A stretch of 38,111 nt of DNA from Acidobacteriota bacterium. Its GTDB lineage: Bacteria > Acidobacteriota > Vicinamibacteria > Vicinamibacterales > CAVVIG01. The notes below the pieces were generated by a model that saw only the letters and a list, made by a program, of their open reading frames with translations, searched no databases and had not been told where the DNA came from. The position numbers were made by a program, and so were the translations under genes. The stretch spans positions 1 through 38,111 of the forward strand of contig JAHFUI010000025.1 in NCBI GenBank assembly GCA_023265175.1. The letters run 5' to 3'. Shown here piece by piece: positions 1-38,111 of this stretch (positions are counted from its first letter, which is position 1; every line of letters starts with the position of its first letter).

Positions 1-1
1 G

Positions 2-610
2 CAGCACGCCCTGGCCGAGAACAAGCCGACGGACCCTCTGGCCGAGCACCTCGGCACGGTCCTTCGCAACGCCAATCTCTGCAAGCGAATCGTTCGAGAC
101 TTCATCGAGTACGCCCGCCAAGGACCGCCTGAGCGGCGAGCGGTCGTGCTTCCGGATCTGCTCGGCGACGTGATGAGAACGCTGGAGCACCAGGCCCGGA
201 GATCTGCCGTGACTATTCGCTGTGATGTGCGTGGCAAACGCGACGTCTACATTGACGGCGATCCCGATCAACTGCGGCAGGTGCTCCTCAATCTCGCTCT
301 CAATGCCATCGAGGCCATGCCGAATGGAGGCACGCTCGCCTTCACGCTCGAGCCGGGACCCCGGGGCTCGGTGCAAATCGGCGTCGTGGACACAGGCGTT
401 GGCATCCCGCCGGGCGATCAGGAACGGATCTTCGCAGCCTTTCATACGACCAAGCCGGAGGGCACCGGGCTCGGGCTCACCGTGGCGCGCGACATCGTCA
501 CCGCCCATGGTGGGATAATCGAGGTTGTGAGCACGCTGGGCCGAGGAACCGCGTTTACGGTCACGATTCCTTCCCAGGAGCAGGTGCAGCCGGCGGAGGC
601 GAGGCCATGA
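2..610 (+). CDS. Sensor histidine kinase, C-terminal part (runs in from the left edge)
   Basis: The reading frame is open from base 2, so the gene begins before the window and its sensor region and phospho-acceptor histidine are not visible. What remains is the end of the dimerisation helix (RIVRDFIEYAR, about residues 29-39 of the visible part) followed by a complete HATPase_c domain: an N box (LLNLALNAIEAMP), a G1 box (DTGVGIPP) and a G2 box (GTGLGLTVA). This is the layout of NtrB-type kinases. Its stop overlaps the start of the NtrC-type regulator at 607 by four bases (ATGA), so the two are a translationally coupled two-component pair. By family knowledge it would autophosphorylate on ATP and pass the phosphate to that regulator. 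The signal sensed cannot be told. Position next to nirS1 suggests nitrogen oxides or redox state, which is inference. Confidence 0.9.
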   Translation, partial: QHALAENKPTDPLAEHLGTVLRNANLCKRIVRDFIEYARQGPPERRAVVLPDLLGDVMRTLEHQARRSAVTIRCDVRGKRDVYIDGDPDQLRQVLLNLALNAIEAMPNGGTLAFTLEPGPRGSVQIGVVDTGVGIPPGDQERIFAAFHTTKPEGTGLGLTVARDIVTAHGGIIEVVSTLGRGTAFTVTIPSQEQVQPAEARP

Positions 611-2046
611 GCCATCACCGGCTCCTGGTTGTCGACGACAATCGCGATCTGGCCCAAGGCGTGGCGCTCATCCTTCGCAAGCTCTCCGACCACATCGCAG
701 TCGCCTACTCTGCCGAGGAGGCACTGGAGCTCATCGAGCAGCGCCCGGTCGACGTCGTCCTCTCCGACATCAAGATGCCGGGCCGAGAGGGCACCTCTCT
801 TCTGGACTGTGTGCACGAGCGCTGGCCGGACACGCGCGTCATCCTGTTCACCGGGTACGGGTCCATCGAATCGTCCGTCGACGCGATGAAGCGCGGGGCA
901 TTCGACTACCTGACCAAACCGTTCGACAACGACGAGCTCCTCGTCGTCACCAGGCGGGCGCTCAAGGAGATCGAGGACGAGGAGGAGATCGCGCGGCTTC
1001 GCGCCGAGTTACGCGGGACGTACGGTTTTCATGGCATCTACAGCCGCGACCGCCGCATGCTGCCGCTCTTCGACGCCATCCGCCGGGTCGCGCCCACCAA
1101 CACCACGGTCCTCATCTGCGGGGAGAGCGGCACGGGCAAGGAGCTGATCGCTCGAGCGATTCACGCTGAGAGCCAGCGGTCCGGGGCCCCGTTCGTCGCG
1201 TTCAACGCCGCAGCAGTGCCCGAGACCCTCGCGGAAGCCGAGCTGTTCGGATGTAAGAAGGGCGCGTATACCGGTGCCGATCGAGACAGAAAAGGGCTGT
1301 TTCTGGAGGCGCACGGTGGCACGCTTCTCATGGACGAGGTTTCCAGCATGCCCGCGGGATTGCAGGGGAAGCTCCTCCGCGCGCTCCAGGAACGCGAGGT
1401 GCTCCCGCTCGGCTCCGGCTCGTCCGTCCGTATCGATGTCCGGGTGATCGCCGCGACCAACGTCGATCCGAGGCGTCTCGTGCGCGAGGAGAAGCTGCGG
1501 CGCGACCTCTACTATCGACTCTCGGTGATGCGGATCAACGTGCCTCCCCTGCGCGAGCTTGTCGAAAACATCCCGCTCCTCGCCAACCTTTTCCTGGAGC
1601 GGCTCGTGCCGGAGGGACAGCCGTCCAAGTCTCTGTCACCACGGGCGCTGCGCTTGCTCATCTCTCACGACTGGCCTGGGAACGTTCGTGAGCTGCAGAA
1701 CGTGATCGAGCGCGCAGCGCTCATCGCCCGCACCAACGAGATTGGCCCTGGAGACATCGTGATCGAGGACGATGATCTTGACTGGCGCCCGGAGGGAGAA
1801 GAGTCGCTGGCCTATGAGGAAGCGAAACGACAGGCAATCGAACGCTTCCAGCGACGTTACGTCGAGCAGCTCATGGAACAGGCGGATGGCAACGTGAGCG
1901 CGGCCGCGCGAAAGGCCGGCATGACCCGAGCGGCCTTGCACCGAATCCTCAAGCGGCTCGGGTTGACGTCCGAGGACGCGGCCCTTGGCGACGACGAGAA
2001 TCTCGGCCTACCGAGTCTTGCATCTGATCGACCCGCCCAGAGCTGA
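607..2046 (+). CDS. NtrC-family sigma-54-dependent response regulator
   Basis: 479 residues with the three standard domains. A receiver domain occupies residues 1-120, with phospho-acceptor Asp54 (in LSDIKMPG), Thr82 and Lys104. An AAA+ domain follows at about 145-385, with Walker A GESGTGKE (172-179) and Walker B around LLMDEV (240-245). A Fis-type helix-turn-helix ends the protein (GNVSAAARKAGMTRAAL). The sigma-54 contact loop reads GAYTGA (219-224) instead of the usual GAFTGA; the aromatic is kept, so activity is expected. The partner kinase overlaps its start. Sigma-54-like promoters lie ahead of nirS1 (2261-2277), nirS2 (10986-11002) and the nxr operon (10751-10735), making this the likely activator of the denitrification genes. 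That link comes from gene order and promoter type only. Confidence 0.95.
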   Translation: MSHHRLLVVDDNRDLAQGVALILRKLSDHIAVAYSAEEALELIEQRPVDVVLSDIKMPGREGTSLLDCVHERWPDTRVILFTGYGSIESSVDAMKRGAFDYLTKPFDNDELLVVTRRALKEIEDEEEIARLRAELRGTYGFHGIYSRDRRMLPLFDAIRRVAPTNTTVLICGESGTGKELIARAIHAESQRSGAPFVAFNAAAVPETLAEAELFGCKKGAYTGADRDRKGLFLEAHGGTLLMDEVSSMPAGLQGKLLRALQEREVLPLGSGSSVRIDVRVIAATNVDPRRLVREEKLRRDLYYRLSVMRINVPPLRELVENIPLLANLFLERLVPEGQPSKSLSPRALRLLISHDWPGNVRELQNVIERAALIARTNEIGPGDIVIEDDDLDWRPEGEESLAYEEAKRQAIERFQRRYVEQLMEQADGNVSAAARKAGMTRAALHRILKRLGLTSEDAALGDDENLGLPSLASDRPAQS

Positions 2047-2050
2047 CTGA

Positions 2051-2149
2051 AGAGCCTGTGAAGAAATCGCGGGGAGTGCCCGCCTAGGCGGACGTGTCTG
2101 GTCCGGCTGAAGCTGGACACTACCTACGGTCGATTTCTTCACAGGCTCT
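2051..2149. repeat. Inverted-repeat element, MITE-like or long hairpin
   Basis: Two perfect 19-base arms in inverted orientation, 2051-2069 and 2131-2149, enclose 61 bases. They begin 4 bases after the stop of the sigma-54 activator. The interior holds the palindrome cgcctaggcg (2081-2090). No T-run follows, so a simple rho-independent terminator is not the best reading, although a stem this long could still stop or protect the activator mRNA. The arm sequence resembles the terminal repeat of the element at 28015-28208 at about 12 of 19 positions. The right arm ends one or two bases before the segment shared with the nirS2 region begins. Confidence 0.6.
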
Positions 2150-2174
2150 GAAGTCTCACCTGCTCGCTGCCTCT

Positions 2175-2190
2175 GTATACGGCGTTATAC
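2175..2190. promoter_or_regulatory. Candidate activator site, inverted repeat gtata-N6-tatac
   Basis: The sequence gtata-cggcgt-tatac is an inverted repeat with 5-base arms and a 6-base spacer. It ends about 70 bases upstream of the sigma-54-like promoter of nirS1, a usual distance for an enhancer bound by an NtrC-type activator. The same repeat, differing at one spacer base, stands in the same place before nirS2 (10899-10914). No binding protein is identified. Confidence 0.45.
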
Positions 2191-2260
2191 CAAAAGCAAA
2201 CGCCACGATACATGCCCGAATCTCGGGTCAATGAAATCGGCGAGCGGTGGTCCCATATGA

Positions 2261-2277
2261 CTGGTTCGCTTCTTGCT
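2261..2277 (+). promoter_or_regulatory. Candidate sigma-54 promoter of nirS1
   Basis: ctGGttcgcttcttGCt has the invariant GG and GC exactly ten bases apart and a full TTGC at the -12 element; the -24 element is TGG followed by TTCG in place of CACG. Transcription would start near 2288, about 37 bases before the nirS1 start codon. The 17-base sequence is identical at 10986-11002 before nirS2. The gene immediately upstream encodes a sigma-54 activator. Confidence 0.65.
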
Positions 2278-2324
2278 GACCTGCGCTCAGGCGGGATGGC
2301 CCGCGGAGCTATGTCAGGAGGGAA

Positions 2325-3989
2325 ATGAAAGCGCATTCTGGGATCGGGCTTGCCGCCTGTGTTGCGGCGGTCGCACTCGTCCTCATGGTGGAGAAAGCAT
2401 GGACGGCTACTGCGCTGGCCACACCGGCCGCCTCCGCGCCGGCCACGCCGACGGCGTCCGCACAGGCTAGGCCGGCGGCTCTTTCTCAACAGGATTTTGC
2501 ACGGGCGAAGCAGATCTATTTCAACACTTGCGGCGGGTGCCATGGCGCGCTCCGCAAGGGTGCGACGGGTCCCAACATCGAGCCCATGCACACCGCGGAG
2601 CTCGGAGCGGCCTCTATCGAGTCCACCCTGACGAAAGGAACTCCTGGTGGCATGCCCGCGTTCGGCAGGGAGCGGGTGCTCTCGGCGCAGGAAATCAAGC
2701 TGATGGCTGCCTACGTGCTCCAACCGGCGCCCGTGCCGCCGCCACGGCCGCTCGAGGAGATCAAGGCGAGCTGGAAATTGGTCGTGCCGGTCGCGAACCG
2801 GCCCAAGGCGCCCGAGACCAAGCGCGATTGGCAGAACTACTTTGGCGTCATCCTGCGCGACGCGGGTAAGGTCGCCATCATCGATGGGACGAGCAAAGAA
2901 CGCGTCGGCCTCATCGACACGGGATTTGCGGTGCACATCCTGCGCTCTTCCTCCACCGGCCGGTACTTCTATGCGATCGGCCGCGACGGCAGGGTGACAA
3001 TGATCGACCTCTGGCCGGAGTCGCCCACGCTCGTGGCGCAAGCGCAGGGCTGCTCCGACGCGCGCAGCGTCGAGGCGTCCAAGTACAAGGGATTCGAGGA
3101 TAAGCTCATCATCGAAGGCTGCTACTGGCCAACTCAGTATGTCGTGATGGACGGCCAGACGCTCGAACCCAAGGTGGTCGTCGATGTCAAGACCCCCGCG
3201 TACGACACCAACGAACCACTCGCGGAGGTTCGCGTCGCCTCCATCATCGCGTCGCCCTTTGCCCCGCAGTGGATCGTCAGCCTCAAGGAGTCGGGGCACG
3301 TCGCCATCGTGGATTACTCGAAGCCCGGCTTCCCCATCATCAACAAGATTCCGGCCGAGCGCTTCCTGGACGATGGCGGCTGGGACCACACGAAGCGCTA
3401 CTTCATGGTGGCGGCCAACACGCGCAAGCAGATGGTGATCATCGACGCGAAGACCCAGAAGCTGGTGACGAAGTTCGAGACGGGCGTGAGGCCGCACCCG
3501 GGGCGTGGCGCCAATTGGGAGGATCCGAAGTTCGGCTGGGTCAACGGCACGCCGCACATCGGCGAGGGGAAGCTCGTCATCTACGGCGCCGACCCGGTGA
3601 ACAAACCGCAGTATGCCTGGAAGATCGTGCGCGAAGTGAAGCTTCCGGGTTCCGGCAGCCTGTTTATCAAGACCCATGCCCTCTCGCCATGGGTGTGGAC
3701 CGATGCGCCGATGTCAAACGATCCGAAGGCGACGCGCCAGATCTGCGTCTACTCCAAGAAGAAGGGCGAGATCGAAAAGTGCTGGCCGGCGGCTGAGCGC
3801 GGCCGCGCCGTCCACTTCGAGTACGACAAGAGCGGCTCGGAGGTCTGGGTGTCGGTGTGGGACAAGCAAGGGGAGCTCATCGTCTACGACGACAAGACGC
3901 TCGAGGAGAAGACGCGCATCAAGGGAGACTGGCTGGTGACGCCCACGGGCAAGTTCAACGTCTACAACACGACGCACGACATCTACTAG
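2325..3989 (+). CDS. nirS: Cytochrome cd1 nitrite reductase-like protein with altered d1 pocket (NirS1)
   Basis: 554 residues. An N-terminal signal-like segment (1-30) and an Ala/Pro-rich linker lead to a cytochrome c domain with heme motif CGGCH (69-73) and probable axial Met110 (GGMPAF). A C-terminal eight-bladed d1-heme propeller follows, matching Pseudomonas NirS by memory: TGFAVHILR (d1 proximal His204), IGRDGRVTMIDLW, RPHPGRGAN (His391) and TPTGKFNVYNTTHDIY at the end. Against this, the segment FLHDGGWD of NirS reads FLDDGGWD: residue 349 is Asp where Pseudomonas His327 sits, one of two histidines that protonate nitrite. Residue spacing to His391 (42) is exactly that between His327 and His369. 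The ATG follows AGGAGG. It stands alone between its own promoter and a terminator. It may be a crippled reductase, or a protein recruited for heme d1 handling such as a NirN-like role, since nirN is absent. Confidence 0.9.
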   Translation: MKAHSGIGLAACVAAVALVLMVEKAWTATALATPAASAPATPTASAQARPAALSQQDFARAKQIYFNTCGGCHGALRKGATGPNIEPMHTAELGAASIESTLTKGTPGGMPAFGRERVLSAQEIKLMAAYVLQPAPVPPPRPLEEIKASWKLVVPVANRPKAPETKRDWQNYFGVILRDAGKVAIIDGTSKERVGLIDTGFAVHILRSSSTGRYFYAIGRDGRVTMIDLWPESPTLVAQAQGCSDARSVEASKYKGFEDKLIIEGCYWPTQYVVMDGQTLEPKVVVDVKTPAYDTNEPLAEVRVASIIASPFAPQWIVSLKESGHVAIVDYSKPGFPIINKIPAERFLDDGGWDHTKRYFMVAANTRKQMVIIDAKTQKLVTKFETGVRPHPGRGANWEDPKFGWVNGTPHIGEGKLVIYGADPVNKPQYAWKIVREVKLPGSGSLFIKTHALSPWVWTDAPMSNDPKATRQICVYSKKKGEIEKCWPAAERGRAVHFEYDKSGSEVWVSVWDKQGELIVYDDKTLEEKTRIKGDWLVTPTGKFNVYNTTHDIY

Positions 3990-3997
3990 CCGTCCTT

Positions 3998-4048
3998 GCA
4001 CGGCCCGTATGTGTACGAACGTGTCGAATTGTGCCGTGCTATTTTTTT
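3998..4048 (+). terminator. Probable terminator of nirS1
   Basis: Seven-base arms gcacggc (3998-4004) and gccgtgc (4033-4039) enclose a loop that itself can fold, and the right arm is followed by tattttttt (4040-4048). It begins just after the nirS1 stop. The T-run doubles as Lys codons of the convergent gene ending at 4039, so part of the pattern may be chance. Confidence 0.5.
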
Positions 4049-4371
4049 CCGATCGGCTTGGCGAGGACGTCCTGGACCCAGCAGAAAACGGCGACGGTAG
4101 CGGGAAAGCCCAGCGTTCCGGCCGCCAATGCAACGACCTGCTCGATCTCTTCCTTCGAAACCCCGGCGGCCAAGGCTTTGCGCACGCTGGAATGAAGAGC
4201 GCCTTCCCGAAGCGCCCCGATGGCTACCGCCGTCTTGACCAGCCGGATCGTTTTCTCGTCCAACGGCCCGTCTTGTCCCGCCTCTGACGACAATTCCCAC
4301 GCCCGACCGAGCTTGGGATAGGTTTCGACGAACAACCGATAAGCCTTTGGTGGCTTCTGTGCTGATTTCAT
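4039..4371 (-). CDS. Carboxymuconolactone decarboxylase (CMD) family protein
   Basis: 110 residues from an ATG preceded by GAGGGAG. The helical CMD/AhpD fold is suggested by an N-terminal region followed by LDEKTIRLVKTAVAIGALREG and the family signature GVSKEEIEQVVALAAGTLGFP (about residues 70-90). The CxxC pair of peroxide-reducing AhpD proteins is missing; only one Cys (FCWVQD) is present near the end, so AhpD-type thiol chemistry is unlikely. It is the last gene of the nxr operon, 14 bases after the chaperone gene. Members of this family are often seen beside respiratory genes without a known reaction. Its role here is unknown; the annotation is at family level. Confidence 0.75.
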   Translation of the reverse strand: MKSAQKPPKAYRLFVETYPKLGRAWELSSEAGQDGPLDEKTIRLVKTAVAIGALREGALHSSVRKALAAGVSKEEIEQVVALAAGTLGFPATVAVFCWVQDVLAKPIGKK

Positions 4372-4385
4372 TGGATCTCCCTCGA

Positions 4386-5123
4386 TCAACAGAAATTCTT
4401 CGGCGCACTCCAGATTTGGGTGGCGGCCTCCGAACACTCCGAAGCAAACGGACAGGCCGGAGGTTCCAGCTTCTGGGGCTGAGCGGCAGCCATGAAGAAC
4501 GGCTCCACACGGAGGGTGTGGCACTCTGCGAGAATGAATCCTCTGAACAGCCGCGCTGAAAATCTGTAGAAGTCATCCTCGGTGGTTGCTTCCACACGAT
4601 CGGCAAAGGCTCCTCCCCATGCGCCGAGATGGTCAGCGAGAAACTTCCCCGCCGCCTCCTCACAGATCGCCCGCGCCTCCTCCTGCCCTTCGGCCCTCGC
4701 GTAGCACGACTTGAGGAGCAGGAGAGACAAGAACTCAAGCTCTATCGCGATATGATCGGGAAACTCCTTCTGGCGACCCGCGAGCTTGAATCCGAACGCC
4801 TCGTAGAACCCGAGGAGATCAGCGAGACAGTGTCCCTTTCTCGCCTCGGCGAGGGGGTCGTACTCACTCCCGTACGGGGTTGCCGCAAGCCCGACTCCGA
4901 AGAGCCGAGTATGCTCGTGCTCCGAGGGGCCGCCTCGCGGGATCGGAGCAGTCTCGACGATCGGTTTGAGGAGCGCCTGATGCTCTGAAGGCAGCATACT
5001 GATGATCTTCTCGATCCCCGCAAAGAGTTCTTCTCCACCCACAGTGCGTGGAGGCAAGAACACCAGGGAGAGAAGCTTATAGCAGGCGCTTCGCGCAACG
5101 TGCTCGTCAAGGTCCTGGGCCAT
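4386..5123 (-). CDS. TorD/NarJ-like molybdoenzyme assembly chaperone
   Basis: 245 residues, all-helical in appearance and without signal peptide or membrane segment, as expected for cytoplasmic chaperones of the TorD/DmsD/NarJ group. Such proteins hold the catalytic subunit until molybdenum cofactor and iron-sulfur clusters are in place and stop early Tat export. Family-like features are the N-terminal ARSACYKLLSLVFLPP helix, the central YGSEYDPLAEARK and the helix with FYEAFGF. The stop of the preceding gamma-subunit gene and this ATG share one base (TGATG), so translation is coupled, and I chose this start over a longer frame reaching 5303 for that reason. It very probably serves NxrA. The last about 25 residues (cysteine-containing ACPFASEC stretch) are unusual for the family. 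Confidence 0.85.
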   Translation of the reverse strand: MAQDLDEHVARSACYKLLSLVFLPPRTVGGEELFAGIEKIISMLPSEHQALLKPIVETAPIPRGGPSEHEHTRLFGVGLAATPYGSEYDPLAEARKGHCLADLLGFYEAFGFKLAGRQKEFPDHIAIELEFLSLLLLKSCYARAEGQEEARAICEEAAGKFLADHLGAWGGAFADRVEATTEDDFYRFSARLFRGFILAECHTLRVEPFFMAAAQPQKLEPPACPFASECSEAATQIWSAPKNFC

Positions 5124-6001
5124 CACTTCGCCCCCACTGGGTTGAGCTTCGCGGTGATCCAGTCGGAGATCCCCTTCCGAGCGCCGATCTCCTTTTCCCC
5201 TCCATCCCATGCCGCAAAGGCCACAGGCACCACTTTTCCGGGTCCCCACGCGGGATCGTTGGGATCGCCGGTGACCAACGGGCGGGCGATCACGACCCTC
5301 CACCCGCCGTTCGCGTAGACGCCCTTACCGACAGCGCTCTGCCTCTCATTGGTCGTCAAGGTGCTGAAGCCCTCCGCGATCTGCTCCTCAGCCGCCGTAC
5401 GCTTATCCGGCTGAGAGCGAGGGTTGCCGAGAACCCATCCGGTCAAGTAGCGCCTGGCTTCAGGGTTCGTCCAATGTCTGATGTCGTAGGGTGGCTCGCC
5501 CGGAGCGAACGGATACCAGTCAAGCCAGGCATTCGGGTAGAGCTGAGCCACGTCCTGAAAGGTCTTATCAATATCCTCCTGCCAGTCGGCCTTCCAGTGA
5601 AGGATAAGCGCCCGCTCGTTCGGGCCGCCCATTCTGATGGGAGCACTCTTGCCGACCGGCACCATGAGCGCCACAGCATCCCTGAATGTATCGGTGTACA
5701 TCACTGAGCTCTTCGTGGCGTCCTTCCATGCGAGAAGGAAAGCGATCCAGCCTCCGTTGTGAACGGCCTTGACCGTGAGTCGCTTGATTGATGGCGAGAG
5801 GAGGTACGGCTGAGCGACGGTTTGGGGTGCAAGGGTCACTTCGACCGATGGCCCAGTCTCCCACCCGCTCCAGCCCGGATCGGCCGGGACGGCGGAGTTG
5901 ACATACCGAACAGTCAAACTCTTCTGCTGAGCGTCGGCCACAGAAACGCTCAGCGCGAGCATCAGGGGAAGAAGGGTGAGAATAGTTCGTTGGGCTTTCA
6001 T
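5123..6001 (-). CDS. nxrC: Nitrite oxidoreductase / type II DMSO reductase gamma subunit, heme b-binding (NxrC)
   Basis: 292 residues with a clear Sec signal peptide (hydrophobic stretch then SVADA-QQ, cut near residue 25). The remainder matches the ethylbenzene dehydrogenase gamma (EB_dh) family of periplasmic heme b proteins: VRYVNSAVPADPGWSGWE near the start, LTVKAVHNGGWIAFLLAWKD, TDTFRDAVALMVPV, and WRVVIARPL near the end. In this family one Met and one Lys bind the heme; candidates are Met in ALMVPV and Lys in the C-terminal ARKGISDW, but I cannot assign them firmly. It would carry electrons between the beta subunit and a periplasmic cytochrome c. It sits 9 bases after nxrB. The soluble gamma subunit and the Tat signal on NxrA together point to a complex outside the cytoplasmic membrane. 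Confidence 0.85.
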   Translation of the reverse strand: MKAQRTILTLLPLMLALSVSVADAQQKSLTVRYVNSAVPADPGWSGWETGPSVEVTLAPQTVAQPYLLSPSIKRLTVKAVHNGGWIAFLLAWKDATKSSVMYTDTFRDAVALMVPVGKSAPIRMGGPNERALILHWKADWQEDIDKTFQDVAQLYPNAWLDWYPFAPGEPPYDIRHWTNPEARRYLTGWVLGNPRSQPDKRTAAEEQIAEGFSTLTTNERQSAVGKGVYANGGWRVVIARPLVTGDPNDPAWGPGKVVPVAFAAWDGGEKEIGARKGISDWITAKLNPVGAK

Positions 6002-6010
6002 GGTATCCCC

Positions 6011-7147
6011 CTAAGAGATGTTGTGGCGGTAGACCTGCCGGGCCGCATCAAAGAACGGTCTCAGATAATCAGGCTCCTTGATCGGCACCCTGACGACCTC
6101 CCTCTCTTTCTTGTCGTACCCCGCGGCCTCGCCACTCTCCCGAAACGTTTTGAACGACTCAATGATCTCCTTCGTGTCCCCGAACAGATGGAGCAACCCG
6201 AGCAGCTCGGGATCATCCTTCCCTTTGAGGTACGTCTCGATCGCCTGATCCACCCCTGGGCCGAACATCTGGCGGAGAAACTCCTTCGGTACATTGACCG
6301 GCGGGATGTAATAGATGTTCCCTTCCAGACCGAGTTGCGGGTAGAGCGGCAGCGCCACTTTCTTGACGTGGACAAGGAAATCGATCGGGCGGTCTGGCTT
6401 CACATCGTCGGGCGTTGAGAGAAATCCCATCAGCCTGACCTTCCCGATGCAGCTCGTGACGCACCGAGGTTGAATCCCCTGCTCGACGGCGGGGTAGCAG
6501 CCGATGCACTTCTGAGAGATCCTGAGGACAGGATTGAACAGCACTTTTCCATACGGGCACGCCCGGACACACTCCCGATAGCCGCGGCAGCGGCCTTGAT
6601 CCACGAGGACGATCCCGTCTTCGGGCCGCTTATAGATCGCCTCCCTGGGGCAGGCGGCCAGGCACGCCGGATAGGTGCAGTGCATGCAGATGCGGGGAAA
6701 GTAGAAGAACCAGAGTTTATGGGTCGGCATCGTCTCGTAGCCGCCTGTGTCGAGGCTCCCTGCCGGTTCGTCCTCGCCGGCGTTGGAGTGACTCCAGTCC
6801 AGCTCTTCCTTCAGATACCCGAGCACCCTCTCGTCCGTAGGGGCAGCCTCGAAGATCGTTTCCCCCGCGTACTTTCCCCCCTCCCAGGGCTGAGGGCCGA
6901 GCTTATCGAGGATCCTGACGTCCCACCCCATCGGGTAGCCGCCATAGGGCTTGGATTCCACGTTGTTCCACTGCATGTACTCCTGCCCCTTCCCCACAGT
7001 CCACGTCGTCTTGCACGCCATCGTGCACGTCTGGCAGCCGATGCACTTGTTCAGATCGAAAACCGCGGCAAACTGTCGCTGAGGACGGGACTCAGGGTAC
7101 GGGTACTCCATCTCGCGTCCGATCTGCCAATTCTTCACTGTTGCCAT
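6011..7147 (-). CDS. nxrB: Nitrite oxidoreductase / nitrate reductase beta subunit, four Fe-S clusters (NxrB)
   Basis: 378 residues, of ferredoxin-like type. Cysteine groups in order: [11 protein letters not shown] (Cys35, 38, 41, 45), [26 protein letters not shown], and CIGCYPAV with later CVTSC. In the third group a Tyr takes the place of one ligand, as is normal for the 3Fe-4S cluster of type II DMSO reductase family beta subunits (Trp in NarH). No signal peptide is present; export piggy-back with the Tat-signalled alpha subunit is known for this family. The ATG is 3 bases after the nxrA stop. It passes electrons between the alpha subunit and the heme of the gamma subunit. Wording of the conserved stretches resembles Nitrospira and anammox NxrB more than membrane-bound NarH, judged from memory. 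Confidence 0.9.
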
Positions 7148-7150
7148 GGC

Positions 7151-10100
7151 TTAGCTCCTCACCTGGATGAAGTCGCCGCGCAGAAAGCGCTGAAGGGCTT
7201 CGTTCTCGTAGCTTGGGCGGAAGCCGTGGGCCGCCGGATGCCAGAGGCCCTGGCCGCCGATCCCGCCCTCCTCGGCCTTGGTGATCTTCGCCATGGACTC
7301 TCGCGGCGCCCCGACCACCGTGTGGACGTCGGCGAGGAAGCCCTTGCCGATGAGCTGTCCGAAAAGCTCTTTCCTTACGAGCGAATCAGTGGAGAGCGTC
7401 GGTCTCAGCCATGCGCGCGTGAGGGACTGGTGGCTCCCGTAGCGGAACATCGCCTGGTAGTTCGTGGCGGGGTTCTTCGCCAGGCCGTCTGGCCGTGACT
7501 CGTGGCCGCTCACCGAGCCGTGGGTCGCCCCGCACATGTTGAACCACATCCGCATGACTCCGCGCGGCGTGCCGGGGTAGTAGCGAAGACGGCACATCAG
7601 GCGGGAGACTTTGTACATTGCCTCGCCGGGCTTCCAACCCCGGTAGGGACGGTCCTCGCCCCATCCATCGGCCCATATGTAGTCGCCGTCGTTGAGACCG
7701 AGGGCCTTCGCATCCGCCGGGTTGATGTCGGCGAAGCCTTCAGCGAGAAACGGCATCCGCTTGTCGCGGCGGTAAACGTCGGAGAATGGTCCAAAGGACA
7801 TGGCCAGTAGATCGGTATCCACGCCAGTGGTGTGGGCGCCGTGGCGGTACTTCGGAGTGTGAAGGATGAACGGATAACCGGCCTTCACCAGCGGGCTTGC
7901 TTCTTTCTTCAGCTCCGCCCACGGCATGACGACGGTCAGGACCTGGCGAACGTCAGACTGAGAGAAGTCAGCCGGACTGATCCCGAACTGGTCGGGCGGT
8001 GTGGGACGGAGGAGCGGATGGGGCTTCGCCACGATGACGCCCGGCTGATAGAACGAAGCCTCCACCGGCTCTTTGTAGACGAGGAGATTCTCACCGAGTG
8101 TGATGAACTCATCTTCCTCGCGGTAAAACTCGAGTCGGCCTGTCTTCGTGTACCAGGGGCGCGACTCCTGGGTCTGCTCCCACCCGGTCTGGCGCGGCGT
8201 CGTGCGGGTCATCATGAGAGCGGGGATCCCGTCGAGCGCCTGCTTCTCCAGCTCCTCGAAGCGGTAGCCTTTCGTCGCGTTGGAGGCGTTGAGGATTCGA
8301 TTCAGATAGACCTCCACCCGCCCCTCGTCGACGAACTTCCAATAATCAATGAGACGCCGGTCTCCCGTAATGGCCGCCAGCTTGGCCGAGATCCCCGAAG
8401 GCACTTCTATATCGGAGCGCGTATCGAGAAGCCGCTGGTGCGGCGTTCGCGGAAAGACAGTGAGGAACGGGTTCGTCACCGAAGCGCACATGTCCGGGAG
8501 CTTGAACTCGTGCCAGGCGTCAACCGGAAAGACGATATCGGAATACTCGCACGTCATCGTCCACCACCACTCGCTCGTGCACCACATCTCGATTCGGGGG
8601 AGCGTGTTGGCGATCACGTCGTATGCCCCCTTCGCGTTGCCGAGGATCGAGTTGCTGTTGGAAACGAAGGCGGCTTTCGTGGGAGCGGGCATGTGAGTCT
8701 TGCCGGTGAACATCTTCGTTCCGACCTTGAGGGGGCGGTCACCGTAGTTGAAGTAGTGAGCCGACTCTCCTCTCCAGTAGGCGCGGGCGCGCGCCGGCTT
8801 CGTGGGATCGAGCTCCATATCAAATGGGTTCTCGTTGATGTACTGGGGAAGGCCGTTGAAGAGCGCGGCCCGGTAGTTGCCGGCGCAGCTCCCGATGTTC
8901 CCGCCCTTCTGGCCGATGTTAGCGGTGAGCGCGGCGACCAGAAAGATGGCGCGGTCCTTCAGATCGGCGTTGAAGAACTGGTTCGGACCCATTCCGACAG
9001 GGATGAGGGTGCGACTCCGGTTTCTTGCGATCTCCCTGGCAAGGTTGACGATGGCCTCTTGCGGCGCCCAGGTGATCTCGGAGACCTGATCGGGCGTGAA
9101 GTTCTCGTCGAGGTAGCGGCGCGTCAGCGTAAAGAGCGGTGCCACGTTGACCTGTTTCCCATCCACGGTCCTGACCGTGAACTCCCCTTCCAAGGCCGGA
9201 TCGATCCCGAGCCGGTCGAAGTGGTCACCCACCTGGTCGCGGGTGAGCGGCTTCGCGCCACGGCTCTTCGTATCCCAGACGACAAAGTCTCCCCATTCCT
9301 TGCGCAAGGCCTCGGGGATCAACTGCTTATCCTGAAGCGTGAACGGAGGAGCCGCCTGGCCTGGATTGAGAACCGTGGTGAAGTTTGTGAGATCAGGAGG
9401 CTGATAGCCGGCGACGACATCGCTGGCTCTCAAGAGCTTCAGCGTATCGAGACGGACGAGCAGAGGGAGATCGGTGAAGCGCTTGACGAAGGCCTCATCG
9501 TAACGCTTCTCGGCGACGAGCACCTGGGCGAGGCCCAGGGCAAAGGCCGGATCGGTTGCTGGCCTGATGATAATCACTTCGTCGGCCTTGGGGGCTGTGG
9601 CGCCATACTCCACCGACACCAGCACGACCTTTGTGCCTTTCAACCGCGCCTCGGTCAGCCAGTGGCTGTCAGGCATCTTGGTGGTGACCCAGTTCATTCC
9701 CCAGACGATGACAAGCCCGGCCTGCTCGACGGCTGAGAGGTCGAAGTCCACTGTCTGCTGTCCTGTCACCATCGGGTGACCAGGGGGAAGATCGGTGTGC
9801 CAGGAGTAGTTGTCCCAGCCACGAGCTCCCAACGCTTTGTCAGGCCCGACTTTCCTGATCCAATCATCCAGGAGTGCGAGCGAGTTGCCGAAGCGATACT
9901 GGCCGAAAATGCGGGTAGCGCCGAGGAGCGGCATCCCGCCGCGAACCTTGACGGTCTGAGTCCCGGCGCCTTGGGTCACGTCCACCATCGCGGGATCGTA
10001 TCCTTGACGGCGGAGGAGATCCTGGCCGGCTTCGCCGCTGTACGTCCTCGTGATATTGACCAATGCCTTGGCTGCCGTCTCCAGCGCCTGATCCCAGGAC

Positions 10101-10609
10101 ACCTTCACCCACTCGTCGGTGCCGCGCTGGAACAACTCAGCGGGTGGCTTACCATCGGCGCCACGAGGAAAGCCCTGCTCGACCCACGCGAGGAAGCCCT
10201 TTCTCACCATCGGGGCCTTCACGCGGCGATCGCCGTAGAAGCGACGCATCATCGTGAGCCCCTTCTGACAGACCCTCGGCTCCCAGCGGTGGGTGGCGCG
10301 GTTCCCGTAGAGGTCGGTCGCCTTGCCGTAGCCGTAGGTCGGCTCGATCCTCACGATCACGCCGTTTCGGACGTACGCTTCGAGCAGACAGTTGTGCGTG
10401 TCGTTGGGGGCGCAGAGGAAGGTGAACTTCGAGTCGTAGCGCCAGATGTCGCGATAAACTGTTTCCCAATCCCTGGCAGGGTAGTGGGCCAGCGGGTTCT
10501 CCACCTTGATTGGCTCAAAAGACTGGAGCGCCCACGCTTCTTTGGATAGAAGCGCGACAGCGCCGCCGAAGCCGGAGATCGCGAGAAAGTTCCGTCGTGT
10601 CAGTTCCAT
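7151..10609 (-). CDS. nxrA: Nitrite oxidoreductase / periplasmic-type nitrate reductase alpha subunit (NxrA)
   Basis: 1152 residues, molybdenum bis-MGD enzyme of the type II DMSO reductase family, interconverting nitrate and nitrite. The chosen ATG follows GGAG and starts a Tat signal (TRRNFL, Arg5-Arg6, then a hydrophobic run ending near AWA), so it acts in the periplasm. The FS0 cluster region has Cys66, His72, Cys74 and Cys114. The segment [16 protein letters not shown] carries Asp273, at the place of the molybdenum ligand Asp222 of NarG (SDLPPASP). This segment and [16 protein letters not shown] are, from memory, typical of the Nitrospira/Nitrospina/anammox NxrA group. That group also holds proteins believed to act as nitrate reductases, so direction cannot be fixed. 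A longer frame upstream to 10828 lacks any signal peptide and crosses the promoter; rejected. Confidence 0.88.
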
Positions 10610-10734
10610 AATTTTCTCCTCCGAGCGCTGTATCGCTCTGGAGATGACCACGATAGGCTGGATTGGCCGCACCGACTCACCGTGATCTCGGTGTCGAGAG
10701 GAAGACGGGCAGAAGAAGCGGCTCCTTTCAATAA

Positions 10735-10751
10735 CCGCAACCTCTGTGCCG
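10735..10751 (-). promoter_or_regulatory. Candidate sigma-54 promoter of the nxr operon
   Basis: Read on the minus strand the sequence is cGGCACagaggTTGCgg: GG and GC ten bases apart, with complete GGCAC and TTGC core elements. This is the closest match to the sigma-54 consensus in the window together with 36852-36868. The start of transcription would be near 10725, leaving a leader of about 116 bases before the nxrA ATG. Confidence 0.7.
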
Positions 10752-10898
10752 ACTCCGCATCCCGCTGATTTTCGATCTGTCCTATCGCCTCTCGCGGTGA
10801 TGCGAATGGCCGTGCTTCCTCCCTGCACGAGCTTGTCGAAGCATCCCGCTTCTCGGCAACCCGGCCTGAGCTTAAGGTCGCAGCTGCTCGCTGTTTCT

Positions 10899-10914
10899 GT
10901 ATACGGCGCTATAC
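10899..10914. promoter_or_regulatory. Candidate activator site, inverted repeat gtata-N6-tatac (copy 2)
   Basis: gtata-cggcgc-tatac, the counterpart of 2175-2190. It lies 71 bases upstream of the nirS2 promoter and about 147 bases from the divergent nxr promoter, so one bound activator could serve both. Confidence 0.45.
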
Positions 10915-10985
10915 AAAAAGCAAACGCGACGATACATGGCCGAATCTCAGGTCAATGAAATCGGCGGGCAGTGGTCCCACCATGA

Positions 10986-11002
10986 CTGGTTCGCTTCTTG
11001 CT
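10986..11002 (+). promoter_or_regulatory. Candidate sigma-54 promoter of the nirS2-nir-act operon
   Basis: ctGGttcgcttcttGCt, identical over 17 bases to the nirS1 promoter at 2261-2277. The expected transcription start is near 11013, about 42 bases before the nirS2 ATG. It would drive the 12.5-kb run of genes to 23521 if no internal promoter exists. Confidence 0.65.
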
Positions 11003-11054
11003 GACCTGCGCCCAGGCGGGATGGCCCGCGGAACTAGAAATGTCAGGAGGGAGC

Positions 11055-12725
11055 ATGAAAGCGCGTTCTGGGATTGGGCTTGCCGCCTGTGTTGCGGCGG
11101 CCGCACTCGTCCTCACGGTGGAAGGATGCACGCAGTCGCCCGATAGCACGAAAGCGCCGGCGACTTCTGCGCCGGCCACACCGGCGGCGTCCGCGCCGGC
11201 AGCCAAGGTTGCGGCTCTTTCTGAACAGGATTTTGCACAGGGTAAGCAGATCTACTTCAACCGTTGCGCCGGGTGCCATGGCGCGCTCCGCAAAGGTGCG
11301 ACAGGTCCCAACATCGAGCCCAAGCACACCGCCGAGCTCGGAGCGGCCTCCATCGAGTCCACCCTGATGAAAGGACTTCCTGGTGGCATGCCCGCGTGGG
11401 GCAAGGAGGGGCTGCTCTCGCCGCAAGAAATCAAGCTGATGGCTGCCTACGTGCTCCAACCGGCGCCCGTGCCGCCGCCACGGCCGCTCGAGGAGATCAA
11501 GGCGAGCTGGAAACTGGTCGTGCCGGTCGCGAGCCGGCCCAAGGTGCCCGAGACCAAGCGCGATTGGCAGAACTACTTTGGCGTGATCCTGCGCGACGCG
11601 GGCAAGGTCGCCATCATCGATGGCGCGAGCAAGGAACGCGTCGGCCTCATCGACACGGGATTTGCGGTGCACATCCTGCGCTCTTCCTCCACCGGCCGGT
11701 ACTTCTATGCGATCGGCCGCGACGGCAGGGTGACGATGATCGACCTCTGGTCGGAGACGCCCACGCTCGTGGCGCAAGTGCAGGGCTGCTCCGACGCGCG
11801 CAGCGTCGACTCGTCGAAATACAAAGGGTACGAGGACAAGCTCGTCATCGAAGGCTGCTACTGGCCAAACCAATACGTCGTGATGGATGGCCAGACGCTC
11901 GAACCCAAGGTGGTCGTCGATGTCAAGACCCCTACGTACGACACGAACGAAGAACTCCAGGAGGATCGCGTCGCTTCCATCGTCGCATCGCCCTTTGCCC
12001 CTCAGTGGGTCGTCAGCCTCAAGGAGTCCGGGCACGTCGCCATCGTGGATTACTCCAAGCCCGGCTTCCCCATCGTGGCCAAGATCCCGGCCGAGCGCTT
12101 CCTGCACGATGGAGGGTGGGACCACACCAAGCGCTACTTCATGGTGGCGGCCAACACGCGCAAGCAGATGGTGATCATCGACGCGAAGACCCAGAAGATG
12201 GTGACGAAGTTCGAGACGGGTGTGAGGCCGCACCCGGGGCGCGGCGCCAACTGGGAGGACCCGGAGTTCGGCTGGGTCAACGGCACGGTGCACATCGGCG
12301 AGGGGAAGCTCGTCGTCTACGGCGCCGACCCGGTGAAGAAACCGCAGTATGCCTGGAAGGTCGTGCGCGAAGTGAAACTTCCGGGTAGCGGCGGCTTGTT
12401 CATCAAGACCCATGACGGCTCGCCATGGGTGTGGACCGATTCGCCGATGTCGGACGATCCGAAGTCGACCCGCCAGATCTGCGCCTACTCGAAGAAGAAG
12501 GGCGAGATCGAAAAATGCTGGCCAGCGGCTGAGCGCGGCCGCGCCGTCCACTTCGAGTACGACAAGAGCGGCTCGGAGGTCTGGGTGTCGGTATGGGACA
12601 AGCAAGGTGAGCTCATCGTCTACAACGACAAGACGCTCGAGGAGAAGACGCGCATCAAGGGAGACTGGCTGGTGACGCCCACGGGCAAGTTCAACGTCTA
12701 CAACACGGCGCACGACATCTACTGA
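11055..12725 (+). CDS. nirS: Cytochrome cd1 nitrite reductase (NirS2)
   Basis: 556 residues. Reduces nitrite to nitric oxide in the periplasm, using a heme c to feed electrons to heme d1. The signal segment (1-25) ends in VEGC (Cys25), a weak lipobox, so it may be a lipoprotein or simply exported; NirS1 lacks this Cys. The heme c motif CAGCH is at 71-75 and a GGMPAW methionine follows. The d1 propeller keeps all expected residues: proximal His206 (TGFAVHILR), His351 (FLHDGGWD) and His393 (RPHPGRGAN), matching Pseudomonas His182, His327 and His369. The ATG at 11055 follows AGGAGGGAG; a longer frame from a TTG at 10998 starts inside the promoter and is not used. It is the first gene of the heme d1 and complex III operon, with nirJ 14 bases downstream. 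Confidence 0.93.
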   Translation: MKARSGIGLAACVAAAALVLTVEGCTQSPDSTKAPATSAPATPAASAPAAKVAALSEQDFAQGKQIYFNRCAGCHGALRKGATGPNIEPKHTAELGAASIESTLMKGLPGGMPAWGKEGLLSPQEIKLMAAYVLQPAPVPPPRPLEEIKASWKLVVPVASRPKVPETKRDWQNYFGVILRDAGKVAIIDGASKERVGLIDTGFAVHILRSSSTGRYFYAIGRDGRVTMIDLWSETPTLVAQVQGCSDARSVDSSKYKGYEDKLVIEGCYWPNQYVVMDGQTLEPKVVVDVKTPTYDTNEELQEDRVASIVASPFAPQWVVSLKESGHVAIVDYSKPGFPIVAKIPAERFLHDGGWDHTKRYFMVAANTRKQMVIIDAKTQKMVTKFETGVRPHPGRGANWEDPEFGWVNGTVHIGEGKLVVYGADPVKKPQYAWKVVREVKLPGSGGLFIKTHDGSPWVWTDSPMSDDPKSTRQICAYSKKKGEIEKCWPAAERGRAVHFEYDKSGSEVWVSVWDKQGELIVYNDKTLEEKTRIKGDWLVTPTGKFNVYNTAHDIY

Positions 12726-12739
12726 CAGGGAGTTTGCGG

Positions 12740-13933
12740 ATGCTCGAGGTGACGGACCTTCTCAAGATTGCCGTCGAGAAGGTCCCGCAACAGTCGTCCA
12801 CATCTCGGGCATCCGCACGCTACGGAGCCGTGGGAGATGCTCCACCCGTGGTCGTCTGGAACGTGTGCGGGCACTGTAACCTCCGCTGCCCGCACTGCTA
12901 CTCCGCCGCAGGGCTGCGTCCCACGCAAACCGACCTTTCGACGAAAGAGGCCCTTGGCCTGATCGACGACATGGCCGACGCCGGTGTGCGTGCCGTTATC
13001 TTCAGCGGCGGCGAACCCCTCTTGCGGCCCGATCTCTTCGTCCTGATGGCTCGGGTGCGAGACCGTGGCCTCAAGCCGCTCTTGTCTTCCAATGGTGTGC
13101 TCGTGGACGCGGCATGTGCCAGGAGGCTCGCCAGGACGGGGGTGCGTTATGTAGGCATAAGCCTCGACGGGCTCGCAGCGCTGAACGACGCCTATCGGGG
13201 CATGAAGGGAGCGTTCGCACAAGCGGTGCGAGGCGTCGGTCATGCGATGGATGCGGGATTGGAGGTCGGCATCCGCCTCACGCTCACAAGCCTCAGCACC
13301 GGCCAGGTGGAGCCGTTGCTCGCGCTTGCGGTTCGCTTGGGCGTCCATCGGTTCTACCTGTCGCACCTTCTTTACTCCGGGCGCGGCCAGAGCATGGTCC
13401 CGCACGACCTCAAGCCCGCGGAAAGCCGCGTCCTGCTGTTCCGGCTGTTCGACACGGCGGAGCGGCTCCTGGATGCGGGCAGCACGCTCTCCATCGTCAC
13501 CGGAGGCAATGATTCGGACGGACCGCTCTTCCTCCTGTGGCTTCGGGCCAAGCATGGGGAGTCGGCGGCCTCACGCGCCCACGAGGTTCTCTTGCGTCGC
13601 GGCGGAAATTCGGCCGGCGAGCGCATATTCGCGATCGATGCGAACGGTCGTGTCCATCCCGATCAGTTCTGGCAGGCAGCCGAGCTCGGCGATGTCCGTC
13701 GGCAGACCATGAGCGAGATCCTTGCCCATCCGCTGCGATCCCTGCTGCGCGAGCGGGAGACCCACCTCGAAGGTCGCTGCCGGGTGTGCATCTTCAAGCC
13801 GCTCTGTCGTGGCTCCCACAGGGAACGGGCCCTGGTGCAGAGCGGCGCGCTCTGGGCGCCGGACCCGGCATGTGTGATGAGTGACGCCGAGATCGGCGTG
13901 GAAGGCGTCAGCGACGCCAGAGGTGCCGCATGA
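12740..13933 (+). CDS. nirJ: Heme d1 biosynthesis radical SAM protein NirJ
   Basis: 397 residues from an ATG preceded by CAGGGAG; a TTG six bases upstream is too close to that site. The radical SAM cluster motif is CNLRCPHC (Cys46, 50, 53), followed by FSGGEPLLRPDL, the SAM-binding GGEP type. YLSHLLYSGRGQ and the TGGNDSDGP segment are typical of NirJ. A C-terminal cysteine group (CRVCIFKPLCRG, plus a later Cys) would bind an auxiliary Fe-S cluster. By family knowledge NirJ removes the two propionate side chains of didecarboxysiroheme to place the oxo groups of heme d1, in the cytoplasm. Its stop overlaps the nirF start by ATGA. Confidence 0.92.
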   Translation: MLEVTDLLKIAVEKVPQQSSTSRASARYGAVGDAPPVVVWNVCGHCNLRCPHCYSAAGLRPTQTDLSTKEALGLIDDMADAGVRAVIFSGGEPLLRPDLFVLMARVRDRGLKPLLSSNGVLVDAACARRLARTGVRYVGISLDGLAALNDAYRGMKGAFAQAVRGVGHAMDAGLEVGIRLTLTSLSTGQVEPLLALAVRLGVHRFYLSHLLYSGRGQSMVPHDLKPAESRVLLFRLFDTAERLLDAGSTLSIVTGGNDSDGPLFLLWLRAKHGESAASRAHEVLLRRGGNSAGERIFAIDANGRVHPDQFWQAAELGDVRRQTMSEILAHPLRSLLRERETHLEGRCRVCIFKPLCRGSHRERALVQSGALWAPDPACVMSDAEIGVEGVSDARGAA

Positions 13934-15153
13934 AGGGCCGCCTGATACTGGGACTCCTCGTCTGCTGGGGCTTTGCGGCCTGTCGGTCGAATGCCGCCCT
14001 CGTGGTGCCCGGGAGCATCGGCAGCCGCGTCTTTGTGGTGGAGCGCAATTCGGAGACCATGGCCGTCTACGACCTCGACCTGCGCCGCGTCGTCCACCGC
14101 GTGAGCGGCCTCGGCAACCTGCAGCACGCGACGATGACCTTCTCGCCCGATCTCCGCTACGGTTTCGTCTCCAGCCGCAGCGGCCAGCTCACCCGCATCG
14201 ACCTTGCGACGCTCGAGCGCGCAGGGGAGGTGCAGACATCGGGGAGGTCAATCGACATCGCCATCAGCCAGGACGGGCGCTACGTGGCAACGGCCGAGTA
14301 CTTCCCCGGCGGCGTGACCATCCTCGACGCCGCGACCCTCAAGGTCGTTCGCCGAATCTCGACAGCCTCCCAAGAAGGCAGCCGGCAGTCCAGCGAAAAC
14401 GGGCTGGACGATCCCAACATCCGGGCGACTGGTATCGTGGACGCCCCGGGCAACCGGTTCGTGTGCACCCTCATCGAGACCGGGGAGATCTGGGTGATCG
14501 ACGCTTCGCGTCCAGACTTTCCCGTGGAGCGCCGGGTTCGGGTGGGATCTGGCGAGCCCTACGACGCCATGATCACGCCCGATGGGCGGAGCTACGTGGT
14601 CGGGCTGAAAGACGCCGACGAGGTCGCGATACTCGATCTCCGTGACCCGGAGCGAGGCGTGCAGCGGGTATCGCTCCGCGATCCCGGGCGGACCTACACG
14701 CCGACGACGCCGATCAAGCTCCCGCACATGGCCTCCTGGGCGGTGGCCCGCAATCGGGTCTTCGTGCCGCTCGTCGGTGAAGAGCGGATCGCGGTGCTCG
14801 ACCGCGACACGTGGCAGTTCGTGCGCTCGATTCCGCTGCGCGGCGATCCCGTCTACGCGGTCAGAGCACCGGGGGAGCGCGAGGTCTGGGTCAGCTTTTC
14901 GGGGCTGAAGAACGACGCGTTCGTCCAGGTCGTCGATGTCGAGACGCTCCAGGTCACCCGGACGCTTCGCATTGGCACCCGCATCTATCACATGGACTTT
15001 ACGCCGCGAGGCAGCCATGTGCTCATCACGGCCAACGGCGACGACAAGCTCGTTCTGGTGAACGCGGCGACGGGCGCCATCGAAGACGAAGAGCCGATCC
15101 GTTCGCCCTCCGGCGTCTTTGGGGTTTGGCGAGCATTCATCATGGGACTTTGA
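13930..15153 (+). CDS. nirF: Heme d1 biosynthesis/insertion protein NirF
   Basis: 407 residues with a lipoprotein signal (hydrophobic stretch then FAAC, Cys18), so it is expected to be anchored on the periplasmic side. The rest is a d1-type beta-propeller without the cytochrome c domain: repeated units such as MAVYDLDLRRVVHRV, VTILDAATLKVVRRI and VQVVDVETLQVTRTL, ending in SPSGVFGVWRAFIMGL, the characteristic NirF tail. NirF binds the last intermediate or heme d1 and is needed for d1 maturation and delivery to NirS. ATGA overlap with nirJ; 7 bases to the next gene. In this operon there is no nirN or nirC, so NirF is the only evident periplasmic d1-maturation factor, apart from the possible role of NirS1. 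Confidence 0.92.
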   Translation: MKGRLILGLLVCWGFAACRSNAALVVPGSIGSRVFVVERNSETMAVYDLDLRRVVHRVSGLGNLQHATMTFSPDLRYGFVSSRSGQLTRIDLATLERAGEVQTSGRSIDIAISQDGRYVATAEYFPGGVTILDAATLKVVRRISTASQEGSRQSSENGLDDPNIRATGIVDAPGNRFVCTLIETGEIWVIDASRPDFPVERRVRVGSGEPYDAMITPDGRSYVVGLKDADEVAILDLRDPERGVQRVSLRDPGRTYTPTTPIKLPHMASWAVARNRVFVPLVGEERIAVLDRDTWQFVRSIPLRGDPVYAVRAPGEREVWVSFSGLKNDAFVQVVDVETLQVTRTLRIGTRIYHMDFTPRGSHVLITANGDDKLVLVNAATGAIEDEEPIRSPSGVFGVWRAFIMGL

Positions 15154-15160
15154 GGAACGA

Positions 15161-16189
15161 GTGAGCGCGATGGGCCTGACACCAACCGAGCAGAACCTCC
15201 TCGCCAGAACCGTCCAGGACAGCGTGCCGCTGTCGGCGAGGCCCTGGGACGAGATCGGGCAAGAACTGGGCCTCAGCGTGAGGGAGGTGCTCGACCAGCT
15301 TCGTGCGTGGAAAGAGGAGCGGAAGCTCCGAGAGATCTCGGCCGTGCTGGAGGGAAGCCTCCTGGGGTACGAGAGCGCGCTCTGCACGGCATCGGTGCCT
15401 GAAGAAGAGCTGCCCCGGGTCGCGGCCGTAGTCAACGAGCACCCGACGGTGAGCCACAACTACCTTCGCGACCACGTCTACAATCTCTGGTTTACGATCG
15501 CCGTGCCGCGATCGATGGGGCTCGACCGCACGCTCGACTGCCTTCGAACGCGTGCGGGGCTGTCCGAGATCCATGCGCTCCGGCGAACGCGGACCTTCAA
15601 GATCGGTGTTCGTTTCGACCTCATCGCGCTCAGCAGCCAGACGAAAGCCATGAGCCCTTCCACGGCGTCGTCGGTCGATCCGACGGCGGGAGAGATGGCG
15701 CTGTTTCGGGCCCTGCAGGCCGCCTTGCCGCTCACCGAGCGGCCCTTCCTCGAGCTGGAGCGGGTCACGGGCACGGAAGAAAAGCAGATTCTCGCCTTCG
15801 GTCGGAAGCACCTGGGCGGCGCGATTCGCCGCTACGTGGCCACGTTCCGACAACGCGAACTCGGCGTCCACGGCAATGTGCTGGTCGCATGGCAGGTGCC
15901 GGAGAACCGGGTCGAGGAGACCGGCCTCTGTTTCGCGACTGTGCCGGAGGTGAGCCATTGCTACAGCCGTGAGTCGTTTCCAGGTTTTCCCTACACGCTC
16001 TACACGATGGTCCACGGCCCGGATGAAGCCACTTGTCACAGGCTGGCAGCCGATCTTTCTTCGAGAATCGACGTTGGGGACTACGTGCTCCTTCCGAGCC
16101 GTCACGAGTTCAAGAAGTGCCGCCTCCGGTACTTCCTCCCCGAGCTCGATCAGTGGTGGGCCACCAGCCAACGGGAGGCCGCAGCATGA
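15161..16189 (+). CDS. nirDL: Siroheme decarboxylase, fused NirD-NirL type
   Basis: 342 residues from GTG at 15161, after GAGGA; an ATG three codons later is the alternative. Two Lrp/AsnC-like units stand in tandem. The first (about 1-165) has a winged-helix start, VSHNYLRDHVYNLWFT and IHALRRTRTFKIGVRF. The second (about 170-342) has GGAIRRYVATFRQRELGVHGNVLVAW and VSHCYSRESFPGFPYTLY. These paired His-Tyr segments mark the siroheme decarboxylases rather than DNA-binding Lrp regulators. In Pseudomonas NirD, L, G and H are separate; fused NirDL forms are known in other denitrifiers. The reaction removes two acetate carboxyls from siroheme to give 12,18-didecarboxysiroheme, the NirJ substrate. 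Stop overlaps the next start by ATGA. Confidence 0.92.
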   Translation: MSAMGLTPTEQNLLARTVQDSVPLSARPWDEIGQELGLSVREVLDQLRAWKEERKLREISAVLEGSLLGYESALCTASVPEEELPRVAAVVNEHPTVSHNYLRDHVYNLWFTIAVPRSMGLDRTLDCLRTRAGLSEIHALRRTRTFKIGVRFDLIALSSQTKAMSPSTASSVDPTAGEMALFRALQAALPLTERPFLELERVTGTEEKQILAFGRKHLGGAIRRYVATFRQRELGVHGNVLVAWQVPENRVEETGLCFATVPEVSHCYSRESFPGFPYTLYTMVHGPDEATCHRLAADLSSRIDVGDYVLLPSRHEFKKCRLRYFLPELDQWWATSQREAAA

Positions 16190-17019
16190 AGGGGCACGTT
16201 GTCTTTGTGGGGGCTGGTCCCGGCGACCCTGAGCTCATCACGCTGCGTGGCTGGCGTGCGCTCCAGGAAGCCGACGTGGTGCTCTACGACAGTCTCGTCG
16301 ATAAGCGCCTGCTTCGGGGGCTCGATGCGGAGCTGGTGTTCGTCGGAAAGCGGTGTGGCCGCCACAGCATGTCGCAGGAGCGGATCTCGGAGCTGCTGGT
16401 TCGCCATGCGCTCGGCGGCAAGCACGTCGTGCGGCTGAAAGGCGGAGATCCCACGGTGCTCGGGCGAACCGGCGAGGAGGCCTTGCGGCTCGTCGCCTCC
16501 GGTATTGGTTTCGAGATCGTGCCCGGTGTGTCGAGCGCCGTCGCCGCACCGGCTTTCGCGGGGATCCCCGTCACTCATCGTGGCCTCGCCGACAGCGTGT
16601 GCATCGTCTCGGCCCACCGCCGGAATGATGAGAAGGAGTTCTCGATCCCCCGGTACTCGCCGCAGATGACGCTGGTGCTGCTCATGGCCGCGCAGACGGC
16701 ACCGTCGTGGTTGAAGCAGCTCCTGTTGCGAGGATATCCCGCTGACCTGCCGGTCGCGTTCGTAACCGCTGCGACAACGGCCGAGCAGCACGTGCTGGTG
16801 ACAACCGTAGCGGAGGCCGCAGGAGGCGACGTGATGGGGGAGTGCGGCTCACCCACGATGGCCGTTATAGGCCGCGTCGTTTCTCTGCGCGAATCCCTCG
16901 CATGGTACGGCGAGGATGCGGTTGACGCAGCCATGCTCTCGGAACCATCTCCCAGGCGACCGAACGGCGCCACCACCAGGAGGAGTGCCATTGCATGCGC
17001 CGTGCAAGACCGCGTGTGA
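16186..17019 (+). CDS. nirE: Uroporphyrinogen-III C-methyltransferase (SUMT, NirE/CobA)
   Basis: 277 residues. Signature pieces of the SUMT family in order: VGAGPGDPELITLRG near the start, VVLYDSLVD, VRLKGGDPTVLGR in the middle, IVPGVSSAVAAPAFAGIPVTHRG, and GSPTMAVIGRVVSLRE near the end. The enzyme transfers two methyl groups from S-adenosylmethionine to uroporphyrinogen III, giving precorrin-2, the branch point to siroheme and so to heme d1. Its place in this operon makes it the NirE equivalent. No CysG-type dehydrogenase/ferrochelatase domain is fused, so the oxidation and iron insertion to siroheme must come from elsewhere in the genome. GGGAGG precedes the ATG. The C-terminal about 25 residues look variable. 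It is 14 bases ahead of actB. Confidence 0.9.
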   Translation: MKGHVVFVGAGPGDPELITLRGWRALQEADVVLYDSLVDKRLLRGLDAELVFVGKRCGRHSMSQERISELLVRHALGGKHVVRLKGGDPTVLGRTGEEALRLVASGIGFEIVPGVSSAVAAPAFAGIPVTHRGLADSVCIVSAHRRNDEKEFSIPRYSPQMTLVLLMAAQTAPSWLKQLLLRGYPADLPVAFVTAATTAEQHVLVTTVAEAAGGDVMGECGSPTMAVIGRVVSLRESLAWYGEDAVDAAMLSEPSPRRPNGATTRRSAIACAVQDRV

Positions 17020-17033
17020 CTTGCGAATCACCC

Positions 17034-19850
17034 ATGGCGGAAAAGACCAACTACAAGCGGCGGAACTTCTTCAAGATGATGGGGCTCTCGGCCTCCGCGG
17101 CGGCCATGGCGTGCCAGCGGGCGCCCGTGAACAAGATCATCCCGTTTCTCGTCCAGCCCGAGGAGATCACGCCCGGGGTGCCCGTATCGTACGCGTCCAC
17201 CTGCGGCGCGTGTCCGGCCTCGTGCGGGCTGCTCGTCAAGACGCGGGACGGCCGGCCCATCAAGATCGAAGGCAACGAGCTTCACCCGGTGTCCGGGGGC
17301 GGCGTCTGCGCGGTCGGCCAGGCCTCGGTGCTGACGCTCTACGACGCGAGCCGCGCACGAGGGCCCCTGTCCTCGGGCAAGCCGACCAAGTGGAGCGACC
17401 TCGATAGGACGGTGCGCAACGGGCTCCGCGGCATCGGGGAGGCCAATCGCGCCATCCGGCTCGTGACGCCACCCTACGTTGGACCGTCAGGGGAAGCGGC
17501 GATCAAACAGTTTCTCACCACGTACCCGTCGGCACGCCGCGTGAGCCACGATCCCCTTGGCGCGACCGCGATCGCCAAGGCCCATGTTCTCACTCACGGG
17601 GCCAGCGTCATCCCCAGCTACAGGCTCGATCGCGCCCGCGTGGTCGTGGGTTTTGCCGCCGACTTTCTCGGCTCCTGGAACAACCCCGTTCGGCTCACGC
17701 GGCAGTACACCGCCGGTCGCGACCCCGACCGAGCACGGGTCATGTCGCGCCACTTCCAGATCGAGCCGCACCTGACGCTCACCGGCGCCAATGCCGACGT
17801 GCGTACACCGCTCTTGCCTTCGGATCTGGTGCCCACCCTGGCCGCGCTCGCGAAACGGCTTGGCATCGAGACCGGCATCACGCATGAGCCGGAGCTCGCG
17901 CCCGCGCTCCTCGATCGACTGGCAGCGGAGCTTCGCGAGGCCAGAGGTGCGAGTCTCGTTCTGTGCGGAAGCGACGATGTCGTCGCGCAGGCGCTCACCA
18001 ACGCGATCAACCAGGCCCTTGACAACTACGGCATGACCGTGGCGTTGCCTGCCGGCGTGGTCGTCCCCGAGAGCCAAACGATCGAGGATCTTATTCTCGA
18101 TCTCCGCAAGGGCGCGGTCGCTGCCGTCATCGTCCTCGGCACTAACCCCGTGTACAGCCATGCCGAGGGAAGCGAGCTCGGCGAACGTCTCTCGGGAATC
18201 GAGCTCACGGTCGCGACCAACGACCGTCCCGATGAGACTGGGAGCCGCACACAGCACCTCGCACCTGATCATAACTACCTCGAGTCGTGGGGCGACGCTG
18301 AGCCGGAGCGCGGCCTGCTCGGGCTCTTCCAGCCGACGGTCGCCCCGCTCTACGACACACGGCCGGCGTTCGAGTCCCTTCTTATCTGGGCGGGTGCCGG
18401 CAGATCCTATTACGACGTCGTCCGCCGCCGTTGGCAAAGCGATGTCTTCCCGGCGGCGGTCGACGCGCCGCCAACATTCGACGAGTTCTGGGAACGATCC
18501 GTCCACGACGGATTCGCGAAGGTGACGCCGGCGCCCATCGAGTCGAGCTTCCGGAAAGATGGCCTCCTGAGCGCGCTTGCGACATGGTCACCCGTCGGGT
18601 CTGCCAACAGCTTCGAGATCGTTCTGTACCCGCCGGTCGCACTGCGCGATGGCTCGCTCGGAAACAACGCCTGGCTGCAAGAGCTGCCCGACCCCGTCAC
18701 CAAGGTGTCGTGGGGGAATGTCGTCTCGATTGCGCCCAGCACCGCACGCACGATCGGCGTGGGCGATGGCGATCTCGTGGATCTTCGCCAGGGTGACCGC
18801 CGCCTGACACTGCCCGCGCTGCTCCAGCCAGGAATGCATCCACGTGCCCTGGCCGTCGCCCTCGGACGCGGACGCACGCACGCAGGTCCGGTCGGCAATG
18901 GCGTCGGCGCGAACGCGTTTCTCCTCGCCAACGACCTGGGGCGTGCCCGGTTGACGCGCGTGGGCGTGACGCTCGAGCCCACCGGGCAGCGTGTCACGCT
19001 TCCACGGACCCAGACCCACGAGTCGATGGAGGGCCGGGGCCTGGTCCAGGAGATGAATTTCGACCAGCTCCTTCGCGGCGGCGGGCTCGCCGTCAGCCAC
19101 ACCGCCAAAGAGGCGCCTCCTTCGATGTGGCCACGCCACGAGTACCCGGGAAGGCGCTGGGCCATGGCTATAGACCTTTCCAAGTGCACGGGCTGCGAGG
19201 CCTGCCTCGTCGCCTGTCAGGCGGAGAACAACGTCACCGTCGTCGGGGTCGAAGAGGTGCGGCGCGGGCGCGAGATGTATTGGATCCAGATCGACCGCTA
19301 CTACGACGGCCCGCCGGAAGCCCCCCGCGTTCTCCATCAGCCGATGCTCTGCCAGCACTGTGAAAACGCGCCCTGCGAGACGGTGTGCCCGGTTCTTGCC
19401 GTCGTTCACTCGAGCGAGGGCTTGACTCAGCAGGTCTACAACCGCTGCGTCGGCACGCGCTACTGCTCGAACAACTGCCCCTTCAAGATCCGCCGGTTCA
19501 ACTGGTTCGCCTATCCGCGCGACGCCACCGAACGGATGGTGCTCAATCCGGATGTCACGGTGCGCAGTCGAGGCGTCACCGAAAAATGCTCGTTCTGCAG
19601 CCAGCGCATCGAAGAAGCCAAGACGCGAGCTCGGCGTGAGAACCGACCTCTCGAAGATGGGGATGTGCGACCCGCCTGCGCGCAGAGCTGCCCCGCCGGT
19701 GCGATCGTCTTCGGCGACATCAACGATCCCAAGAGCCGCGTGTCGGAGCGCGTCGGGAGCAGCCGCGCCTATCGGCTGCTCACCGAGCTCAATATCGGGC
19801 CGTCCGTGCGCTATCTCGCGCGGGTACGGAATCCGGGAAAGGAAGCATGA
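17034..19850 (+). CDS. actB: Alternative complex III subunit ActB (molybdopterin-like and Fe-S halves fused)
   Basis: 938 residues. The start gives a Tat signal (KRRNFF, Arg9-Arg10, then SASAAAMAC). The first 680 residues resemble the molybdopterin oxidoreductase fold, with [14 protein letters not shown] and GVCAVGQAS; known ActB proteins carry no molybdenum. The C-terminal part is a four-cluster ferredoxin: [37 protein letters not shown] (one ligand short, as for a 3Fe-4S cluster) and CSFCSQ with later CAQSCP. In the complex ActB relays electrons from quinol oxidised at ActC towards cytochrome c. The usual neighbour ActA, a pentaheme cytochrome, is not upstream; the SUMT gene is. An ATGA overlap joins it to actC. 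A QrcB-like or other related complex is the alternative, less likely given actD, actE and actF. Confidence 0.9.
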
Positions 19851-21286
19851 GTCGGGTGCGCCTTAGCGCCCTGCGTGAGCCTCTCGTCACAGCGGAGCGC
19901 TCGCTTGCTCAAGTCACTGACGAGGTGTGCGCGCCGATCGAGAGGCGCCCGAACACCCGTTGGTGGCTCGCGCTTCTTGGTGCCGCCTCGGCACTTTGCT
20001 TTGGCCTCGTCTGCTACATCCGAACGCTCTCCACCGGCCTCGGTGTGTGGGGGCTCAACAACACCGTCGGATGGGGCGTGGACATCACGAACTTCGTCTT
20101 CTGGATCGGTATCGGCCACGCCGGCACCTTGATCTCGGCCATTCTGTTTCTTTTCCGCCAGCAGTGGCGTACCTCGGTCAACCGCGCCGCGGAAGCGATG
20201 ACGATCTTCGCGGTCACGTGTGCGGGCCTGGACGTCATCGTCCATATGGGGCGACCGTGGCTCGCCTTCTGGACCTTGCCTTACCCGAATACGCGCGGCA
20301 GCCTGTGGGTCAACTTCCGCTCGCCTCTCATCTGGGACGTGTTCGCCGTGAGCACGTACTTCACGATTTCTCTGGTCTTCTGGTACGTGGGGCTGCTGCC
20401 CGACCTCGCCACGGTACGCGACCGTGCGAAGGGGCGCATCCGCAAGTTGGTGTTCAGCCTGCTATCGCTCGGTTGGAACGGATCCCACCGGACTTGGTCT
20501 CGTTACGAGACCGTGTACCTCCTCCTGGCGGGCCTGGCCACGCCGCTCGTCCTGTCGGTGCACAGCATCGTGTCAATGGACTTCGCCACCTCGCTACTGC
20601 CCGGGTGGCACACGACCATCTTCCCGCCCTACTTTGTTGCGGGCGCCGTGTTCTCGGGGTTCGCGATGGTGCTGACGCTCATGCTCATCGTTCGCGCCGT
20701 GCTCGGCTGGCAGCATCTCATTACCACCCGCCACCTTGAGAACATGGCGAAGATCATGATCGTCACAGGTGGCATCATGGCGCTCGCCTATGCGACCGAG
20801 CTCTTTACCGCCTGGTACTCGGGCAACGCCTACGAATTGTTCACGTTCCGAAACCGCATGTCCGGCCCGTACGCCTGGGCGTACTGGACCATGGTCGGGT
20901 GCAACGTGCTCGCCCCGCAGCTCCTGTGGTTCAAGAAACTTCGGACGAGCCCCATCGTCCTCTTCCCGTTGTCGCTCGTCATCAACGTCGGCATGTGGCT
21001 CGAGCGCTTTGTCATCATCGTCACATCGCTTCATCGCGACTTTGTCCCCTCGAACTGGACCATGTACTGGCCCACGTGGGTCGAGTTGGGGATAACAATC
21101 GGCTGGTTCGGGCTGTTCTTCACGCTGTTCCTCCTCTTTACCCGGGCGCTCCCGATGGTCTCGATCGCGGAGGTGAAGAGCGTGCTCGATTACGGACGCG
21201 AGCCCCGCCGCGAGCCTGCGTCAGTTCCTTGGCCGGCGCCAATCGCACCTGAGTTTGTGGCCGGCAGCCAGGAGGGCGCGGTATGA
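19847..21286 (+). CDS. actC: Alternative complex III subunit ActC (NrfD-like quinol-oxidising membrane protein)
   Basis: 479 residues, mostly hydrophobic, with about ten transmembrane helices from residue 40 to 445 (for instance [20 protein letters not shown] and the helix near [21 protein letters not shown]). NrfD/PsrC family features are [21 protein letters not shown] and WETVY-type segments, here [26 protein letters not shown], where conserved His residues line the quinol site. It holds no cofactor itself. It would oxidise quinol on the periplasmic side and hand electrons to ActB. Both ends overlap neighbours by ATGA. Confidence 0.92.
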
Positions 21287-21807
21287 AGAGCCGCCTGTTC
21301 GTGGCGTGGTTTGAGCGCGAGGATGCGATCCTCGAGGCCGTCCGAGCTGCCCGGCAAGCTGGCTACGCCATTGAGGATGCGTATACCCCGTACGCGGTGC
21401 ATGGCATGGATGAGGCCATGGGGCTGGGCCTCTCCCGGTTGCCGTGGGTCTGCTTCGGTTGTGGCCTCGCCGGCCTGCTTTTGGCATTTGGCTTCCAGCT
21501 CTGGACCTCCGCCAGCGATTGGCCGATTAACGTCGGCGGCAAGCCACCGGCATCCGTGCTTGCGTTCATTCCCTTGACCTTCGAGTTCATGGTGCTGCTC
21601 GCCGGACTAGGGTCGGTGGCGGCGTTGTTTCTTCGCGCGCGCCTTTACCCCTCCCGGTCGCCGCGATTCCTCCTCCCTCGAGTGACGAATGACCGATTCG
21701 CCCTGGTCCTCACTAGACCGGACGGCCATTTCGACGCACCGGAGATGCGGATACTGTGCGAGCGCGCAGGTGCCGTGGCGACCGAGCTCGTGGAGGCTTC
21801 GTCATGA
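21283..21807 (+). CDS. actD: Alternative complex III subunit ActD (DUF3341 family)
   Basis: 174 residues of the DUF3341 type. A soluble N-terminal part ([32 protein letters not shown]) with the family's YTPYPVHG-like motif is followed by two transmembrane helices at about 47-68 and 88-112, and a short C-terminal domain containing TNDRFALVL. In solved alternative complex III structures ActD is a small two-helix subunit that binds beside ActF and ActC; its exact part is not settled. ATGA overlaps at both ends place it firmly in the operon. Confidence 0.9.
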
Positions 21808-22331
21808 GGATCGCTGCCTCGGCGATCGTCTTGTGTCTTGTCGCGGCCTGCTCCAGTACGAAGCCGCGCTACGAGTATGCGCCCAACATGGTGGACTCCC
21901 TCGCCTACGAGAGCTTTTCGCCAAACCCGGTGACGCGGGACGGTAAGACGATGATGGCGCCGGCGCCGGGCACCATCGCGAGGGGCGCGAAGCCGTTCCG
22001 TTACGGTGTCGGTCCCGGCGAGGCCCTGCGTGCGGGGCGGGAGCTTGTCAATCCTGTGGAGAAAACAGAAGCAGCGCTCGCTCGTGGACAGAAGGTGTTC
22101 GGTATCTTCTGCACGCCCTGTCACGGAACGCGAGGCCTTGGAGACGGCCCCATGATTCCTTCGTTCTCGAAGCCGCCGTCGCTTCTGGGCGAAGAGGCGC
22201 GCTCGCTGCCCGACGGCCAGATCTTCCACATCATCAGCCGCGGCCAGAACAAAATGGGATCCCACGCGACCCAGATCACCCCGGAAGACCGCTGGAAGGT
22301 CATCCATTTCGTCCGCTCGTTGCAGAACTGA
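21804..22331 (+). CDS. actE: Alternative complex III subunit ActE (lipoprotein monoheme cytochrome c)
   Basis: 175 residues. The signal ends in a good lipobox, LVAAC, so Cys16 would be lipidated and the protein held at the outer face of the inner membrane. One heme c motif, CTPCH (103-107), followed by GTRGLGDGP; Met150 (NKMGSH) is the likely second axial ligand. In the complex ActE is the monoheme cytochrome thought to hand electrons outward. With ActA missing here, ActE is the only visible c-type heme subunit and may take electrons from ActB directly; that is inference. Starts in the ATGA overlap with actD; actF follows after 17 bases. Confidence 0.92.
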   Translation: MRIAASAIVLCLVAACSSTKPRYEYAPNMVDSLAYESFSPNPVTRDGKTMMAPAPGTIARGAKPFRYGVGPGEALRAGRELVNPVEKTEAALARGQKVFGIFCTPCHGTRGLGDGPMIPSFSKPPSLLGEEARSLPDGQIFHIISRGQNKMGSHATQITPEDRWKVIHFVRSLQN

Positions 22332-22348
22332 GGAGCGAGAGTGACACC

Positions 22349-23521
22349 GTGAGGGACCGAGAATCGCACCTCGTGGCAGGCGGACGGCGGTGGCTGGTCG
22401 TGGCAGTGGCGGCGGGGCTCATCGCCTTCATCCTGGGCCTCCTGTTCAGGCCCGTCCAGGCATGGTCGGCGTTTCTCGTTTCGAGCTTCTTCTTCCTGAC
22501 GGTGGCCTTGGGAGGATTGGTGTTCCTGGCGATCATGTACGTGTCGAACGCGGGCTGGCACACGGTCTTCAAACGCGTTCCCGAAGCGCTGGCCGCCTGC
22601 CTGCCGGCCTCTGCCTTCAGCATGCTGGCCATTCTGGCCGGGGCCCGGTGGCTCTACCCGTGGACGCACGCCGACGCCGTCCTGCACGACGAACTGCTGT
22701 CCGCCAAGGCGCCGTATCTCAACACGGGCTTCTTCGCGGCGCGGATGGTCGGCGTACTGGCTCTCTGGGTGTTTTTTGCGCTGATGACGCGGCGTTATTC
22801 CCTCCGTCAAGACGCACATGCCGACATCAAGTACACGCGGCGGAACGTGGTCCTGTCGGCGATCTTTCTCGCGCTGTTTCCTTTCTCGTTTTCCATGGCC
22901 AGCATCGACTGGCTCATGAGCCTCGATCCTCACTGGGCGAGCACGATTGTCGGTCTCTACCAAATCGCGGGCCTGCTCTCGACGGCGGTGGCCGCCATAT
23001 CGATCGTGGGGATCCTCCTGCGTCGCCGGGGAGCACTGCCCGACCTCACCGAAACCCATCTCCATGACCTCGGGAAGTTGCTGTTCGGATTCTCGACGAT
23101 GTGGGCCTACCTGTGGTTCTCTCAGTACCTCCTCATTTGGTACACGAACCTTCCCGAGGAAACGACTCACTATCTCGTACGGCTGCAAGGGGGCGCATCG
23201 TTCCTGTTCTACCTGAACGTGGTGCTGAATTGGGCGCTTCCCTTTGTCGTGCTCCTGCGGCGGCCCGCCAAGCGGTCTGAGGGGACCCTGCTCTGGACGA
23301 GCACCGTTGTTCTTGTTGGACGCTGGCTGGACATTCACCTTCAGGTCGTTCCAGCGGTTGCTCCAGACCGCCTGCAAGGCCCTATGGGGATCGGCTTCCT
23401 GGACGTTGCGCTCCTCCTGGGCTTCGGAGCCGCCTTCCTTCTCATGACCGATCGCGCGCTCGGAAAGGCACCGCTTCTGGCCGAAGGCGATCCCTACCTC
23501 GTGGAGGCTCTTCACCACTAG
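22349..23521 (+). CDS. actF: Alternative complex III subunit ActF (membrane protein)
   Basis: 390 residues with about ten hydrophobic helices, starting at a GTG; an AGGAG lies 13 bases upstream, somewhat far. ActF resembles a second, diverged ActC/NrfD-type subunit. Typical stretches are GLVFLAIMYVSNAGWH, RRNVVLSAIFLALFPFSFSMASIDWLMSLDPHW (split across a helix) and LGKLLFGFSTMWAYLWFSQYLLIWYTNLPEE. Such subunits are proposed to take part in proton movement or to support the complex. It is the last gene of the operon; the next gene is convergent, 44 bases on, and no strong terminator is visible between them. Confidence 0.9.
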   Translation: MRDRESHLVAGGRRWLVVAVAAGLIAFILGLLFRPVQAWSAFLVSSFFFLTVALGGLVFLAIMYVSNAGWHTVFKRVPEALAACLPASAFSMLAILAGARWLYPWTHADAVLHDELLSAKAPYLNTGFFAARMVGVLALWVFFALMTRRYSLRQDAHADIKYTRRNVVLSAIFLALFPFSFSMASIDWLMSLDPHWASTIVGLYQIAGLLSTAVAAISIVGILLRRRGALPDLTETHLHDLGKLLFGFSTMWAYLWFSQYLLIWYTNLPEETTHYLVRLQGGASFLFYLNVVLNWALPFVVLLRRPAKRSEGTLLWTSTVVLVGRWLDIHLQVVPAVAPDRLQGPMGIGFLDVALLLGFGAAFLLMTDRALGKAPLLAEGDPYLVEALHH

Positions 23522-23565
23522 ACACCGATCCGCGTGCCCCGAGGTTGTGATATCTGAAGGGCGCT

Positions 23566-23904
23566 CTACTTCTTCTTCTTCAGCGTCGAGAGATAGGCGA
23601 CCAGTGCGTCGACGTCCTCTTTCGGGAGCGTGAACGCTTTCATTTCGGGCTTGCGCTCCGCGTTTGTCTTCGCCGTCATGCCTTTCGCGTCGACGATCCA
23701 CTCACGGATCTCTTCCGGCTTCAGCTTCCGGCCCACATCGTCCATCGGCCCTTTGGTGTTGCCCTTGCCCGCAATCGAGTGACAGAGCGAACACTTCTGC
23801 TCCGTGAATAGTTGCTCCCCTTTTTTTGCGTCCTGCGCCGTGGCCACGGTAGCGAAGCCGATCGTGAGTACCGCTGCCGATACAATCGAACGAATCATAT
23901 TCAT
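23566..23904 (-). CDS. Small periplasmic cytochrome c (class I)
   Basis: 112 residues with a Sec signal (FATVATA-QD, cut near residue 24), heme motif CSLCH (38-42) and axial Met88 (KPEMKAF). The remaining sequence (SIAGKGNTKGPMDDVGRKLKPEEIREWI, LPKEDVDALVAYL) fits a one-domain electron carrier of about 9 kDa, ending in a lysine tail KKKK that could help docking to an acidic partner. Start follows AGGAG. It faces the act operon convergently. A reasonable guess is that it shuttles electrons from complex III to NirS, NxrC or an oxidase, but nothing in the sequence fixes the partner. Confidence 0.9.
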   Translation of the reverse strand: MNMIRSIVSAAVLTIGFATVATAQDAKKGEQLFTEQKCSLCHSIAGKGNTKGPMDDVGRKLKPEEIREWIVDAKGMTAKTNAERKPEMKAFTLPKEDVDALVAYLSTLKKKK

Positions 23905-24055
23905 GTCTCCTCAGAACGTCACAGCATCACGCCCCGCAGCCATCCGCGGAAGCACCCTCGCAATGAGAGCGAACCTGCCCCGATACCAGAATCACTGTAG
24001 CACGCCGAACGGTTCGGTAAAACGCGTACCGGCGAAGCGGCGCGCAACGTTACAG

Positions 24056-24094
24056 CTAGGAGCCCGTCCCGAGTAATGCCGAACGGGCTCCTAG
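24056..24094. repeat. Perfect 12-base inverted repeat (hairpin)
   Basis: Arms ctaggagcccgt (24056-24067) and acgggctcctag (24083-24094) enclose 15 bases. It lies between the kinase gene ending at 24120 and the start of the small cytochrome gene at 23904, both minus strand, so it may end kinase transcription. No T-run follows on either strand, so it may instead be a dispersed palindrome or a protein site. Confidence 0.5.
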
Positions 24095-24119
24095 TAGGCG
24101 CGCTGCGCGCGCGTTCATG

Positions 24120-25577
24120 TCAGATCGCCTGCACCGGAAAGTGAAGCGTCACGACGGTGCCGCCCTCGGGGGGACAGTCGATCGCGATGGTTCCACCGTG
24201 CGCCTCGACGAGACGCTTCGCGGTCGAGAGACCAAGGCCGGTACCGCGCGCTTTGGTCGTGAAAAACGGCGTGAACAGCCGTTCGCGAACGGTCGGCGGG
24301 ATGCCGGGACCGTTGTCCGACACCGTGATCTCGCATCCGGCACCGGCAAGGGTGGCCGCTACCTGAACGGCACCGCGCCCCTGCGTGGCGTGTGCGCTGT
24401 TAAGAATGAGGTTCTGCACGACGATCTTCAACATGTCGGCATCGCCAGTCATAGGGGGCGCCGACCCCGCCACGTTGATGCGGAGGTCCTTGAGCGCCGG
24501 ATCCTGACGAACCAGATCGGCGACCATCTCGAGAAGCGACACGATCTCGACCGATGCGAACTGTGGCTGTGGCGGCCGCGCGAAGAGCAACAGGTCTTTC
24601 ATCAGCTCGTTCAGCGCGTCGATCCTGGCGATGATTTCCTTGACGACCGCGGCGTCCTTGCTGCCCGCCGGCAGGCGCCCGCCGATAACTTGGATGGCGC
24701 CGCGGATGCCGGTCAGCGGATTCTTGACCTCGTGGGCCACGACCGCGGCCATCTCACCCAGCTTCGTGAGCCCTGACTGCTCGCGCAGGCGTGTCTCCAT
24801 CCATACCCGCTCGGTGAGGTCGTGAAGAATGCCGGTGAACTTGCGCTCGCCTTCCACGGCCATCTCGCCGACAGACAGGTGAACTGGGAACGTGGTGCCG
24901 TCCTTGCGCAGGGCCGTCACCTCCAGCCCGATGCCGATGATCTTCTGGACGCCCGTTGCCAGATACCGTGCCACGTAGCCATCGTGCTCGTCGCGATAGA
25001 GAGCCGGCATCAGCATGCTGACGTTGCGGCCCACGACCTCTTCCTCGCGGTATCCGAACAAGCGTTCCGCCCCGGGATTCAACGACTCGACAATACCGCG
25101 CGCGTTGATGACGATGATGCCGTCGACAGCGGACCTGATGACTGACCGCCACTGCGCCTCGCTGGCTCGAAGCGCGTGTTCCACACGTTTCTGCTCGGTG
25201 ATGTCGCGCGCGATCGCCGACGCACCGACCACGCGCCCATCGGCGTCTGTGATCGGGACAATGTTCAGCGAGACGTCGAGCAGGCGGCCATCCTTGGCGC
25301 GCCGTACAGTCTCATGATGGTCGATGCGCTGGCCGGCCCTGATACGGAGCCGGATGTTCTCGATCTCTTCGACGCGATCCTCGGGAATGAGGACGGCGAT
25401 CGATCGTCCGCTGACCTCCTCGGCCGAATAGCCGTACATGCGAGCCGCACCGCGATTCCACGAGAGGATGAGGCCGTCAGGATCAGTGAAGAAGACGGCG
25501 TCGTCGGAGGAATCGACGATCGCCGCCAGCGCACGCCGAGGGTCGTCGTGGGGATTGAAAGGTGAGCCGATCGCCAT
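24120..25577 (-). CDS. Two-PAS sensor histidine kinase, FixL-like
   Basis: 485 residues, without membrane helices, so cytoplasmic. PAS 1 spans about 13-125 and PAS 2 about 140-255; HisKA with the phospho-acceptor His282 (VVAHEVKNPLTG) and HATPase_c (DNGPGIPP, GTGLGLSTA) follow. PAS 2 is close to the heme PAS of rhizobial FixL: LMP, DEHDGYVARY, IIGIG, RKDGTTFPVHLSVGEM. His198 aligns with the heme ligand His200 of Bradyrhizobium FixL and Arg204 with Arg206. Leu218 stands where FixL has the switch residue Arg220. Heme binding and gas sensing (O2 or NO) are therefore plausible but unproven, since this PAS wording also occurs in kinases not tested for heme. No response regulator adjoins, so its target is unknown. 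Confidence 0.9.
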   Translation of the reverse strand: MAIGSPFNPHDDPRRALAAIVDSSDDAVFFTDPDGLILSWNRGAARMYGYSAEEVSGRSIAVLIPEDRVEEIENIRLRIRAGQRIDHHETVRRAKDGRLLDVSLNIVPITDADGRVVGASAIARDITEQKRVEHALRASEAQWRSVIRSAVDGIIVINARGIVESLNPGAERLFGYREEEVVGRNVSMLMPALYRDEHDGYVARYLATGVQKIIGIGLEVTALRKDGTTFPVHLSVGEMAVEGERKFTGILHDLTERVWMETRLREQSGLTKLGEMAAVVAHEVKNPLTGIRGAIQVIGGRLPAGSKDAAVVKEIIARIDALNELMKDLLLFARPPQPQFASVEIVSLLEMVADLVRQDPALKDLRINVAGSAPPMTGDADMLKIVVQNLILNSAHATQGRGAVQVAATLAGAGCEITVSDNGPGIPPTVRERLFTPFFTTKARGTGLGLSTAKRLVEAHGGTIAIDCPPEGGTVVTLHFPVQAI

Positions 25578-25633
25578 CCGAGGCCTGCGCGCACGATCCT
25601 ACAGGAAAATGCGCGCGGGCTGGAAAATCCGGT

Positions 25634-25969
25634 TCAGCTTTTGTGCGCGTGCTCGGCTGCTGCCGGTCCCTTCTTCGCCGCCGGCGGCCCGAACTGGACT
25701 TCTTCCGCCTCGAACCTGCCTTTGTCCACGTCGATGATGACCCGATCGCCGACCTTTAAATCCTGTAGCGTCGCGTGCTTTCCGGACTTCTTAAAGGTCG
25801 TATCGGCCTGCACGGTGACTGTTTTCGTCGTCTTGTTCCCAAGTTGAACCGTAATGGCCTTGGCGCTGATCTGCGTGACAGTGCCTTGGATATGCTCCTT
25901 GTCGCCGTGTGCGTACGCGACGATGCTGAGCAACAGCGCCGCGAGCGCGAATCCAAACGTCCGCTTCAT
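25634..25969 (-). CDS. Small exported protein, OB-fold-like (DUF5666-type), function unknown
   Basis: 111 residues starting at an ATG after GGAGG. A Sec signal (KRTFGFALAALLLSIVAYA-HG, cut near residue 21) precedes a compact beta-rich domain: IQGTVTQISAKAITVQL, KTVTVQADTTFKKSG and LKVGDRVIIDV look like strands of a small barrel. Similar exported domains are common and uncharacterised. The ends are histidine-bearing (HGDKEH at the start, AEHAHKS at the tail), which might bind a metal. It follows the membrane-anchored cytochrome gene by 11 bases in the same direction and is probably cotranscribed with it. Confidence 0.75.
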   Translation of the reverse strand: MKRTFGFALAALLLSIVAYAHGDKEHIQGTVTQISAKAITVQLGNKTTKTVTVQADTTFKKSGKHATLQDLKVGDRVIIDVDKGRFEAEEVQFGPPAAKKGPAAAEHAHKS

Positions 25970-25980
25970 ACTGCCTCCAC

Positions 25981-26610
25981 TCATTGATGACGATGGGGCC
26001 GGGAGGTCGGTTTGGGCGGCGCACCCGGCTGTTTTGCGCCGCCTCGGAGGAATTCTTGTTCTGCCTTCTCTTCCTCGATGTCGTCTGGACTCTTCGGGTT
26101 GAGCGCCTTCATCTCCTCGAGCTGCTCTGGCGTCAAGTCCTTGAGATGTCGGATCAAATGCACGATCTTCCAACTGTCTTCATCGTTTTCGTCGCCTTCT
26201 TTCCCCCATGCCGGCATGCCGGTCAGACGAATGCCGTCCTGGATAATGGAATACAGCTCGCCATCCGTGAGCGCTTGCGTTGGCTGCAGCCGCATATCAG
26301 GTGCTTTTGGGTACAGATTCCGACCGAGCGTCGTGTTGCCGCTGCCGTCGTTGGCATGACAGCTCGCACAATGATCAGCAAAATGGGCTCTCGCGTCCGC
26401 CAGTACTTCCGGCGTGAGCGGCACGGGATTCTTCGCATCGCGAATGCGAGCCGGAACGGCGAGTCGCCGGACACTTCGTGCGATGAGCGTTTCCGGCCAC
26501 GACGGCTGATCGCGGGCGCTGAAGCCGCGCCGGACGATCGAGGCGGCTTCAAGGATGCCGACCACCAGCACGATCGCGACGACCGCCCACAACGTCGTCC
26601 GACTTCTCAT
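25981..26610 (-). CDS. Membrane-anchored monoheme cytochrome c
   Basis: 209 residues. A single uncleaved-looking N-terminal helix (about 7-25) anchors it; the heme domain is outside. Heme motif CASCH (81-85) is followed by NDGSGNTTLGRNLYPKAPD and axial Met132 (TGMPAWG), with SWKIVHLIRHL closing the fold, the pattern of class I cytochromes related to those seen with oxidases and reductases. The C-terminal 50 residues are highly charged, then Pro-, Lys- and His-rich, probably disordered. The start ATG has a weak ribosome site (TAAGG directly ahead). It is divergent from the porin-like gene with a palindrome between them. Electron-transfer role; partner unknown. Confidence 0.85.
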   Translation of the reverse strand: MRSRTTLWAVVAIVLVVGILEAASIVRRGFSARDQPSWPETLIARSVRRLAVPARIRDAKNPVPLTPEVLADARAHFADHCASCHANDGSGNTTLGRNLYPKAPDMRLQPTQALTDGELYSIIQDGIRLTGMPAWGKEGDENDEDSWKIVHLIRHLKDLTPEQLEEMKALNPKSPDDIEEEKAEQEFLRGGAKQPGAPPKPTSRPHRHQ

Positions 26611-26660
26611 CCTTACACCATGGTACGAGATGTCCACGCCTGCGAACACCGCGACGCTTG

Positions 26661-26678
26661 GATTAACAAGATTTAATC
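26661..26678. promoter_or_regulatory. Candidate operator, gattaa-N6-ttaatc
   Basis: A perfect 6-base inverted repeat with a 6-base spacer in the 100-base gap between the divergent genes at 26610 (minus) and 26711 (plus). It is unusually AT-rich for this window. No regulator can be named. Confidence 0.4.
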
Positions 26679-26710
26679 GTCGGTTCATCGCGGCACCGGT
26701 ATGTTGGTTT

Positions 26711-28015
26711 ATGACAAATCGCGCTCCGATCGTGCTCATGATGAGCGGAATGCTGCTCGTAAGTCGCGCCGCCGTAGCCCAAGCGCCGCCCAACCTGACC
26801 GAGCTCCAGAACCGGATTCAGACCCTCGAGGAGCAAGTGAAGATGTTAAGGGCGGACCTTGAGGCGTCACGTGCTCAACCGTCAACGGCGGTCGTCCCGG
26901 CACAACAGCCCCCAGCGCCGGTCGCGACAGCGCCGCCGGCAGCCCCCGCTCAGTCACCAGGCCTGGAAGGTACGTCGACCGCAACGCTACCGGTGTACGG
27001 CGCCGCGTCTGCTGGATCCAAGATCTTCAATCCTGACATCGGCATGATCGGCAATTTCATCAGCGCTACTGGCAAGAGCCGCGGCGGCAGCGAGGCGATT
27101 GCGCCGATCCCCTTCGCGACACTTCAGGAGAGCGAAGCGAGTTTTCAGGCGATCGTCGATCCGTTCGCCAGGGCGGATTTCTTTCTCGCTATTGGCGAAC
27201 AAGGGATCGAGGTCGAGGAAGGCTACGTGACTTTTCCAACCCTACCGGCAGGGCTCCTGCTGAAGGCGGGAAAGATGCGCGCGAATTTCGGGCGCCTGAA
27301 CGCGTTTCACAACCACACGCTTCCGTGGATCGATCGGCCGCTCGCCATGTACAACCTCCTGGGCGGGAGTCCCCTCGATCCAGACACCGGCATCAAGGAC
27401 GCGGGCGTCTCGGTTTCTCGCATCATCCCGGCCGGCAGCTTGTTCCTGGAAGCGACCGGTGAGGTGTTCCGCGGGGATTCAGGCACGGTCTTCAAATCGA
27501 ACCGCCGCTCCGATTTCAGCACCGTCGAGCACCTACGCGCGTACGCCGATTTCACTGAGGAAACGAATATCGAGATCGGTGGATCCCACGCGCGCGGCCA
27601 CAACGAGCTGGGGAGCGACTTCGTGACGCAGTTGTACAGCACGGACGTCACGCTTCGCTGGAGGCCGCTCAGGCGAGCCATCTACCACTCGTTGGCCGCT
27701 CGGACGGAGTTGTTTTGGAGCCGCCGTGAGCAAATGCCAACTCTGCAAAAGGCCTTCAGCGGTTACGCGTCCCTCGACTACCAGTTCATGCGGCGCTGGT
27801 TCGCCGGCGGGCGGTACGATTGGTCTGAGCGCGCAGCAAACGCGGCCATTCAGGACCGCGGGGAGTCGGCTGTGCTCACCTTCTGGCCGAGCGAGTTCAG
27901 CCAGGTGCGCAGCCAGTATCGGCGCACGCGGTATGGCGACGATGGGCGGATCGCGAACGAATTGCTGTTTCAGGTGCTCTTCACGATCGGCGCGCACGGT
28001 GCGCATCCGTTTTAA
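26711..28015 (+). CDS. Outer-membrane porin-like protein with N-terminal coiled coil
   Basis: 434 residues. A signal peptide ends near RAAVAQA (residue 24). A coiled-coil stretch (LTELQNRIQTLEEQVKMLRADLEA, about 28-52) and a Pro/Ala-rich linker come next; such coiled coils also begin trimeric outer-membrane porins that bind peptidoglycan. The remaining about 340 residues have the alternating, aromatic-rich pattern of a beta barrel and start with a conserved-looking NPDIGMIGNF motif; KAGKMRANFGRLNAFHNHTLPW resembles phosphate-selective porin relatives. It ends in Phe (GAHPF), usual for barrel proteins. I can name no substrate. A start at 26555 upstream would overlap the divergent gene; the ATG at 26711 gives the signal peptide directly. 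Confidence 0.75.
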   Translation: MTNRAPIVLMMSGMLLVSRAAVAQAPPNLTELQNRIQTLEEQVKMLRADLEASRAQPSTAVVPAQQPPAPVATAPPAAPAQSPGLEGTSTATLPVYGAASAGSKIFNPDIGMIGNFISATGKSRGGSEAIAPIPFATLQESEASFQAIVDPFARADFFLAIGEQGIEVEEGYVTFPTLPAGLLLKAGKMRANFGRLNAFHNHTLPWIDRPLAMYNLLGGSPLDPDTGIKDAGVSVSRIIPAGSLFLEATGEVFRGDSGTVFKSNRRSDFSTVEHLRAYADFTEETNIEIGGSHARGHNELGSDFVTQLYSTDVTLRWRPLRRAIYHSLAARTELFWSRREQMPTLQKAFSGYASLDYQFMRRWFAGGRYDWSERAANAAIQDRGESAVLTFWPSEFSQVRSQYRRTRYGDDGRIANELLFQVLFTIGAHGAHPF

Positions 28016-28208
28016 GAGTTCGTTGCGAAATTACCTCACGCGGGTGGCCGCGAACGGGGCGCCCCGCCGGGCGCGGAGGCGAGGGCCGTGACAGGCGCTT
28101 TTCGCCGAGCACCCCGGGGTCCCCGCCGCGCGGACTGTGCGCGGTGGGGTGGCTCGGTGGGGCTGTTCGCGGACAGGACCCGCTACGGGTAATTTCGCAA
28201 CGCACTCT
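28015..28208. repeat. GC-rich element with 21-base terminal inverted repeats, MITE-like
   Basis: Left end 28015-28035 and right end 28188-28208 are inverted copies with one mismatch. The 152 bases between are very G+C-rich, carry no credible gene and may fold on themselves. The left end begins at the last base of the porin stop codon and the right end stops 13 bases before the response-regulator start. Size and layout fit a non-autonomous miniature transposable element; no clear target-site duplication is seen. The terminal sequences resemble the arms of 2051-2149. Confidence 0.6.
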
Positions 28209-28221
28209 AAGTTAATGATTC

Positions 28222-28905
28222 ATGCGGCTGCTCCTGGTCGAGGACGAACCGAAGCTCGCGAAGTTCATTCAGAAAGGGCTATCGGAAGAGGCCTTCGCCG
28301 TGGATGTCGCACGCGACGGTGAGGAGGCCGTCGAGCGGGTACAGCGCACGGCGTACGATCTCGTCATTCTCGACCTGATGCTGCCGCGTATGGACGGATT
28401 CGCCGTCTGTCGGGCGCTGAGAGCGACGGGCAGCGACACGCCGATCCTCATCCTCTCCGCCCGCGGCGTCGTCGCGGATCGCGTCAAAGGCCTCGAAATC
28501 GGGGCCGACGACTACCTGACAAAGCCATTCGCGTTCAGCGAGCTCAGCGCGCGCGTGCGAGCACTGCTCCGTCGCCGCCAGCCGACCGCACTCTTGACAT
28601 TGACGGTCGCCGACCTCACGCTCGATCCGATGACACGCGTCGTCAGACGCGGCGAGCGGCGCGTTGACCTGACACAAAAAGAGTTCGCGCTGCTGGAATA
28701 CCTGCTCCGCCACGCCGGACAGGTTGTCACGCGAACGATGATCGCCGAACATGTGTGGGGCTTCAATTGGGATCGTCTCACGAACGTGATCGACGTCTAC
28801 GTCAACCATCTCCGCAAGAAGATCGAGACAGGAGAGGAACCCCGATTGATTCACGCCGTGCGGGGCGCCGGGTATGTCATTCGCGAGCCGAGTGAAGGCG
28901 CCTGA
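28222..28905 (+). CDS. OmpR/PhoB-family response regulator
   Basis: 227 residues. Receiver domain with Asp51 (LVILDLMLPRMDG) and Lys101 (YLTKPF), then a winged-helix DNA-binding domain from about 130 (RRVDLTQKEFALLEYLLRHAGQVVTR, VYVNHLRKKI, HAVRGAGYVI). The wording is that of the CusR/CzcR/TctD group, often tied to metals or envelope stress. Its end overlaps the kinase gene in front-to-back order, so they form one two-component pair. The upstream DNA is the inverted-repeat element, so its promoter is either inside that element or the gene is read through from the porin gene. Target genes are unknown. Confidence 0.93.
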   Translation: MRLLLVEDEPKLAKFIQKGLSEEAFAVDVARDGEEAVERVQRTAYDLVILDLMLPRMDGFAVCRALRATGSDTPILILSARGVVADRVKGLEIGADDYLTKPFAFSELSARVRALLRRRQPTALLTLTVADLTLDPMTRVVRRGERRVDLTQKEFALLEYLLRHAGQVVTRTMIAEHVWGFNWDRLTNVIDVYVNHLRKKIETGEEPRLIHAVRGAGYVIREPSEGA

Positions 28906-30292
28906 TACGCTTCGCGCGCGGCTGACGTTTTGGTACGTGAGCGTGCTGACCCTCGCCCTCGCGGTGTTTGCGGCCCTCCTGTACGCGTGGCTCGGCCGCA
29001 CGCTTTATCAGCATCACGACCACGAGCTGCTCGCTGACGCCGACCGAATTGCGCACGCACTGGTCCGGACACCTCTTAATCAAGATTCGATCGAATGGGC
29101 GTTGAACCGCACGGAGGGCGGGTCTCAGCAGCTCCTGCTCATCCGTGACCATCAAGGCGAGCTCGTGTACCGGTCGCCTCTCCTCCAAGTCGCCGAACCG
29201 ACTATCGGCCATCACGAGGCCCTCGTGCATGCCGCGGCGAACGCACCACAAGATCCGGAATTCTTCACGGTGACACTGGAACACTCGGGTCCGGTCCGCT
29301 TTATCTGCGCACCAATCGACCGAGAGCCGGCGGCCTACGTCCAGATCGGCAATCCCCTGGGCGACGTTCCCGCGACGCTGCATGCCGTCGCCCTTGCCTC
29401 GGCGGCCCTGGTGCCGCTTGTGGTGCTGCTGACAAGCTTCGGCGGCTGGATCATCGCCGGACGAGCGCTTGGCCCGATCGGATCGATCGACGACACGCTG
29501 CGCGCCATTGAGGCCACGGACTTGTCACGCCGGGTCGAAGTGCACCCGCCAGACCGCGAGCTGAGCGGCCTGGTTGGGACGATCAACGGATTGCTCGCCC
29601 GGCTCGAACGAGCATTTCGCGACCTGCGCGAGTTCGCCGCCGATGCCTCGCATCAATTACAAACGCCGCTGGCGGTGATGAAGGGCACGATCGAGACCGC
29701 GCGCCTCGACGGTGTGCGCGCCGATCTCCCGGCCATGCTGGATGATCTCGAGCAGGAGATCACGGACATGTCGACCGTGATCGCGGATCTACAGACTCTC
29801 AGTCTCACGGACGCGGACGAGCCGCCAAAGGTCAACCGCGTCGTCGATTTTTCGGCGGCCTGCGCGGAGGCGGTAGAAATTATCGCGGCCTTAGGCGAGG
29901 CGCAGAACGTCGTTGTGCAGGCCGAGCTCGCACCGGGCGCGCTCGTTGTCGGCGACGCCACACGACTCAAGCAGCTCGTCCTGAATCTGGGTGACAACGC
30001 CGTCAAGTTCAGTCCTGGGGCCGGACGCGTTGACATTCGCCTCGACACGAGCGACACGAGCGTCACACTGCAGGTGAGAGACCGTGGCGTCGGCATCCCG
30101 CCTCGCGAGCTGCCTCGGATCTTCGAACGCTTCTATCGCGGCTCGCACGCCAGCACGGTGGCGCGCGGGACCGGGCTCGGCTTGGCGATTGCCAAGCGGA
30201 TCGTCGAGCTTCACCACGGGACGATTACGGCGAGCAGCACCCAAGGCGAGGGGACGACGTTGACCGTTGTCCTCCCGCGATCAAGAATCTGA
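28874..30292 (+). CDS. Membrane sensor histidine kinase, partner of the OmpR-type regulator
   Basis: 472 residues from the ATG at 28874; a GTG at 28892 is equally possible and gives a smaller overlap with the regulator gene. Two membrane helices (about 19-40 and 170-195) bracket a periplasmic sensor of about 130 residues that contains several His (YQHHDHELL, IGHHEAL). A HAMP linker follows, then HisKA with His260 (DASHQLQTPLA) and HATPase_c with NLGDNAVKFSPG, DRGVGIPP and GTGLGLAIA. The HQLQTP version of the H box, usually HELRTP, is a mild variant. The histidine-rich sensor could suit metal sensing, which is a guess. It would phosphorylate the regulator at 28222. Confidence 0.93.
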   Translation: MSFASRVKAPDTLRARLTFWYVSVLTLALAVFAALLYAWLGRTLYQHHDHELLADADRIAHALVRTPLNQDSIEWALNRTEGGSQQLLLIRDHQGELVYRSPLLQVAEPTIGHHEALVHAAANAPQDPEFFTVTLEHSGPVRFICAPIDREPAAYVQIGNPLGDVPATLHAVALASAALVPLVVLLTSFGGWIIAGRALGPIGSIDDTLRAIEATDLSRRVEVHPPDRELSGLVGTINGLLARLERAFRDLREFAADASHQLQTPLAVMKGTIETARLDGVRADLPAMLDDLEQEITDMSTVIADLQTLSLTDADEPPKVNRVVDFSAACAEAVEIIAALGEAQNVVVQAELAPGALVVGDATRLKQLVLNLGDNAVKFSPGAGRVDIRLDTSDTSVTLQVRDRGVGIPPRELPRIFERFYRGSHASTVARGTGLGLAIAKRIVELHHGTITASSTQGEGTTLTVVLPRSRI

Positions 30293-30319
30293 AGAGCGCC
30301 TGCTTCGTCCGGAGGGTTT

Positions 30320-30760
30320 ATGCGCCGGTCGCTATATACGCTCCTCGTCTTGACAGTGGTGCTCTTGGGCGCGTCGTGCGAGAAAGCGAACCCCGTCGGG
30401 CCCGGCCAATTTGCTTCGACGGACGCGCTGCTCGCGGCGCTTCAGCGGCAAGGAGCGACTGTAGTCCGTGGCGAGGTACTGCCGCGAGAGTCGAGCCCGT
30501 TTTTCTCCACCAACGCCCAGGTCGTCCTCGTGAACACGGGCTTCATCAACGTGTTCGAATACCCGACCGTTGCCGCGGCTGAAAGTGACGCCGCGAAAGT
30601 CTCGCCTGATGGCTCCTTCGTTGGTTCAGCAGTGATTACGTGGATCGGTCCGCCGCACTTCTATAAGAGCGGTCTACTCATTGTTGTCTACGCAGGAAGT
30701 GCAGATGCGGTCCTCCAGCCCCTGGAGGCGGTGCTAGGAACGCCATTCGCGCACCGTTAA
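30320..30760 (+). CDS. Predicted lipoprotein, function unknown
   Basis: 146 residues. A strong Shine-Dalgarno (GGAGG) precedes the ATG. The signal LLVLTVVLLGASC has a good lipobox, so Cys20 is expected to be lipidated. The mature part alternates short helices and strands (TDALLAALQRQGATVVRGEVLPRES, AQVVLVNTGFINVFEYP, AAAESDAAKVSPDG, LIVVYAGSADAVLQPLEAVLG); no catalytic or metal motif is seen. It follows the kinase gene by 27 bases in the same direction and may belong to that operon, for example as an accessory periplasmic protein. I do not recognise the family. Confidence 0.75.
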   Translation: MRRSLYTLLVLTVVLLGASCEKANPVGPGQFASTDALLAALQRQGATVVRGEVLPRESSPFFSTNAQVVLVNTGFINVFEYPTVAAAESDAAKVSPDGSFVGSAVITWIGPPHFYKSGLLIVVYAGSADAVLQPLEAVLGTPFAHR

Positions 30761-31205
30761 TTCCGCACGGGCCCCGCAAAGCGCAGATGAGGCTGCGGCG
30801 CGCGTCTGATGCCGGAGGCTCACAGTAACAACGGTGCCAAGGGCGATCTGGCGCGACGACCGGCCGGCGGCGTTGAGTGTAGTCCTGTGCTCACGGCGTC
30901 GAGGCGCCTTGCCACGCTCGGCCCCTGCGGAGCTTCGGCCCTTGACGCCCGCTCCGCGCAGGACTCGAGCGGCATTTGTCGCTGGCCCGCCAAGACGGAA
31001 TGCGGTCCCACTGGCCATCGGAAGGTCCGATAGCGTTCTCTCTGTGTTGCGACACAGGAGGGGGCCCGACGTGAACGCCGTAGCGTGCGAGCTGCCGAAG
31101 GCCAAAATCGTCTTCGAAAAGGTCCACGTTCGTCATCGAGACGGTTCCGCGGCCGCAGTACACCGCGGCTTCCCCACGCCGACAATCCCGATCTGAACCG
31201 GCGCG
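30761..31205. other. 445-base region without a convincing gene
   Basis: Translatable frames cross it on both strands but are Arg/Pro-rich shadows. The only gene-like piece is 31071-31196 on the plus strand: AGGAGGGGG, a GTG and 41 codons whose middle (KIVFEKVHVRHRDGS) faintly recalls the first strand of an ABC-transporter ATPase. Just before it is a perfect inverted repeat ctgtgt-tgcg-acacag (31042-31057). It may be a decayed gene end or nothing. Confidence 0.4.
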
Positions 31206-32387
31206 TCAGGCATGCGGCTCGCCCCCGGCGCCGCCGAGACGCCGAATCTTGAACCACAGCGTCACAAGAAACCCGACAATGACCACCGTCGCGGCGAACA
31301 GTCCGCGGCGCCGTACTTGCAGTTCGTGCAACGCGCGCTCGCCAACAGTCTGTGACTCCTGGGCCGCTCGGACGCCTGGGTCGGCCATGTCGGCGAATGG
31401 CTTCGTCGCGAATGCGTGCACGAGGACACGCGAGTGGATCTCGTGCTCTCGCGCGTCACGCAGCGCCGCGCGTCCGTCGTCCACGAGCATCCCCGCGCGT
31501 TCGGCGCGCGTCAGCACCACTTCGGCGGCGCCGATCTTTGCTGTCATGTCGGCAAGACCTTTTTGGGTGGCTGTAATCGTCGAGGCCCCCTTCATCCTTT
31601 CGTCGTGGCACATCGCACACACGGCCGGCTCCTTGAACCCGACCCACGCATCGGTGGGATGCTCGACGCGGTGATTACCGTGGCAGGCAAGACATTCCGG
31701 CTGATCGATCTGGTCGAAAATCGCCTTTTTCGGACTTGCTCGAAACAACTCCGCCTCGCGCACGTGGCACTGCGCGCAGACATTCGCCACTTGCGTCACT
31801 CCAGGAGGCGTGGCGCCATGGCTCCCGTGGCATGTGCTGCACGTCGGCGCCGACGTGTCGCCGCGCTTCAGGAGCGCCGCGGCGTGGACGCTCGCCGACC
31901 AGTCCTTGACCGGCGTCGCCCTGCTACCAAAGGCCGCCATCCGCACCGGATCGTCGTGGCACTTCGCGCAGGTCTGCACCACGTTCAGCGGCGCTACCGA
32001 TGAGCGTGCGTCTCGCACTCTGCGGATGCCGTGTGCGCCGTGACAGTCGCTGCACGTCGCGACACGCGTTTCTCCGCCCGACATCCGCTTGCCGTGTGCG
32101 CTCGTCAAGTACTGGGTGTATTGGTCGACGCGCACTTGCGGATCGAACCCTTTCATGTACGCGGGATCGCTGTGACATTTGCCGCAGAGTGGCGCAATTG
32201 CCGTGCGAGGCAACGCCGCGTACGTCGCTGGCGCGCCTTGATGACAGGCCGCGCACGTGAGCCCGGCCGTCGCGTGCACGTCCTCTTTGAACGCCTGCTG
32301 CGCAGCCGTTTCCGTCGTCTGAGCGCTCCCAGACGAAGCACGGAGCACGATGGCCATCGCCGCCAGTAAGCCGACCATCATGGTCAT
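31206..32387 (-). CDS. Octaheme cytochrome c, membrane-anchored, bc-complex partner
   Basis: 393 residues. Signal-like N-terminus (hydrophobic, to about residue 22), then eight CXXCH motifs: His at 49, 72, 116, 144, 187, 208, 236 and 261. Several come in close pairs with extra His residues (CHGAHG, CHGSHG, CHGNHR), suggesting bis-His hemes as in NrfB/NapC-like multiheme carriers. A helical, heme-free part (about 270-355) and one C-terminal membrane helix (about 367-385, [16 protein letters not shown]) follow, so the heme part faces the periplasm. The ATG overlaps the stop of the cytochrome b gene by ATGA. It occupies the position where cytochrome c1 or f would be encoded. No catalytic CXXCK or Tyr-linked heme motif is seen, so electron transfer rather than catalysis is expected. 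Confidence 0.9.
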
Positions 32388-33481
32388 GGAGTAGGCCCTC
32401 CCCCCTGGGCGCGCAGCGCGAGGAACGTGAGCAGCGCCATGTAGGCGAGCACCGCCGCCGCGAACCATACGAGAACGCGCCGGGCGTGCGGCCGGTCAGG
32501 CACGACGAACGGCAACACGACCATGAGCGCGGCGCCGATTCCCAGCGCAGCGACGACAAGCAGCTCCCCGTTGACGCCGAACACCGACGCCGGCACGTAT
32601 TTCAGCGTTTGAAACGCCCAGAGGAAATACCATTCGGGGCGGATTCCAGCAGGCGCTGACGCAAACGGATCCGCTTTGACGCCGAGCTCCCACGGATAGA
32701 ACGCCGCAAGCCCAGCCAGCAGCGCCAGCCCAACTGTCCATGCGAACAAATCGCGGAGCGCAAAATCTGGAAGAAAGGGAATTGACGCGGTCGCTCGCCC
32801 CGTCCGGCGGCTCTCTTCCCAGACCGACGGTGGCACGCTCATCCCGTGGCGCTGGACGAGGAACAGGTGCAGGCCGAGCAGCGCGGTCGCGATCGCGGGC
32901 AGAATGGCGACGTGTACGCCGAAGAGTCGCGTCAGCGTGGCACCGGTCACGTCCCTGCCGCCGCGCATGAAGCGGACGATGAAGTGGCCGACGCCTGGCA
33001 CGGTGCCGGCCATGTCGGTTCCCACGCGCGTGGCGAAGAACGAGAGCTCGTTCCACGGAAGCAGATAGCCGGTGAACCCGAAGGCGAGAATCAGCAGCAG
33101 CAAGAACGCTCCGCTGACCCACGTGATCTCCCGGGGCCGGCGGTACGCGTGCAGGAACAGCGCGCTGAACAGATGGGCGAGCGCCGTGGCCACCATCACG
33201 TTCGCCGACCACGCATGAATCGACCGGATCAGCCAACCGAACGGGACGCGCGTCATGATGAACTGGACGCTTTCGTAGGCCTCGCCGGCGCTCGGGCGGT
33301 AGTAGAGCAACAGCAGCCCGCCAGTGAACACCTGGACGATGAAGAAGAACAGCGTCATTCCACCGAAGTAGTACCAGATCGAGTAGCGATGCTCCGGGAC
33401 GCGCTTGCGCCTGAGCGCCTCGACGATGTCCGCCACCGGGACGCGTTCCCCGAGCCAGGCGCGAAGCTGGTAGGAGGTCAT
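32384..33481 (-). CDS. Cytochrome b of a bc-type quinol-cytochrome c reductase (single-chain)
   Basis: 365 residues holding both the heme-binding half and the Qo half. The heme b His pairs lie in [19 protein letters not shown] (spacing 13) and [18 protein letters not shown] (spacing 14); the 14-residue spacing in the second pair is the cytochrome b6-type pattern. The quinol-oxidation motif is intact: [14 protein letters not shown]. About seven or eight hydrophobic helices are visible, fewer than mitochondrial cytochrome b. It oxidises quinol in the inner membrane, giving one electron to the Rieske protein and one to the b hemes. ATGA overlaps tie it to the Rieske gene upstream and the octaheme gene downstream. 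Confidence 0.93.
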
Positions 33482-33945
33482 GGTTTTTTCGAAACGATGA
33501 GCTCGTCGTTGGCCACGTTCACCTGGTACGCCTCCAGCGGACGCGGCGGCGGACCGGCGATGTTCCGCCCGGTCAGGTCGTAATGACCGTTATGGCACGC
33601 ACACCAGATGTGTTCCAGATCAGGGCGATACTGGACGGTGCAGGCCAGGTGCGTGCACGTCGCCGAAAACGCGCGATAGTCGCCGGCTGCGGTCCGGACG
33701 AGGATCGCCGGTACCGATCCGAACGGCACGATGCGCCCGGAGTTCAGCGCCAGCGCCGAGGCCTTGCCCGCGTTGACCGACTGCGTCGAGGCCTCCGGAA
33801 TCTCCGGCGGAATGAGGTAGCGGATCACAGGGTAGAGGATCGAGCCGGCGACCCCAGCCGCCCACGCGCCGAGCAGCCAGTTGAGGAATCCGCGGCGGCC
33901 CGGTGCGCCTGAATTCAAGCGCGCGACAAAGACGTCTGATGCCAC
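33478..33945 (-). CDS. Rieske iron-sulfur protein of the bc-type complex
   Basis: 155 residues if started at the GTG at 33945, a choice that is not firm; the frame runs further up without a good start signal. A Tat-type signal anchor ([20 protein letters not shown]) lies at about 17-36. The 2Fe-2S ligands are in CTHLAC (Cys97, His99) and CACHNGHYD (Cys115, His118), with Cys102 and Cys117 placed for the usual disulfide. The short basal part and simple loop resemble b6f/actinobacterial-type small Rieske proteins. It takes an electron from quinol at the cytochrome b Qo site and would pass it to a c-type heme, here presumably the octaheme protein. Confidence 0.9.
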
Positions 33946-34010
33946 GCTACGTTGTGCCTTTGAGCGTCCCGAGATAGGCGATACACTGAGTGAAGGGAGG
34001 CATCGAGACA

Positions 34011-34157
34011 ATGGCAAAGGATCCTGTCTGCGGCATGCAGGTCAGCGAACAGGCGGCTGCCGGTAGAACCGAATACCATGGCAAGACGTACTACTTCTGC
34101 AGCCCGGCGTGCAAGGCCAGTTTTGACAAGAATCCCGAAAAGTATGCGACGAAATAG
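34011..34157 (+). CDS. YHS-domain mini-protein (48 residues)
   Basis: An ATG ten bases after GAAGGGAGG opens a 48-codon gene. It consists of nothing but a YHS domain: KDPVCGMQV at the start, then YHGKTYYFCSPACKASFDKNPEKY. Cys7, Cys30 and Cys34 are the conserved metal-binding type residues, as in the YHS pieces found on copper/silver P-type ATPases and in small metal-handling proteins. It lies divergent from the Rieske gene and convergent with the two-component regulator. With a TolC-family efflux gene nearby, a role in heavy-metal (copper-like) binding or delivery is plausible, not shown. Confidence 0.85.
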   Translation: MAKDPVCGMQVSEQAAAGRTEYHGKTYYFCSPACKASFDKNPEKYATK

Positions 34158-34175
34158 CGGAGCGCCATCGCTCCG

Positions 34176-35597
34176 TCACGCCACGCCGGTTGGCGGTTCA
34201 CGCTCATCCACCGTTTCATCACCGGTCTTCGGGCGCTCCAGCCCGAACTTCTGCATGCGATAGAGCAGCGTGCTGCGCGTGATCCTCAGGTAGGCTGCCG
34301 CGCGTGTCTGATTCCAGCTGTGCTTGTGCAGCGCGGCCCGCAGCAGCTCTTTCTCGACCTCTTCGAGCGAAATCCCCTCGTCGGGCAACTCCATGCGTAA
34401 GGTGCCCACCTGCCGCTCCGCCGACTGGAGGCGCTCCGCCAAATCGTCCATGGCGAGCACCCCGTCTCGATCAAGCACCAACGCGCGTTCGATCACATTT
34501 TCCAGCTCCCGAATGTTTCCGGGCCACGCGTACCGGTTGAAGGCCGCATAGACACGCTTGTCGACTTGAGGACGCGGCTTCCCGAGCCGCCCGGCGTGCT
34601 TGTCGAGAAAGTGGTCGACCAATAGCGGAATGTCGTCAGCGCGCTCGCGCAACGGTGGCATGCGAATCGACACCACGGCCAGGCGGTAGTACAGATCGTC
34701 CCTGAACGTGCCGTCCGCAATCATCTTCTCAAGGTCGCGGTTCGTGGCAGCGATCACGCGGACATCGACCTTTATGGGTCTCGTGTCGCCGACTTTGTCG
34801 ATCTCCCGCTCCTGAAGGACGCGCAGGATCTTCACTTGCAGCATCAGCGGCAGTTCGCCGATTTCGTCCAGGAAGATGGTGCCCCGATCCGCCACTTCGA
34901 ATTTGCCCTTCTTGTCGGCGACCGCGCCCGTGAACGATCCGCGTCGGTGACCGAACAATTCCGATTCCAGGAGCTGCTCGGGAATGGCCCCGCAGTTGAT
35001 CGTGACGAACGGACCACGCGAGCGGCTGCTATGGAAGTGAATCGCTTTCGCGAGCAGCTCCTTGCCGGTTCCGCTCTCACCATCCAATAAGACGGTGGTT
35101 TCGGTCTGCGCGACGCGGCCGGCCGTGTCGGTCACCGCGCGCATGGCTCGCGATCCCGCGATCATGTTGGCGAAGGAAAACCGTTCCGCGATCACTTGGC
35201 GAAGCTGGCGGTTCTCCGTGGCGAGCGCGGCCATGTCGAGCGCTTTCCGGACCGTCGCCCGAAGCCGATCGCGATCGAACGGTTTCGTGAGGTAGTCGAA
35301 GGCGCCGAGCTTCATCGCTTCGACCGCCGAGCTGATCGTGCCGTGTGCCGTGAGCAGGACCACCGGCAAATCCGGCTGTATGGCTTTGAGCCGTGCGAGC
35401 AGGTCCAGTCCGTCCATCTCGGGCATCCGGATATCGGTCAGCACGAGGTCAATCGAGCGGTCCCGGAACAGCTGCAGTCCCTCGGCTCCGGCTGCCGCCG
35501 TGACCACGTCGTAGCCTTCCTCGCGGAGGTTGTATTCCGCGACTCGCCTGAGGCTATCGTCATCATCGATCAGGAGAATGGATTTCCGGTCAGTCAT
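34176..35597 (-). CDS. NtrC-family sigma-54-dependent response regulator
   Basis: 473 residues. Receiver with Asp55 (LVLTDIRMPEMDG) and Lys105, AAA+ domain with Walker A GESGTGKE (173-180), Walker B TIFLDEIGEL, and a Fis-type HTH at the end (NQTRAAAYLRITRSTLLYRMQKFGL). The sigma-54 loop reads GSFTGA (220-225), Ser for the first Ala, a change seen in some active relatives. Its ATG overlaps the kinase stop. Its likely target is the divergent operon starting near 36879, which has a sigma-54-like promoter and a palindromic upstream site; the first gene of that operon encodes a stand-alone copy of the same HTH type. ZraR-like metal or envelope response is a sensible comparison. Confidence 0.95.
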   Translation of the reverse strand: MTDRKSILLIDDDDSLRRVAEYNLREEGYDVVTAAAGAEGLQLFRDRSIDLVLTDIRMPEMDGLDLLARLKAIQPDLPVVLLTAHGTISSAVEAMKLGAFDYLTKPFDRDRLRATVRKALDMAALATENRQLRQVIAERFSFANMIAGSRAMRAVTDTAGRVAQTETTVLLDGESGTGKELLAKAIHFHSSRSRGPFVTINCGAIPEQLLESELFGHRRGSFTGAVADKKGKFEVADRGTIFLDEIGELPLMLQVKILRVLQEREIDKVGDTRPIKVDVRVIAATNRDLEKMIADGTFRDDLYYRLAVVSIRMPPLRERADDIPLLVDHFLDKHAGRLGKPRPQVDKRVYAAFNRYAWPGNIRELENVIERALVLDRDGVLAMDDLAERLQSAERQVGTLRMELPDEGISLEEVEKELLRAALHKHSWNQTRAAAYLRITRSTLLYRMQKFGLERPKTGDETVDEREPPTGVA

Positions 35598-36703
35598 GTC
35601 GTTGTCGCGTGAGTGTCGATCGATTCCACGGGTGCGCGCGCCGCATCGAGCGGCAGCAGCACCCGCACGAGGGTTCCTCGGTCTGGTTGAATGATGTCGA
35701 TTCTCCCGTGGTGGCTCTGCACGATCCGCTGCGAGACGGACAACCCGAGGCCGGTACCGGCTTTCTTCGTGCTGAAGAAGGGCTCGAATACCTTCGCCAG
35801 ATGCTCCGGCTTAATCCCCGGTCCCTGGTCCAAGACATCGATCGTCAGCGTCTGAGAATCGGCCGTCACCGTGATCTGCACGCGGCCGCCTGGCGGCGTG
35901 ACCTGAACGGCATTGAGGACGATGTTGAAGAACACTTGCGCCATCTGCTCAGAGTCGACCAGCACGTGTGGGACGTGTGTTCGGTTGACCTCAATGGCCA
36001 CACCGTGTCGCTCGGCCTCGGCGGAAATCAGGGACACGACGCGATCGAGGACGTCGAACATATCAACGTCTCGACGCTCGGGGTCGTGAGGGCGCGCATA
36101 GGTCAGGAATTCCGAAATCAGGTCATCGAGCCGCGCGATTTCGCGGGCCGCCAGCGTCCCGAACTCCGACTCAGGGCTGCCTGTGGCTGCCCGCGATGTG
36201 ATGATCTCGAGCGCGCCTTTCACGCCGGCGAGCGGGTTCCGGATCTCGTGCGCGAGCCCGGCGGCAATCTCGCCGATGCTGGATAGGCGATCGGCGTGGC
36301 GAAGCTGTTCGTGCGACGCCCGCAAGTCGGCGTTTGCCGCTCCGAGCGAGGCGACGGCCTGCTGATGGCGCCGGCTCGCGCGTCGCTCGGCCGACGCGAG
36401 TACGCCACCGACCGCACCGGCGATCAGAAATCCAACTGCCTGTCCGTATTCGCTGAGGAGGAACGGTCTATTACCGGGCCACGCCCCATGAAAATGCGTG
36501 ATCGATCCCAGGCCTGCGGCCAACGCCGCCGCGACGCCACCAGGCAATCCAAACCAGAACGCGGCCACGAGGATCGGCGCGTAGCAGAGATCCTGATACG
36601 CGACGTGCAGCACGATCCGGGCCGGGTCGGTCGCGTGGTGAGCGACGCCGATGGCGACGAGCACCGCCGCAATGACGATTCCCCGGACCAGGTCGCGTCG
36701 CAT
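35594..36703 (-). CDS. NtrB/ZraS-type membrane sensor histidine kinase
   Basis: 369 residues. The N-terminal 105 residues contain three or four hydrophobic helices with short loops and clustered His (VAHHATD, ITHFHG), a membrane-embedded or short-loop sensor rather than a large periplasmic domain. A linker coiled coil (about 106-138) leads to HisKA with His152 (GLAHEIRNPLAGVKG) and HATPase_c with NIVLNAVQVTPPGG, DQGPGIKPEH and GTGLGLSVS. Translationally coupled (ATGA) to the NtrC-type regulator at 34176. The signal is unknown; exported metal or redox-active quinone are possibilities only. Confidence 0.93.
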   Translation of the reverse strand: MRRDLVRGIVIAAVLVAIGVAHHATDPARIVLHVAYQDLCYAPILVAAFWFGLPGGVAAALAAGLGSITHFHGAWPGNRPFLLSEYGQAVGFLIAGAVGGVLASAERRASRRHQQAVASLGAANADLRASHEQLRHADRLSSIGEIAAGLAHEIRNPLAGVKGALEIITSRAATGSPESEFGTLAAREIARLDDLISEFLTYARPHDPERRDVDMFDVLDRVVSLISAEAERHGVAIEVNRTHVPHVLVDSEQMAQVFFNIVLNAVQVTPPGGRVQITVTADSQTLTIDVLDQGPGIKPEHLAKVFEPFFSTKKAGTGLGLSVSQRIVQSHHGRIDIIQPDRGTLVRVLLPLDAARAPVESIDTHATTT

Positions 36704-36733
36704 TACCGCGCTCGTCTCCGAGTCTCACTCTGA

Positions 36734-36749
36734 TGTCTGTTTTCAGACA
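36734..36749. promoter_or_regulatory. Candidate NtrC-type enhancer, tgtctg-N4-cagaca
   Basis: A perfect inverted repeat with 6-base arms and a TTTT centre in the 177-base gap between the kinase (minus) and the HTH-efflux operon (plus). It ends about 102 bases upstream of the sigma-54-like promoter at 36852-36868, a usual enhancer distance, and 31 bases from the kinase start, so it could also autoregulate the two-component genes. Confidence 0.55.
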
Positions 36750-36851
36750 GTCGGCCTGAGGCTGCCGGAAAACACACACTACACACCTCGGCCGCGGAGG
36801 CAGAAACGGACTGAAACCGCCACAAATTCACCGTTGCGCCACGTTGCGTCA

Positions 36852-36868
36852 CCGGCACCGTCCTTGCC
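36852..36868 (+). promoter_or_regulatory. Candidate sigma-54 promoter of the HTH-TolC operon
   Basis: ccGGCACcgtccTTGCc carries intact GGCAC and TTGC cores with GG and GC ten bases apart. Transcription would begin close to 36879, only two bases before the first possible GTG of the next gene, which argues for leaderless translation or a start further in. Confidence 0.65.
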
Positions 36869-36880
36869 CCTCCCGTCATC

Positions 36881-37162
36881 GTGCGTGCCACGACCTCCAG
36901 CGACGAGCATACAACGGTTGCAATTCGACGGGCCGAGGATGCGAGCACTTCCGCCGTGACGCTCATCGTCCCGGACGCGGGCCTCGACCTCGGTGCCGTC
37001 GAACGCGCGCTGATCCGGTTCGCGCTCGAGAGCCACGGCGGCAACCGGACGCACGCCGCCGCGTTCCTCGGGCTCTCGCGTAGCGCGCTGCTGTACCGGA
37101 TGCAGAAGTTTGGACTGGCCGTGCCGTGCGTCTCGCCGGCAAGACCTGGTGAGCACTCATGA
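36881..37162 (+). CDS. Stand-alone Fis-type HTH protein
   Basis: 93 residues if the GTG at 36881 is used; a GTG at 36956 would give 68 and is favoured if the mRNA begins near 36879. Neither has a good ribosome site. The recognisable part is one Fis/HTH_8 domain: LGAVERALIRFALESHGGNRTHAAAFLGLSRSALLYRMQKFGL (two helices, then the HTH). The tail SxLLYRMQKFGL is nearly the same as in the NtrC-type regulator at 34176, so it looks like a cut-out copy of that DNA-binding domain. No receiver or AAA+ domain is present, so it cannot activate sigma-54 itself. It may compete for or share the regulator's sites, acting as a modulator. Its stop overlaps the TolC-family gene start by ATGA. Confidence 0.75.
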   Translation: MRATTSSDEHTTVAIRRAEDASTSAVTLIVPDAGLDLGAVERALIRFALESHGGNRTHAAAFLGLSRSALLYRMQKFGLAVPCVSPARPGEHS

Positions 37163-38111
37163 ACCGAACGTCACTGACTCTTCTGCTTTCTCTCGTGCTG
37201 CTCTTCTTCGGCTCGCCGCCGTCGCTTTCCGCGCAATCGACAGTCGTCGCTCGCAGCACGAGTCAAGCACAGGGCACGACGCTCAAGGATCTGGTCGCCG
37301 AACTCGAGCGCGCGAATCCAGAGCTCGGCTCCGGACGCCGTGAGATCGACATGCGCGTCGCGCGGATCGCACCAGCCGGCGCGCTGCCCGACCCGACGAT
37401 CAGCGCCGGGTTCATGAGCGGCCTGCTGCGCTCACCGTTTTTCCCTTCCACGAACCCGTCAGACAGCTTTCGCCAGTTTGGCGTGTCACAAGAGTTTCCG
37501 TATCCGGGCAAGCTGTCGCTGAAAACGAAGATCGCCACGACCGAGGCCGACGCCGAGCGCTGGAATTTCGAATCGACGCGGCGGCGGCTCGTGTCCGACT
37601 TGAAGAGCGCCTACTTCGAGTACGTGTACGTCAACCACAGTCTTGCGGTGCTGGCACGAAACAAAGAACGCCTGGAACAATTCCGCCAAATCGCCGAAGC
37701 CCGTTTCAGCGTGGGTCGAGCTATTCAGCAGGACGTGATCAAGGCGCAACTTGAAGTGTCGCTGCTGATCGAGCGACAGGCGACACTCGAACAGCAGCGA
37801 ACCGCGCTCAGCGCCGCGATCAATGGGTTGCTCTACCGAAAGCCCGACGCACCGTTGGACGTCGCGCTCGACTACGAGCGGGCGCCGCTCCCGCAGCGTC
37901 TCGAGCAGCTTCAAGGCTTGGTCCAGCGGAACAACCCGATGCTGAAACGCGACGAGCGGGCCATCGACCGCGGCCAGCAGGCGCTGGCGCTCGCCAAACG
38001 GGAGGTCCTGCCGGACTTCGCCGTGAACGTCACGACGCAGCAGATGGTGGGCGGCATGCCGTGGATGTACGGCGTCGACGTCATGGTAAAGGTGCCGCTC
38101 TACTGGCAGCG
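37159..38111 (+). CDS. TolC-family outer-membrane efflux protein (runs off the right edge)
   Basis: 317 codons are visible and no stop is reached. Signal peptide to about SLSAQ (residue 26). The body has the long-helix pattern of the OEP family: LKDLVAELERANPEL, FGVSQEFPYPGKLSLKTKIATTEADAERW, RRLVSDLKSAYFEYVYVN, ERLEQFRQIAEARFSVGRAIQQDVIKAQLEVSLL, AAINGLLYRKPDAPL, then a second repeat begins (QGLVQRNNPMLKRDERAIDRGQQALALAKREVLPDF). The SQEFPYPGKL and AIQQDVIKAQ wording is that of CzcC/CusC-type metal efflux partners. Adaptor and RND pump genes would be expected beyond the window. It is coupled to the HTH gene and lies behind the sigma-54-like promoter. Confidence 0.9.
   Translation, partial: MNRTSLTLLLSLVLLFFGSPPSLSAQSTVVARSTSQAQGTTLKDLVAELERANPELGSGRREIDMRVARIAPAGALPDPTISAGFMSGLLRSPFFPSTNPSDSFRQFGVSQEFPYPGKLSLKTKIATTEADAERWNFESTRRRLVSDLKSAYFEYVYVNHSLAVLARNKERLEQFRQIAEARFSVGRAIQQDVIKAQLEVSLLIERQATLEQQRTALSAAINGLLYRKPDAPLDVALDYERAPLPQRLEQLQGLVQRNNPMLKRDERAIDRGQQALALAKREVLPDFAVNVTTQQMVGGMPWMYGVDVMVKVPLYWQ

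Follow-up and report, generated by a model that had tools for sequence, protein, structure and literature searches.

The 38,111-nucleotide stretch of DNA analysed here (the window), which is one whole contig ending inside a tolC gene, encodes a stand-alone Fis-type DNA-binding protein at the head of a TolC-family efflux operon. Its conservation in relatives, the layout of its operators and promoter, and the position of its start codon point to a sigma-54 two-component system that controls a heavy-metal-type RND pump and includes its own damping modulator, a reading to which, as a whole chain, we give a probability of about 40%. The HTH-tolC pair is divergent from a kinase/regulator pair (Table 1); the kinase, in which Pfam recognises no sensor domain, is the probable partner of the regulator. 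A 48-residue YHS-domain protein, possibly metal-binding (34011-34157 (+), Pfam E=3e-21), is encoded convergently with the regulator gene, and antisense traces suggest the same YHS neighbour in the genomes G190 and G001 (L113, L069). Also beside the two-component system, genes for a Rieske protein, a cytochrome b and a multihaem cytochrome c stand in a row (31206-34017 (-)).

Table 1. Coordinates of the features discussed, in window numbering
Feature	Position	Strand	Basis and remarks
NtrC-type response regulator	34176..35597	-	Pfam Response_reg, Sigma54_activat, HTH_8
Membrane histidine kinase	35594..36703	-	HisKA and HATPase_c; 4-bp overlap with regulator gene
Operator (enhancer) TGTCTG-N4-CAGACA, TGTCTGTTTTCAGACA	36734..36749		Exact; recurs upstream of sigma-54-like sites in relatives
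Second, degenerate operator TGCCGGAAAACACACA	36763..36778		29 bp beyond the first operator; mismatched at 3 of 12 positions; shuffle P=0.001
Sigma-54-like promoter CGGCACCGTCCTTGC	36853..36867	+	GG-N10-GC spacing; equivalent site in all six copies
Stand-alone Fis-type (HTH_8) gene	36881..37162	+	93 aa, GTG start; ORF, Pfam, six homologous copies, purifying selection on HTH part
TolC-family outer-membrane efflux gene	37159..38111	+	Pfam OEP E=6e-27; runs off contig end; ATGA overlap with HTH gene

Pfam matches of the 93-residue protein are confined to HTH families, with no receiver or AAA+ domain, just as the original prediction had it; HTH_8 (PF02954) covers residues 39-77 (36995-37111) and scores 51.7 bits (E=7e-14) against a gathering cut-off of 22. 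The predicted placement just ahead of, and overlapping with, the efflux gene was likewise confirmed, the tolC ATG at 37159 being part of the ATGA overlap. An AlphaFold2 model has a dimerisation helix at residues 37-51 and the HTH at 56-63/67-76, with a pLDDT of about 90, the remainder being disordered, and the nearest solved structures are those of Fis, NtrC1, NtrC4 and ZraR. A 68-residue form starting from an alternative GTG at 36956 is possible, because the N-terminal 30 residues evolve loosely, whereas purifying selection on the HTH part is clear (pN 0.05-0.27 vs pS 0.31-0.67).

The small protein had also been described as essentially the HTH of the neighbouring regulator, on the basis of a shared LLYRMQKFGL end. 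That end is indeed identical in the two proteins; however, LLYRMQK(F/Y)GL is widespread among NtrC-type regulators and thus does not by itself tie the small protein to its neighbour. Within its own genome the small protein matches the HTH of the neighbouring regulator best (48% over 62 residues, E=1.8e-14; next best 6.5e-8), and its closest named match is a regulator from a Pyrinomonadaceae bacterium. In a tree based on 52 columns, the six stand-alone proteins described below form one clade (98/99 support) that is not nested within that of the neighbour's HTH, which speaks against a recent duplication of the neighbour's C terminus, though a joint clade with the neighbour's HTH is not rejected (AU p=0.23). 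The description therefore appears fair with respect to likeness, but not as implying a simple copy or demonstrated descent. The recognition helices of the small protein and its neighbour have two differences (S for T, A for T). The same A is present in a regulator of G077, the kinase promoter of which has a one-mismatch operator, implying that the change is compatible with the same site; given that the tree keeps the stand-alone proteins apart from the neighbour's HTH, their binding specificity may have drifted.

A profile built from three copies and searched against 162 genomes of the order found six stand-alone copies in five genomes, i.e. that of the window, G190 (two copies), G453, G467 and G433, with E values of 6e-49 to 6e-29, compared with 3e-18 and weaker for the HTHs of full regulators; no further copies were found in a 396-genome sample of the phylum. 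Five of the six directly precede a TolC homologue (63-70% identical in the relatives, i.e. G190 twice, G453 and G433), so that the check on gene order in other genomes proposed with the original prediction had a positive outcome; in G467 the next frame opens with the same ATGA overlap and the contig ends about 150 bases on. Five copies are on a contig with this regulator, the orthologues of which are 79-81% identical in four other genomes, and the contig of the sixth, the second copy of G190, ends about 0.8 kb upstream; the divergent layout of the window is repeated in G433. The clear separation of the six copies from full regulators, together with the five that precede tolC and the five accompanied by the same regulator, argues for the proposed circuit.

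In three cases (G190 twice, G453) the operon continues into genes for a CusB-like adaptor and a CusA/CzcA-family RND protein. It is in G190 that the RND gene of the operon is assigned to the CusA/CzcA family (TIGR00914, 1124 bits vs a cut-off of 701), with homologous genes in the second G190 module (G190b), G453 and G080, the window contig itself stopping within tolC. TolC homologues of about 56% identity or less are without the small gene, including that of G080, which has the same regulator, operator, promoter and layout. Each of the two HTH-tolC-cusB-cusA modules of G190 (L113, L114) has a TonB-like gene upstream on the other strand. A candidate from L051 (Rokubacteriota) was rejected as a different Fis-type HTH with another recognition helix, and a plasmid search gave only weak matches (<60% identity), either to full sigma-54 regulators or to unannotated stretches. 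The genome of the window encodes a second small stand-alone HTH_8 protein on contig C83 (L175:6077-6616 (-); recognition helix KRSTLGDRINRCGV), in the vicinity of hydrogenase-like and cytochrome-like genes; its likely ATG lies about 27 nt beyond the start predicted from a perfect sigma-54 consensus, TGGCACGACGGTTGC at L175:6534(-).

Both the operator palindrome and the sigma-54-like promoter of the original prediction hold up. The palindrome has no other exact copy in the 4.9-Mb genome and, allowing up to one mismatch, the pattern has one match in the window against 0.09 expected; it lies 119 bp upstream of the sigma-54-like site, from which transcription is predicted to start at about 36879. 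The window has seven sigma-54-like sites with up to two mismatches to the consensus, both strands together, which corresponds to an expectation of about 0.01 for one strand of the 131 bp concerned. The same predicted sigma-54 promoter layout, i.e. GG-N10-GC with an upstream activator site, precedes all six copies, the palindrome lying 118-143 bp upstream of the GG-N10-GC site and having as many as three mismatches in G190b, the least conserved case. The palindrome also precedes the kinase genes of G190, G453, G001 and G077, at 85-90 bp from a downstream sigma-54-like site, which ties it to this regulator family, and that of the window is probably the binding site of the NtrC-type regulator. 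G190 (L113:7320) and G453 (L156:10570) also have exact palindromes inside homologous coding sequence, some 1-2 kb away from the HTH gene, probably a coincidence common by descent.

All six HTH-gene promoters have, in addition, a second, weaker operator at +29 to +32 bp, i.e. about three helical turns, from the first (shuffle P 0.001-0.055 each, the values not being independent because the copies are related by descent), whereas nothing was found at the same offsets in five related promoters without the gene (that of G080 tolC and those of the kinase genes of G190, G453, G001 and G077). The presence of this second operator-like site only in promoters preceding the HTH gene, along with the near-identical recognition helix, makes binding of the small protein to the operators likely; the second operator could equally serve a second regulator dimer.

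We infer a circuit in which the kinase would phosphorylate the regulator, which would then bind TGTCTG-N4-CAGACA and activate the sigma-54 RNA polymerase at its predicted promoter. The first gene of the transcript, starting practically at the 5' end, would give a small Fis-type protein, probably a dimer, in which the dimerisation and recognition helices are retained but not the ATPase, and translation would pass via the ATGA overlap to TolC and, in the relatives, on to the CusB- and CusA-type genes. The small protein would probably return to the operators of its own promoter, where it may occupy regulator sites or pair with the regulator's HTH, and the occupied sites or mixed dimers would limit activation once the operon is on. 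Feedback damping of this type, as originally proposed, is plausible, and the circuit is favoured by the restriction of the second operator to promoters with the HTH gene and by the high confidence with which the dimerisation helix and HTH are modelled. Against damping, nothing else marks the promoters that have the gene as in need of it, and the sequence traces of a co-activator would be no different; whether the small protein represses or helps cannot be read from sequence.

The co-activator reading, which ranks second and fits almost as well as damping, is that a small Fis-like dimer on the second site bends the DNA or steadies the regulator on its enhancer, so raising activation in a feed-forward manner. 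The Fis-type fold, the spacing of about three helical turns between the two sites, and the bending of DNA by the stand-alone Fis-type proteins Fis and NinH (PMC7166090) are all consistent with such an architectural role. We nevertheless consider it somewhat unlikely, because the gene lies inside the operon that it would help to start, such that its product could act only after induction, and because G080 lacks the gene while having the same regulator, operator and promoter.

In all six copies the start codon is at +3/+4 of the predicted sigma-54 start (12 nt counted from the -12 C), the transcription start being predicted 2-3 nt before an in-frame GTG (five copies) or ATG (one copy, G467), and no Shine-Dalgarno sequence is present ahead of any of the six, the transcript leaving no room for one. 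Given that 5-9% of the local sequence consists of start trinucleotides, six of six is well beyond chance, even when descent is allowed for, and the GTG/ATG swap supports the predicted codon as the real start. The HTH-gene mRNA looks nearly leaderless, and leaderless genes are predicted in many bacteria, including Acidobacteria (13% on average, three genomes) (PMC3160421). These observations, along with the overlap (ATGA or TGATG) between the HTH gene and the one that follows it in five of the six copies, would also suit a leader gene, i.e. one at which ribosomes load at the 5' end of the mRNA and pass to tolC, with the protein itself mattering little. Such a role is improbable given the purifying selection on the HTH part, which a leader does not need, and the gap, instead of an overlap, in G433.

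The distinctness of the stand-alone clade from the neighbour's HTH would fit an independent regulator that is co-expressed with the pump, but which acts mainly at other promoters, e.g. those of other metal-stress genes. This we regard as decidedly improbable, since the exact operator is present once in the genome and one-mismatch sites (C55, C83, C105) are no more frequent than matches to the reversed control pattern; a wider regulon based on these sites was rejected, the C105 site being, moreover, inside a coding frame. Other short HTH_8 frames (G492, G512) proved to be truncated regulator ends, but a pseudogene, functionless fragment or assembly artefact is effectively ruled out here by the presence of six intact copies across five genomes, in which promoter, start codon and selection are conserved.

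With respect to known systems, the proposed resemblance to ZraSR holds broadly, in that a sigma-54 response regulator (receiver, AAA+, HTH), with HTH and AAA+ similar to those of ZraR, is paired with a kinase. It does not hold at the level of the family cut-offs (419.7 vs 760 for ZraR, 186.6 vs 479 for ZraS), of the sensor domain, which is unrecognised, or of the pump of the relatives, which is a CusA/CzcA RND; the divergent gene is the chaperone gene zraP in ZraSR, but HTH-tolC here. The G190 order of tolC, CusB-like adaptor and CusA/CzcA-family RND is like that of Cus/Czc operons; textbook operons of this type are under OmpR-type regulators and are not known to include such an HTH gene. The C-terminal domains of NtrC1, NtrC4 and ZraR have the same fold and recognition-helix class as the small protein, and the C terminus of the neighbour aligns with its linker-to-HTH part; it differs from NtrC-type activators in the absence of receiver and AAA+ domains, in being encoded by a separate gene and in forming its own clade. 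Fis is similar in length (98 vs 93 residues) and likewise combines a dimerisation helix with an HTH (E about 1e-6 in profile matches to 1fip and others), but the small protein scores 21.3 bits against the Fis cut-off of 99 (NCBIfam NF001659), has no match to Fis upstream of the dimerisation helix and, unlike Fis, is encoded in a pump operon with a sigma-54-like promoter. NinH of phage lambda, a 68-residue stand-alone Fis mimic that dimerises and bends DNA (PMC7166090), is likewise a small Fis-type HTH protein, but is a phage gene product with no two-component or pump context and with its HTH near the N terminus.

HTH_8 proteins, sigma-54 two-component systems, heavy-metal RND operons and stand-alone Fis-type proteins, e.g. 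NinH (PMC7166090), are each already known singly. The points added to the original prediction are the predicted near-leaderless start in six of six copies, the second operator only in HTH-gene promoters, and the grouping of the proteins in one clade, rather than as recent copies of the neighbour's HTH; none of the papers searched describes such a gene, nor a paired second operator combined with a conserved gene that leads the operon, a negative that counts for little as evidence. It is possible, though we suggest it only tentatively, that these proteins are a distinct family of stand-alone NtrC-type DNA-binding domains, produced from near-leaderless sigma-54 transcripts, that antagonise their own enhancer-binding regulator via a dedicated second operator and so act as a built-in limiter for a metal pump. 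The circuit is compact and testable, with G080, which has the same layout without the gene, providing a matched natural control. Sigma-54 circuits are usually described as tight switches under one enhancer-binding protein; a conserved operon-borne protein consisting solely of the DNA-binding part would offer a simple means of tuning such a switch, and would parallel the ancestral relationship noted between Fis and NtrC (PMC7166090).
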